Part shown: one piece after another, positions 1-64,000 of the stretch
Position numbering within the stretch: the stretch's first letter is position 1
Layout: each line of letters begins with the position of its first letter
DNA from: Paramyrothecium sp. XJ0827
Lineage: Eukaryota > Ascomycota > Sordariomycetes > Hypocreales > Stachybotryaceae
DNA length: 64,000 nt
Assembly: GCA_020881915.1 (NCBI GenBank)
Contig: JAJFPB010000004.1
Span: forward strand, 4,712,001-4,776,000
Direction: 5' to 3'
Notes under the pieces: generated by a model
What the model saw: the letters and a program-made list of their open reading frames with translations, nothing else
Told to the model about the DNA's origin: nothing
Databases searched by the model: none
Translations under genes and position numbers: made by a program

Positions 1-1589
1 AAGGGAAGATGAGCGCCGTGAGATCCGATGCACGATCTACGCTTCAGTCATCAACGACTCCGGACTTCATAATGCACAACCTGAGTCATCCCCGGGCGTT
101 TGGTAAAGCATGTGCGTTTGGAGGAATATGGGCAATTGGAGCCGGTTTCCTGCTGTCAATCTTCCATCAGAGCCTTTATGCCGGCGCAAAAGATGGGTCA
201 AAAGACCCTTGTGCTCGATTGATCCAAGCACCCAGGATGCATCTTACAAGTTCCCTTGGGAACAGCGTGTTGCCCCATGTCACGATTGCAGCTTGTGCTA
301 GCAAAGATCTTGAGATTGAGTACACCTGTAAGTTCGAGGGTAATTGGCATTGACTGGCCTCGTCGAGATGAAGCAATCACAATGCAGCATTTCTAGAACC
401 CCTAAATGACGGCACCGCTAAGATGACGTCCTCAGTCAGCAACACCCGCATCTGGCCAAACGTAGGATCACGGCTGACCACTGCGGTCGCATTGGCTGCA
501 GGAGATCCATGCTGGGCGCGTTTCACTGAGGCCTGGCACTTCGGTGGCCCCATACCATACCCCGGTTCCTCTGGCTGTCGTCCCTTGCTCAGTCAGCTAT
601 TCTTGGGAGGCCTAAGCTTGGCCTGTCAAAAACTAGGCGTAGCGCTGGCCAAGATGCCGAAGATCTAGCCAACCACACTCTGCGAACAACAGCCTTGTGG
701 GTCGTGCTGGACAGGCCGGAAATTAAAGCATTGAGAAAGGAAGGCCACAGTAGCCTTGCCTCTCGGCCCAATCAACAACCTGTCGCATCGTGCTCAAATC
801 GAGTAAAAGGACTTTTTCCAGAAGGTCGCAGGGACCAGGCCCTCAGTTGGCGTGAAACGCTGTGCCTCAGAATAGGAACACTCCAGCACTGGTGGCTTGG
901 GAGACAATGATATGAGCGGAGAGCTGCGTAGCTACGCCGCTGTGCCAAGCTTCCACCTGGTACAGCCAATAACCACTCCTGGAGCTGAGCCGGCGTTAGC
1001 CCCCGACATGTAAATGAGACTGACGGGCTTAACAGACCACCCAGGCAACAGGTGTATCTTTGTTTAGACCCTATGCACCCACCTGTCAGAAACACGAAAC
1101 GGAACTACCGTGAAATGAGCTCTCGGCTATCGTTGCTGCCAGAGGCTCTGCTGGATCTGGAGTGGTGGCTGATGGTGGAGACGGCACCCATGTTGGCTTG
1201 CGGACATTCCGGGGGCAGACCGGATTGCCTCGTGCACACGCACCATTTTGAGATCTCGGCGATACAGGGAACCTATTCTTGTAGCATCGAGAGAATATGG
1301 GGGGCCAACGATAAATATCGGCCGTTGGTCGCACACCAACCTGTTTGTTCTCGTTTTAGCATTGCAGTTCCATCTTTCTAATTGTGTCTTTCTGTCTCTC
1401 TTTCTTTCCTTCGTCTCTCCTTGACAGTCCATTCGCTTGACAGCCTTTTCGTGTTGTCTCTTTACATTCATTTCGTTTACTCAGTCAGTCTGCTTGGTAG
1501 GATTTGACTCTGTTGCCGCTCTTACACCTCGACTTATTCATCACGACTTCTCTTCTCACGACCCTCTTCTCTCTCATCAATCTTAAAAC
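1..1589. other. Gene-poor stretch upstream of the first gene
   Basis: Only short open frames occur here, on both strands, and they overlap each other. None shows a recognisable domain, signal peptide or joinable exon pattern. The last 200 bases are pyrimidine-rich and probably form the promoter and leader of the gene that follows. I see no RNA gene or mobile element. Confidence 0.5.
1381..1440 (+). promoter_or_regulatory. Pyrimidine-rich tract before the first gene
   Basis: The plus strand is dominated by C and T from about 1381 to 1440, and CT runs continue towards the start codon at 1590. Such tracts are common just upstream of transcription starts in strongly expressed filamentous-fungal genes. 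That role is inferred from position and composition only. Confidence 0.35.
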
Positions 1590-2657
1590 ATGGCCTTCGC
1601 AGCTGTTGTTAACGTCGTCGGCGTGCTGTCCGGCGTCGTCGGCATCCTCCAGTTCGGAATCGACAACTTCGCCCCAAAGGACGACGAGGGTGCCACCGTC
1701 GTCCAGCTCGCCATCGGCCTCGACGTTGCCGACGGTCTTAACAACGCCGGCGGAGATCTTCCCGATGTCCGCCTCTTCAACGAAGCCGGTGACTACCTCG
1801 GAATGACCGCGGACCCCGGCGACGTGGCCGACGGCGTCCTGGGCAAGGTGACTGTTAGCACCAATGGCCAGCAGTCGGCTTACACGCTCTTCTCGGCCAA
1901 CAGCAATGCCATCTGCATTGCCTACGCCACCATTACCTGGCCGAGCGGAGACCAGTACGCTTGGCCTGGTGACTGGGGCCGCCAGTGCGGCGCGTCCTGG
2001 TACTACTCCAACTACTTCATCAAGGGCACCGATGCCAGGCCCGACTGCATGTGGATCGATGCCGATGGCGATCAGCCCCAGACCGGCTTCCAGATCCACT
2101 GGCCCGAGTTTGTCGAGAAGTCTGGTGACGCCGCCAACGCCCGGGACGTCGACTACTACTGCAACAGCGGCGTTGCTTTCGGCATCCGCACCGAGCCGGA
2201 CCCCAACACCATCACCTACTGGGTCCTGAACAACGCCAAGCGCAGCATCACCGACTGGATCTTCGGCAAGCGCTCCGCCACTACTGTCGCCGAGGGCCCC
2301 CACAAGAAGAAGGTCGTCGACTGGACCCCCCGTGGCCGCTCCACCCACGTCCGCCGCCACAACGAGACCAGCGGCCACGTCGGCTCGACCAAGTTCCACG
2401 ACCGCCTCGTCAAGGACAACAACGCGCACCACCCCGCCACCGAGCTCTGCGAGAGCGAGAGCTCCGTCGGCCCCGACTTCCTCGACATCGCCCATGGCCA
2501 GTTCTGCCGCATGTCCGACAAGACCCTGTGGCCCGTCTGCGCCGGCCAGGTCGCCGACGACTGCTTCAACCTGGACCTCCACCAGCTGGTCGTGGGAGGC
2601 ATCGCCACCCGCGACAGCCCTTACGCCAACGTGGCCGACTGGTCTGCCGGCAACTAA
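1590..2657 (+). CDS. Uncharacterised GC-rich single-exon protein
   Basis: This intronless gene encodes 355 aa. I do not recognise a named domain. The first 25 or so residues are hydrophobic and could be a signal or anchor segment. Residues about 115-200 are rich in Trp, Tyr, Asp and Cys, including WPGDWGRQCG and CMWIDADGD, which suggests a folded, perhaps disulfide-stabilised domain. A basic His/Arg-rich linker follows, then a Cys-containing tail. Third codon positions are almost all C or G, unlike most genes in the window. In fungi this usually marks high expression, though transfer is another possibility. The strong bias also creates a long antisense open frame, which I treat as a shadow. 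The start ATG follows a pyrimidine-rich leader. Real gene: confident. Function: unknown. Confidence 0.85.
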   Translation: MAFAAVVNVVGVLSGVVGILQFGIDNFAPKDDEGATVVQLAIGLDVADGLNNAGGDLPDVRLFNEAGDYLGMTADPGDVADGVLGKVTVSTNGQQSAYTLFSANSNAICIAYATITWPSGDQYAWPGDWGRQCGASWYYSNYFIKGTDARPDCMWIDADGDQPQTGFQIHWPEFVEKSGDAANARDVDYYCNSGVAFGIRTEPDPNTITYWVLNNAKRSITDWIFGKRSATTVAEGPHKKKVVDWTPRGRSTHVRRHNETSGHVGSTKFHDRLVKDNNAHHPATELCESESSVGPDFLDIAHGQFCRMSDKTLWPVCAGQVADDCFNLDLHQLVVGGIATRDSPYANVADWSAGN

Positions 2658-3301
2658 GAAATGGGTCGCTGAGTTGCGACAGGGATTGATGGGATTTTTG
2701 CGGCTTCGTTTACATGTGTATAATTATGTTACCTATTGCTTATGCTTATGAAGAGAGATATACCCACACATGGATCTAAAGTTGTGCTCGAGTGATGAAA
2801 ACGTAGCAATTGGTGTATTTTGCGCTTGTTTGTTAGAAGCATCTTTTCGCTTTGGCTCAGATCTCTCCTTCAAGATGCTATATTACCATTATACTTCCTT
2901 CAAATGAGTTTGGGTAAATCTTGTATTTAATCCGGGTGCTCTGCATCAAACATTCACAACGACGTTGGGATGCACCACGACGTTGGGATGCACCACGACG
3001 TTGGGATGCGTCGGATACAAGGTAGTCGGCCGGCTCTCTGCGGTCTTTCGGATGTAGATACCCCAGGCTTCAGTAGCTTGAATCACAACTACACGCCCGA
3101 TCAAGCCGAGAATGGGACTCGGGTAGTCGGAAGGGCGTCTAATTAGTATAAAGACCTCTCTTGACCCCTTTCATGTCCCTTCCAACACAAACAAGCGTCG
3201 TCGGCTCGCGGCAAATGGACACAATAACCATGTCCCTACTAGTGTTTGAATGCCTCGTTGGACTTGAATCGCTAGCGTTCGTCAACGACACGATCAAGAC
3301 C
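2658..3301. other. Intergenic region with a short tandem repeat
   Basis: This region holds the 3' end of the preceding gene and an 18-bp tandem repeat (separate entry). I see no coding sequence in it. Confidence 0.5.
2959..3010. repeat. Tandem repeat, 18-bp unit, about 2.9 copies
   Basis: The unit ACGACGTTGGGATGCACC occurs twice exactly (2959-2976 and 2977-2994). A third copy, 16 bases long and changed at its last base, runs to 3010. There are no spacers, so it is a minisatellite rather than an array of separated repeats. Confidence 0.9.
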
Positions 3302-3680
3302 TTAGCTTGCGTCAAGTCGATACTGATTGGCTGTTTCGTAAATGTAACCTTTCTTGACTCCACTCGGATCGGTGCCGGAGATGGTTTCAGTGTAGTGCGC
3401 GGATTGCGCAGGATTAACGACTTCGTAAAAACTCGACCCGAGTTTCCTTTTTGATTCCAAAGCAACCCTGTCATTGCTTGCGCCGTAAACACCCAGCAAG
3501 AGGCGAACGGTGGCGATGACGGTCAAGATTATGGCGCCTAGAAAGGCCAAGTTCACACGTGCATCCGCACCAAAGGTCCGGACGGGCTGTCTCACCTGGT
3601 TCGTTGCCACAATCACCTTCTTCCCTTCTCATCTCTGTTAACAGTTTATTCTCATCTAGCAAGTAAGTTTTGTTATTCAT
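3302..3680 (-). CDS. Possible small single-pass membrane protein (2 exons)
   Basis: An ATG at 3680 opens a short exon (3680-3596). It joins a second exon (3537-3302) through an intron with a GTGAG donor and a CTAG acceptor. The phase fits and gives about 106 aa. The product has a charged N-terminus, one hydrophobic segment (AIILTVIATVRLLLGVYG, about residues 31-48) and a polar tail. I recognise no family. Only the splice signals, frame continuity and the plausible membrane segment support it. Its start lies about 60 bp head-to-head from the regulator exon beginning at 3739, exactly where that regulator's missing 5' part would be expected. It could be a chance reading or a remnant. Confidence 0.35.
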
Positions 3681-3738
3681 ATTACCTGAATTCCTGCTTC
3701 GCCATTGTTGTAGAAGCTCACAGGCCTGTCCTTGTCAG

Positions 3739-5164
3739 AACTCGTCACTTGAAGTGTGACGAGGAGAAGCCCACTTGTCGTCGCTGTCGCCAAGATATGG
3801 TTACATGTGATGGTTATGCCACGCCCAAGCCTCGCAAGGACCGTAAAGGTCGGCCGTCAAATTCAGAAATTGTCAAATCGATTCCGCAATCAACGCAGAT
3901 TGCTTCGCCTGTCGATATATTCCCCTCCTTGAGCCACTTTGAAAGCCTTTATTTTCAGCATTTCTTACAGTGGACCACAAATCAACTCACTGTCTCTCCA
4001 TCCTCAACGAACTTCTGGTTACGATACGCCCTTCCAATGTCTTTCTACTCCGAACCCGTCAGACACAGCATGATTGCCGTTGGTGCCTCTCATCGACTTT
4101 TCATGGCACACACGGTCGGCTATTCCCATCCATCAGAGCTGAAGCGTCTTGCCATTGGAGAGTACAACAAGGCCATTGCAACAATCCTACCTCGAATGTC
4201 CGCGACTTCTATTACCGATATGCACTGTATACTGGTCTGTTGTTTACTTTTCATCTCATTCGAAGGCTTAACCGGCCGGTACGATGAGCTCCTGCGCCAT
4301 CTGGGTGCTGGTATAACCCTGTTTCGGTCTTTGCCGACGTCTTCGGGTGAAGAAGAGGCGGTGAATAAGAAGCTTGTCGAGATGTTCGGTCGACTAGGTG
4401 TAGAGTCTTCAAATTTCATGGATGACCCGCAACTTTCTGGAATCACACAGTGGGTTAAAGGCAGAGCCTTCAACAGCTCGGACCCTTTCACCCCATTCAG
4501 AAACCTCGACGAGGCATCATACGAATTACGAAAGCTAGACCTTCTCTACGATGACAAACCTTGGCGTCTCGATAAACCTTCTGCTGATAGCATGTCTGGG
4601 CCTAGCCTCGAGGACGCATTTCATGAATGGACCCGACGGTTCGAGGCATCAAGCTGCTCCAAGGAAGAGTTTTCAACTGGGAGAGAATCCCAACTGAGGA
4701 ACATACGCCTGCGTAAGCTGTACTGGCAGATGCTTCTAGATGCTTACTCGTCAGAGGAGGCGATGGCAGACCCCCGGACATTTGAACCATTTTTATCCGC
4801 AGCTACCCTCGTCGCGGCCCCTTTCATCGCTTTGAACCAACCAACCTTTTCCCTCGATGGAAATTTGATCTCGGGTCTCCAGTGTGTCTCGACAACTACT
4901 TCCGATGAGGCAACAAAAGAGCGCGCAATAGACCTATTGCGACGGCTGAACCGTCGTGAAGGCATCCTAGACAGCCGTGACATGGTCAAGTTGCATGAAG
5001 TGGCTATGGAGCCGGACACGATTTCGGGGAACGATATCGATATGTCCATTCTCATGCAAGAGAGCCGTGTAGCGGCAGGCATACCTCGGCTTATTGAAAG
5101 GGTCAGTAGGTTGAAGGGGATAGCAATGACGAAGGAAAGTAGCACAGATTACGCATTTAATTGA
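3739..5164 (+). CDS. Zn2Cys6 transcription factor, 5' end missing
   Basis: The frame encodes the second half of a fungal Zn2Cys6 cluster (HLKCDEEKPTCRRCRQDMVTC). A basic linker follows, then about 420 aa like the middle-homology region of these regulators, ending at 5164. The phase and a CAG acceptor at 3736-3738 suggest an exon starting at 3739 that should continue an upstream exon ending in Cys-Lys. I cannot find that exon: the best donor upstream (GTAAGT near 3663) follows a Ser codon and has no CxxC before it. No in-frame ATG precedes the cysteines. The DNA-binding domain may therefore be broken, or the first exon lies further away. It is the outermost regulator of the putative isocyanide cluster. 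Family: confident. Integrity: doubtful. Confidence 0.75.
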
Positions 5165-6158
5165 ATAGACGTCACATTCCGTACCATCATACCTTTGTCT
5201 TTCTTTTCTCGGCGTAAACTTGTGGGTGTTCAAGTCAGAGGAAGAACTCAAGATTTTGCATGCCCGAGTGGACATAGGCCTAATTTGGGGCACAATATCT
5301 TCTGCTTCACAAACTTTAGGATGAGAAGATTAGTGACCAACAGAAATTTGCTCATCAGGGTGTAATACATTTATTCCCTTCCAAGTAGAAGAGATGCTGT
5401 AGCATGTGGATGATATTTTTGCCGAGCAACATCAAGTTCACTTGTAGTAATAGAAGCGACCCGGTAGATTCTCTTGACAGCAAGATGAGGACACAGTGGT
5501 CGGAGGCAGGATAGATTGAAATGCAACGTGGATGCCATCGAGAGTCTCTAAAAATGACATCTGAGTGGAATATCCGCAATGAGATTGGTTTCACACCTTT
5601 TTGATGGGGCCTTGACGGATCGACCCAATCTCTAGATCCAGTAATCCAGCGCTCGATATCGAGTCCATGACAGGCTGGCTTCAATAGGAGCTAAGGAATA
5701 GCGTGCCACTAAGTTAAGCCCTCCGAGCAAACGCACCCAAATAATCCATCTATTCATAGCTGTTCGCTGTGGATATTACCGAACGATCGGGTCGGAAGGA
5801 CGATGTGTGCTGAGCGGCGAAGACAACCATGAGCCCGACCCCATGGCAAGCCTCGGTCACTATCTATGCTTCTCTTCGTGAGTCCACGAAGCCTCTTCCG
5901 CCGCCCATTTACCGCGACAGCTCGAATGTCAGCAATGCCTTGCAGGGGCCCGTATGCAGAAAATAGTGGGCACATGTGCGCAAGTTTTCAGCTTCCCCAT
6001 GTCAGGAACTCCCATAGCCTGTGGCTGAGACACAAGCGGATTGCCCTGCCTCCGACAGCTATCGGCGCTATATTGAGGGAGACCCCTGGTATTTAAATCA
6101 CCCCCACCAAGAAAGTTGTCGCGCTGGATCAAACATCCTCCCTCGGAAGCGTGCGACC
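5165..6158. other. Intergenic region, no gene seen
   Basis: This is the spacer between the truncated regulator and the transporter. Short antisense frames near 5355-5684 have no recognisable domain. A TATTTAAA sequence at 6090-6097, about 60 bases before the transporter ATG, could be its core promoter. Confidence 0.45.
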
Positions 6159-7944
6159 ATGGCTGTAGGGACGCGGAACCTCGAGGACTTGACCGACGGC
6201 GACGGCGGGCACTTTGCCGAACGCATCAAGAAATCGACCGACGATGACGATCTCGACAGTCTCCTCGACGAGGCGAAAGACCTGGATGGCGCCGAGGAGG
6301 ATGCGCGCTTCCTGCCGCTGGACATGGACCCCGAGCCCGTCGTTGCGCCGCCCAGCAGCTCGAAGCAGCGCTATGTGATCCTCATGTGCGTGCAGTTTTT
6401 GTTCATGATCGAGGTCAGCCAGTTCATCATGGAACCGCCGCTGCAGGAGATCATGGAGGACTTCATATGCCACGAGCAGTACCCCGACCACGTCATGGGC
6501 CATCAGCAGACGCCGGACGCCCGCTGCAAGGAGGCCGATATCCAGGGAACTCTCGCGATGACCCGGTCGTGGATGATGACGATTGCATTGCTGGTTCGTA
6601 CGTATAATGTAATTCAACAATCGCAAAACGTCTGGAGACTAAGTGAAAATGTGTGTAGCGTTGCTCGTGCAAATTCCCTATGGCATTGCCGCGGACAAGT
6701 ACGGTCGCCGCCCGGTCCTCTTCCTCGGATTATTCGGTGTCGTTCTCACAACAGCTTGGAATACGATCGTGTGTACGTAGCATCCGATGCCATCCCCGAT
6801 AACCAATATTGACCCATTGCCCTCAAAGTGCGACAACCGAACGTATTCACGACGTGGCATTTGATCTTTGGTCCCATCCCCACGATCATCGGGGGCGGTG
6901 CGCCCGCCATCACTGCCATGATATGGACCATCCTCACCGATACGATTCCTGTCGAGAAGCGAACAACACTTTTCTACCAGATGCACGCCATGATGCTCAT
7001 CCTCAGCGCCGTCTGCCGCCCGATTGCTGCATGGCTCTTGAGCATTGACCCGTGGCTTCCCATGTGGATTGGCCTGGGCGCTCTCATCGTGAGCATGTTC
7101 TCGTCTCTGCTGATACCGGAGACGCTTCATTTCCACAAAGCAGCCGGCTCTGAGTGGCGCGACGATGCGACTCACCACAGCACGCAACCGTCCAAGCAAA
7201 AGTCTCTTCGATCAGCGCTGGGGACGGCCAAAAGGGATTTGAAGCACATTTGGGGTTCTATTTTGAAGTCCAGAAACTTGATGCTGCTGGTTGCCGGTTA
7301 CGCTCTGTGCTTCCCATTCTTCATTGCCTTTGAAATGAACTTGCTCCAATATGCCACGGCACGCTACAAGTGGGAGTGGTCTACGGTAAGTTTTGCTCAT
7401 GTAGACTTGTAATCCTAGCTTTCTAACTTGGCAGGCTACATATGTCACTACGATTCACAAGGTCATGTCGGTGATAGTTCTCCTTGCCCTCCTACCGTTG
7501 GCTTCCTACTATATCAACCAACGTTGGAGACTGGATGCCCCGAGTCGCGACCTGTTCTTGGCCAGAGGGTCCGTTTTCTTCCTGATCGGAGGCAACATCC
7601 TCACGACGATTGCAGCGGCACCCTGGCTACTCATTACATCGTTGGTGATTCTCAGCTTCGGTAATGGCTTCTACCCTCAAATCCGAGCACTTCTTGCTGC
7701 GCTCGTCGAGGCAGACAGCCTTGCAACTCTGAACACTTTCATCTCGACTATTGAGACTATCCTGGGATTGATCAGTATGCCCGCGATGGGCTGGCTTCTT
7801 AGCACAGGCATCAAACTAGGAGGCTTCTGGATGGGCCTACCATACATGATAACGTCACTTTTTGTGATACTCTCTTGTGTGGTCTTATTCATGTTTCAAG
7901 TCCCTCCTGGCATCAAACACTCACAGGGCAGTCACCACCATTGA
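6159..7944 (+). CDS. MFS transporter (4 exons)
   Basis: Exons 6159-6597, 6659-6772, 6829-7385 and 7435-7944 join in phase to give 539 aa. Introns are 61, 56 and 49 nt with good GTACGT or GTAAGT donors. The first 75 or so residues are acidic and cytoplasmic. About twelve hydrophobic segments follow. The loop after helix 2 carries the MFS signature (YGIAADKYGRRPVL), with the usual Gly, Asp and Arg-Arg positions. The family moves small molecules by proton exchange at the plasma membrane or an organelle membrane. Beside biosynthetic genes, export of the product or self-protection is the natural inference, but the substrate cannot be read from sequence. I chose the start because it opens the long in-frame exon about 60 nt after a TATA-like element. 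An upstream in-frame extension exists but is less likely coding. Confidence 0.88.
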
Positions 7945-9719
7945 AGCTGATTCAGGAAGAATGACGACAGGTGAAATGGATTTTTGGCGTTGTTTAGGCG
8001 GGGAATGCATGGCGTAATTGTAAAAGAAGGTTATCTCAACTTGTTCTCCAGCGAGTCAAGAGGCACACGTTTTAGGATACCACTGATAGAGTATTGTACA
8101 GTAGCAAGCGACCGACGGAGACAGCAACTTCTAAGGACTGCAAATTTATATTGCGTGCCCTGCAGGGCTTTATGTATTGACAAGGAAGCACAAGCCGCAA
8201 GGAGTTGGGCGATCACAGTCAACCACCTGGTCAAGTGTAATGGTCCAGTTCAAGACGAGCGCAACGGCCCCGCAAAGGCATCTGCAACAGCTCTTCACAT
8301 AATTGCTAAGTTAAATTAGCGTAGGCAGCAGTTAAACACAGCGTTATAATGACTACCTAGATTCTCAATGCTGGGGACTTGGTGTGGAAGCGCCGGCACC
8401 TCGAGGCAGAGTTGGCTTGCCTCTGCGGTCACTGTCCGAGGGTCGCCAAGAAAACTCATAACGATGCTAGACACCCCCAAAAGACTCTATGACGCTCATG
8501 ATCAGCGGAAAACTAACATGGGGTGCCGAGGAGCCGGCAGTGGGTAGGCGCCGGACCCGAGTCCAGCTGCGGATACACCGGCAGTGGCATTGCTGAACAC
8601 GAGGGCTTCCTTGCTGAATCCAACGCCACAAATGAATATTCCGATCTTCAAAGGATATAGCGAGCGGAAAATCAGTCCCAGTGGGAAACGTTTGTGGCTC
8701 TTCCCCCGTGTTGTCGACCTTTTTTTCTTCCCTTGCCCAACGTCAGATATTCGGGGTGCCAATAACAAAGTGACAGGAAGCCAGCAATTGCCATGAAGAA
8801 GGAACATCTACACCGAGACGCTTCGTCTAGACTGTGTTATTTATCGGTGATTTTGGGCACGGCTGTAGCTACAGTATTCCGATCGCCACTGATCAGTCAC
8901 TGCTCGAAGTTATTTTCTGATCGTGGTGCGGAGCTGGTATTACACAACTAATTACGTCCAAAGCACAGATGGTGCCGACGGAAAGTCAGTCACTGGAACA
9001 TCTATCTTTCGCGAATGTTCAATTTGTTCTAGCATGATCTTCTACAACCTTCACGCGTCCTCTTCGCCCTCCTCTTACAGTAGCATGATATTCAAGGGCA
9101 CTTCTTTGGCTGCGAGAGTCTGTTCTGGTATACCCATCTCGAACACAAGAAGCTCAACGCTTAGAATATTTCGTAAACGAGCAGATGACTGTCTTTCTGT
9201 ATGGCTTGATCACGTAGCGGAACCAGATGCGATGATTTCTGTAAACCAAATCGTAACGCAAACGCGCCGATGTGGTATGCGTTTTGAAGACAAAAATGAA
9301 CACATAGCCCCGAGGCCGCAAAGAAACCATGCCCGTTACTACCGTCTTGCGCATTTGCCTGTCGGCACGTTAGAGTCCGCCGACTTTCGGACTAATTCAC
9401 CTAACCCAATTTTCCACTTGTACGCAATGCTGCTCGTACGTCAGTTCAAAGGCTAGCGGGTGCAACACTTCGGTCCGAGAGAGCTCGGATTTCGGTATGA
9501 CATTATCGGCTTCTTGTGGGACGAAGAGCTTGGTTCCAAAAAAATGCAGGACCCAACTAATGATGACGACGAAATCCCATGCGGCGTTTGATTAGATCTA
9601 TGCATCCCAATCGTACCAGTACGTAATTACCAAATTATGCAATTCTATAATCCTTCCCTCTAGATCCAAATACCTCTAAACCAAGTGCTACAATCAGTAG
9701 CTGCGTGGTAATCATGACA
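7945..9719. other. Intergenic region, no gene seen
   Basis: This spacer lies between the convergent transporter and reductase genes. A few frames of 100-180 codons occur (for example 8923-9456) but lack normal starts, domains or splice structure. Nothing else was recognised. Confidence 0.45.
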
Positions 9720-11076
9720 CTACATCTGCCACTGCTTCAGCCACATAGCCATCCATTGGCTTCCAACAGGTTTAAGAAAGGCCAAAGTCTCGCTCTTGGA
9801 AGTAGTATTCTTGGTAGCAAGCGAGGGCATAACGGCACCGTCCAGGCCCTCACCATGGCTTGCTAACGACTCGAAGAAGTCGAGCAGTTTAAGGCCAGGG
9901 TTCAGGTCCAGGTTGGCGTCTTGGCCGGACCGCCGGAGAGCGTCTACCCAGTCCGCCCACGGGACAATGTGTTTTGCGTCGATCCGAAGGAGCTCGGAAA
10001 CCGTCGGGACTAAATCCGCCCAATTGATGGCTCTAGGATTCACGGCGTGGTAGATTCGAACATGGTCGTTGGCTGCAGTCGAGCTTTCATCAAATCCGGG
10101 TGTGAAATCAGGCTCCCCAGTCCTCTTATTGAGTTCAAATGCTCGAGACTTTGGAGTGTGTTCGATCACGTTGCTCAGCTCGAGAATGGCTTGTGAGAGG
10201 ATGTCCACAGGTACCCAATTCACCGAGTCCATAGATCCGAGGGTAGACGGAAGAAATCCAGTGTATTTTGAACTCGCGATAATCTTTCAGCAAGCACGAG
10301 CCGTCAGCTATATGGATCGCTGCGAAGGGTGCAAGAAGCAAAGCGCAACATACCGTGGGGAGCCATTCCTGCCTGTTCCATATGCCGTTCTCATTCATCA
10401 CAGGCCCTGCAATTTGCCCAACGCGACAAATCGCGGCTTTCTTATGCCGACTAGACCTCACGTGCTCCTCAATTATCAGCTCGCATACAAGCTTCGAAGC
10501 ACTGTAGCCGCCTAGATAGGGCGACAGGTCATAGTTTGGACGCTCGGCAACGGGTCCATCAGCCTGCACATGGCTGACGGTCCCAATCGTGGAGACAAAG
10601 AGGAAATCAACCTCCCTGGGGCTGTCAAGGCAGAAGTCTAGGAGGTGCCGCACGCCTCTGATGCTGGGTTCGAAGGATGAAAGGTCCCAATTGAAGTTGA
10701 CTGGCCACTGATTGTCTAAATGATAATTAGGTTACGCGAAATAGAGCAGGCATTGGTGTGTCTACTTACGGATGATGTGTGTGGTCTCCAAGAGGAGTTG
10801 GCCATACGTGTCCCGGTTCAAACCAAAGTAGGGCTGTGATAGATCAACTCGGAGGAAGTCGAGGCGATCATCGTCTAAGTTGGTGTGCAACCCTCGGGCC
10901 TTGTTGGCCTGTGCTTGCTTGGCACGGCCATTTTCAGCTCGATTTAGACAAATAACTTTGCCTACGTGACTTTGGTTCAACAGCGAGTCGAGTAAATATG
11001 AGCCCAATGATCCGGTGCTCCCGGTAAGAACTACCGTTGTGCTGGACGAATCCATTGCGTCGCTGGTTTGTGTCAT
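9720..11076 (-). CDS. Stand-alone thioester reductase-type NAD(P)-binding enzyme (3 exons)
   Basis: Exons 11076-10770, 10715-10354 and 10283-9720 join in phase to give 410 aa. The N-terminus has the nucleotide-binding loop GSTGSLGSYLL. The first splice rebuilds HNQWPVNFN, a hallmark of the male-sterility/thioester-reductase family (NAD_binding_4). The catalytic YSASK (YxxxK) follows. This fold forms the C-terminal R domain of many fungal adenylate-forming reductases and NRPSs, where it releases a carrier-bound acyl thioester as aldehyde or alcohol. Here it has its own ATG about 24 codons before the Rossmann loop and no adenylation or carrier domain in front. A free enzyme acting in trans is the likely reading. 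The nearest carrier domain is in the gene at 19086-22846, which lacks a reductase. That partnership is inference. Confidence 0.88.
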
Positions 11077-14000
11077 GTCTGAGATTACTGAAGTTTGGAC
11101 ATTCTCTAGATCCCTTCACAGCCGCTACCCTGCAGTTGATTTAAAGGAATGCCGGACGGCGGGCCAGTAATTTACAATACGGTGGTGGATACATTAGCTA
11201 CGGGGTTCTTTTTGAACCTGCCTCGGGGCACCTCTGACTTGCATTTCTGCATCAAAACCCTGCGATGCTCGAGCAGGATATGCCGGGACGAAGCCGTGGC
11301 AGCTCCATGCATGGCACTCACGTGAAGCGCCAGTTCATGCGGCCGAAGCCACCATTAAACTCTGGGCTGGTATGCCATGCTAACCCAGTTTTGGATCACA
11401 GGACAAAGCTACATAGTCATTAAAATCGTGGTGACTTGGAATTCACAGCGCCTCCATGGTAAGCTTACATTGTCGGGGCTCATTAGTAGAGTAGTGTTTT
11501 CGCTTGTAGAATCGAGCTGGAAACAGCAGTGTGGGTGGAGTTGACGCTTACTACGGGTCCAACAACTGATTGAACAATCTGTAAGCCGTAAGGCTGGTAA
11601 GAGGAGCTCCGTCACGACTCGCCCCCAAGATTTCTACGTCCTGATCGGGCGGACATTTGCGACGTGTGCCTCGACATGACGAGGGAGAATGCAGGAATGG
11701 CGGACGAGACAGCTGGAGAAGAACATGCTGAGCAGCGCTCGATCAGGGGCTACGTGCTAGGATTATGTTTAAACATTGCTACTAGCCACGCTCCTATTTG
11801 AGCACCATGTCAAACATGTGCAAGATCCTCTCGCTGTGTGAGGCTCATCGAGCTTGGGGGTTCAGCTCCCCATCACTTCAAGGATTGGGCAATGGCTTGT
11901 TGTGACAGCACGCAACACCATCACACAAGCCCAACCAGAGGTGCAGAAACTAGGAGGCACCTGACCTGGTCTGACCTACATGCGACGAATGGGGACGCTA
12001 AGGGCGAGTGGACCGGGTTATCCGGGAACGAGGCATACCGCCGTGGTGCTCTGTGGACAATGCTGGCACGACCTTGTTCAGAGTGCAGAGGGTAAGACGT
12101 CAGTGTTCGTCCTCGTCTCCTCGCGGCGCGGGCCCAACCAATACTCTCTGATGTGCGAGCGAAGAAGAAAAGTACACGTGTAACCGGTGAGGACGGGTTC
12201 GAGGAGCGGCTTGACGCCAATATCCTTGGCACCGCGCGCTGCTTTCAAGATGTTGTGACCCACTCCCGCTCACTCGGGGTCGATGGCTGCTGCCCTACGG
12301 TCGTAAACATTGGCAGGATAGGATAACGTTAGTGTGTGCTTGGCACCGTTCGCCGCCACAACTGCCCACGCCGCGGCGTCCATGGGGGCTGTGGAAGACC
12401 CTGACAGAGGCCCCTTGCAGTGCAGGTGGGCCCGGCTGGGATCCGCGTTGTGCGGATTGACTTGGGTATATTCCGAACGAGGCTTCTGCATGCCATGAGG
12501 GAGTCCAGGACCGGTCTGAGCGAGCTGTGGTCTATATGAGCGACCGGTCGAGGCCACGATTTCGCTTCTGCAAGGCCTTGCCGGCCAACAGCTCGGTAGC
12601 CCAGCGCGGGCCTCTCGGCGGATGGTTGAGATCGCGCAAGGATCAGGCTTAGCCAAAGATTGGCCCGAGCAGGGGGTAACGCGCAGGCGTTGAGTTGTGC
12701 CCCCGGGCAGCGATTCCTTCGGGGCAGCATCCGCCAGGCTGGAAATGACGGCCAAGGCGAAGAAGTTCGAATTGCCTGCGCTAAACACACATTCCGTTAA
12801 AGGCCTTTTCGTAGTAGAAAAAACCACCGGCTGCTCTGGGCAGATACAAATTGCTGGGGGGTAACAAAAGGTCCCAATCTAGCATTATAGCCAGTTCCTG
12901 TATGCCTTAGCGAATGACGAGAATGCACCCTCTTCTCAATCCGGAACAATTTGCCTAACCTTGCAGCTCTCGTTAGCTTCCTCAAGCATCGGACAATACC
13001 AGGGCCAGAACTGAGTGCTACGCTGCGCTCGCCTGCCGCGATTCCGGGCTGCGCTTCCAGCTCAGTTGCTGCCGATGCGTTTCATCCACGAAAGAATGCA
13101 TGAGAGTTGGTTCGAAGAGATGATGCTCATCATTAAACATTCCTTGGGAACTCATCACTTAAGTCGAGGCCATCTCGAGGCGATCCTCGTCTTGCTCTGT
13201 CTTGCCTACCGGTCCACGACAGACATACGTGCTCTGAGCGGACACAATGGCAGCGATCCGGCTGTCTTATAACCTCAACAATTGACGCTTACCGGCGGGT
13301 CGGTGAACATCCACAGCCACTCATTAACCTTAACTGTACAGATTTTCGGTACAGGAAAATTGTCCCGGCACATCGTCGGGGACCTTTGCCGTCATCCCGA
13401 TCACCCTGACCCGCGAGCCGATGGAACATTCTCAACGAAGCCCTGTGCTGATGAAACGATCTGTATTTAGAGCCGGACAGCATCTCCTGGGTCCTATCCG
13501 GACCCCACTGGGCGTACAGCCAGCATCCCAGACCGCAGCGCAGAATGTGATGTAATTGGTGAGAGCATGGCGGTAAGCATGGTTCAGCAACGGCAGCGTG
13601 GCTGAACATTACAGATTGCACCCTCTTCTTGCGAAATACGTAACGTATCGCGTACCCGGAACCCCGCTCGCCTCGCCCGAGTGTGGTAGCAGAGCGAGCT
13701 TGTGCCGTGGAAATGCATGGCTCTGGCCAACAGCAACAGCATGTTGGTAGGATAGGAATAAGCAGACGGACCTCGCCAGCGCCTCAGCCCGCGAGGCTCG
13801 ATCTCCTGCATTGTTGAAGATGAAGACTGTCCGGCCGCGAAGGCCTCTCGTGCCGCAGGACACAAGGCAAGCCAGGCAAGCGCCCAGCAAGTGTCAGACT
13901 GTGGCGACGAATAGTGCAGAATCCGCCGCGTGGGCGTCCGACAGAACCGCGACCGTGGATTCACTTCGCAGGCTAACGGAGAATAGACCCCTGTTACGGA

Positions 14001-14371
14001 CAGGGTAGAAGGAAGCACTGGTCGCCTCCCCGACGATGAGAGCGAGCATTCATTGTTCCGAGTGTACGGCCGCTGGTCGCACACCATCCAATGCCACTCT
14101 CTTAGATTGCATCGTATTGGGCGACCCGCAGCGGATCTGTCAAACCGAAGATACTGCATGCGCAGGCTGGGGTGTATTCTCTGCATCTCATATCTCGCAG
14201 GATAAACATCCCTGCCACCTTGAGCTCGTCCCGCCTTCGTCACGGCCAACGAACCGATATACCTTTACCTAGTCTGCAAACTCTCGGCGGACTCTCTGCC
14301 TCCGTTCATTCCTCTTTCGTCCCCAAGAAACCCTCCCTCTGCGCTAAAGACGCAGATATCGGATAGCCAAG
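11077..14371. other. Long intergenic region, no convincing gene
   Basis: About 3.3 kb separates the reductase from the AflR-like regulator. Several frames of 100-220 codons overlap on both strands (notably 12270-12827 and 13584-14249), but their translations are rich in Arg, Ser, Pro and Cys, lack domains, and do not join into exons. I see nothing that looks like a transposase or reverse transcriptase. Confidence 0.45.
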
Positions 14372-15936
14372 ATGTTTGGGACGCTGAGCTACGATGCGCA
14401 GAACCAAGAACCCGTCTTTGAAGCAGTCAAGACATTGCCAAACTCAATCACCGGAGCGGAACCCAGTAAACGGGGCTCAACGATCCACAAGGCTTGCCAG
14501 CTTTGCCGCGCGCGCAAGGTAAGTGGTAAAGGCCCGGTGGCACTCTTATCACGGGTTACAGTCCAGAGCTATCTACACCGCTGTGCTCTTCTGATAAGCT
14601 GCCGCCCGTTCTTCTGCACAATTGCTGACCTGTTCTGCGGCATTCTAGCTGCGCTGCAGCGGAGAACCATCTGGCTGCGAGAGATGCAAATCATCCTTCA
14701 GCATTTGCAGATACCCGCCCAGATCGTCACGACCGAGCAGAAGGCGTGATCCCACTTCCCCACGCAATGCGAACTCCAAAAGCCACGGCCCCCTCGCTGA
14801 TGGATACTTTCCTCCGATAGAGGGAGATCATCTGCCGAAGGAGGCACAGCCTCACACTTTTCTCTGGCACGACCCCGTTGCAGCAGGCTCGAGCACCCAA
14901 GACCTCCAATCTCTGTCGGCATCCAGATTATCAGCTACCGGTCAAGGGGTCACATCCCCCCAGTCTCAATCATTCTTAGTTGATGACTACGTATTCAACG
15001 CCGACGATTACAACTTCAAGGATTATTTTGGCGTTCCTTGGAAAGCCCAAGACATTTTCGAATCCAAGGCGACGTCAAATTTGATCAGTACACCCAATCT
15101 GAGCCTCCAGTGTAAGAGCCTCCCCCCAATGCTTCGTCATACTGCCGTACTATCAACTCGATCGAGAATCGACTGACAAAGCGATTGTAGTACCCGGACC
15201 ACCTTATGAGAAAGCCTCCTCTCACGAAGAACCTGGATCAAATTGCACTACGCCAGATTTGGAAGCCTTAGATCTTGTTGGCACAGACGCAATGCTCGGG
15301 CGCGCATGGTCAGTTACGTCTGTGGAGAGAACCCCGGAGCTGTCTTCTCGCGCTTCTCTATCACGAAGTACTTCGGTCGAGACGATCGGAACATATCGAG
15401 ACATCCATCGGGGTGATCAGGGCCGTCCCGAAGGCAAAGAGAATTGCCACTGTCTAGGCCAAGTGGCCCACCTTCTTGAGGAAGTCGAGGCTGGAAATGC
15501 CAAGATGAACGCAAGCATGGATGAGCTCTTCGAATGCACAAAGGAGCCTCTGAGCCGACGAAAAGCACTCTTGGCTTGTGCAAGTTGTAATTCTAGGCCT
15601 GAGTTTACACTTATGCTTGCTATGCTAGCCAAGTCACTTAGTGCCGTATGCCATAGACTGGTTCAAAGCCACTTGCAGAGCCGAGTTGAAGAAGATGGCG
15701 GAGACACAACTGGCGTCGGATGGCCTGATCTAAGACTAGGCATGTACTCGATTCAAGACTCAATGGAAAGATTTACAGTCGTGGAGGCTTTGATTACAAC
15801 GAAGCTGAAATACTTGCTCGATTTCACCACGAGCTTAAAGACTTGGGCAGAGGGACGTGATGGGGTGCAAGTGTTTTTGGTACAGGCTGAGGAGAGGGCA
15901 AGAGAGCTTCAGACTCAGATTGATCAAAGGGTTTAG
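14372..15936 (+). CDS. AflR-like Zn2Cys6 transcription factor (3 exons)
   Basis: Exons 14372-14518, 14649-15111 and 15191-15936 join in phase to give 451 aa. The first splice completes a full zinc cluster: KACQLCRARK joins LRCSGEPSGCERC, followed by a final Cys before RYPPR, so all six cysteines are present. The C-terminal half has the HCLGQ.. and CxxC-containing helical layout of regulators resembling AflR of aflatoxin clusters, with the LLACASCNSRPEF segment at about residue 310. The intron placed inside the zinc cluster is typical. Proteins of this type usually activate the cluster they sit in. This gene lies between the reductase and the isocyanide synthase pair, so it is the best candidate for pathway control. 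Family: confident. Target genes: inferred from position. Confidence 0.88.
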
Positions 15937-16461
15937 TTGACAGGGCGTTTGTTGATGTTCACGCTTATGGCGAAGGAAAGGAAAAGGAGTTCAAGGATGG
16001 TCCCCAGACAAAAGCAACCGCTAGGTGAAGCCGAAATTGTCTCGGCTTGCTTTCTCGTTGGCGTTATAACTTATTTTGTTTCCATTTCACTAACATTCTA
16101 TTACATTTCGAAGCTGTGAAAAGCTTGCTCTTGTCCGGAGTATATCACCCAATCCATTGGGGTAGAGGTTTATTTGTGGAGAAGGGAGGGTTTTCTTGTG
16201 AACGGTAACTTATTTATCACCTTTACGATAATGACAAGGTATGCAGAGAATGCGAAATCTATTTTGTACGAAACACGATTTAATACCCAGCTCCGTTTCG
16301 GCCGTTGATGTCGTTGTTGTAAAACCTGAAATCCCCCAAATCTATTTCCTGCTGTTGACCAAAAGCACCCTGAACGCCATCTAATTGCCCTGTAGGTCGC
16401 TGCAAATCTAAGAAACATGAAGCATGCCAACGATTCGTTGTTGAGAAAAATATGGCCTCAT
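15937..16461. other. Convergent intergenic region
   Basis: This spacer lies between the 3' ends of the AflR-like regulator and the isocyanide synthase. It is moderately AT-rich with no coding signal. It presumably carries both polyadenylation regions. Confidence 0.45.
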
Positions 16462-17686
16462 CTAGTTCTTGGTGGCAACTGACTTCTCCCTGAAGTAGCT
16501 CGGTCGGCCATCTTCCTCAACAATTTCCATGTTCGGATCAGCTTCAAAGTCTCCTTTGATTCCGCTAATCCACTCGCCATCGGCCATCTGCGCGACACTG
16601 CAGTGCCATGGGGTTGTGTAACCTGTCTTGGTATTCAACAAGCTCAGGGAAAGTTTGTGTTCGCCAGTGGATTGGTGGATTGAGAGGCGAAGGTGGTTGG
16701 GGAATGCATTCTTGCATGCTCCTGTGAAAGCCTATCGTGATGTTAGCGACAGATTCCATATGCGAATATCTAACACAAAGGTCTTATGGGTGATGATCGA
16801 ATGGGACGAGGTATTACTCACATAACCGCGAGTTATCATCTCCTTAGCTAAGAACTTGACGTTCCTCTTATATGCGTTGTTGCTTCGTCCCTTGCCAGCA
16901 GGGAAGACGTGCTGCAGGTCTGACTCAAGAAATCGGCAGTATCCACGATAGGTCATGAGAGTGTCGGGCTTAGTAGCGATTTCGTGATCAATGTCAAGGT
17001 CTTCCTTTCCGTATTTGTTCAGAAGCCATCGTCGGAAATTGGTAGCGTTTGCAACATATGCAATCTCGTCCATCTTTTTGGGGAGAGCGAAGTCGACTAG
17101 ATCACGGACGTCGGAGAAGCCAATGTGCACGAAACCCTTCTCCACGGCCATTGTTCGTAGAGCCTGGTCATACGCCCAGACGTCCCTGTCTTGAATGCTC
17201 AACAAATCTACAAGCACAGATGATGTATCAGCATGATGCTCTTTGTATAATCACTCTAGGCAGTTCTGAGTAAGACATACCGTTGTAGACCAAGCCGTCA
17301 GAGATGATGGTGACTTTGGCACCCGGCTCATATATCTCACCAATTCGAATGCACATGGTGTTCAGACGCTCCAAAGCCAGCTCCTCGGCTTTGTCGGGCA
17401 AGGATCCGAGCACCTTCTGTACTTTGTTTGCTGATTTGAATGGGAAGGCTGGGAGGCCCATCTCAAGAGGTTTACTCTCGTTGACGTATTGGTCGATGAC
17501 TGAGAGGAACTTAGGGATGCCAGCCGCAAGTCTGTCCGCTGTGTCGTCAAACTTATTCAAAGCATAATCGAAGATGATGGCCAAGATCTGTGTCGATACA
17601 GGAGAATCGCCGACCAAAAGGCTGGCGTTGTTTTCGACAGCGATAGCATGGCTGTTGTTCTTTGGGATAGGATGAAGGACTTGCAT
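16462..17686 (-). CDS. Isocyanide synthase, PvcA/DIT1 family (3 exons)
   Basis: Exons 17686-17281, 17207-16822 and 16731-16462 join in phase to give 353 aa. The first splice rebuilds ISDGLVYNDLL. Further family blocks are HIGFSDVRDLVDF and TYRGYCRFLESDL. These are characteristic of the DIT1/PvcA (isocyanide synthase) family, whose characterised members turn an amino group of an amino acid into an isonitrile using ribulose-5-phosphate as carbon donor. Length matches free-standing bacterial and fungal synthases. As I recall, in CrmA of Aspergillus fumigatus this domain is fused to adenylation, carrier and transferase domains; here the protein ends after the synthase domain with a normal stop. 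It is divergently transcribed from the gene encoding exactly those other domains. No PvcB-like oxygenase partner is seen. Substrate amino acid: unknown. Confidence 0.92.
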
Positions 17687-19085
17687 TTTGGATGATGGGG
17701 CGGTTATTAATAAGGAGATGGCGTCGTGTGTGTGGTTAGCAGGAATTATGGTACAGGCTTTTTGTGTCGTGTCTTGTTGAGGAAAGAAAGGAGATGAGAT
17801 TTGGACGGGAACGAAGCCGTTCTAAATACTAATTCCACCCTGATAACTCGGGGTATCTCGAAAGTGAGGTTGAACTGACACATCTAAACATCTTGACGTG
17901 AGCCTTTGGAGAACTCCGACACTATTGTGACTGATCGACGAGGCGACTCTCATTGCAGCCACAGAGGTGGACAAGACCAATCCGGATGGTCCCTGCGTGA
18001 ACGCTGCCAAGCGAACCACGAGGGTCTGACACGAGCACAGGTGGGTGGACCCTGAACACCCGGCTGACGGCCACGGCTTCTCGGAAATAGAGGTTGCTTG
18101 ACTCAAGCTATTGATCCTTCCCCGATCGCCAAGGGTCGAATCTCCCCTCTCCCTTCCATGATTTCCACCTTCTGGAAACGGTCGGCAGTAAACTTGACGG
18201 CTGCAACCTGCATACTTGGATTCGGCTCATACTCGGGCCTGCTGAAAAGATTGCGGCCCGAATTGCCCTATCGGGACGAGGAGGGCGGCGTAAGGCGTTC
18301 AGCTAGGGTCCCCGTCCACAACCCAGGGGAAATGCAAAATGGCGTACCGCTATGACGTTTGAGATCGGAAAGCAGCCGTCTCGTCTGGCAATTGGAGCGC
18401 AAATCTGACTGAGTTGACCAGGTTCATCAGGCTACGAGCGACTGTCGAATAGTACTATACAGCTAGGACGACTGGGAAGGCTGTCCAATTAGCACTATAG
18501 AGTTGGGACTGACACAACATGAAAACCCAATCTGTGTTTTCTTGACCTCCGGTCCTCCGGGTGATTCTAGACGTTCTAGACCACGCTTGGCTGTGATATC
18601 AAGATTTTACACCATGCGCCCCACAATGCAGCTGCCTTGGTTATTACCGGTTCTAGGGCCCATCCATGCAATAAGCTAGGGCTGAGGTCCGTGAGTTGGC
18701 TGCCCAAGCCACGAGAGTTTCAGCCGTCAGACCTCCGGCGGACCTCCATCAGAAGCTGTTCTGGCACGTCCTCCGCTTCTCGGGGTGCGTCATCAGCAAG
18801 CCGCAGGATCTGATGGCGTGAGCCTCATGGAAATGCCGTTCCGATGGCATGTTGCCGAATGGGAGGGCAGTCTAGGAGGAGAATTCCTCCGCTCAGCATA
18901 TGCAAGTGGTCGTGAAAAGGCGCAAAATTTCAGGGCTTTTTGTAGCCACTTCGTCACTGCCTTGGTTTGTGGCTGGATTTCGCGCATGCCAGGAAAGCCA
19001 TATATCGGCTTTAACACCTCTCTTCTGCAATGTAACAGTCCTCCCAGACACATCCAAGTCATTCAACACCTGCTTGCAACAAGTG
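17687..19085. promoter_or_regulatory. Shared divergent promoter of the isocyanide synthase and NRPS-like genes
   Basis: The 1.4 kb between the two start codons (17686 on minus and 19086 on plus) contains no gene with recognisable features. A frame running into the NRPS-like gene from 18900 lacks similarity to the adenylation domain, so I start that gene at 19086. Two imperfect copies of a block of about 29 bases lie at 18442-18509 (separate entry). Co-expression of the two genes from this region is inferred from their arrangement. Confidence 0.6.
18442..18509. repeat. Imperfect direct repeat in the divergent promoter
   Basis: A block beginning CTGTCGAATAGTACTATA at 18442 recurs from 18481 as CTGTCCAATTAGCACTATA. 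Both copies continue through a similar GxTxGGAC ending. The two agree at roughly three quarters of positions and are spaced 39 bases apart. They could be regulator binding sites or a decayed duplication; sequence alone does not decide. Confidence 0.55.
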
Positions 19086-22000
19086 ATGGCTCCACCCATT
19101 GAATACGGCAGGAGGTTGATCCCGCAGATCCTCGACGACCTTGCTGCGACAGAACCGGATCGCCTCGTCTACTCTGTAGCGAAGTCAGCGGACATCTCAG
19201 AGGGGTTTTTGGAAGTGACTGCTCTTCAGTTCAAGCGGGCAATCGACAAGATTGCGTGGTGGTTGCACAAGGAAATTGGAGAGAAGCCAACAATAGAGCC
19301 ATTGGGCTATATCGGACCTCGTCAGTTTATGCTTCTCTTCAATCTCAGATGGGAGGCTCATGCTAAGTGCTACAATAGATGATCTTCGTCATGTCTTGTT
19401 GACTCATGCTGCTGTCAAAGCTGGGTACACTGTAAGTTAAACACGGAAGCATCACTGCTCCAGAGCCCGTAGCTCATGACTTGAACCAGACATTATTTCT
19501 CTCACCAAAGAACAGCACCGAGGGAGCATCAGCGGTCCTGGAATCATCAAAATGCAATGTATGGATTCAGCCCGGGGAGCAGGCTATGATCCACCTTGTC
19601 CAGGACTTCGTAGAAAAGAGATCCATGAAAGTTCTCCATCTCCCAGAGACCGCCGAGCTTCTTGATGCTGAAGGCACGGCGCCTTACCCGTACAACAAAA
19701 CCTTTGAGGAGGCTGCGCAGGACCCAATCTGCGTCCTCCACACATCCGGGTCCACGGGTTTGCCGAAGCCCTCGGTGTGGTCTCATGGTCTCTTGGGTAC
19801 CATGGATGCCGTGCGGCTTCTGCCACCAACAGAAGGCGACCTTGGACTCGCTCCATGGACAAAAGGTTGGGACGAGAAGAGCCGAATATACTCGTCATTC
19901 CCAATGAGTCATGTACGTGATCCCCGGATGAATGTGGATGTGCTTGCTAACAAGCTGCAACAGGGAGCCGGAGTTCTCATGGATATCATGATCCCCGCGC
20001 TCTTTGGTCTGCACTGCATTCTAGGACCTGCTGGCGTCATTCCCAATATGGGTCTTATTGAATCGCTCGCAGAGCATGGGAACATCGGTATTTGGAGCAT
20101 GGTTCCATCCTTAGTGGACGAGCTTGGCGAAACTCCAGACGTACTAGCAAAATTCACCTCCTCCAAGTTCATATGCGCATCTGGCGGTGAGTTTGCCTGC
20201 TGAATACATAATCCTCTACCTTGCTGATTCACGTGGTAGGTCCAACCAGTCCTACAAGTGCTGGGAAAGTCAACAAGGCCATCCGCGTACTGAACCTTAC
20301 TGGGACCACTGAGGGTCTCTTCATTGGCAACCTTTGGGTAGATAGAGAAGACTGGCGATGGTTTGCCTTTCACCCTTGGTCAGGTTTCGAGTTCCGTGAA
20401 GTTGAGCCAGGTGTGTATGAGCATTGGATCCGCCGCAACGAACATTGGGAACTCTTCCAAGGCATTTTCCACACTTTCCCTGACCAGGATGAGTACAACT
20501 TCAAGGATTTGTACATCAGACATCCGTCCAACCCGGATCTTTGGGCCTACAAAGGCAGAAGCGACGATGTCGTGGTTTTATCCAACGGGTACAAAATCGC
20601 CCCGCTGGACACTGAGGCCTATGTCTCTACGCATGCAGCGGTTAATGGCTGTCTTGTCGTAAGTAGCACTCCATTCCACGTTTTCGATGACCTTTGTCAG
20701 TGCTAACAGCATGTAGGTTGGTTCTGGACAGGTCCAGGCTGGACTTCTCATCGAGTTGAAAGATCCTTCAGCAAGAAACAATGAAGAAGTTGTCGACAGC
20801 ATTTGGGCCACGGTGCAGGAGACAAACAAGTCTTCTATGCACAAGAATCAATTTCATCGAGATTACATCATGTTCGCCGAAGAGGAAAAGCCCTTTGTGC
20901 GCACAGATAAGGGCACCGTCAAACGACGTGCGACACTGAACCTCTACCAAGATTACATCAAGCGTTTCTATGATACACAAGAGGATGACAATACCGACAA
21001 CAAGTTCATAATCGACGTTGATACTGGTTCACTGAAGTCTGTCACTAATGCAATCTCGCATATCATTAGCTCGATGTCGCCCAACTTCGAGAATGTTGCA
21101 CCAGATGCCGATCTTTTCAATCTCGGTATGGACTCCCTTCTCGTTTTCCGGGTGATCAGAACAGTCCGTCAGGTAGTCGGACTTCAAGAACAACTTGCAC
21201 CTCGGCATCTGTATGCGAATCCCACCATTGCTAAGTTCTCTTCGACCCTCACACAAATAATTGCCGGAGCGAAGAACGGAGAATCTGAGCTTGACGGCAA
21301 AGTGGCGAAGATGAAAGAGCTGCTCGAAAAGTACAGGTCGCGACAATCAGCTAAAATGAGCCCATTTGACCTTATCATGCCCAAGCTCTACGTGAAACTC
21401 CTATTCTGTCTGCCTTTGAAGGCCGGCGCTAGTTTCGAACAGGCATTTGGAGGTTTGCGGGAGGGTCTTGCTCGACTTTTCACATTGGTTCCCGGTCTCG
21501 ATGCGAAAGTGTCGCACTGCGCAGACGACAAAGACGGCGGTAACAAGAAGGGACAGGTGCAGCTGCTCTCGCCTAAGTCTTCACCTTCGTCGGGGGGGCC
21601 CAGGCAATTGGTCTACCGAGACCTATCAAAAACTTTGTCTTCATTCGAAGAATTGAAGAAGACTGGCTTTGTGGCATCTGCCTTCCAGAAAGATGAGCTC
21701 CTGTTGGAAGCTCCCTGGTTCCCGCCGCATCCGACTGACACTATGATGGCACAAGCCAACTTCGTAGAAGGGGGTTGTCTCCTTGCGATGGGTTTCCATC
21801 ACTCATGCTTTGACGGATCAGGTGTTGTAACAGTCATCCGGGCTTGGGCAGAGTGTTGCAGGTTCGTCCAGGGTGATGCTACGGCAACATGCGACTGGAT
21901 AGACCCAGAAAGTATGAACAGAAGCTTGCCTCAGGTCCTTTGGGAACAGGAAGGCCATGCACGGCCAGCCGAGGAAATCGATCCAGCCACTTGGGGGTTT

Positions 22001-22846
22001 TTAGGCTTTTCTGCGCAGCAAGGAGCTGTGAAGCCACGCGAATCGCTCATGGCTGAATCGGCTCTTCCTCAGGCGCCTGCGCTTCCTCCATCGCCGGTTC
22101 TTCCACCACCCAAGCCGGAACGGAGTTTGGAATCCCATATCTTTCGAATCTCTGGAGAAAATATGGAGAAGCTCAAACAGGAGGTGGCCGCGGACCCCGA
22201 GGCAAAGGGGCCTGTCACATCAAGCGACATGGTACAGGCCCTATTCTGGCGCGCCACGATCAGAGCGCGTTACGAAGTGGAAAAGGCGAAGACAGGCAAG
22301 CCAGCCGGACCGGACAAGGTCTCCATTTTGGAGTTGCCGATTGACTGTCGCCCTTTCTTCTCGCCTCTGCTGCCCTCATCGTACATGGGAAACCTAATCG
22401 TCGTGAGCCGCCCTAACATGCCAGTGGAGACACTGTGTGCACCTGAGACAAGCATTGGGCGCATAGCTTTGGCAATTCGTGAAGCGACAGGATGCGTGAG
22501 GCAACCCCTGGTCCACGATGCCTTTACGCTGTTGAAGACTGTGCCAGACTACTCGAAACTGAGCTACGCGTTTATGCGGCTACAAGGCATGCACATTATG
22601 ATTACCAACTTGATGCTATTCCCAACAAGCGAGGCAACATTCGGTGGCGATTTCTTCGCCGACAATGGACAGTCCTCTGCGGTGCGACTTCTTATGGACG
22701 GCTTCAACTCAGCCTTCCGCATGTACATCATTCTTCCGATGCGTGAGGATGGCGGCGTTGACCTCGTGTTCGTGACATATCCGGAAGAGTTAGAGAAGCT
22801 TATGGAGGATGAGGAGCTGGCAAAATACGCCAGTTATGTAGGCTGA
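19086..22846 (+). CDS. NRPS-like protein: adenylation, carrier and HxxxDG acyltransferase (6 exons)
   Basis: Exons 19086-19320, 19379-19431, 19490-19912, 19964-20186, 20240-20658 and 20717-22846 give 1160 aa. All introns are 51-58 nt. Residues 1 to about 530 form an adenylation domain: LHTSGSTGLPK (SGSTG near 181), then NLTGTTEG, YKGRSDDVVVLSNGYKI and an invariant-type Lys in a DKGTVKRR loop. A carrier domain follows with FNLGMDSLLV; the Ser near residue 592 would carry phosphopantetheine. From about 650 to the end lies a transferase-type domain with HHSCFDGSG (HxxxDG, near 811), as in BAHD/trichothecene-acetyltransferase-like proteins. There is no reductase or thioesterase. The likely role is to activate an acid or amino acid, hold it as a thioester and pass it to an acceptor hydroxyl or amine. 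It lacks only the isocyanide synthase domain to match CrmA, and that enzyme is the divergent neighbour. Substrate is unknown. Confidence 0.92.
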
Positions 22847-22863
22847 CATGTGCTTGCTGGTCG

Positions 22864-22864
<1 letters not shown>

Positions 22865-22894
<30 letters not shown>
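22865..22894. repeat. Homopolymer run of 30 T
   Basis: Thirty consecutive T residues begin 18 bases after the stop codon of the NRPS-like gene. Runs of this length are slippage-prone, so the exact count is uncertain in any assembly. Confidence 0.9.
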
Positions 22895-22895
<1 letters not shown>

Positions 22896-23132
22896 GCGTT
22901 CGGAGTTGAAGATTACTTGTTTGCCATTGCCTTTCTAGTTTTATTTTTCCTTTATTTCCTTTTCTTTTGAGCTTAATAAGTATGAGCGAATGAAATTAGT
23001 AATTTACGACCGTTGACCTTGATTGTAATAAATGCATACTAAGATCTCAACACCGATCGATGCAGTCGCAACCATTGTGCTTCAAATGCCACCATCCGAG
23101 ATGAGAAACACCGGGCGGACTGGTTTAGTATT

Positions 23133-23501
23133 TTGCCAACCTCGGCTCCTCGCTACAGGAAGACCAGGTACTGGGGAAAGCTCGACGAATACGTTGTGCA
23201 TGGACCATTTCGGGACATCGGGGCTATAACTGGGCCAGCGGCTACTCTCTTTGGGTTTGGAGTTTCAGATGTGTGTCAAACCATGCATGAAACGAGACGA
23301 GACGGACGCCCTATCATCACGCTACTCCACATTATGAATCCAGAAGGAAGTCGTCTTGGAATCTATTTCTGCCACTGCACGGGCAAGACGTCTGGGATCT
23401 CTTTTCGGAAATCACCACCTGAGCTCGACACTTTCAAGGCCATGGCGGATATAGGCGAAGCTAAATGGCAACGTCTGATGGAGATTTTCAAGCACTTCTA
23501 A
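23133..23501 (+). CDS. Possible short protein, unrecognised
   Basis: An open frame of about 120 codons has protein-like composition, including FGFGVSDVCQTM and IYFCHCTGKTSG. It has no ATG at its 5' end and I could not join it in phase to an upstream exon. It may be the last exon of an undetected gene, a remnant, or chance. I recognise no family. Confidence 0.3.
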   Translation: MPTSAPRYRKTRYWGKLDEYVVHGPFRDIGAITGPAATLFGFGVSDVCQTMHETRRDGRPIITLLHIMNPEGSRLGIYFCHCTGKTSGISFRKSPPELDTFKAMADIGEAKWQRLMEIFKHF

Positions 23502-23922
23502 TTATTTTCTCCATTGTGTCCGGTCATCGTTCGCTTAGACGCCTTGCCGGGTAAGGTAAGACAAGAGTGTTATTCTTTCAGCCTTGTCGTAGTCCTGGGA
23601 GACCCTGACACAGGTATGAACCATGCTCAAGATCCGGCAAGAGGTCACAAATCAGCCGCAAAGTCCAATAATTTAGCCTATTTTGGAGGTGGGTCTTCCA
23701 TCAAATGGAGTGCCATCTGAATTGGGCCGGATGTCTCGTCAGTCAAGCGGAGAAGCCAGCAGGAGCTTCACCACCCCATCCGGGTGGGTTCGCGTCTCGC
23801 TCGCTTCTAGATCTTGTTGGGATGAGACGCTTCAAACCACTGGGGCGCATAACTGTGGTAACTTGGAGTCTTGGCGAGCATGATCTCGGCAGTCTCTTCC
23901 GTAGCCGCCTCATCAATCCATC

Positions 23923-23930
23923 TATAAAAG
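23923..23930 (+). promoter_or_regulatory. TATA box of the small secreted protein gene
   Basis: The sequence TATAAAAG lies about 160 bases before the ATG at 24089, a plausible distance for a fungal core promoter with a leader of 100 or so bases. Confidence 0.5.
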
Positions 23931-24088
23931 ACATACCTAGTCTCGTCTTTCAGCTTCTCGGTGCATCTCCTGTCAACGCAATAATACATCCCGCTGGTCG
24001 GACTTCGATTCTCACAATTATCTTCCGAAACCTACATTTTAATCATCTCTTCAAGTTCTTAATCAGAAAACCACATCCAGTGCTCATC

Positions 24089-24455
24089 ATGAGATTCTCC
24101 ATGATTACCCTGGCTCTGGGCCTCACTGGTGCCTCCGCTGCCGTGATTGAGACACGCCAGAATGACAATCGACCCGTGCCTCAAGGGGGCTGCTGTGTTT
24201 CCAACACCAGCCTGAAGCAGGATGTTTGCTTCGTTAATGGTCAATCCGGTCGCTGCGTGCCTGACTTTATTAACAACTGTAAGTGTCCAATCCACACCTC
24301 AACAATCAATTTCTACCATCACACAACTAAAACGTTGAAACATTGAAGGTGGCGACCGATTGACCTGTATCCCTGACTCTGATCTTACTTGCGATGCGAA
24401 CCAGCAAGAGCGTGGCCGGCCTTTCTGTCGCCGCACCGGTACAAATATTCCGTGA
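24089..24455 (+). CDS. Small secreted cysteine-rich protein (2 exons)
   Basis: Exons 24089-24278 and 24349-24455 join in phase (GTAAGT donor, GAAG acceptor, CTAAAAC branch site) to give 98 aa. The first 18 residues, MRFSMITLALGLTGASAA, form a clear signal peptide. A possible dibasic-like or short propeptide stretch (ETRQND) follows, then a mature domain with eight cysteines: a CC pair, two more singly, the one rebuilt across the splice, and three in the second exon. Size, signal peptide and even cysteine count fit an effector or antimicrobial-type secreted protein held by four disulfides. The spacing is not that of a hydrophobin. I do not recognise a named family, and no activity can be stated from sequence. 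It lies between the two putative biosynthetic clusters. Confidence 0.85.
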
Positions 24456-24792
24456 GAGTGATCAGATCATGGTCACTCAAATGCGGCATGAATAAGGCGG
24501 AGAATATCAGATAATGAAAATATATGCTACATCAGTTATTAAAGGAAGTTATTCCGCAGAGATGTTCTCTTTCAGGGATATGGATTGTTCAGCCAAGCTG
24601 CCACGTTTCCAGCCTACCCGTGATTCTCGCCTCAACTTTGCCACCATTGACAAGCTCAACCCATAGCAGGTGTCAGGCCATCAATTACTTGCATGTTTCT
24701 TTCTTTACCCTCATGTTGTTCCTCAATTTTGTTGTCATCTATGTAAAACATGTCTTTTGCCGAAAATGTGAGAATCTGTCTTGACAAGGTGC
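24456..24792. other. Convergent 3' spacer
   Basis: This is the AT-leaning region between the convergent secreted-protein and oxygenase genes. No coding or RNA signal was seen. Confidence 0.45.
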
Positions 24793-26163
24793 TCACCCCG
24801 AGCTTGCAAAAATCCCACCCCACCACAGCGTCCAGACGCATAATGGTATGGACGAATAAACGAGCAAGAAAACAACAAATAGGAACATCTCTAGGGTTCG
24901 GTGGTGAAGTTGCAAGGTTTGGGAGTGCCTCGGAGCAGTCTCCTTCGTCGTAAACCGACCAAGCTGAGGAACGTACTTGAAACTCATTCTGGATCCGCCA
25001 GATAATCCAGCTTTGCCGCTGATTATAGAATCATGCAGCATAGGTCGAAACCACTCCGTCACGAAGCGATCAAGAGCTGGAAAATTCTGTTGCAATATCG
25101 CCAATCCGCGAACAAGCCAACACTGTCCCTCAAAGCAAGTGCGAGCGTACCATCCAGGCCGTCCGATGCCCACTTCATCGCAGAATTTTGCCCCGTTCAG
25201 CCGTCGGCTACCAGCTGCGATGAATTGCGTAGAGATATTGAAGGGCGGGTAGTCTGTCAAGAACTCTATGAAGTTGTGAAGGACGATCTCTGAAGTCGTA
25301 GTGAGATGTAGCTCGTTTACCAACATGCTCTCCATGGTTGCTTTCGCTCTGGCGGTCGACTCAAAATGTCGATGGTCAGTAGCGAGCAGGTATCCGATGT
25401 ATCGCCATAGGGCGATGTAATCCGCAATTTCATCCTCGCGAGGATGGACGCCCATTTGTGGTAGCTGAAGCCACATGTGGTTACAACAAAAAGTGGCGAT
25501 CGAGTGGATCGAGTCCAATGAATTGATGGGGACGCCGAACTCTTCCAGGTTGAAGTACTCAGGATTGGCCTTGGCCAGCTTCATGATGCGGTTCCGAACT
25601 GCAGAATGGAGCAGTCGTACTCGAATTGTGGTTACGTGGCCGGCATCACCGGGACGGAGAGCTTCGATGGAATCTGTGACCTGGAGGATGAGCTGGAACG
25701 TAGACAGAAGCCGGCGGCGCAGGGTTCGCACAGAGAATCCCCCTGTTCGCACCAGGACTTCCACGACGCTGGGAGATGCCGTGTTCTCCCCCACAAACCC
25801 TTGGAGCGCGAAGCCCACAATGTTTGCGATGGCGTACCGATAGAAGAACTTCTGGCCACGTTCAAGCTGCTCCCAGTCGACCCAACCAGGCACAGTATGC
25901 ACTTCTCTCCAGAGATGTTGCAACACTGTATCCTGGCGATGATGTTCGCGTAAAAGCGTGTACAGATCAGCCACTCCATGATTCTTGTTCGCCGTGCCAC
26001 TCTGCCCGTCGGCAATCTCTTGGAGCTTTTCGATCGCATGGCTGCCTAGCTCATCGTACTCATATCGTAAGTGCTTCGTTTCTTCTTTGGAAAGATGTAG
26101 CTTCGTCCACGAGAATTCGTGGCCAGCGTATCGGAAGGTATTCTGTCCAGTTTGTTCAATCAT
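24793..26163 (-). CDS. MpaB-like ER-bound oxygenase (DUF2236/rubber-oxygenase type)
   Basis: This single-exon gene encodes 456 aa from the ATG at 26163. An extra four codons upstream begin with GTG and are not used. The central region has the layout of the MpaB/latex-clearing-protein family: a WREVHTVPGWVDW block, a long helical stretch, then GHVTTIRVRLLHSAVRNRI with conserved His and Arg residues, which in this family surround a haem. The last 60 residues contain a hydrophobic segment (LFVVFLLVYSSIPLCVWTLW) expected to anchor the protein in the ER. Characterised members cleave isoprenoid C=C bonds oxidatively; MpaB' acts on a farnesyl side chain in mycophenolic acid synthesis. It is divergently transcribed from the terpene synthase gene starting at 26827, so action on a terpenoid is a reasonable inference. 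Substrate is unproven. Confidence 0.85.
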   Translation of the reverse strand: MIEQTGQNTFRYAGHEFSWTKLHLSKEETKHLRYEYDELGSHAIEKLQEIADGQSGTANKNHGVADLYTLLREHHRQDTVLQHLWREVHTVPGWVDWEQLERGQKFFYRYAIANIVGFALQGFVGENTASPSVVEVLVRTGGFSVRTLRRRLLSTFQLILQVTDSIEALRPGDAGHVTTIRVRLLHSAVRNRIMKLAKANPEYFNLEEFGVPINSLDSIHSIATFCCNHMWLQLPQMGVHPREDEIADYIALWRYIGYLLATDHRHFESTARAKATMESMLVNELHLTTTSEIVLHNFIEFLTDYPPFNISTQFIAAGSRRLNGAKFCDEVGIGRPGWYARTCFEGQCWLVRGLAILQQNFPALDRFVTEWFRPMLHDSIISGKAGLSGGSRMSFKYVPQLGRFTTKETAPRHSQTLQLHHRTLEMFLFVVFLLVYSSIPLCVWTLWWGGIFASSG

Positions 26164-26826
26164 GGTGATGATCACTTATCTTTGGGAGAGGGAAATCCCC
26201 ATGTCGCGCACAACAAGTGTCTAGAACTTCGACTGCGAGCTAAAAGCTGTTCATAATTGAGATTCTCGCTCAGCAAACAAAGGTGCCACCCATCGGATCC
26301 TATCGCTTGGCATTACCTTTCGACAGTGGTCATGTGGGTTGCAAATAGGTATGTAATTCACAGAGGGTGGTCATGCTGCCTACGCTCGGGTCCTTATTTG
26401 ATCTGATTCATGATTGTCGTTAGGTTGTGAACACACCATCACTTCATTTATTGTGTTAACAATACTTGTATCGACAATACGTAAAAAGACCTCATGTTGG
26501 TCCTTGCACCTTAAACCTACATCTCGGCGTTATCAAACGTCTAATCCTCTGTCGACTTCTACGTTCACATGCCACAAACCGTTTGTCCCTCCATGCACTT
26601 GAGACATTAGTCCTGAAATTCCCAAAAAGCGCACACGTACTCTCTTGGCATAGGCTCCGTCCGCTATTGCCTCTAAGTCCGTCGTGGCTTTGTTACCCTC
26701 TTTGTGAATATTATTTCGTGCACAGTAACAGACTTCAGGGTCCGTACTTCGGAAAGAGTAGTCTGGGCCTGTCCTACTACAACATCAATCATCCCTCTAG
26801 AAGAGAGGGAGGAATTTTGCACCAAC
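26164..26826. promoter_or_regulatory. Divergent promoter of the oxygenase and terpene synthase genes
   Basis: The 660 bases between the two divergent start codons hold no convincing gene. Shared regulation of the oxygenase and terpene synthase is inferred from arrangement alone. No specific regulator site was identified. Confidence 0.45.
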
Positions 26827-28345
26827 ATGGCTACGGCTTCTTCACATGCACTTGTCCAAGCAACAAGTCGCACAACTGTCACCATACCAAATTTATTCCA
26901 ATCATTCGTGGTATTGAACCCGATTTGCAATCCAAATTACGAGGTCGTGAAGGCCGAATCAGAGGCTTGGATAGGGAGGTAAAAAAGCATCAAGACTTCC
27001 GAAACATTGCTCTTCAATGCTTACATGACTAGGTTCTGCGACTTGTCTCCAAAGACGCGAGCAAAGATAACAAAATGCGACTTTTCTTTCTTTTGTGCCA
27101 TTGCTGCCCCATTTGCCTCATGCTCCAAGTTTCGGACATTATGTGATTGGGGAAATTGGGTGAGTCGACAACCACCTCTCTGATGGCCTACATTATCTAT
27201 GGTCTGCTAACCGATTTATGCAGGTCTTCCCGTTCGATGACAGCAGGTAATTGGTGCTTCGAGTTTTGAACGTCGCACTGATGTTATGGGTAGTGTTCGA
27301 CAACGGCAGCTTGAGAAATGCACCTGAGGAAGCGTCACGCATGATCAACCAGTTGATGGCACCTATGCGGGGAGAGCATGTCGACCAAGCGAACAGGCCA
27401 GTTATTTTACAAGTCCACGATACTGTGGTTAGCAGACTCGAGCAGGTAAGCGTGCCATCGCACCCAACCTGCCAGGGTACATGCTAATCTGCCGGCGGAA
27501 GAGTCGACCAGGTAACATCATTGTCGTAGCCTCACCTACGACAATGCACTAAATATTCCACAGGGCTTCAGAAACGATTCGCGCTGGCCATGGCTGATTA
27601 CTGCCGCGGCGCACTTACCCAAGTGCAAGATCACTCCGATGGCCGAATTCCAACGGTAGAAGAGATGATCACTATTCGCCGGGAATCCGCGGGAGTCGCA
27701 CCTTTGTATCACCTCATCGAATACGCGCACGACCTGCAAGTACCAGAAGAAGCTTTCAAAGATCCTCTGATTAAGGAATTGGAAGCTTTAGGGTCTGATC
27801 TTGTCTCGATGTATGGGCGCCCGATTCACGTCGTCCGTTGACTGTGGATGATTCTGACGTGTAAAAAGTTCCAATGACATCTTATCGTATCGCAAAGAAG
27901 AGGTAGGTGATTCCTGAAGATTTTCGCTTGCGCGTCTTAATGCTTGGTCTGACTGTTCGTCCAGGGAGACGGCGTCCACCATAACATCGTTGCAATTTGT
28001 CGACTGAATGGTATGACTCCACAGGGAGCATTCGATGAGGTCGGACGCCTTTTAGAAAATCGCTTTAAACGCTGGGAGACTGTGGAGGGCCTGTTAGCCA
28101 AGACAAAACTGGCTTCCGAAGAAGCTGTTACCAGCTATGTTGCTGGCATCAAGTCCGTAGTGCAGGCGAATGCATCTTGGAGGTAGGTCGTCGTTTTGCT
28201 GCACTGTCTTGTGCCCTTCACTTCTGACATATTTCCCAGTTTTACATCAGAGCGCTATCTAGGTCTTGAGGCCAAGGCAGTGCGCGATACAAGAATGATG
28301 GACGTTCTGACCGAGCCTTCATTTCTTGCGATGAAGGCTGATTGA
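26827..28345 (+). CDS. Class I terpene synthase (9 exons)
   Basis: Exons 26827-26978, 27033-27159, 27224-27242, 27294-27445, 27502-27511, 27564-27810, 27869-27902, 27965-28182 and 28240-28345 give 354 aa, the usual size for fungal sesquiterpene cyclases. All eight introns are 51-64 nt. The joined protein has both metal-binding motifs: VFPFDDMFDNG (DDxxD) and SNDILSYRKE (NDxxSxxxE). It also has the family blocks NPNYEVVKAESEAWI, FCAIAAPFAS and SERYLG near the end. The enzyme should cyclise a prenyl diphosphate in a Mg-dependent reaction; chain length and product cannot be read from sequence. The third intron appears to be GC-AG and the fifth exon is only 10 nt. Both are needed to keep frame and family sequence. 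Divergent MpaB-like oxygenase and downstream hydrolase genes suggest a terpenoid cluster. Confidence 0.92.
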
Positions 28346-28986
28346 TCTGGGCAGGGAGCGTGATGAGTAGGAGTGTCTCGTGCAGTAAGTCTCCTCTAAA
28401 TTCTAGATTCATTTTCATAGTGTGGTAATCGACGGCGTTCAATACATTGTGGTTTCAGTGTTCAAGGAGTCTACATACTTCCTTGGTCTCTTTGCTTCCA
28501 TTCTCCAAATTTCACATCTTCCACTAAACTTGTCGTTCTGTCTTTGTCCAGAAATTCTTCAAATGCTAGTAGTTCTCACAAATCTGTTCTCCTCTCGTCC
28601 TCTCTCCTCATGTAAATTTCCTCGCATTCGCCCTCAGTAAGTCGAACTTCATGCTATCACAAACTATTTCAATGTTGTGCCTCATGGCAATGGGTGGCGA
28701 GCGCTGAAAAGCTGACTCCAAACACCCCACTCAAAATCGGACGATCGAATAGGAAGACGTAATACTTATATAAAACAGATACTTCAGAAACCCCCGATGA
28801 ATGTCTCGGAGCTGTAGTAATTTTTCCGCGGTATTTTCGCTTGAGGTACTGTGACGACTCCTGTCAATTAAATCCCCGACCCAATGTCCACCTCGGTGGT
28901 TAATAGCAACTCCCTCGACGAGACCTCAACACCCGGAAAAGATCAAGAAAGCTCCAACAAAGAAATAACCCAAGCGTTTCACAATC
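28346..28986. other. Spacer between terpene synthase and hydrolase genes
   Basis: No gene is seen. A TATATAAA element lies at 28767-28774. Confidence 0.45.
28767..28774 (+). promoter_or_regulatory. TATA box before the hydrolase gene
   Basis: TATATAAA lies about 210 bases before the hydrolase ATG at 28987, in AT-rich surroundings. Confidence 0.45.
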
Positions 28987-30340
28987 ATGCAGCTGAAAAC
29001 TAGTCCCCAGTATGTCGATTCATGCGCCAACTTCAAGCCTCTACCTAAACACGGCCATCTGTCTACACCAAAAAACGCCGAGTACGCGGCCATCCAGGGA
29101 TTGATCGACGCGGCCTTCGCACCTCTTTGGGCCCTTCCTAGCTGGGACGCATTCCGTGAAGCAGCTGGTGATGCTGATGCCACGGTTCCTCCAGGAGGTC
29201 CCGACAGATATCGCGACATCACCACTGAGCTCCTCCACTTCACGGCGCGCGATGGCTACGAGGTCGAACTCAAAGTCTATAAGCCGATCAAAATGACCTC
29301 GAATGCGACTTTGATGCTTCGAATGCATGGCGGAGGTGCGGCGCTCTACGAGCAGTGAACCAGATTCCAATCCCCTCGCTAACAGGGTTGTCAAATAGGC
29401 TGGGTTGTTGGGGGCCACGAGACTGACGGTGTCGAGAATGTCTACGCCGCTGCGTTGCACGATATTGTCGTTGTAAGCGTGCTATACCGCAAGTAGGTGC
29501 TCTATGCCGTTCCTCAAGAATTTTCCCAAATTCTTAATCAAGAACAGAGCTCCAGAATACCCATTTCCGTATGCTGTTCACGACAGTTTTGACGCTCTTC
29601 TTTGGGTAAGAAATTCTAGAAAACACTCAAACATCCAATCCTCCGTTGCAATCTCTCTGACTGATGGCCAGTGCAAAGAGAACGCATCAAGTCTGGGTAT
29701 CAACCCCGAGCGCATCATTGTAGGCGGTAGCAGCGCCGGTGCGAATCTAGTAAGTGAGAGACACTCGATTGTTAACAGCTTCACGCCATGCTGAATTGTG
29801 AACAGGCAGCTGCACTGGCAATTGAAGCCAGAGATCATGGAATATCAGGGCTCGTTGCCCAAGTCCTCCACTTCCCCCCTGTTTGCCACCCCAAGTACTC
29901 TCCAAAAGCCAAATATGAGTTTGGCAGCTATGCCCAAAATGGAGACGCAAGCGTCCTAGATGCCCTCCAAATGGAGGCGTTCGCCGATGCTTACATGCCG
30001 AATGCGGAACCTGATCACAGGCACTCACCGCTGCTGGCCTCTTCGCTGAAAGGCCTCCCTCCAGCATGTAAGACAATTTTCCCACCCAGTGACCACGTCT
30101 AAACAATGCTGCGGCATCTTTGACCTGACAAACTACCACTCAGTTATTCAATGCGCGGGTCTGGACGTCCTTCGCGATGATGCCTTGGCTTATGGGGAAG
30201 CTTTACAGCAAGCACATGTGCCAGTTGAATTGCATGCATATAGAGGCCTGCCTCATTGCTTCCCCGGCGTCATGCCCACTCTTCCCGAAACGGGAGAGTT
30301 CTATAAGCGTTACAACGCATTTCTTGCAAACTATGCTTAA
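28987..30340 (+). CDS. Alpha/beta hydrolase-3 family esterase (6 exons)
   Basis: Exons 28987-29335, 29399-29492, 29548-29605, 29672-29749, 29806-30067 and 30144-30340 join in phase to give 345 aa. The first splice rebuilds MHGGGWVVGG, the HGGG oxyanion-hole motif of the hormone-sensitive-lipase-like group. The nucleophile elbow is GSSAG near residue 187. The acid lies in CAGLDVLRDD and the catalytic His in GLPHCFPG. There is no signal peptide, so the protein is probably intracellular. The family hydrolyses small esters or lactones. Several biosynthetic clusters use such enzymes for deacylation or dehydration. Position just after the terpene synthase on the same strand makes a tailoring role plausible but unproven. 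Confidence 0.9.
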
Positions 30341-30598
30341 TGACGGGCATTCCAGGGTGGAAAGAGCAGAAAATTGCAACGGCTTCGCGAAAGTAAGGCG
30401 GAAAGGACAAGCTCATCATGACAGTAGTAATTTGTGCGCATCGGGCGTCCGGCGCCTCGAAAATAGATTACTGCAAACAATAAAGAGCTTCTTCATCTCT
30501 ACCAACTTTGCCAAGGTTCCTTTCCCGGTTCGATTAAAGGTCATATGCGACTGTACTTCTCGACACTCCTTGCAATATATCGAGCATCTGACGATTGC

Positions 30599-31936
30599 TC
30601 AGGCCTGGATCCTGCTCTTTAACATGAAGTTATCTTCCTCCGATCTTTCACCTGGAAGAAGCTGAAGTCCTTTCCGCCGACAGAACTTTTCCCTCACCAA
30701 AGAGAATATGCCAGGCATTTCCGACCCAGGTCCATTGATCACCCGGCCGGGGTGGACGACATTGAACACAAGTATAGCGGCAAACATGGGCACCGCCTCC
30801 AAGGCATAGAAATACGCCTCCTGGGTTCTCAGTGGGCTTTCATGCGCCAAGCCCCCGGAAAACTCCACCAACCGGTAGATGATGCGGAGTGTAATAAGTG
30901 CCAAGGACAGCAGAAGCATTCCAAGCAAGGGCCCCCAGCTAGTCCCCGCGAACCCCCAAAGGCGGCCGGTGTCAGTGGTTCTCTTGCGCATTTGCTGTTG
31001 AAACGCTATGCAAAGCAAGACGAAAATGACGACGAATAATTCTTGCATGGAGATACCAGCCATGTAAATGTTCAAGCCTCTCCGTTGTTGATCTGGTGGA
31101 GAACTCGGACTGGCTGATCCACCACCAACGAGCTGTATGACGAAGGAAAGGATATCAAGAACCACAAATAAGGCTGCAATGGTAGGAGCTTTGAGGTGGA
31201 ACAAAGATTGTGAAGGGTGGAAGAAATGTATCATTCGACCAAGTGTCATGTACGCGAATGCGTTGATCCCTAAACACAAGATTTTTGTAAGCAAGGGTTG
31301 TTTAAGAAATGACTCGGCAGCAAGGTTTAACTTACATAGAGGTGCTAGTAAGACGAATATCTGGAAGACCAGCAAGATTCCATCACTTTGCTGGTTCTTG
31401 GAGCTTATAGCTCGGAAGAGAAACGCTAGTGTTTCCCACACTGTGGCCATGATAATAACCCAGCACCACGGCTATAGCAAAAGCGAGTCAGGTCATCGAC
31501 AGTCTTTCCAAGGGCCGGTACGAGAATATTTACCAACCTTCTTGTGCTGGACAGCTTGCCAAATGTGCAGAATTAGAAGACAGCCGAAAGCTCCCATGAA
31601 AGCAAGGGCCGCGGCAAAGCTGGGATAATAAGCCCATTTCGCGCCGCAGGTTCCCGGTGGCACGTAGCCATTTTCGTCGGGTGTAATTGTTTGTATGCAG
31701 GTGGGCAAGGCGAGCTCGATAGTTTTCGCCGGTATTGTGACACGATCATTCGTCACTCCGGGTACTGTGATGTACTTGGTAGTTATGAATGTGCCGACGG
31801 GGACCGTTGTTGGAGCAGATTGGTCCGTTTCGCGAGCCCTCAAGGCGCCGACATGGGTGATTGTAGGGCTTGGCTGTTGGAGCGCCACGGCTGCTGCCGC
31901 GGATACCAAACAGAAACTTAAGATTCTCATTTTCAT
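30599..31936 (-). CDS. RTA1-like membrane protein with secreted-type N-terminus (3 exons)
   Basis: Exons 31936-31538, 31471-31336 and 31269-30599 join in phase to give about 401 aa. The N-terminus is a signal peptide (MRILSFCLVSAAAAVALQ after two residues). An ectodomain of about 80 residues follows, with Thr/Val/Pro-rich sequence and two cysteines. About seven membrane segments then start at YYPSFAAALAFMGAF. The segments WVIIMATVWETLAFLFR and WINAFAYMTLGRMIHF have the layout of the RTA1 family. The first intron uses a weaker GTTGGT donor, chosen because it keeps frame and family sequence. Some RTA1-type proteins are linked to lipid translocation or resistance to membrane-active compounds. 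A resistance or transport role next to the terpene cluster is possible. An ATG at 31930 is an alternative start. Confidence 0.85.
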
Positions 31937-32267
31937 TAACTTGAGAGCTTTGATGAGAGCTTTCAAGCCAAGGGTCCTTCCATCGGCACCTTCACCTTAA
32001 CTTATACTGTTTTCAACCTTTCTCATAATAGTGGTAGTCTCTGCCTCAGCCACATTTGCTCGACATTTAGGCTTGATGGTCTAAAAGCAGGGACCCCTCA
32101 AAGTCCGAACGGGCCAATCAGAGGCTTTCCCCTTGCTTACCCTGTTACGTGTTTCGTTCCTGCTTCCTTCATCCCCTGGGGGGCGGCGAGATGCATGAAG
32201 TTCGGATTCGCCCCGCTCAAAAGACCCTGTTTTCAAATGGTAGACGATAATTTGCGCGAGACCTTTC
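31937..32267. other. Short intergenic region
   Basis: This 330-base stretch separates the RTA1-like gene promoter from the 3' end of the regulator. Nothing specific was seen. Confidence 0.4.
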
Positions 32268-33802
32268 TCACCTAATTTCTATCTCTATCCAATCGTGTAA
32301 AATATTCGTTGCTCCTCCTGAGGATACAAAAAAGCGAATATTTCTTCTGGCCATGTCCTTCCCCTCCTTGTTCGTTCTAATTCCGGTTTCATCGTCAACA
32401 ATCGAATCCCTGATACGACTCTCATCAGCCGGCAGTACCAAGTCGGCCAAAGTCTCCCCTTGCGCGATTGGAAGCTCAAGCCCGTGTTCAATCTCAATAA
32501 TGCGTTTTCCAATTGCAACCATGATTGCAACATCCCATAGAACCTCCCTCGAGTGAGAGAGCTGCTCTTGTAACGCCAATGCAGCCAAACGAAGGTCTAG
32601 TCTCCGGCATTTAATCACAACAAAATGAAGCAGAGAGAAGCCCATCTGGCACGCAAAGCCAGAACGATTCTTCTTGTTCCAGTCTTGACTAGCACGAGCC
32701 CGTTCGGCCAAACTGATGATTCTTTCAAAGCTGGCAAAGTAATCGTCGTAAATTGTCTCTTCCTTCGTAAAGCAGGTGCTCATCCACATCCGACATATGA
32801 TGCCTTTCATTTCTAGAAGCAGACAGCTAACATCTTCATTCCCGGGTTCACTATGAAACATTGTCGCTGCTGAAGAGTAGGTATCGATGTCAGACAACAG
32901 CTGCTGCTGTTCTTCTAGAAGGCTTGTTGGGATTGGTGTTGGTGCAGTGCCTAGCCGGTAATGGTCCGCGGCTCGGATCAATCGGACGGTACGCGAGCAA
33001 AGCCAGTCCATGGCCGCTTGCGCCTCGGATATGGTCTCAAAGCTGTCGAATGAACTGCATGGCAAGAGCGGAAAGGATGGAATGGTGCTTTGAGAGAAAA
33101 AGAAAGGGAATATTGACAGATGCTGGTATAGTGCATACAAGGTTGGTTCGTGTTGTTTTGAGCCCAGCAGAAGGTTAGCGCCGTGTTGCAGATGGCTAAT
33201 GGCCGCAGCAGCATTGCCGCGCAAGAGCTCTATGCAAATGAAAAGCACAGATACATCCAGAATAGTGTCGACATTGCTGGAAGTCGTTGCATGGTTAATC
33301 GCTCGGCTGTACTGTTGAAGGGCAAAATGATGGCGCTGCGGAGGCGCCGGGTGCTCGAAACCCAAGCCAAACTCTTCGTAAAGAGCACTGATTGCCACGA
33401 CGGCATGTCTCACCACTGGCTCCTCATGTGCTATTCGGGCTACAAGGCGGGCCCAGAATGACGTGTCCAGAATGCCTGATAGGTTTGGCGCCACGACTTG
33501 GCGGAAAAACGCAAGACTTCGTAGTTCCGGGGTGCCTATCTCTGGTGAAGCTGAGGGGAGGGCCCTGAGAAGTCGGTTCCACGACAACGAACCGGCGGGT
33601 GGAGCCTTATACCCGTCACATTTCCTGCCGGTAGACGTGCATCTCGAGCAATGCGGTTGAGCCTCATCGCACTTGACCTTCCGGATTCTATGGTTGGTTT
33701 CTCATTAGACACTGAATAGTCACGCCACGAGCACTCCACTAGGCCGACTAACTTGCAGGTGATGCAGCCCGTTTTAACCTTCTCGAGGCCTTTTCGAGCC
33801 AT
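32268..33802 (-). CDS. Zn2Cys6 transcription factor, complete (2 exons)
   Basis: Exons 33802-33753 and 33687-32268 join in phase to give 489 aa. The single intron interrupts the zinc cluster: TGCITCK is completed to CKIRKVKCDEAQPHCSRC plus a final Cys before DGY, so all six cysteines are present. The rest is a helical middle-homology region (VVRHAVVAISALYEEFG; TILDVSVLFICIELLRGN), as in fungal-specific regulators of the SREBP/Upc2-like or fungal_trans_2 type. The C-terminus ends without an obvious activation domain. It is a nuclear DNA-binding activator or repressor. Being the last gene after the terpene synthase, hydrolase and RTA1-like genes, it could regulate that group; a general role cannot be excluded. 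Confidence 0.9.
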
Positions 33803-35752
33803 TGTAAGTGCGCGATGGTTGAAGCGAAGAATATGATTAACGGTCGCCCCTGGCGGTTGATGCAGGTCCGAAGTGTGAGCTGTACATTTCAGGAGGGTTT
33901 TAATCAGCAGGTTCGGTAAGGGATGGATGTGAGGTTTCTATTGGGAAATGCAGGGGCAGCAGTGGATGTGTGGGTCAAATGCGAGCGAGCGAGTCGGGTA
34001 TGGCCTGTGATACCTTGCACAGTTATTTATGGATACAAGGCTAGCGTCATCGCGGTGGCTCGGCATGTAGTTTCCAACGAGTCCATGCTGTTGAGCCTAG
34101 CTGGCGTAGACAGATTGCAATGCAGGATCACGGACGTATCGCATAGCCACGCCAGGAGAATTGAGTTAGTCGCCAAAGTAGTTTCAGCACCATCGCATGT
34201 CGAGCGTTGAGATACAGGTTCCGTTGGTGTGGGCAGGGACTTGTCCCCTTGTTCTCGAGTCGGTGTATTCAGATGAAGTGCTCCCCAGCCATTTTTTCAG
34301 GGCTGAAGGAAATACCACAGTCCGCACCCTCTATTTTGCGCAAGCCAAACATGAAGGAAACTTCAACATGCTTTGGAGACAACGGGGACCAAGTAGTAAC
34401 AGGGACCAAGTATGGTGTACGAGGTAGAATGGAGTGCCTGAGCCTGTTGTTTGCTATAGCTGCTTACCCTAGACCTGCAGGAAAGGTCTGCATGGATTCC
34501 AGCTATGAGAGGGATCGAGTCGTTGAACCCAGATGGCACCACCATCAATGTTTTGGCCCAATATCGTAAGGCCACACTTGGATACTATGGGGGCCATTGC
34601 AAATATGATTGCGGCCCTTTTTCTACTTCATTGTGTCGATCAGTGATGGACCACCTACACCTTGCGTCACCTTTTTCTTTACTTTGTCTACCGGCAGCTC
34701 AATTTGGTCCATTCGTCAAGTCGTGTTATGGGGGTCTTGCACGAACGAATCGTCAATAAATCCTGGAATAGTCCTGAAGTAGTGACAGGAATTTGAAGAG
34801 CATGTGGTAATAATAGAGAGACCAGTGAGTATTCCGCGAACACTTCTTTTCCTGCTTCATTGATCATGGGGGCCGCATCACGACCATGCCTCGACGAAAA
34901 CAGTTATAACGGTGAATAGTGGATGAATTGAACGAATAATTAAGAGGACCCAGCAGAACTCAGAGTGAATATTTGTCCCTGCACAATGACAGCAGCCAGT
35001 GCCAGTCATTCGTATAAGTTACAGCACTTCTCTGGCAAAGACCACGGGCCAGCTCGCATCCGCGTTAGTGTGCAGGATTGGATTTTCTTTTAGAAAGGAT
35101 GTGCCGAGATTACCAGTCGGCAGTTCATGCCTCTACTCACTGTTCTGCTGCAAGGCGTATGCGAGAACGGCTTCTGTGGTGAGCCGTGACAATGACGTCG
35201 ACATTTTGACCACTTGGAGGGCAACAAGCCCCGGGACTTTGGTTCCCGGAATTGGGATTTGAGATCAATGATTATTGTATTCGGTGCTTCATTGGACCCT
35301 GCTGCCGGGACTCCCTTGAGCCGGTGCACCGCCCCTTCGACCTTCGTAGATCCGGTAGAGTCTGGGCCATTACCCGGCTTAGTGGTACTGTTTGTCTTAT
35401 TAGCTTTTCAGCTTGGAGTCTTTGGGCACCCCGGATGGTAGCGCTTCCGGCCACCACTAGTCCCGAAGCAACCGGATCTCCACCTTGCATCTCATAATGT
35501 GATCAACATTCATCCAATATTGAGATGTCTATTTGCTATTTCCAACTGTAAGTCTGATGAGATGTTTCTCTGTGCGTGGTGCGGGGGATTTGCGCTTGGG
35601 TGCTGCCGATGGCAATGGAGAGGATGACGCTCAATTATATAACTCTCTTGCTTGGCTGCGAAACTTAATGATGGCAGTGCACACTCAGTCTCACCTGTCC
35701 CAATCAAACTTTCAATCATCCTCAATTTAATCCATTTCCAAGACTCATAAAA
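33803..35752. other. Long intergenic region, no gene seen
   Basis: Nearly 2 kb between divergent genes contains only short overlapping frames without domains. It marks the likely distal end of the terpene gene group. Confidence 0.45.
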
Positions 35753-36818
35753 ATGAAGTTCTCGCAAGCTTGTGTTGCTCTCGCAACGGCTGGGCTTGCC
35801 TCGGCCGCACCGGTCGCTGATAAGCGCGCTGCAGTCACCGATGGTACACGACCCCCAAATACCAATCAGTGCACAATGATAATTCCACTAACACGAGTTT
35901 CTGGTAGCTGATATCCTCAATTATGCTTTGACTCTTGAGCATCTTGAGAACACCTTCTACCGCGAAGGCCTTTCCCGATACTCCAAGCAGGACTTTGCCA
36001 ATGCCGGCTTCGACTCCACCTTTTACAACAACCTCAAGAGGATTGGCCAGGATGAACAGGATCACGTTGACTTCCTCACTACCGGTCTGAAGGGTATGCC
36101 TCTAAATCATGATGAAACCGAACAACGCACTGACACGTACTAGCCGCCGGTGCCACGCCCGTGGCTGAGTGCACATACGACTTTGGCTACAACGATGTCA
36201 AGACCTTCCTCGCTACTGCCTCTATTCTCGAGGGTGTTGGTGTCTCTGCCTACCTCGGTGCCGCTGCCGATATCATGAGCAAGGCATATTTGACTGCCGC
36301 TGGCTCCATTCTCACCGTCGAGGCCCGTCACTCCAGCTACATTAGATCCAAGCTCAACAAGGTCCCCTTCCCACAGCCCTTCGACACGCCCCTGACTCTA
36401 AACGAGGTCTACTCTCTCGCCTCTGGCTTCATCAAGAAGTGCCCATCAAGCAACCCTGCCCTGCCTGTCAAGGCCTTCCCCAAGCTTGCCGTGGATGGAA
36501 GCAAGGCCATCAAGACTGGCGATACTGTCGTTCTGCAGACTCCTGGATATACCCTGAAAAGTGCCAAGAATCAGCCTTTCTACGCCGCATTTATTGCTGT
36601 CACCGGCCCTACATTTGTCCAAGCTACTCCAGTCAAGGGTGGCTTCTCTGTTGTCGTGCCCGCCGGGTTTGCCGGACAGACTTACGCTGTCCTCACCAAC
36701 TGCAAGGGCTCTGTCACAGATGACACTGTTGCAGCTGGTCCTGCTCTTCTCGAGGTATGTTGAATCCTTTCCGCTCCACGATGAGACCAACTCTTAACGC
36801 GGCTTATAGATCTCTTGA
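35753..36818 (+). CDS. Secreted Ferritin_2 (Rds1-like) protein (4 exons)
   Basis: Exons 35753-35843, 35908-36093, 36144-36754 and 36810-36818 join in phase to give 298 aa. Residues 1-18 are a signal peptide ending in ASA. The domain begins ADILNYALTLEHLENTFYREGL and continues with RIGQDEQDHVDFL. Together these carry the Glu and ExxxH-type residues of the ferritin-like fold (PF13668). Relatives include the Rds1-type stress and starvation proteins of yeasts and other fungi; their reaction is not established. The C-terminal 110 residues form a separate domain with Thr/Val/Gly-rich strands and one Cys pair. The last exon encodes only Ile-Ser-stop, which I prefer because the donor GTATGT directly follows the Glu codon. 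If unspliced, the protein would end two residues later anyway. Confidence 0.88.
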
Positions 36819-37315
36819 ACAAAATCTGTCTTCATGTAACTTCTCAATTTTATTTTTACTATAATAAAGTAATGGTAATTCATACATGCAATGAAGAGAT
36901 CCAAATTATCCCCTTAGTGCAAAACATCTTCTTACCGAGTAGAATAATCCTATGTTACCCATTCATGGATTTGATACGAAGCTAGTACCTGATGCCTAGC
37001 CAAATACTCATAATTGACAACGTGAACAATCGACCACCTGATGCGAGCCACGCTTCAGGCACTTGAGTTATAAGCTTGGATTGGACAAGAGTGAAGTGCA
37101 GTGAAAATGTTCGATGCTATTTGTGTAAGTGATGAAATCAAATTGTCTATGAACGACTACTAATACAATTACATGAAGGTAATTGAAAATGCAAGGTAGA
37201 ATAAATGCTCGGTGATCAACTCTAACTCTCCAAAGGGAACCCGGCAGCATTATTTTGGGTCTGCGTTGAAGCAAGCATGTCAATCGAACATTCCTAACAG
37301 CCGGTCGTGGCCCGC
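36819..37315. other. Convergent 3' spacer, AT-rich
   Basis: This AT-rich 500-base stretch lies between convergent genes and contains likely polyadenylation signals such as AATAAAGTAAT near 36862. No gene was seen. Confidence 0.45.
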
Positions 37316-39070
37316 TCAGTTCTTCTTTCGATCAAGCTTGACCCTAAAAGCCGCAGGGCTCACCGCCGTGGCTCGACCTGCATCGTCTACGTCAAAGATG
37401 AAAAGGCTGGTGTCGATATTGCCATAAGTAGTAACACCTACGGTCACCCAACTGAAAGCCAACATATCCGAAAACCTCCCCAGCGGCGTCGCAGGTACGT
37501 CTGCGGCGGAAACAGCGCGGAAGGCTTGCCGGCAGCCGTCAGTAGAGATGGTGGGCGTCAGACGCGTCGAAGGGAGAATTCCAATTTCTGCTGCCAAGAC
37601 ATCCGTGCCGTTGCTTATGAAGTTTGAGATGATGAGACCAGGAGGAGCTCCCTTGGTTGTGTTGACAGAAATCGTAATAGAAGTATTGAGGCCTTCTACA
37701 GTTGACTCGTAATCACCAGCAAACTTGTGCTTTGCTTCAAGGATGGCTTGCTCCATGAGCCCAGGCATTAGGGAATCAACCACAAGGTCTGCAATTTGGC
37801 CCACGATTCGCGTCCGGTCAGGTGCAGAACCCGTGCTCAAAACCGTGAAACCGGTCTCGAAGTCTGGTAAGAGGCACATCATACTGCTGTACATGCCAGA
37901 ATCGCCAGATTTGCAGTACATGTCCGTGACGACACCATTGTCGACGTGGGTGTAACGGAAGATCTCCCACGGCGCTCCAATCGAAACCTGTAGGCGATCC
38001 GTATGCGTCTGCGGCTTCATCCATTTATTGGTTTCCTCGCGCGACAGGAGGCTATTGTCCAGTATGGCAACGCCCAGCTTTGCGAGCTCATGCAGAGAGG
38101 AGAAAACGCCACCCGAAGATCTCGTGGCTTCCAGTCCTGTATCGTTCATGCTGCCGATGGCAAGAGCGGCCTCGGAGATCACGTATTCAGGCCAAAGATG
38201 CTCTGGCGGGGCGGCAGAACTTGTCTTGCTCATACCCAACGGGTCAAAGACGCTTTCGCGGTAAAGTTGCTCAATATCCTTCCCAGTAATGATTTTGAAA
38301 ATTTGGCCGAGCAAGATATAGCCATTGTTGGAATAACCAGGGCTCGTGTACGGTAAAAAGGTTGGCGGGCGTTGCTGGATACCCTTGATGTAGTTGTTGA
38401 AGTCAGAGAAACAAGCCATATCTGGAGAGTGCATGCAAGTCGAAGACCACAGGGGATCCTCAGGGGTCAGAGGTGGCAACCCAGCGGCGACTGCGGCCAA
38501 TGACAGGTCAGGAGTCAGGTTTAGGTCATTCCCTACGCCATAACCGTCTCGAGGAACTCCACCAACTTGCGAAGCCAACGCCATGACAGTAACCTTATCC
38601 CATTGGATGTTCTGCACGCCGTCGGCTGATTCTGCGGTCGTTGCGAGGTCGGGGAAGAAATCAGTCAATGGACGGTCCCAGTCGGTGCTCTTGAGGTTCA
38701 GTAGGCCGGCAAGTACTGTGATCATCTTTGTTATACTTGCGACGCGATACACAGCGTCTCCGTCCACTTTGTTGACACCATAGGGCGAGCTGGCCACTTC
38801 GGGTGCGGTGTAGTGATATTGAACGGCTGGATTAGTGGCAGCCTCCGCATCGTGGGGCGAGAATATGCCCAACGAAAAGGTGATGTTCTTGAGGCTAGGC
38901 AAGCTGCTGTTGTCAGACTTGATGATTCCATCTAGGGTTGAGGTGAGGTTTCTCCATTGAGTGGTGACACGGCTGGAGTTGCTGCTGAGGTCCCTGGGAA
39001 ATGGTATTCGTGGCCCCAGGAAATCGGCGAGTGCTGAGGAGCTTAGTGCAAGGATCAACAAGGAACGCAT
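37316..39070 (-). CDS. Secreted serine beta-lactamase-like protein
   Basis: This single-exon gene encodes 584 aa. I use the ATG at 39070 because it gives a signal peptide (MRSLLILALSSSALA); the frame is open further upstream but without a leader. The catalytic SxxK is SITK at residues 112-115 and the second motif is YSN at 246-248. Both fit the class C beta-lactamase/transpeptidase-like family (PF00144). A C-terminal domain of about 120 residues with beta-sheet character follows. Several NxS/T sites (for example near residues 31, 41, 54 and 62) suggest glycosylation. Fungal members act as extracellular hydrolases or esterases on varied, mostly unknown substrates; some inactivate lactams. It does not clearly belong to either putative cluster. 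Confidence 0.9.
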   Translation of the reverse strand: MRSLLILALSSSALADFLGPRIPFPRDLSSNSSRVTTQWRNLTSTLDGIIKSDNSSLPSLKNITFSLGIFSPHDAEAATNPAVQYHYTAPEVASSPYGVNKVDGDAVYRVASITKMITVLAGLLNLKSTDWDRPLTDFFPDLATTAESADGVQNIQWDKVTVMALASQVGGVPRDGYGVGNDLNLTPDLSLAAVAAGLPPLTPEDPLWSSTCMHSPDMACFSDFNNYIKGIQQRPPTFLPYTSPGYSNNGYILLGQIFKIITGKDIEQLYRESVFDPLGMSKTSSAAPPEHLWPEYVISEAALAIGSMNDTGLEATRSSGGVFSSLHELAKLGVAILDNSLLSREETNKWMKPQTHTDRLQVSIGAPWEIFRYTHVDNGVVTDMYCKSGDSGMYSSMMCLLPDFETGFTVLSTGSAPDRTRIVGQIADLVVDSLMPGLMEQAILEAKHKFAGDYESTVEGLNTSITISVNTTKGAPPGLIISNFISNGTDVLAAEIGILPSTRLTPTISTDGCRQAFRAVSAADVPATPLGRFSDMLAFSWVTVGVTTYGNIDTSLFIFDVDDAGRATAVSPAAFRVKLDRKKN

Positions 39071-40555
39071 AGCTGCCTGACAATGTCTATGAGGATGGGA
39101 TGAGTGGAGTTGAGAAAATAAAAAGGAAAAAACAATAGAATTTCTCGATGTCGAGATATGTTTCGGGTTCACCAGTAGGACAAGCCCCTTTATGTAACCT
39201 TTGCCTCTAACAAACTCAAACCAGCAATGCCGTCTGTTTGCCACGGGCGAATCCTACAAAGCAATCAGTACCAATAAAGCGGCATATTCATCCCAAATTG
39301 GAATGGTGACCGCCAAGTCGTCATGGAAGTTACTAGAGATGTCTGTTTACAGCCCACGCCTGCCAAGGCCGCAGCTTGACCATGACGTCCGGATTTACGG
39401 TGTAGTAGCGGAGCGACTGATTTTGCCTATTTAGGATGGCACGCCAACCGGGGTATTTAATGAAGTGCAAGGGGCATTGCCTCGTCCAACACCAGAAAAG
39501 GGTAGTTGTCGCGCCAATTAGCCTTATTCGGGCAGACTGAGCGGCGATCTCATAGAATGCGCTGATCACCCAGCCCTATGGGCACTTGCAGCGCAATTCG
39601 TCGAATTAGCTGCACTGTTTGCACCCGCAGGGCCGCCCGACAGGTTCATAAAAATAACACCAAGGTGCCGAAAAGACCGGTCGCAAGGCTTTGCATGGGC
39701 TTACGTCACTGCATTCTCACAGGGGGAAGAGATGAGCCAAGCAGACTAGGCTGTGATCAAGAATTGGCGAGAGTGTTCTCTGCGTTGCCGGCAGTATCGG
39801 CATATGACACAACGTCTTTCGAACGCAATTGCTGTAACACGTTCAACTCTCGGTTAAAACCCTTGCCTGATACACAAAGTTCACCTCAGCTGCCCTCTGG
39901 CGAGTACACAATCATAGCACAGGCACGTCACACGTTCCACGGCCACATCACGGTTATGATTGCCTTTCTTGGTACCTCGGCAGATTGCCAACAATGATTC
40001 CAGGAGGAAAGATTTGTTTTTCCAAGCGTCTTATTGCGCGATGCTAATAGAAATCGTTGATGGATGTGATGCTCACTCAGCTGTGGATTGTCCGCTGGTA
40101 TTGGGCCAACTAAAAGTGGTAGCAATCACTACAAGTAACAACATGGGACCTTGCTAATAGAGTTTTTGTCGCCATATCAATGAGAACTCCGCCTTTTTAT
40201 ATTCGCTACATAGCGCAAGACCATACTTATTCATTGCGGCTAGCGAAACGCTCTGTTAGTGATGTATTGATTTTGGGTAGGGCGGTTTTTACGCTGAAAC
40301 TCAGGTAAGTGGTTATGAAAGCTTGTCTCCCCCTGCTAAAAGCCACAGGAGCCAAACATTATGCGAAGTCTTTTAAATGAGACTGGAAATTGTGGCTTAG
40401 TTATAGAGTTATCCCTAATAATCATCATCTCAATTATGTCTTTCTTGTAGGGTTTGGAGTAAGTAGAATAGTCACAGAGGCGCAGATTTTATATATCTAA
40501 AAATTAGTTGTAGGGAAACACCATTGAAATCACTATATATGCAAACCTCTTAGTC
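39071..40555. other. Intergenic region, no gene seen
   Basis: This 1.5-kb spacer becomes AT-rich from about 40160 onward. No coding, RNA or repeat signal was recognised. Confidence 0.45.
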
Positions 40556-41871
40556 TCACATTGCTTTCCCTACTGGATGCTTTATTTGCTCCGCGAACGC
40601 TTCATCATCTTTATCCGAAATCGGCCAGCTAATGACCAGGTCGTTGCCCGAGACACTTGACCTCATATCTGTCACTAAATTGCCTGCCAGTTCTTCTTTA
40701 AGCAGTTGCCTGGTGTTAAGTCGAAAACCTATGAGCCTTCTTGGTAATATATGACCCGGGTGATACTGCGCGAGAATGAAGTGAACCATGAAGAGCGGTA
40801 GAAAATTGAAAACCCAAGTCGGCCATTCCTGGGTTGAGATAACGGGAGTGGGTATTCTTGTCGTTAACAAGGCGCCGGTTGCATCCTGTTCCATTACTTG
40901 GACAATCCCGCGGATCTTGTTCAGGTCAGCATAGGAAATCAAAACTGGATGCCACTTCTTTCGAAAGAGCAATATAGGCTGGGACCGTACCGAAAGAAAC
41001 GCCCCTGAGGCTGTCAATGCAAGCCCCATCCTCAGGGTGGTTTGGCGTTTAGTTTTGGAATCTACCCATGTGCGACTCATGTACGTAAATCGACCTACAA
41101 GGCCGGTGAATCCCATGAAAACAAACATGGAGATGATGGCGCCAATGCTAAGAAGTCGAGGTCTTGGCGGCTGCACTATTTGCCCGGTTCCTAGCACTCC
41201 AAGAATGTCCCCGACCGTCTGTATGAAGCCGAGGGTGAAGGTAGTTGCGCGGGGTGGTAGCCACAATGTCGAGATCTCGCGATGCTGTGCAGGTGTAGTC
41301 CACCACATCAGGCGGGTGTATGTGAAGTAGAGTTGCAATGATGTCAACATGCCCGGTGCCCTGAAGTGGGGACAGAATCAGTCAGCTCTGTGAGTAGATT
41401 TACTTGAAGGAGAATCGTCATTTACATCAAAAGGATCCTGGAAATATTGGAAACGCCTGTCACCTCGGGCCATGCGATTATAATGACTCGGACAATCATC
41501 CCAGCAGCCAACACTAATTTGGTCAGTTCTTGGATCAAAGACATGACGCGTGTTTATTTTATCAGGAGGTCGTCCTTACTGAGGGCTGCTTGTGGTACAA
41601 GGCCAAAAAACCATGCTCGTGTCTTGATCATCAACCCGATATGAACAGTTGCCATCGCCAGAAATGCGGCCATTCCAATCATGGCCATGTCAAATGATGG
41701 TGTGTAGAATGGAAAAGCAGGTGGTTCCGCGCCCGCGTTTGATACACCAGCCGATGCTCCAGGAAACATGACTGGGAGGGCGATACCGGCTGCTGGAGTC
41801 GGAGTAGGAGCGTGGATAGGAGTGGCCACCGCGTCGCCTACTGGAGTAGGAAATGCGGGTGTGGGTAGCAT
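40556..41871 (-). CDS. RTA1-like multipass membrane protein (3 exons)
   Basis: Exons 41871-41580, 41513-41426 and 41360-40556 join in phase to give 394 aa. The start ATG is at 41871; the frame is open three codons earlier only with GTG. A Pro/Ala/Thr-rich N-terminus leads into FPFYTPSFDMAMIGMAAFLAMATVH and KTRAWFFGLVP. The splices rebuild ILLMAPGMLTSLQLYFTYTRLMWW. These membrane blocks follow the RTA1 family layout. A cytoplasmic C-terminal tail of about 90 residues follows. There is no classical signal peptide, unlike the other RTA1-like protein at 30599-31936, so the two are distinct members rather than a recent duplication. The role is probably lipid-related transport or tolerance. Substrate is unknown. 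Confidence 0.8.
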
Positions 41872-42307
41872 CGTGGCCACAGCTCCGGTTGTTCAAATCT
41901 ACCCAGGTTAGTTTTGCCGATCTATGAGGATGTGACGAAAAGCGCAAGTCATCCTTCGAAGGGTTGGAAACGCCACGGGCCACCATGAACATTTATAAAT
42001 GAGTAGCAGCGCGGTCAAGCTTTTATTCCCCTTAAAAGCACAAGCCAATGGTTTAGAATGGCCGGAGTATTTGCAGCAAATTCGTGTTGCCCCAGGATAT
42101 AGTGCTTCGCGCTTGCGGCAAGTTGATCAGGTGAAACCAACCTGACGAGTTTACTTACACTGAATCAAGAGTAGTCGTGGCTACGCCAAATTTCCAAAGT
42201 GTGGATTGACCAACGCTCGAGCTCAGCGTAGCCTAGCTTGTGGCGCTAGGGAGAGATGCATAACCAAAAACCGGCCTGTTTCAATGCTGAAACGATAAGC
42301 CCACGTT

Positions 42308-42669
42308 TCATAGCTGTTCAATGCGCGCTAGAATTTCATTCCGTAACGAAGTCCCTCGGTTTCGCTCCCCTCGCTCTCGGAATCTACTAGCCACGAGTTC
42401 ACAGAATCGCGAAGAGAACTGGCGGTAGTCAAGGGCAATGGTGTCCTGGTTTGCATCAGACTGGTAAGTTGCGAAGTCGGCAAATAAGGCAGGGTTATCT
42501 TCAGACTTATCCAACTCACACTGCACAGTGGTCGATGCATCCCGAGTAACGCGCCAATGTCGCCATTAATGTTGTCAATCAAGGTCGACCCGATAAGACG
42601 CGTCCCTTGTGGACATATAAATACAAAACGAACTTCATGCTGCGCTAAGCTGATGCTTCTTCCATTCAA
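42308..42669 (-). pseudogene. Possible decayed coding fragment
   Basis: Two antisense frames overlap here. The upstream one reads protein-like at first (HEVRFVFICPQGTRLIGS). The downstream one is protein-like to its stop at 42308 (NPALFADFATYQSDANQDTI, then a charged helix). Neither has an ATG, and an intron cannot join them because they overlap. A frameshift near 42540 in a gene fragment would explain this, but so would chance. No family was recognised. Confidence 0.25.
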
Positions 42670-44834
42670 GAAAAAAGATTACAGCCAAGTAACTGGGGTA
42701 AGTTTGGGCGCCTCGATTTTCTTGTCAGTAGCGCTACGAATTCTGGAAAATTTCGAACCCAAAAGGGCCTGCTCGCTGAAAATGTGGAATTGGATTTGGG
42801 CAGTGGTATGCAAAATCGACGTTCTTCTTTCAAGAAACCATGGTGTTTGCATGATCTAGGTGCGAGCGCGGATCAAAAACATCTCGCCAAAACATGGCAC
42901 TGAACCGAAACCTCTGAAGAACGGCGCGAATGATGTGTGTCTCCTAGTATTACCACCATACAGCATAGGAAAAGGCAGTTGAAGAGGATGGTCCACGGAT
43001 CAGAACCAACGTATTTGCGCTGGTGAGAGCTGTCACTATTGGTACACGTCCGAAACCTACGACCAGACATAATGACTGAGCATGTTGGCTTGATAGTATA
43101 TTTGGTCTTGCTAAATTCCCCGCATTCAATTCAGGGTAAAGAACACCAGGATTCCAACTGAAAGACTAGTCGTATCACTCGTAGACTGCTTGTCAACGGT
43201 AGCGAGTGACTTTGTAGGCTGCAACCAAACGCCTAGGACACGGACTCACGAATTCGTTCAATAAGCAACAGCAAGCGAAAAGACCGAGCGTCCCATAGAC
43301 CGAATCCACCCCTACTGTCATATCTCGGCCTCTTTTTGGTTGTTCCCCCCAGTTTTCACCACCGTTATTTTACCCGAGCTAGTAACGCGGTCTACCTCTC
43401 TCCAGGAGAAAACAGAGGATCGCGCTTTGTAATATGCAAGGACTACAATTGCATTCTCAGACTAGGGTGTAACGAGGCGAAGACATGCCACAAAAGTGCT
43501 GCCAAGAAACAAGGGCCAGCGCTTAGAAGAATGTTGCTAGGGTGAGAAAGCCTTTCAACGTCAATAGCCTATGCAGACCCAAAGCCCGTCAGCCAGTGGC
43601 GTTTACTAGGTGCTACTGCCTTGTTCAACCTAACCTGAAACCTTCCCAATAGAACTTGTGCTTGCGAGGTTATCTGTGCGGTGAGTCCAAAGCATGTTTG
43701 GACTGATGAGCTTGTTGGCTAGCTGTTGATTCGCACTGAAGTCAGATCTTGCTAGCTCATCGATCACTAAGCGCACACGCACCCGGGTAGGACCGTGGGG
43801 GAGCTCACAGGAAACACCCTGCATGTGCATTTGATGATTCAACATGGCTCCCTGCACAAGTTTGCACGATACTGGCGTCCTTAAGGCCCATGATCTGTAG
43901 CTGAAAATGTCTTCGGGTGAAAGCTTGATCCCCATGCAGTTGAAAGGTTGCAGAAGGGGTCTTGGCATCCAGAAGGAATAGATGAGATAAGAAGCACTAG
44001 TAAAAGCTGATCTTGGGAAGAGATAATAATCTTTCATGTGAGATTTTGTTCGTGAGTACTGGAGGAACATGGAACATCGTGGCACTATTTAATTATCATG
44101 CGAAGTATAACATTTCTCTCTGGCTGAAACCACTGAGTTCGCCCTCGATGGCTGGAAATGCAATGTAGCTGAAGCTGATAATGTGGGAATTTTCTCGAGG
44201 TAAAGACTGGTTTTACCAACAGCTTGGCACTCATTTAAAGCCTGAAGTAGATTGCTTAAAGAGAGCAGGCATGATCGGAACTCGGGCCGGAAAGAAAGGG
44301 CCTTGCAAGGGTTGCTTAGCAATGTAGGGACTATGATACGCTAGATGTGCTAGACCATGCCGTGTCGAACCTGCACGTTGTCATAATAGGCAATGCCATG
44401 CAGAGTGCCTTGTCGGTCACACTTCCATGGAGCAAACTTATTCGAAAGCCACGTGCTGCTCCCAGAGGAAGCGGTCTACAGAGGTTAGTTCAAGTTGTTG
44501 AGCTCGTGGCTCCTCGAACATTTCAAATCCTTGTTGAAGACCATGTTCTTTCCAACTTGCTCAACATGGGGCAGAACGAAGGGAAGTGGTTTTGACACAA
44601 AGTATCACTTGTGCTTATTTGTTTGGAGATGCCAAGCACATTCGACACCTCTAGCCTCCTCCGAACCGCCCTCATTTAGAAGCTCGCGTACTTGAGATCT
44701 GGATACTATTGGTAGATTCTGTAATCCTTCCCGTGGGAGATGTCATGGCTGGAGCATGGGGTCAACTTCCAGACCGGGATGACATAGCCTTCTAAAAGGG
44801 TTTAAGCGAAGGATGATAGAGGATACTGTACGGG

Positions 44835-44842
44835 TATATAAG
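44835..44842 (+). promoter_or_regulatory. TATA box of the peroxidase gene
   Basis: TATATAAG lies about 130 bases before the peroxidase ATG at 44970, a typical core-promoter spacing. Confidence 0.55.
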
Positions 44843-44969
44843 AAGGAGCCTTTGTTGGTCCTGGAAAGATTTTCACTGTTAGAATACCATCCAACACCTC
44901 CAGCCCATCCTTTCAATTATTCCAAGAACCATTGCGAACTCCTCACAATCTTGTTTCTAAAGATCAACC

Positions 44970-46166
44970 ATGAGATCGTTTCCCATCTTCGCCGCTATCC
45001 TAGCTGGCCTCGACACAGCTGTAGCCCACCCAGGAATGGGGGAGCAGCTTAAGAGCCTCGAGAACCACATCAAGTCACGATCCATCAGTCAAGAGCTGAT
45101 CGGCGACCTGATCACCTTGGCAGATGAGGACCTCACACCCACTGGGGCATTCATCAAACAACTCCTCACAGGCGGCTCAAACAACAGAGACGAAACCACT
45201 TTCTATGCGCCAAATCCCCCTCATCCATTAGGGTCGCAGGCTTGCCAGGCTGACACCTGTTGCGTCTGGAAGCATATTGCTGATGTGATGCACGGCGCTT
45301 TCGTTCAGCCAGATCTGCATTGCAATGACTTTGCACGAGCTGCTGTGCGCCTCGGCTTCCATGACGCCGGCACCTGGAATCGTGCTAGAGGTAGCAACGG
45401 CGGTGGAGCTGACGGTTCCATTGTTCTCGCTGGAGAGTGTGAGTCGCGCCCAGCAGACAATGGAGGCCTGGAACCGCTCTGCGCTCAGATGAGAACTTGG
45501 TACAATACTTACCAGCCTTACGGTGTCAGCATGGCCGACCTGATCCAAGTGGCCGCCTACGTTGCGACTGTGACATGCCCTCTAGGTCCACGCATGCGCC
45601 TGTTTGTGGGTCGACAGGATAACAGCGCTCCCTCGCCGGAAAACATCATGCCGTTTACTCATCAAACCCCCGATGAACTATTCGCCCTATTCGAAGATAA
45701 GACTATTCTTGGCCATGATCTTATCTCTCTTCTTGGTGCGCATACTGTAGCCAAGCAGCGCTTTGAAGACCCGTCCCGCGCTGGGGCCGCCGCCGACAGC
45801 ACCCCCGGTATCTGGGATTTGACATTCTACAATGAAACGGTCTGGAGCGGTGCACCGCAGAACATTTTCAGGTTCGATAGTGATGTTGCCATTGCAAACC
45901 ATAATTCCGATTCAGGCAGACTTTGGCAGCAATTCGCTCTTAGGAATGGAGGCAACTTTATCTGGCCCAGCGTAAGATCTCATGAAACATTTGTCCGTTC
46001 GAGATGATCTTATATTGACCTTTGATAGGCTTACTCACGGGCTTACATCCGTGTGAGCCTGCTCGGCGTTTACAACATCAACGATCTTACCGAGTGTACA
46101 AGCGTGTTGCCACGTAAAATCGAGTTTAACGAGATCTTCCCCAACGGGCCACCCCCCGTAAGGTGA
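44970..46166 (+). CDS. Secreted class II haem peroxidase (2 exons)
   Basis: Exons 44970-45971 and 46029-46166 join in phase to give 379 aa. A signal peptide (MRSFPIFAAILAGLDTAVAH) leads into a short Cys-poor prosequence. The distal haem side is RLGFHDAGTW, with Arg127 and His131. The calcium-site motif GGADGSIV follows. The proximal haem side is LLGAHTVAKQ, with His258. Eight or so cysteines around these blocks match the disulfides of fungal class II peroxidases (lignin, manganese and generic types). It would oxidise phenolic or similar substrates with hydrogen peroxide outside the cell. I cannot assign it to the lignin, Mn or versatile subtype; the manganese triad and catalytic surface Trp need an alignment. 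A second reading of the 3' end is possible because GTAAGG overlaps the last codons. Confidence 0.9.
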
Positions 46167-46946
46167 GCGATTGCTTGAAAGATGGAGCAACCACTGAACA
46201 GAAGCACAAATGGGGCTTTGAATCAATGATTACGGGCGGGGCTGTCTGCTGCAAATCTGGTCTAACTCTTAGTATTTTTCTTGTTGGTCAAGCTCTGTCT
46301 TCATATGATAGTGTTAGGAAAAGGAATAAGGGATCTATTCGCCCAGTTAGTTACATGGGATTTGCACTTCATTGAGATGCAGTGGGACACAGAAAGTATC
46401 ATGAAGAGACGAAATAGCGAATCCGCAAGTAATTGTATTGTAATCTGGCTATATATTTGCTCCCCTGAACTTTACTCTTCTCTGCCACTTCCACAACCTC
46501 GCTTCATATTCTTCCACTGTAAGTATTTTGCTGGGATCCAAAGCCGTATAATGTATATTTGCGTCAGGTTGAAGTCTAAATAGACATGGTACATGAGTGT
46601 TGTTTCTATTAAATCCAACAGCGCGCCTGAATCTGGCTTTCAGTTGAACCCAACCGACATGATTTTCGAGGCTGTCACTGATCACTATTCCTCGTGAGCC
46701 GCCTGGAGTAATGTCTAATGGATGGCACAGACAGCTTCTCTTGATGAACACCCATGCGTAATAATTTGGAATAGTAATTTCTGTCTAAAAATCTATTTTT
46801 TTTTGGTATTCAACAAAAGAAAACATCAGCTCGTTATTATCATTCCATTATCGTCAAGTCATCAAAATGTTTGGGAGTGAACCCCCGGACTAACTCCGCC
46901 CACACAACTCGTGCGAGATGCTTTCCCCCTGTAATGCAAGACTTAG
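46167..46946. other. Convergent intergenic region
   Basis: This spacer lies between convergent genes and is AT-rich near 46600-46860, including a T8 run at 46795. No gene was seen. Confidence 0.45.
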
Positions 46947-48122
46947 TTATTGAGCCAGGAGACCGCCATCCTGATACGTCGAGCAGACATGCAACGGTGA
47001 CTCAAATAGGATTTCAGTTGTTGCGGATTCCACCGGCCTTAGAGTTTGGACCCCTGCCAAGTGTTGCGCAGGCAGTGCTAGGTGAGTACGAAGTGTTGCC
47101 CACCACGTAATCAACACGGATAATACTGCGAGGAAAATAAATGTCGAGGAGATCGAACTCATTTGCCGGGCCAAGTTCTGCATGAATGGGTTCTTTCCCA
47201 TCTTCTTCGTTCCCAACGTTCCCTGCAGCGACAAGGGAATCACATTCAAGGAGGCCAATAAAACCAGAATCCAAGACAAACTGCCCATGAATAATGCGTC
47301 GTTCTGATCTGAGCCATGAATGTGGACGTCTGTTGTACCTTTCTGGATGAAGAGATTGCCTTCTTCGGGCCAGAATAGGCTGCTTGCCCTGGTTATACAG
47401 AGCTTGGCGTATCTCCACCGCGATGAAGCTTGGTGCAGGGTCCTCCGGTCGATATTCTGAAGAACTTCGGATCTGAGCCTTGTCCACTGATGGTAGTCAA
47501 TGGAGCTCGGCATCAAGCCTAGATCTGACGCGATATGGAAATCGTTCTTGTGCGCTACCAGCCATGCATAGGACAGCAGGAGGCCTCGCGCACTTCTGCA
47601 GAGTTCTTCGTCATGGATGATGTGCTGAGTCCAGAATTCGCAGTTGAGGAGGTAATCAGGCAGAGGCTTGATGGACATGCACTCGTCTTGCCAGACCATG
47701 TGCTCGTTTGGATCTTCGGTCACGTAGATGGCCCGAAGTAGCTGGCGCTGTCGATGGAGAGTGCGTGCAAGTCGAGGGAGCCCGGCAATCCAGAGATACT
47801 GCTGCACCTTGGCGACTCGCGGAGTCTGAAGATCCCACTGCAGGTGCAGCCGGACATTGTCGCTGGGGTCCAGCAGCGCGTCGCCGTGTCGGCCGCCGTT
47901 CGTGAGGTTGATCTCGGAGCTGCGCGGCGCAACCTCTCTCGAGAAGGGCGGTTCCTGGCAAGTCTTGTGCGCCATCATGACTGAACGAAGCAGAGTATAA
48001 TGATCTTTGAGACACTTGAGCCATGCAAGCTGCGCGGTTAATTGACTTGAGATGAACCCGGTGCGAGCCACGAACCCCGCATGGACTGACCCTGCAAGTG
48101 TCGGTGAAGGTGGCGGGGGCAT
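46947..48122 (-). CDS. Uncharacterised fungal membrane protein
   Basis: This single-exon gene encodes 391 aa. The N-terminal 230 residues are soluble-looking. They include YVTEDPNEHMVWQDECMSIKP and PDYLLNCEFWTQHI, then a helix with LLLSYAWLVAHKNDFHIA. This resembles a widespread family of uncharacterised ascomycete proteins that I know only by pattern. Two hydrophobic segments follow near residues 285-310 (SLSWILVLLASLNVIPLSL) and 325-348 (STFIFLAVLSVLITWWATL), so the protein is probably membrane-anchored. There is no signal peptide. No catalytic motif is visible, and I assign no function. Confidence 0.8.
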   Translation of the reverse strand: MPPPPSPTLAGSVHAGFVARTGFISSQLTAQLAWLKCLKDHYTLLRSVMMAHKTCQEPPFSREVAPRSSEINLTNGGRHGDALLDPSDNVRLHLQWDLQTPRVAKVQQYLWIAGLPRLARTLHRQRQLLRAIYVTEDPNEHMVWQDECMSIKPLPDYLLNCEFWTQHIIHDEELCRSARGLLLSYAWLVAHKNDFHIASDLGLMPSSIDYHQWTRLRSEVLQNIDRRTLHQASSRWRYAKLCITRASSLFWPEEGNLFIQKGTTDVHIHGSDQNDALFMGSLSWILVLLASLNVIPLSLQGTLGTKKMGKNPFMQNLARQMSSISSTFIFLAVLSVLITWWATLRTHLALPAQHLAGVQTLRPVESATTEILFESPLHVCSTYQDGGLLAQ

Positions 48123-49227
48123 CCTGGCGATGGAGTCGTGTGAGGAGCCACTAGTCTAATGCTGGCCTGCTGAAAATGGGATTCTCAGGGCTATTTCTCT
48201 CTTGGGCAAGTGAGAACCTGTCGTAGGATACATAACAACAGAGGATTGGCTGCGACTTGAGCCTGTCATATCGAGCGTCGTGATTGTGACTTATATTGGA
48301 TCAGCCCGTCTCTAGAAGTATGAGAATGTGAGCCCGACACAAGCACAATACAGATTCAATAGTGCCTAACCAATTTTTGACAGGGGGCTTTGCGCTGGCA
48401 GAGTGGACTGGGCCGGTCCTCAAGATCCACCAACCTGCATCGCGTGGGTCATCTCCTTACTCATGGTTTTCCCTTTTCTTTTCTTCGGCGCAAAGACGGG
48501 GGGTTTTCGATGCCGGTCAGTCCTTGTTGACGAATCTTAACCTTTTAATCTTACGGAGAATTGTCAGTCACCGTATTGGATGGCAGAGCTGTCTTGGGAG
48601 ATCACCCTACTGTCAAGGACTGAAGGCTTTTGCGGTCGGACAGCAGCAAAAGAGGCAGCGTTACGCCGGCCTTGTGATAGGGTGGAAGCACAGCGGGTCA
48701 AGCGGACAACGGCCTTACGGGGGGCTGTGGCTGCAGGGGCACCACAGACAGCTACCCCCCTGGCTTAGGCTCATCGTGCCATCGGCTATCCGTCTGGACG
48801 AGAACCAGGCTCTGCTGGGCAACAAGGGGTTATTCGAGGCATTGATGCATCGGTGGTCTGGCTCATCCATTGTCCTTACAGCTCCCGTGTAAGAAGGAAG
48901 TATGGAGACAACATTTAGATTCATCCGGCGCATCAAAGCCACCTTGCTACCAACGCCATTAGATCAATTTTGACAAACAAACCCACTTGCAAACAGCCTG
49001 TATGCGCGCAACGTGACCTTCAATCCTTGTAGCTTTGCCTTCGTGAATCTGACTCGTCTTCGTCGAGGAATGCTCCGCCATCCGTGTCTGAATCATCGCT
49101 CATGCTGGAATCACTTTCGTCTTCAAGGCTCGTGCTAGGTGTGCCCGAAGAGGATGCGCTCAATATGAGTGGGATGTTTTGTAGCAGTTGATCGTCCTCG
49201 TGCTGCTCGACCGTTGCCGCCGCCGTA
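48123..49227. other. Intergenic region with an acidic frame at its edge
   Basis: There is no clear gene. On the minus strand at 49020-49247 an open frame encodes a Ser/Asp/Glu-rich stretch (SDSSMSDDSDTDGG) that looks like a protein tail but does not join in phase to the deaminase gene next to it. Confidence 0.4.
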
Positions 49228-50801
49228 CTATGATCTTGGCCTGACATGTTCTGTTAACTTCTGCAATCATTTGCCTGGTTTCACCAAATATTGATACACG
49301 TACCAAGCGCAATATCCTCCACGCCTTCTATGATCGTCTGGAGCTGAGAGCCCACTTCATGTTCTTGGTGTGCTAGGCTACTGGTGATGCCTGTAATGGA
49401 GTCGGGATGCCATTTGGCTGGATCAGCCCGCTTCATAATATGATCGAGCGTTCTCCTACGGATTTCGGGGATCATTCTATTCAGGACATCGAGCTGATAT
49501 TTGTATTCCGGATCGGACTTCTTCCAGTTGCGCGGCTGCGACCCCGGTTCTTGAAGCCCTGGCAGGCCCCATTGGAGCCAGATTTTATGGTGCGACTTGG
49601 GTATGACCCACCTTCCTGGGTGATGTTTGATGTAGAGAAGACAGCAGAAGCATGAAGGCTTACTGCAGCCTATATACGGGTCATCATCCACAAAACAGAG
49701 CTTCTTGTGGTAAAAGTGCTCGAGAACTTGAATCTCAGCGTGAACCCGAGGCTTCAGTCCATGCTCGTATGCGACTTTGATGCGGTCAAGGACATTATAC
49801 TTCCGATCCAAGTGCATGAAAGACTCGTAGTATTCCTGTAACGTTGTGTCATTGGCCGGCAACATGCGTTTGAGAATACCCTCGAGCTTTGTCTGGCCGT
49901 CTAGCTCAGGCGGCGTGGGTGGTATGCCAGGATCGACTAGTTGTATTGCTTGAACATTGGACAAGTGAGGCAGAAGTTGCAAATCGTCCAGAATTTGCTT
50001 CGGGGCCCGGACATGGTTGGCTAGGCGGCCCAGAGAATGCCGGAACTTTCCAAATGCAGTTGTTGGAGCATCTAGATGGACTTCTTGGGCGGCTATTGCC
50101 ATGTGACGCTCGAGCCTCTGCAATTGCTCAGCGTGTCTGCGGCTGTATGCGAGCCACGGTATTTCTAGGATATTTGCTTCCGCAAATCCGTCCAGCCACC
50201 GAACAAGACTTTGATCTATGTAAAGGCGTCAGTCACGACAATGGAGTGTATGGGAGGCAATCATTGACCAACCTTCGTCCTGTGAGCCAAGATGCTCCTT
50301 TATGTCCTTAATCGCTCTCGAAATTTCACCAATCTCCTTACTGATTCTGCGCTTCGAGTGCTTTATAGATCCGTTGATGAAGTCATCTTCTTTCACAGCG
50401 CGGACATCCCCTTGAAGCCGGATTATTTGTCGTGCATCCGCTAGAACCGTTTGGAGAAAGGCAACATTTCTCTGGGCCGCTGCATCAACGACGTTGGATG
50501 CTATCCACAGAATGATGTTTCGTCCCGTGTCTTCAAAGGCAGCAGCGGACGTAGTTTTCCCTCCTTTCTCCGTGTCGCAAAGATAAGAGAGGTTGTCCTG
50601 GATTCGCCGCCGCCGCGATTGATTGTTCAGATTTTCCTCCGGCCTGTCGGTTTCAGCTCTGGTCTGGCCTAGGGCCTCTAGAACAATCAGCGGCTCGTAG
50701 AATCGATGCAAGAGCCGCATGTACGGGTCTGTGCGGACGCTTTGGAGCCTTTTCTTTTTGACGCCGGGTCCCAGAGACCCTTGAGAGACCTCAGTAGCCA
50801 T
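49228..50801 (-). CDS. OTT_1508-type nucleic-acid deaminase-like protein
   Basis: Exons 50801-50273 and 50215-49304, plus a short 3' exon 49250-49228, join in phase to give about 487 aa. The N-terminal third is helical and charged. The deaminase-like core has RVHAEIQVLEHF (HAE, near residue 334) and, about 25 residues later, CSKPSCFCC, supplying the His, catalytic Glu and cysteines that bind zinc in the OTT_1508-like fungal branch of the deaminase superfamily (PF14441). Members are proposed to act on nucleic acids or in conflict systems; none is characterised to my knowledge. The 3' end is uncertain. Without the last intron the frame stops at 49281. The acidic frame at 49020-49247 looks like a natural tail but is out of phase with every acceptor I tried. 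Confidence 0.78.
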
Positions 50802-52194
50802 CCTTACCTGTAGTAAAAGGATTAGGAGAGTTCGGAAAGACACCACCTGGAGTCAAATTGCGTCAAAGATGCCGACTTCGCCAATGTAAGAAGGCGTGGG
50901 GGATCATGTTAATAGACTTATGATGAATTGTGCCGCGCACCGATCTTTTTAACTCTCCGTTCCATCTTTGTGTTGTGTGCCAAGATGGCATGGTAACGAT
51001 CGAAAGCGACTGCCCTGCAGGAGGCCCGACAGGTTTCTCTCAAATGCAACCCTCACACTTTCGGTGTCCCCGATGGAGCAATGATTAGTAGAAGGAGGCT
51101 GGTGCAGCCAATAGCTGGCTGCTTTCAGAACGAAGCAAGGCTGCACAAGGCGCAATCCGGTCCGTGGTATGCCTACGGGTATGTTGGAGGCCTACCATGC
51201 AGAGCCCGTCATCTGTAGACCCCACTGAGACAGGGCCATGAGCTGGTCCGCCGACAGATGATACAGAGATACGAGGCCATGGGATTGGACACTCTGGACA
51301 CGCCGATAATGTCACCCTATGCTGTCTCATTATTGAAGCGACTTCTGCGGCAAAAATTGGATGTCGCAAGGACGTTTTGCGGGATTCGTAGATTTTCTTC
51401 CTATTACTGACCAGGAGATAACAACACAGCTATTGCAGGGTCTGCGAGCAAGGAGCAATACTGAATCCTTGTTCAGACTTCCAAAACGACTTTACAATCG
51501 GGAGTGCACAAGGATCTCTACAGTCTCGACAAATTGACCCAGCCTCCTGCCTATGGCTATTATATCTCTAGGCTTCAATTTGTGATGGTTAATTGTCATC
51601 ATAAAATCGGATCTTTTAGTTTAAGTGTAGAGTTTGATCAAGCTCTCATCATGCTCAAAACTCACAAAATTCTCCTACTACATGCAGTTACCTTAAAGTT
51701 TTCGGCCTCCATACCAATTCCTGCATGTATCTAGGAACGAACAATGATGTAGCACAAATGACACGTAAAGATACGAGTGTACGGCATCAAGAAGCAGATT
51801 AAGACCTACCCTTCAGTTATCTTCGTAGTCTGGAGGGAGATAGCTTACCCTCAAGTTTTTTTCTTCTTTCTTCCTAATTAAAAAAAAGACAAAAGCTTTT
51901 TGCTTTGTGGCTGCAGGTGTTTGATCGAGCATCTGATCCAGAGGTAACCTTGATGATTCACAGTCAAGCTTTTCACGTTGCAGTATATTGGTGGGTATTT
52001 ATGTGCCCTTTGGTCTCCAAACCCGTCCAGGACTGACATTTCTCTTTCGAATTTTCAACTGGAATGTTTGAATACCCCGAACCTGCAAATCCCGACAACC
52101 GGCTCTCCCTCTACATTTCACATGCTTGCGTCGTCAGTCGACGAAATCGCCCGATCCTGAAACACCAAGAAATTTGCGAGAAGAAGCGTTCCAA
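50802..52194. other. Divergent intergenic region
   Basis: This 1.4-kb promoter region between divergent genes is AT-rich from about 51550 to 51950. Short frames only. The 5' end of the following 2EXR gene may extend into its last 100 bases. Confidence 0.45.
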
Positions 52195-53373
52195 ATGTTG
52201 AAAGAATTTCGAGTCTTCGGACGGCTACCACTAGAAGTCCGTCTCATAATCTGGGAGCTGGCTATTGCCACCGAAATCAACCCTGGGGTTCACTACTTTT
52301 CCATTGTGGAGAACGGAAATGCTCGTGCTAGGACAGGGGCTTCAGAGGGCCAGGTTGATGGTAGGAGTTCCTTGCAATGCCAGGCGTCCTGTCACTACGG
52401 ATCGACAGATGATAACGACCAGCAATTTATGCAAAGCGATAATCACATCGCAACTCCCCAAATACAAATTGTGCTTCGCAATGGGCCTGCAGAGTACCCC
52501 TGGTTCAGAGAAAATCGACCTACATATGTCCAGGATGCAGGCCTGCTGACTGCGTGCAGGGAGTCCAGGCTAGCTACTATCCAGTGTCTACAGAGGGAGA
52601 TCAAAGATAGAGCTGAAAAGTTGAAGTTTCAACAAGCCCAAAGAGCGTCCTATTATGAGCGAGCAAAGAGGGGCAAATTCAGTATAGATTGGCTGCCATG
52701 GACCGAGGACGCAGAGGGATACGTCGACAAGATCTGCCTGCTCAAGATTTGGCATAACGAGGAGCGCATCAACTTGCCAGTCCGACCGCATTCTGACCTT
52801 TTCTGCCTCGACTTACGACTCGAAAACATCGATTTACACAATAGTATTTATTGGAAACAAGTCCTATACCAACTTTCCCTGTATCCCCTCGGCCCTATAA
52901 CAATTAACATCGCTTTTGACTATCATCCGAAATGGGCCATCTCTTTGCCCCAAGCTTACGGGAACTGGAGACCCTTACAGGATGAGCCAACCCCGTGCGG
53001 ACTTATCGCGCGCGCGTTCTCCGCATGGGCAAGGGGTGATATGCCAGGTTGTCGTATATGGCTGATTGACCGGAGCATCATTTTACGGGATTATGTCCAC
53101 GACGATAACTCGTACCAAAAGATCTTCCTTGACACCAACTACAGATATATTCAGACTTATGCGTCTGAGCGTATGGGCGGATTCTGTGAGATGCTCTATC
53201 AGCAGAGCGCTTTCTACTTCTGTAGGCAGTTGAACTTTTGGTACTTCCGTCATCGTCCCCAGCCAAGAACGTGGGACTTCGACGATTACTGTCGTTCAGA
53301 ATCATGCCTCGGGGTGTTGGCTTGCGAGCCTCGGCCTGCCGCAGCCCTGGGAAGAGTACCGGCGCCTAGTTAG
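52195..53373 (+). CDS. 2EXR domain protein
   Basis: The frame encodes 392 aa from the first in-frame ATG at 52195. Codons before it are open back to about 52126 but begin without ATG, so a short upstream exon is possible. The N-terminus FRVFGRLPLEVRLIIWELAI, followed by GVHYFSIV, is the signature of the fungal 2EXR domain. The later part contains conserved-looking blocks (GLLTACRESRLATIQCLQRE; YPLGPITINIAFDY) usual for this large ascomycete family. Its function is unknown, and I see no enzyme motif, signal peptide or membrane segment. No introns are needed in the part shown. Confidence 0.85.
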   Translation: MLKEFRVFGRLPLEVRLIIWELAIATEINPGVHYFSIVENGNARARTGASEGQVDGRSSLQCQASCHYGSTDDNDQQFMQSDNHIATPQIQIVLRNGPAEYPWFRENRPTYVQDAGLLTACRESRLATIQCLQREIKDRAEKLKFQQAQRASYYERAKRGKFSIDWLPWTEDAEGYVDKICLLKIWHNEERINLPVRPHSDLFCLDLRLENIDLHNSIYWKQVLYQLSLYPLGPITINIAFDYHPKWAISLPQAYGNWRPLQDEPTPCGLIARAFSAWARGDMPGCRIWLIDRSIILRDYVHDDNSYQKIFLDTNYRYIQTYASERMGGFCEMLYQQSAFYFCRQLNFWYFRHRPQPRTWDFDDYCRSESCLGVLACEPRPAAALGRVPAPS

Positions 53374-53734
53374 ATTAGGTCCAGTGCATAGTAGGATATT
53401 TCAAGACTTGAGATGTAAACCTTTGTGTTGGGGCGTGTTAATTTGGTTGCATCATTCTTTGGGGCTTTCTGATGCTAGTCATTTGAGAGTGATAATATTA
53501 TGTATAGGGGGCCAAATTACGCATGAAGTAATTTCTGTTGTGTGTGATCACCCATTCTCTGGCACCCAAAACCTGTCATAAAAGTCCCTCTGGCTTACCT
53601 TACTTAGCTATCTAGGTCGGTACTAAACTTAAAGTAATTCCCCCTTTTCCCTAGTATATTGCTATAGGAAGGCAAGTCATGTAAGTTAGAGTCTTTAAAG
53701 AAAATAAAATACTACCTTATGGCTACCTAGCTAC
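53374..53734. other. Short AT-rich spacer
   Basis: This 360-base AT-rich stretch lies between convergent genes, with CTAGCTA-type words near 53610 and 53728. No gene was seen. Confidence 0.45.
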
Positions 53735-55224
53735 CTATCCTTTGCTTGTGATTTGATTCTTAAGAAAATTACTACCGAACTGCTTTTTTCTCGCAGGAAA
53801 CTTTTCCTTGATCTGAGCATCAGTGAACTTCTGGGTATGACTTTTCAAAAGTGCAACCCGCTCTTCAATACTCAATGATACCTGGTTTCCAATAGGCACC
53901 ATGCAGTTCGCTAAAGTTTTATAATCTTTCATCAAGAGGCGAATGGTAATCATAATGTAGTCAATATTATAGAAAACAAGCGCATGCTGAGAAGAGTACG
54001 CGTCTTTGCTTTTTAGGAATGCAACAGGATGCTCGCGCCAGTGTCGAAGAGGGTTGAGATGATGCGATGTGTGATAACCGTCATTAAAGGAATGGCGATT
54101 ACTCTTGATAGGGAAATCCATATTAGCAGCCAAATTCCAAAAGGCCATGGCACTATGAGGCTTACCTGAACATCTAGCAATGTAATGCTTGATCGATAGT
54201 CTGAGTCAGGCTCTTCATGATCTACGAAGGCATGTTGACCCCAATTGCCAACCATCAGCCCCAAGCGTAGGAGCATCAGAGGCAACAAAAAGACGGTGAA
54301 AGTAGCTTTTGAATTAAAGCGGAAAAGAATCACGAGGGCTGCATAAGAAGTAAGCTCCCATGACGCAGATTTGAGAGCAAGAAGCGGTCGGCCTGTTCGA
54401 ATGAAATACAGGGGAAGGTCGAGCCAGATTAAGAAATAAAAGCGCCCAAGGTATTGAAGGAAGGAAAGGATACTATCACGCTGGTAACGGATTGTTGAGG
54501 ATAAGTCGTGAGGCCCGTTGCCTTCAACATGATGGTGTTTGACATGATGGTAATAATAGGAATTCCAGGTATGTCCCATCAAGGGATCAGTAATGTAGGG
54601 GAAAAGATCGTCGAAGAGAGCAAATCGTTTGTTCAGAATGCCTCGCATATGTATATGTTGATGCATCATCAGGGTGTATGTGCCCATATAGCTGACCTGC
54701 ATGAGAAAATGGACAATAGCATGCGGCCATGAGAAGCTCCGAAACAGCATCAATGCGCTTGGGACGGAGGTGGCGAAGTAAAGTAGAAGATGCGTTAACA
54801 TCACGACGTCCGTCTCCACCCGGACGATGCTGCGGCCGGCTTTGATGTATGGTTGCAGAAGCCACACCTCGAGAAGCTGCGGCAGTTTGATGTCCGTTAA
54901 GTCGACTGAGGTGAAAACTGTGGGCTCAAATTGAGGATCTGTTCGGTCATTGAGGCTTGTAAGAGCAGCAATAGTAGCCTCGTCGCTGTGTTGAGCTGAA
55001 GAGCCATGAGCCAGATTAGCTAGAGTCACAGGAGATGCGAAACAAATTCCCATACAATGATGAATGATTGGTTCTTTTTTTCTGTGGCCACTTCCGTTTG
55101 CGATGCGTCTGCTCCGGTCTTCGGCCTTCCCTTTGTTGCTGGCCTCAACATTGGCAGCGAGATTTTGTAGGACCAAGATATCTGCCTTGCTCAACCGGGG
55201 GTCAAATACGATATTGGCGGCCAT
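53735..55224 (-). CDS. Membrane fatty-acid desaturase-type enzyme (2 exons)
   Basis: Exons 55224-54166 and 54103-53735 join in phase to give 475 aa. The start at 55224 is the first ATG; upstream in-frame codons begin with TTG. Three histidine clusters are present: MMHQHIHMRG, YYYHHVKHHHVEGNGPHD, and HTSHHLNP, the last rebuilt next to the splice as SNRHSFNDGYHTSHH. They would hold the di-iron centre of a membrane fatty-acid desaturase/hydroxylase-type enzyme (PF00487). About four hydrophobic segments surround them, so ER membrane location is expected. The 62-nt intron has a GTAAGC donor and GCTAAT branch site. Specificity cannot be read. The long N-terminal extension (about 110 residues) before the membrane part is unusual for simple desaturases. 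Confidence 0.88.
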
Positions 55225-56118
55225 GGCTGCTCGTCCTAGCGGGGAATCTCGCTTTTTTAGTAGCTGTAATAAGTTGACAAGAAACGATCTCCGGTGTTGC
55301 CAGCGTGCAACGCGATCACTGCTCGTGCAAGAAGAAATGTAGGGCAAAAAAGTAAGCTCTGGTAAGGAGATGTTCCGTTTGACCGTTTTCTTATAAGTTT
55401 AGGAATCGGCCAGTACGGTCGGAAGCCGGAATATAGCTTTTCTCTATCCTTAACTTGCTTATTGATTCAGTGACTTAGGGGGCAGAGCTCTTGATTCAGT
55501 GACCTCGGAATGCTTCACCACATAAAACGGTCAAACCAAACACGCCACACGCCTTAACAAGGTACTTCCTGATCATGTGCATTGCACAGACCTTCTTCTA
55601 AATGAATAAGGTTAGGGTGAGGGGGCCTTTACTGCCTGTACCTATATGAGAAGGGGTGTGACACAGGCGAGGCAACAAATGACAGTCCGTTGTTGATACG
55701 AGGTTTGTTGCAGATTTCAGCTGTGGTGTATCGATTTGACCACAGTCACTTGTTGGTTGTGGTCAGCTACACAACTTCCCCGTCAGGGGTCATTATTAAT
55801 GCAAGCTACCATGTGTCACGTAGCGTCAAGTCGGCTTGGGTAACAATCCCAGTCGGCTTGGGTAACAATCCCAGTCGCCACCCGAAGTAATTCTTCACAT
55901 CAGTGCGCAAAACGATGATCGAGATGCTTCGAGCGACGAGGCTGGCAGTTCCCTATGTAACGTATCCGAGAATGTACTATGAACATAGGTAGGGATGTGA
56001 ATGGTTGGTATTAGCCACCTCCCTCGTCTCGTCTTTCTCTTTTTTTTCATCTTATGAGTGAAGTCATTTTGTGGGTCAGTTTGAAACTCGTGAGAGATCT
56101 TGAAAAACGAGGCCTACA
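55225..56118. other. Divergent intergenic region with a tandem duplication
   Basis: This is the promoter region between divergent desaturase and membrane-protein genes. It holds a 22-bp tandem duplication at 55829 (separate entry) and a pair of TTGATTCAGTGAC words near 55472 and 55492. No gene was seen. Confidence 0.45.
55829..55877. repeat. 22-bp tandem duplication
   Basis: A 22-base unit (AGTCGGCTTGGGTAACAATC plus CC) is present twice back to back, at 55829-55850 and 55851-55872. The first bases of a third copy follow. Confidence 0.9.
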
Positions 56119-57862
56119 ATGGGGTTTCCAACATATATTGTCGTGGACGCTCTTCGTCAAGCTACCTACGTTATTACATATCTACAGACACTGCCAATTC
56201 TCTTCACAGGTTTAATCCCGCATCGTGCCTCTGCTGCCAACACTGTTCCCTTCACCCCTGTCCAGACGTTAGCTACAGAGCAATCGACTTCTGTTGACCA
56301 GGAAGCGGGGAAGTTAGATTTTGACAACTGGGTTCATCGTGGCATGGCCATACGCAGGGGCGACTCTGATTACCAGTGCCTGGCAAATCTGACTGCCGCG
56401 CTCGATCTTGTCGGCTTGCTAAATGCTGCAGAATACAATGGTGCTGCTGGTGCACTGAGTCTGCTTCCAACCGCCGGTGCCCTGCTTGGCGCTCCGACGC
56501 GGGAGATGTGGACCGTGTATAAGCTGGTACCGTTGGCCGGACTACTCAGCATGTTCCTCAGCCTTGGCGGGTCTATTACACCGTCCAATGTCGGAGAGTA
56601 CGATCCCGCTGAGCCTTTCTCATACGGTGGCTTCATGCCAACGACCCGCGTTAAGGCAGCTCGACGCAATAAAGTTTCTCAATCGGACCCCCTCAGACAA
56701 CATCTCCTCGAGGTTGATAGCAACGAAGGCCAAAGCGAGCTTACGCCAGCAAAGCAGTTCTCTGAAGAAGTACTACAGAGAGCCGAAGAGGATGGAGGTG
56801 GAGGAGTCAAGCTCGGCATCTTCATTGCAATGACACTTCAGTTTGTGCTCATCATTGCTATGCTAATACCTATGTGGTACGCCCAAAGAGGCGCTGTTGT
56901 TACATGGTGGTGCCGTGTATGTCTTGTTATGACACATTGAGTAGAACCCTACACTGACGGAACTATATCAGACCTGGGGCTGGATGTACTTTTGGTACTT
57001 CCTGGTTTCAACAGTTTCGATTTTCGATAACCTGGTTGCTGCGCCCTTTACACGCAGCTGGACCATCCGCGTATCCAGAAAACCCACCGGCCTCCTTTTC
57101 GATGAAGGCATAAAAAAGATCACGCAGAGGCAGGATTACAAGAATGCGCTTGAGGCCATCAAAGCCGGTCCGAATACGAATCAACAGATTAGAATTGATC
57201 CTACTAAGGGGTCTGGGTACTCGCGGACCTGTTTCTACGTTGTCATCTCGGTCCACGGTATATCCCGGATTCATGCAATTTCTCAAATCGTCTGCAAAGC
57301 ATCAAGTGTTGCAATCTTTGCTTTTGGGACTGCCCTCTTCGCATCAGCCACCATGATGTCTATTTCTATCGCACTCATGGTCCTGTGCCTTCTCCTTGGA
57401 TGTGGCGTGGCAGGTCGAGTTATTGCGATGTGGATCGTAGCTCAAATTGGCCACGAAAGCAAGCCCATACTTCACAAATTAGTCAGTTCCGAAGAAGAAG
57501 CAGGGGAGTATATACACGCCATCGCCGAGCTTGACTTGCAAATCGAGATTCAAGGCCATGTGATTTTGAACGGATGGTGCGTTCGATCACGAAATGTCTT
57601 GTTCTCACCAGCCACTTATATCAGGCTGCTTGCAAAACCATTTGATGTTATTGCCTTGGCCGAGAGATCGCACCCTGGGAGAAGTTCCGAGCACATGGAC
57701 CATGGGCCCATTGGACCAATGTTTTACCCACCAAGCTGGGCAGCCTCGGGATGTGTGAGAGGGGATGACAGATCTCCTCTTGGGGATCGGTATGAGTCAA
57801 TTGAGATATCCGATATAACTCGAGGGACACCTACATCTCACCAACATATATCGTTGAGGTAG
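56119..57862 (+). CDS. Uncharacterised multipass membrane protein (2 exons)
   Basis: Exons 56119-56916 and 56972-57862 join in phase to give 562 aa. Hydrophobic segments occur near the N-terminus (TYVITYLQTLPILFTGLI), at about 120-165, at about 240-262 (LGIFIAMTLQFVLIIAMLIP), directly after the splice (WMYFWYFLVSTVSIF) and at about 375-425 (a pair including ISIALMVLCLLLGCGVAG). A region with acidic character and a GGGG turn precedes the third segment. The C-terminal 120 residues are cytoplasmic and polar. I recognise no family or motif. The layout is common among uncharacterised ascomycete membrane proteins. Splice quality is good (GTATGT donor, CAG acceptor). Confidence 0.8.
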
Positions 57863-59117
57863 AGCACTTTCATTTAAGGATGAGTTTCTTTTCATGGAAA
57901 ACAAAACTCAGGGAGAGAATAATGTACCTGTTGCGGTATGATATATCCATCACGATGTTCCATGCGTGGGGTATCATTGTCATATGGCCACTGGATCTTA
58001 TAAATTTGCAATATGTCCAGGATTAAAGACACACATGACGAAACCGATGGGGGTTGAACTTTTATGCCATGTCACGATTACATTGCGAGAAAGCCAAGAT
58101 CAAGTGCAGATTCAGCTCCCTTTCATAACACGACCTGCGTGACTGGCTTCTAAGCAGGAGCTCAAGTGCTTGATCCGTATACAGCCAATGACACTTGCAG
58201 AACTGGAATTGCGAGGTAGTGCCGTCCACGAATGATTTTTGGAGCCGCTACCGAGAGCATGACGTCCTTCCTCATTGACAGAGAACCCGTGCCCATGTTC
58301 TCAAAATACTGTCCCTCGGTCATTTTCCAGCGCTCCAAGCTGCTACTGAAGCATAATTATGTAACTGCAAACCCTCCATCAAATCCGTGCTACTGTAGCA
58401 GCCAAGACACAATCCACGTATATTGGCGATTGAAGGTTTGACCCTTAGAATTTTACGCCTGCTCTTTGTTGTTTCTTGGTATTTTGACTGGCCCCTGCAT
58501 GTACCTGTGCGAGTTTTGGGCCTGATCGGTAAGACCAGCAGAGTGGTGAGGCGTCTCACTGGGATACTTAAGAGAATAGTAAAGATTCCGCGATAATTTA
58601 ATGGATTTTTAAGCTATAATTCTCAGAAGATCTGAAAATGAAGCGGTTATAAGAAAAGATATTTGCCTCTTAGTTACTAGAAATTATATAAGGATTCTAA
58701 CTAAAACAGGTAGGGTCTTTAGAAATTATGAGATTTATAGCGTCTCACTGTTCTGAGTGTCTTACCAATCAGGCCCTTTATTGTGTATGTTGGACTATCG
58801 CTGTTGAAAGAGTCATGACCACACCGCCTACTTAGTATGGCATGGGTTGAGCAAGGCCCGGGAACCAAGTAATCGGATTAGCAGCTTGTCGTCATTTGCG
58901 TGGGTTAGAGTCTGATAGCTTGCAACAAGTTCGTGCGTACTGAAAGCCTTCACCCCCGGAAAATTTTTGATGCCAGGATCACGGTTCATCAGAGTCTTAT
59001 GAGAAGTGTGCAGCAATTGGTCTTGGCATTATTATCGACAAGTCAAGATGGAGATCCCAGTCAAATGGTTCAGAAAGGGACAAGTACTCAATCATTATAT
59101 GACGTCGACAGAAGCTC
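57863..59117. other. AT-rich intergenic region with a MITE-like element
   Basis: This region contains the inverted-repeat element at 58518-58775. Outside it, only short frames without domains are present. Confidence 0.45.
58518..58775. mobile_element. MITE-like element with 33-bp inverted termini
   Basis: The left end GGGCCTGATCGGTAAGAC starts at 58518. The reverse complement of the right end, GGGCCTGATTGGTAAGAC, ends at 58775. The two termini agree at about 26 of the outer 33 positions. The 190-base interior is AT-rich and has no coding capacity. The flanking bases are TTTT on the left and TTTA on the right, compatible with a short T-rich target duplication. This is the form of a non-autonomous DNA transposon. 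The superfamily cannot be assigned. Confidence 0.6.
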
Positions 59118-59480
59118 CTAGCGAATCCAACCACCCGAAGTCTCCTGGAGGAGCAGTTTCTCCAATTCTCGCTTCTTCTCTTTATAGGCAAGCAAGTCAG
59201 TTCCGGTTAACTTCATACCCTGATCCTGATATTTTGGAGTATCGAGCAAAACCTTAGTGGAATCTATTTCTTTGCGAGTCAGTCTTGTCTTTTGCTGCTC
59301 TAATTCTATTTCATGAGACTCACGCTGGGACAGTCCACGGCTTTCGAGAGCCTCCACGACATCAGTAAAATCCTGTACAGTGGGCTCCGACATATCAATT
59401 GGAAGCGCTTTCAGTCTTCTCCTAGCGTACAATTTTGCAAATATATGACTGGGATCAGAGATATTCTTGAACTTAGACAT
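59118..59480 (-). CDS. Small charged helical protein, unrecognised
   Basis: The ATG at 59480 opens a 120-aa protein rich in Lys, Glu and Leu. The N-terminal part is FKNISDPSHIFAKLYARRR. A helical stretch (ESHEIELEQQKTRLTRKEID) and a second one near the end (KEKKRELEKLLLQE) suggest a coiled coil. Composition and the normal ATG argue for a real gene. No domain is recognised and there is no signal or membrane segment. It lies about 340 bases from the MITE-like element and 1 kb from the XPB-like gene, in a region with signs of instability. It could be a fragment of a larger gene. Confidence 0.45.
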   Translation of the reverse strand: MSKFKNISDPSHIFAKLYARRRLKALPIDMSEPTVQDFTDVVEALESRGLSQRESHEIELEQQKTRLTRKEIDSTKVLLDTPKYQDQGMKLTGTDLLAYKEKKRELEKLLLQETSGGWIR

Positions 59481-60476
59481 AGGATTATCATCTCCTTATG
59501 AACTTCAAATGAGCCAAAGGTAAAGGCTCATTCGTGTTGGACAAAGAAAATCCGATGCCATGCGTTTTTGGGAATAATGATGCTTTGTCACGCTATATCT
59601 CTTCCTTTGTACGTGTTTCAAGTTGAAGACCCTTTCATCACTCCCGGGAAGGGCAGTTTAGTGCTTAGCAGCTCGCCCGCCCTGATATTTACGTTGACAG
59701 TAGGTACAGTACACCCGGACCAGCATGATAGGAATGGCCTATCTTTTTTATTGAACCAGAATCCATTCAGCCTTTAAATGAACAGCTAGTCGGTGTTTAA
59801 TGCCTTTGAGGACAACATAATCCATTGTGGTGAAGGTTTAGTACTGTTGCACATTGTTCATGATGGCCAGGAGGGGATTGTCGAAGGCACTAGATTTATT
59901 TATATCCAGTGACTTTATCTATGAAAGAAATTCTTCGGCCTCTTGCCCATACATTATCTGGGGGATTGTGGATTTCTCACTCAAGAGAAGGTCTTTGTTG
60001 CCTGGCCTGAGCGCCTCAGAATGTGTTCGCGGGCTATTTGCGCCCAGCAGTCTCGAACTACTGGCACGGACTCTGCCTAAGGCTTTTGATCACATCACAT
60101 TCAAATACTCTTTGTTGAACTACGCCGTCTTTCAGTCCCATTTGATGTGCGATCAAAGTGCACAGCTGAACATTAATTTTTCACGGCCCTGCAGTGCTGT
60201 ACCCACTCTGAACCAATCAAGAACTATCAACTATTATTGACTGCCGTACTGTACAGGCTGTGTGGGAAACGGGTTCATGCAGTAGTCCATGGCTTTTGTT
60301 ACACCAAGACGTGAATCGGTACCTGTTTGTCAAAAGTGCGTGTGATTCACTTGCGGGAACGGTGAATGGCTGAGCCGCCCTTTTTCCGCCATGACCATCC
60401 TTCATTCGACAAGCAATTTGACGTTCTTCCTTGATCCAGCAAGCCCGTGGACATCGTTGGCAATGATCAATTGAAC
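59481..60476. other. Intergenic region before the helicase gene
   Basis: One kilobase with only weak frames (for example 59854-60240, no domain). The frame of the helicase is open about 30 bases before its ATG, without another ATG. Confidence 0.45.
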
Positions 60477-63013
60477 ATGTCATCGAGACGCAAGGTTTCT
60501 GAACCTAGGAGCAGCTCTTCTCGGGCTCCCCTAGCTCCATCAAAAACTGGCTCAGGGTCCGTGATACCTCGAGGAGCAAACGCGCCAACCATCGACCTTC
60601 CAGGCACCCTTGACAGCGATCCTAGGGACGGCTTGACGAAGACACAGCTTAGAAGGGAGAAAAATCTTGAGCAAGGTGCCAACGCATTCATCGGCTCCTG
60701 GGACGTGTCAAGCAGACGTTTTCGGGACGACAAACGACGTTCCAGACGCAGCACTTTCTCTCGGTACTTTGGCGAACACGACTTCTCCTACCTTGAGCTC
60801 AAGCCAGACCACAACAGTCGTCCTCTTTGGATAGATCCTTCCAAGGGCATCATTATCCTCGAGCGTTTTAGTTCACTGGCGGATCAAGCGACCGATTTCC
60901 TCACGACCATCGCCGAGCCCCGGTCCAGACCAACGTTCCTCCACGAGTATGCCCTGACAGCACACAGTCTTTACGCCGCAGTTGCTGTAGGGCTGGGGCC
61001 GCAAGATATCATCGACACCCTTGACCGATTCCTTAAAACCGCTCTTCCGTCGAGAATTCGAGATTTCATCCTCTCGTGTGCTAAGGACTACGGCAAGGTC
61101 AAGCTCGTCCTGAAGAACAACAAGTACTTCGTCGAAAGCACCGATGCGGAGATCTTACAGAGGCTTCTCAAGGATCAAATCATTGGTAAATGCCGTGTTC
61201 AAGATTCAGAAGAAATCGTGACGGTAGACAGTCTCCAAAACACTGCACTCGTCATTCCCGGTACGCAGGATGCAGCAGGACTTCGGCAAGCTCAATTGCT
61301 GTCCAAGCCAGAGTCGTCAGAGGCTCTAGAGCGAGACCCAAAGGACAATTTGCGTCTTTCCTTAGATGCTGAAGATGAAGATGACAGAATGAGCTTTGTC
61401 CATGCCTTTCAGGTCGCGGATGACTGTATCGAGGAAGTGCAGAGGAGGTGTCTCGAATTGTCTTATCCGCTGCTTGAGGAATACGATTTCCGCTTTGACA
61501 ACGCCAACGCGAGGCTTGACATAGATTTGCGACCCAACACACAAATCCGACCTTACCAAGAGAAGAGCCTCAGTAAGATGTTTGGCAATGGGCGAGCAAA
61601 GAGCGGAATCATTGTGCTACCGTGCGGTGCGGGTAAAACCTTGGTCGGCATCACAGCGGCGTGCACGATCAAGAAGAGTGTGATCGTTTTATGCACAAGC
61701 TCTGTCTCCGCGATCCAATGGCGCAACGAGTTTCTGAAATGGTCAAACATCAGCCCAGACAGTATCGCCACCTTCACTGCAGAGAGCAAGACCAAGTTTT
61801 CGGGCAGCACTGGCATTATCGTGACGACATACTCTATGGTTACGAACACCCGAGAACGCGCGCACGATTCTTTGGAAATGATGAAGTTTCTTCAAAGTCG
61901 CGAATGGGGCCTCATGCTGCTCGATGAGGTGCACGTTGTGCCTGCTGAGATGTTCAGGAGGGTCATCTCTTCCATCAAGTCACATTCAAAACTGGGGCTG
62001 ACTGCAACCTTGCTTCGCGAGGACGACAAGATCTCGCACCTGAACTTTTTGATTGGGCCGAAGCTTTACGAGGCAAACTGGATGGAGTTGTCTCAGCAGG
62101 GCCACATCGCAAAAGTTCAATGCGCTGAAGTATGGTGTCCCATGCCAAGCGAGTTCTATGAGGAGTATCTGCGGGTTTCTTCTCGACTCAAGCGGACGTT
62201 ATGCGCTGTGAACCCTGGAAAATTCCAAGCCTGCCAATATCTAATTGAGCATCACGAGGCACGAGGGGACAAGATCATCGTCTTTTCGGATGATCTGTAC
62301 TCCCTCAAGACGTATGCCCGAACGCTTGGGAAGGCCTTCATCCACGGCGCTACCGGCCAGGAAGAAAGGCTACGGGTGCTCGAGAATTTTCAGCACAATC
62401 CTCACGTCAATACATTGTTCCTTTCCAAGATTGGCGACACCTCTTTAGACCTGCCAGAGGCGACGTGCTTGATCCAAATATCCTCACACTTCGGCTCCCG
62501 CCGCCAAGAAGCTCAGCGACTCGGTCGCATCTTGCGGGCAAAACGCAGAAACGATGAAGGCTTCAACGCATTCTTCTATTCTTTGGTGACAAAGGATACC
62601 CTGGAAATGTTTTATTCGTCCAAGCGCCAAGCATTTCTTGTGGACCAAGGTTATGCATTCAAGGTGATCACCAAGCTGGCTGGTCTCGACCAATTACCGG
62701 GCCTTGCTTTGCGACACCCAAAGAGAGGCGAGAACTGCTTCAGACCACTTTGGTTGACAACGAAAAGACCGTAGAGGAAGATGTCACGGCTGATGGTCTG
62801 TTTGTGGGTAAGGACGGTAATTCACATCGTCGAGCATCAGGGCAGGTGAAAAGAAAGGCAGGGAGGCTCGGGGAACTGAGCGGGGCCCAAGACATGGCTT
62901 ACCTTGAGCGTGATAAGCCATCTGGCGGCAGGTCAGGAAAGAAGAAGGTAGAGTCAAACGCTTTCTTCAGGACCATCGCAAATGACGCCAAGCGACGAAA
63001 GAGACATGGGTAG
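60477..63013 (+). CDS. XPB/Ssl2-type DNA helicase copy with C-terminal frameshift
   Basis: From the ATG at 60477 an intronless frame runs 765 codons to a stop at 62774. It contains the XPB damage-recognition-like region ([20 protein letters not shown]), Walker A ([10 protein letters not shown]), the DEVH box ([10 protein letters not shown]), the SxT motif ([11 protein letters not shown]) and motif VI ([11 protein letters not shown]). XPB is the TFIIH translocase for transcription initiation and nucleotide excision repair. After [10 protein letters not shown] the reading shifts. The expected ERRELLQ and the terminal block [20 protein letters not shown] continue in another frame to 63013. A missing base near 62721-62724 explains this. 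The intron-free structure and sequence drift suggest a second, possibly decaying copy rather than the essential gene; a sequencing error is the alternative. Confidence 0.9.
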
Positions 63014-63639
63014 TGGTGTAGGAAGATTAGCTGCTGCTGCCTCTTGGTAGTTGTTGATAAATAGCCACTGAATTACAGCTAATGCCATGGACTAGCCAGT
63101 CACTTGTCGACCATGGCAAGCCTAGAACGGCTCGTTGAATAACAGTTTGTTGGGTGATACACGAGAATGACTGTCGTTCTTAACCATTGGAGTCAGTGCA
63201 TGCTGGTTCAGTTTACCAAAATCCTACCTTGACGCTAGCAAGAAGCAACTCAGTTCGCAATGTCAGAAGCTTGATGAAACATGGCAATAGTGATGTTAGT
63301 TACAACCTGACTTGACAAGTGAGAAGGTCATTCAGAAATCGGGGCGGCAACCCTCTCAACGGCTTGGTTAGAATGAGTTGGGCATCATCCAACATCTGAT
63401 GAGTTGGTATAGGGTAAGCTACTGAGCTGGATTTTCTTTGCTTTTTTCTTTCCCTTGATAATAAACGACACCAATTTAGCGTGTCTCGCCCGACTCGACG
63501 CGAGTGCCGATCTCAACAGACAACGTCAAACCTGCTTCAACTTTGCGCGGGGTCGTGACAAGGTGAAGAGGCACATTGCATGGTGAAGCCGAATGGTTGA
63601 ATTGTCGAGGAACGAAGATTCAAGGCCTGAATAGCCACA
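63014..63639. other. Intergenic region, no gene seen
   Basis: This is the spacer between the helicase copy and the gene that runs off the window. Nothing was recognised. Confidence 0.4.
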
Positions 63640-64000
63640 ATGTCGCTCAGTAACAGGCTGCCCCGAATGGTGCCCACGGTTGCAGATCTTTTGAGTCGCG
63701 ACGTTGCCCCAGTCAAAGTTGAGATTCCGGAGTCTAGCAGCAGTAGCTCTGGCAGCCCAGCGCCTAGTGTGTCCGCAGATGAATTAAAGGCAGGTTTTCT
63801 CGATGCCATTGATCGGGTTACGGCAACCGGGTCCTGGGCCCACCAAGAGCGCCTGCAAGGCCTCCCAGTTCCTGCAATCAGCGTGAGAGGCATGGGCAAG
63901 GTTGTCAGGCCCCTAAGGAGAGCGGATGCCTTGAAACTCGTTGCAATATCCCGGCAAGCGCCTTACGGTAGGGGAAGCGAGACTCTGGTTGATACGTCAG
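63640..64000 (+). CDS. Start of a gene cut by the window end; possibly 2OG-Fe(II) oxygenase related
   Basis: The ATG at 63640 opens a frame with no stop through the last base (120 codons). A Ser-rich N-terminus is followed by GFLDAIDRVTATGSWAHQERL and LPVPAISVRGMGKVVRPL, then QAPYGRGSETLVDTS. This order resembles the beginning of a large family of fungal proteins in which a 2OG-Fe(II) oxygenase-like domain follows, but the iron-binding residues would lie beyond the window. The assignment rests on pattern memory only. An antisense frame over the same bases is a shadow. Confidence 0.55.
   Translation, partial: MSLSNRLPRMVPTVADLLSRDVAPVKVEIPESSSSSSGSPAPSVSADELKAGFLDAIDRVTATGSWAHQERLQGLPVPAISVRGMGKVVRPLRRADALKLVAISRQAPYGRGSETLVDTS

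What the first reader, a model, noticed from the sequence alone, without database searches (positions are those of the whole stretch)
16462..22846. CrmA-type isocyanide machinery split into two divergent genes
A free-standing isocyanide synthase (353 aa) and an adenylation-carrier-acyltransferase protein (1160 aa) sit head to head across 1.4 kb. From established knowledge as I recall it, the Aspergillus fumigatus crm cluster carries isocyanide synthase, adenylation, carrier and transferase regions in one fused protein. Here both parts are intact with their own starts, stops and introns. This could be an ancestral unfused state, a fission, or an unfused pathway whose product differs. Directly seen: motifs, splice joins, orientation. 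Inferred: joint function.
Basis: partly seen in the sequence, partly recalled or inferred. Interest (0 to 1): 0.9.

Follow-up and report, generated by a model that had tools for sequence, protein, structure and literature searches.

The report
Never-fused two-gene isocyanide synthase pair
A fungus keeps as two neighbouring genes an isocyanide-making enzyme set that other fungi carry as one fused protein; family trees suggest the two-gene form is the older one and that fusion happened at least twice.

Summary
A 353-aa isocyanide synthase (17686-16462, minus) and a 1160-aa adenylation-carrier-acyltransferase protein (19086-22846, plus) lie head to head across 1.4 kb, both intact. The genome also has a fused CrmA on another contig, so the pair is a paralogue, not a broken CrmA. 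Trees of each half put the pair outside the main fused clade, with Paramyrothecium foliicola; rooted on monodomain synthases, the synthase tree is unfused at its base, and neither protein keeps a linker remnant. This favours a never-fused state over fission.

The core idea is in print: Nickles 2023 described a split pair in a Fusarium-specific cluster family and proposed later fusion. Added here: split pairs also occur in Lecanoromycetes, Dothideomycetes, Leotiomycetes and other Sordariomycetes, and fusion happened at least twice. A second fused group (4 gene-model records; the 3 named are Sordariales) sits beside the window's lineage in both trees; one origin is rejected (AU p=0.001 for the synthase without P0139, 0.028 with it; 7e-48 for the NRPS-like half). 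Joint function, product and copper control remain inferred.

The parts
16462..17686 (-). Free-standing isocyanide synthase gene, 353 aa; exons 17686-17281, 17207-16822, 16731-16462
   Evidence: spliced translation; PF05141 E 1.2e-100; PDB PvcA 3e59 E 1.5e-37
17687..19085 (.). Shared divergent intergenic region, probably a bidirectional promoter; no Mac1-type copper site found
   Evidence: promoter role inferred
19086..22846 (+). Adenylation-carrier-acyltransferase (NRPS-like) gene, 1160 aa; exons 19086-19320, 19379-19431, 19490-19912, 19964-20186, 20240-20658, 20717-22846
   Evidence: spliced translation; Pfam domains; motifs
14372..15936 (+). Probable Zn2Cys6-type transcription factor gene, convergent with the synthase gene; possible regulator, membership of the cluster untested
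   Evidence: cysteine motif read by eye; no Pfam hit for the three pieces tested

Best explanation
The pair is a two-gene isocyanide pathway of an old, never-fused type. Inferred chemistry: the synthase turns an amino acid (valine, if like CrmA) into an alpha-isocyano acid, which is released (the carbon donor, a pentose phosphate in bacterial synthases, is recalled). The separate NRPS-like protein then adenylates that acid, holds it on its carrier serine, and its C-terminal acyltransferase esterifies it to an alcohol (a polyol such as mannitol, or another acceptor). Shown here: intact genes, domains and motifs, position in trees, lack of linker remnants, coexistence with a fused CrmA, and at least two separate fused clades elsewhere. 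Inferred: that the two work together, the substrate, the acceptor, the regulation.
For: ICS tree rooted on the genome's own monodomain synthases: the fused label needs 3 changes or 2 (P0139 left out), no bootstrap tree has one, and the base is unfused. NRPS-like tree: main fused clade 99/93, window in a 7-row group (100/100) elsewhere; 2 changes, one origin in 0% of 200 bootstrap trees. One origin of fusion rejected: ICS p-AU 0.0282 with P0139, 0.00142 without it, 0.00099 with all four second-group rows and without P0139; NRPS-like p 6.65e-48 with two of the four second-group rows. The window ICS ends 6 residues after its last conserved motif and the NRPS-like protein starts 6 residues before its first; fused linkers are 60-109 residues (28 of 55 fused measured). 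46 of 48 unfused NRPS-like proteins measured start 12 residues or fewer before that motif. 20 of 65 unfused NRPS-like records share an exact longest-contig length with an unfused synthase record (60 of the 120 listed synthase rows used), several with consecutive locus tags. The adenylation pocket stretch is 74-80% identical to the two fused CrmA rows compared while the transferase is 47%, which fits the same kind of acid.
Against: No expression or product data for this organism. Unfused synthases often have longer tails than the window's 6 residues (median 32 of 106 measured), so a short tail is not a rule of the type. No Mac1 consensus in the shared promoter, so copper control as in CrmA is not supported; but 1.5 kb upstream of the genome's own fused CrmA lacks the full consensus too, so the test says little. 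Deep branches of the ICS tree are poorly resolved. The NRPS-like outgroups are very long, so the root rests on the synthase half. Four unfused synthase rows lay inside the main fused clade and were dropped as suspected gene-model fragments; only P0116 shows a long trailing piece (182 residues), and real fissions there are not excluded.
Confidence: 0.7

Rival explanations
1. Fission: an ancestral fused CrmA broke into two genes and one half inverted.
For: The fused form is widespread (55 of the 120 NRPS-like records listed), and one genome can hold both forms.
Against: Window pair lies outside the main fused clade in both trees; no linker remnant; the genome's own fused CrmA is a separate locus; unfused rows at the base of the rooted synthase tree.
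Confidence: 0.1
2. Two unrelated neighbours: the synthase feeds some other enzyme and the NRPS-like protein acts on another acid.
For: No expression data; no alcohol acetyltransferase or Ctr copper transporter (crmB, crmD type) among the 29 ORF pieces scanned; an MFS-like gene lies about 8.5 kb from the synthase gene.
Against: The two partners share a contig in 20 of 65 unfused NRPS-like records, the two halves are fused in two separate clades, and in F. oxysporum homologous neighbours are reported as joint Mac1 targets (PMC11563359).
Confidence: 0.1
3. The pair works together but with another amino acid or alcohol than CrmA, giving a different isonitrile.
For: Transferase only 47% identical to the two CrmA rows compared, against 66% to an unfused relative (P0122) and 85% to P. 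foliicola; it coexists with fused CrmA in the same genome, so a redundant product would be odd.
Against: The adenylation pocket stretch is 74-80% identical to the fused rows, so the acid is probably the same kind; the transferase of another unfused protein, P0169, is hardly closer (50%) than the fused ones.
Confidence: 0.35

Closest known systems
CrmA (ICS-NRPS-like), Aspergillus fumigatus and others
   Same: Same domain order when the two proteins are laid end to end: synthase, adenylation, carrier, acyltransferase; 62% (ICS) and 53% (NRPS-like) identity to the A. fumigatus record P0205
   Different: One polypeptide with a linker (60-109 residues in the fused rows measured); separate clade; copper-regulated in A. 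fumigatus (PMC9381783); the window pair is two genes and its regulation is unknown
GCF 8 of Nickles 2023 (Fusarium monodomain ICS beside a separate NRPS)
   Same: Monodomain synthase next to a separate crm-type NRPS gene; synthase the closest relative of crm (PMC10153163, section 20)
   Different: Called Fusarium-specific; most of the ICS clusters with both an NRPS-like gene and a terpene synthase belong to it (section 21). Here the nearest proteins are from Stachybotryaceae, and no terpene synthase was found among the 29 ORF pieces scanned
F. oxysporum crm cluster (FOXG_09769-09773)
   Same: FOXG_09770 is an unfused 1209-aa NRPS-like protein (P0169) beside the gene called crmA; that crmA is then synthase-only is my inference, the paper calls it ICS-NRPS-like
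   Different: Another unfused clade in the NRPS-like tree; with crmB, crmC and a hydrolase; Mac1 targets (PMC11563359)
PvcA-type isonitrile synthases (PDB 3e59, 9dh4)
   Same: Synthase family by sequence (E 1.5e-37 and 2.1e-35)
   Different: Entries named PvcA and L-tyrosine/L-tryptophan isonitrile synthase; bacterial origin and lack of a linked adenylation-transferase protein are recalled

Membership tests
CrmA / crm cluster family | PF05141 isocyanide synthase | tested here: met
   E 1.2e-100
CrmA / crm cluster family | AMP-binding, carrier and PF02458 transferase domains in that order | tested here: met
CrmA / crm cluster family | All domains in one polypeptide | tested here: not met
   two genes on opposite strands
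CrmA / crm cluster family | Position inside the main fused CrmA clade | tested here: not met
   it is a relative outside that clade
CrmA / crm cluster family | Copper-starvation regulation (Mac1/MacA site) | tested here: inconclusive
   0 full-consensus sites and 0 TGCTCA cores in 1399 bases, 0.28 full sites expected from the window's density; the genome's own fused CrmA has one core and no full site in 1.5 kb, so the test has little power; expression not testable
CrmA / crm cluster family | Valine isocyanide and its mannitol esters as products | not testable with these tools
   no product data
Nickles GCF 8 (Fusarium type) | Monodomain ICS beside a separate crm-type NRPS-like gene | tested here: met
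Nickles GCF 8 (Fusarium type) | Terpene synthase in the cluster (reported for many members) | tested here: inconclusive
   none among 29 ORF pieces scanned; spliced genes with short exons may be missed; the genome search with PF01397 rang in no genome, its 14 controls included
Nickles GCF 8 (Fusarium type) | Fusarium host | tested here: not met
   nearest proteins are from Paramyrothecium foliicola, Stachybotryaceae; the organism itself is unnamed

The most novel reading that the evidence does not exclude
The two-gene arrangement is the ancestral way fungi made isocyano-acyl esters, working in trans; fusion evolved convergently at least twice (main CrmA clade and a second group whose named members are Sordariales), perhaps three times (Lojkania P0139); and the window pair runs beside a fused CrmA in the same cell to make a different isonitrile ester under different control.
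Probability: 0.27. Interest if true: 0.6.

Novelty: new member of a known kind. Interest (0 to 1): 0.42.

Why it matters
It gives a natural unfused counterpart of CrmA in a genome that also has fused CrmA, so the effect of fusion on product and efficiency can be tested side by side. Repeated fusion of the same two enzymes in separate clades is good genomic evidence that they act together, and suggests that tethering the synthase to the loading enzyme can be selected (inference).

Tried and rejected
Fission of CrmA: disfavoured on trees and missing linker remnants. Chance ORFs: rejected. Copper control by a Mac1 site in the shared promoter: not supported, but the genome's own fused CrmA also lacked the full site, so the test is weak. 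Lojkania P0139 as a third fusion: separate in the synthase tree, but not rejected as part of the main clade (AU p 0.447) and joined weakly to it in the NRPS-like tree (81/38). Terpene synthase search with PF01397 was uninformative, since no control genome rang. Papers on fusadapamides (PMC12751119, outline and abstract plus one passage) and Pseudogymnoascus copper stress (PMC12113139, passages) were opened as leads; the parts seen hold nothing on the split pair. Structure prediction was not run: it would not decide between the explanations. Orientation of the pair in other fungi was not read, because the collections offered for DNA hold no fungal genomes beyond the window's own.

Rows dropped: the 120 + 120 listed proteins were the best of 664 and 601. 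Identity clustering and a length floor cut 176 synthase candidates to 85 (91 rows with the window and own-genome rows) and 120 NRPS-like candidates to 54 (58 rows with window, own and outgroup rows). One search dropped 2 far outgroups, 4 unfused and 1 fused suspected fragments and 30 near relatives, and added 1. One search dropped 3 own or outgroup rows, 2 suspected fragments (P0195, P0214) and 12 others, the A. fumigatus row P0205 among them, and added 7. One search dropped 6 and added 2; one search dropped 3 (P0139 among them) and added 2. With the suspected fragments in, needed 7 changes of label and needed 3.

Full report
What is there. The window lies on contig C10 of an unnamed 51.8 Mb, 15-contig genome. 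The synthase gene reads 17686 to 16462 on the minus strand in three exons (353 aa). The NRPS-like gene reads 19086 to 22846 on the plus strand in six exons (1160 aa) once a fifth, 51-base GT-AG intron at 19913-19963 is removed. Pfam finds DIT1_PvcA in the first protein, and AMP-binding, AMP-binding_C_3, PP-binding, TRI-like_N and Transferase in the second. Core adenylation motifs, the carrier LGMDSL and the HXXXD acyltransferase motif are intact.

Relatives. The synthase is 90% identical to a Paramyrothecium foliicola protein and the NRPS-like protein 87% to another on a contig of the same length, so the fungus is probably a member of Stachybotryaceae (inference). Of the 120 best NRPS-like matches listed (601 found), 55 also carry the synthase domain and 65 do not. 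Two of the 65, P0195 and P0214, begin with 118 and 102 residues before the first motif and are probably pieces of fused genes. Twenty of the 65 share the exact longest-contig length with an unfused synthase record (using 60 of the 120 listed synthase rows); the names printed agree in organism. Where locus tags are visible several are consecutive, for example MMC26_002878 and 002879 in Xylographa, FDECE_103 and 102 in Fusarium decemcellulare, and NX059_005571 and 005570 in Plenodomus; in F. xylarioides they are six apart (H9Q69_003536 and 003542). The paired organisms include Lecanoromycetes (Xylographa; Teloschistaceae, genus lineage), Dothideomycetes (Clathrospora), Leotiomycetes (Oidiodendron) and Sordariomycetes (Paramyrothecium); other placements are recalled.

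The same genome. PF05141 rings at six loci (16 exon matches). One, on C13, is a complete fused CrmA: a P. foliicola crmA protein aligns over its whole length in three consecutive pieces at 79-89% identity, and it is 53% identical to residues 237-1159 of the window's NRPS-like protein. P. foliicola, Cylindrodendrum hubeiense and Clathrospora elynae also have both a fused and an unfused form in the lists. The pair is therefore not a damaged CrmA.

Trees. Careful trees (IQ-TREE, LG+C20) were built for each half. NRPS-like: the main fused group is one clade (99/93, 13 rows) that includes P. foliicola CrmA; the A. fumigatus record P0205 fell in it in the earlier quick tree. The window sits apart, with P. 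foliicola (100/100), near Cylindrodendrum and Ilyonectria unfused proteins. Synthase: rooted on two monodomain synthases of the same genome, the base is unfused, the main fused clade is nested (96/89, 96/86), and the window again sits with P. foliicola (100/100). A second fused group, P0143 (metagenomic), P0240 (Rhypophila), P0241 (Apodospora) and P0242 (Naviculisporaceae), groups with the window's lineage in both trees (NRPS-like 95/89; synthase 89/98). The named members are Sordariales (P0242 by its family name). They are the four best matches to P0143 (itself included; 120 of 277 listed). Their linkers resemble each other just before the adenylation domain (STASNEYG in three, TASSDYG in P0143) and not the CrmA linkers (by eye).

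Tests of one origin. Holding all fused synthase rows together: p-AU 0.0282 with P0139, 0.00142 without it; 0.00099, 59.8 log units, with all four second-group rows and without P0139. NRPS-like: 232 log units, p 6.65e-48, with two of the four second-group rows and P0139. The groups were noticed on the trees before testing, which the p-values do not allow for. The four records are gene models; transcripts were not seen.

Linkers. The window ICS ends 6 residues after its last conserved motif and the NRPS-like protein starts 6 before its first. In 28 of 55 fused proteins measured the linker is 60-109 residues. In 48 unfused NRPS-like proteins measured the start is 12 residues or fewer except in P0195 and P0214. 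Unfused synthases vary more: the median tail is 32 of 106 measured, the longest 221.

Against the reading. The synthase tree has many open forks. NRPS-like outgroups are too long to root that tree well. In the quick synthase tree, with suspected gene-model fragments left in, seven changes of label were needed; at least P0051 and P0119 could be true fissions. P0139 is ambiguous. No Mac1 site of the form given in PMC11563359 occurs in the shared promoter, where 0.28 would be expected from the window's density; the genome's own fused CrmA has one TGCTCA core and no full site in 1.5 kb, so the test has little power.

How it probably works. From Won 2022 (PMC9381783, sections 6 and 13 read, other passages seen by search): CrmA makes valine isocyanide and contributes to its mannitol esters, and the authors leave the acyl transferase open. 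By domain logic the adenylation-carrier-transferase part is a natural candidate to activate the isocyano acid and esterify it (inference). The adenylation pocket stretch is 74-80% identical to two fused rows against 47% for the transferase, which suggests the same kind of acid and possibly another acceptor; the stretch is a proxy, no specificity code was derived, and the transferase of unfused P0169 is only 50% identical.

What is known. Nickles 2023 (preprint PMC10153163; abstract and sections 20 and 21 read in full, other passages by search) reports the Fusarium-specific GCF 8 with a monodomain synthase beside a separate NRPS gene, and proposes that separate genes fused; it also calls crm the only ICS-NRPS-like example. 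The journal version could not be read. In PMC11563359 (section 7 read, passages elsewhere) F. oxysporum FOXG_09770 and crmA are Mac1-bound and induced in low copper, though excluded from the main list for variability; FOXG_09770 is an unfused NRPS-like protein here (P0169). Lim 2018 (PMC5974471) was seen in passages only. Searches for the fusion question, for Paramyrothecium isocyanides and for ICS-NRPS (with 8, 9, 27, 28, 39), judged by their listings, showed no paper describing a second fusion; the library holds only open-licence papers.

Verdict. The finding is real and well read by the first stage, but its core idea is already in print for Fusarium. The added points, a wider range, coexistence with fused CrmA and a second independent fusion, are of moderate interest.

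Noticed in passing
L025 3598-5514 (C10:129597-131513): A crm-type adenylation domain alone (40-58% identical to the window protein in pieces); the frame meets stops right after the domain, so it is a truncated copy or a stand-alone adenylation protein.
   Followed up: partly
window 9723-11115 (-): Reductase-type protein (NAD_binding_4, as in the end domain of NRPS-like reductases) with what looks like its own start; no adenylation domain recognised in the pieces seen.
   Followed up: partly
window 24796-26175 (-): MpaB/rubber-oxygenase-type protein (PF09995) about 2 kb past the NRPS-like gene; cluster membership unknown.
   Followed up: no
L023, L024 (C10:931000-940900 and C10:3892000-3901900): Two further synthases, apparently monodomain, in the same genome, 46-58% identical to the window synthase in pieces; partners not examined.
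   Followed up: no
P0243, P0244, P0248, P0266: Fused CrmA-type proteins with an extra MFS transporter domain, probably the transporter variant mentioned by Won 2022.
   Followed up: no
P0022, P0023, P0029, P0042, P0053, P0054, P0068: Unfused synthases that carry an ABC_trans_N Pfam match (PF14510), several from lichen fungi and one from Fusarium; may be gene-model joins or a real extra domain.
   Followed up: no
window 60435-62774 (+): XPB/RAD25-like helicase (PF16203 E 2.4e-112) as a single open frame; whether the genome has another copy was not checked.
   Followed up: no
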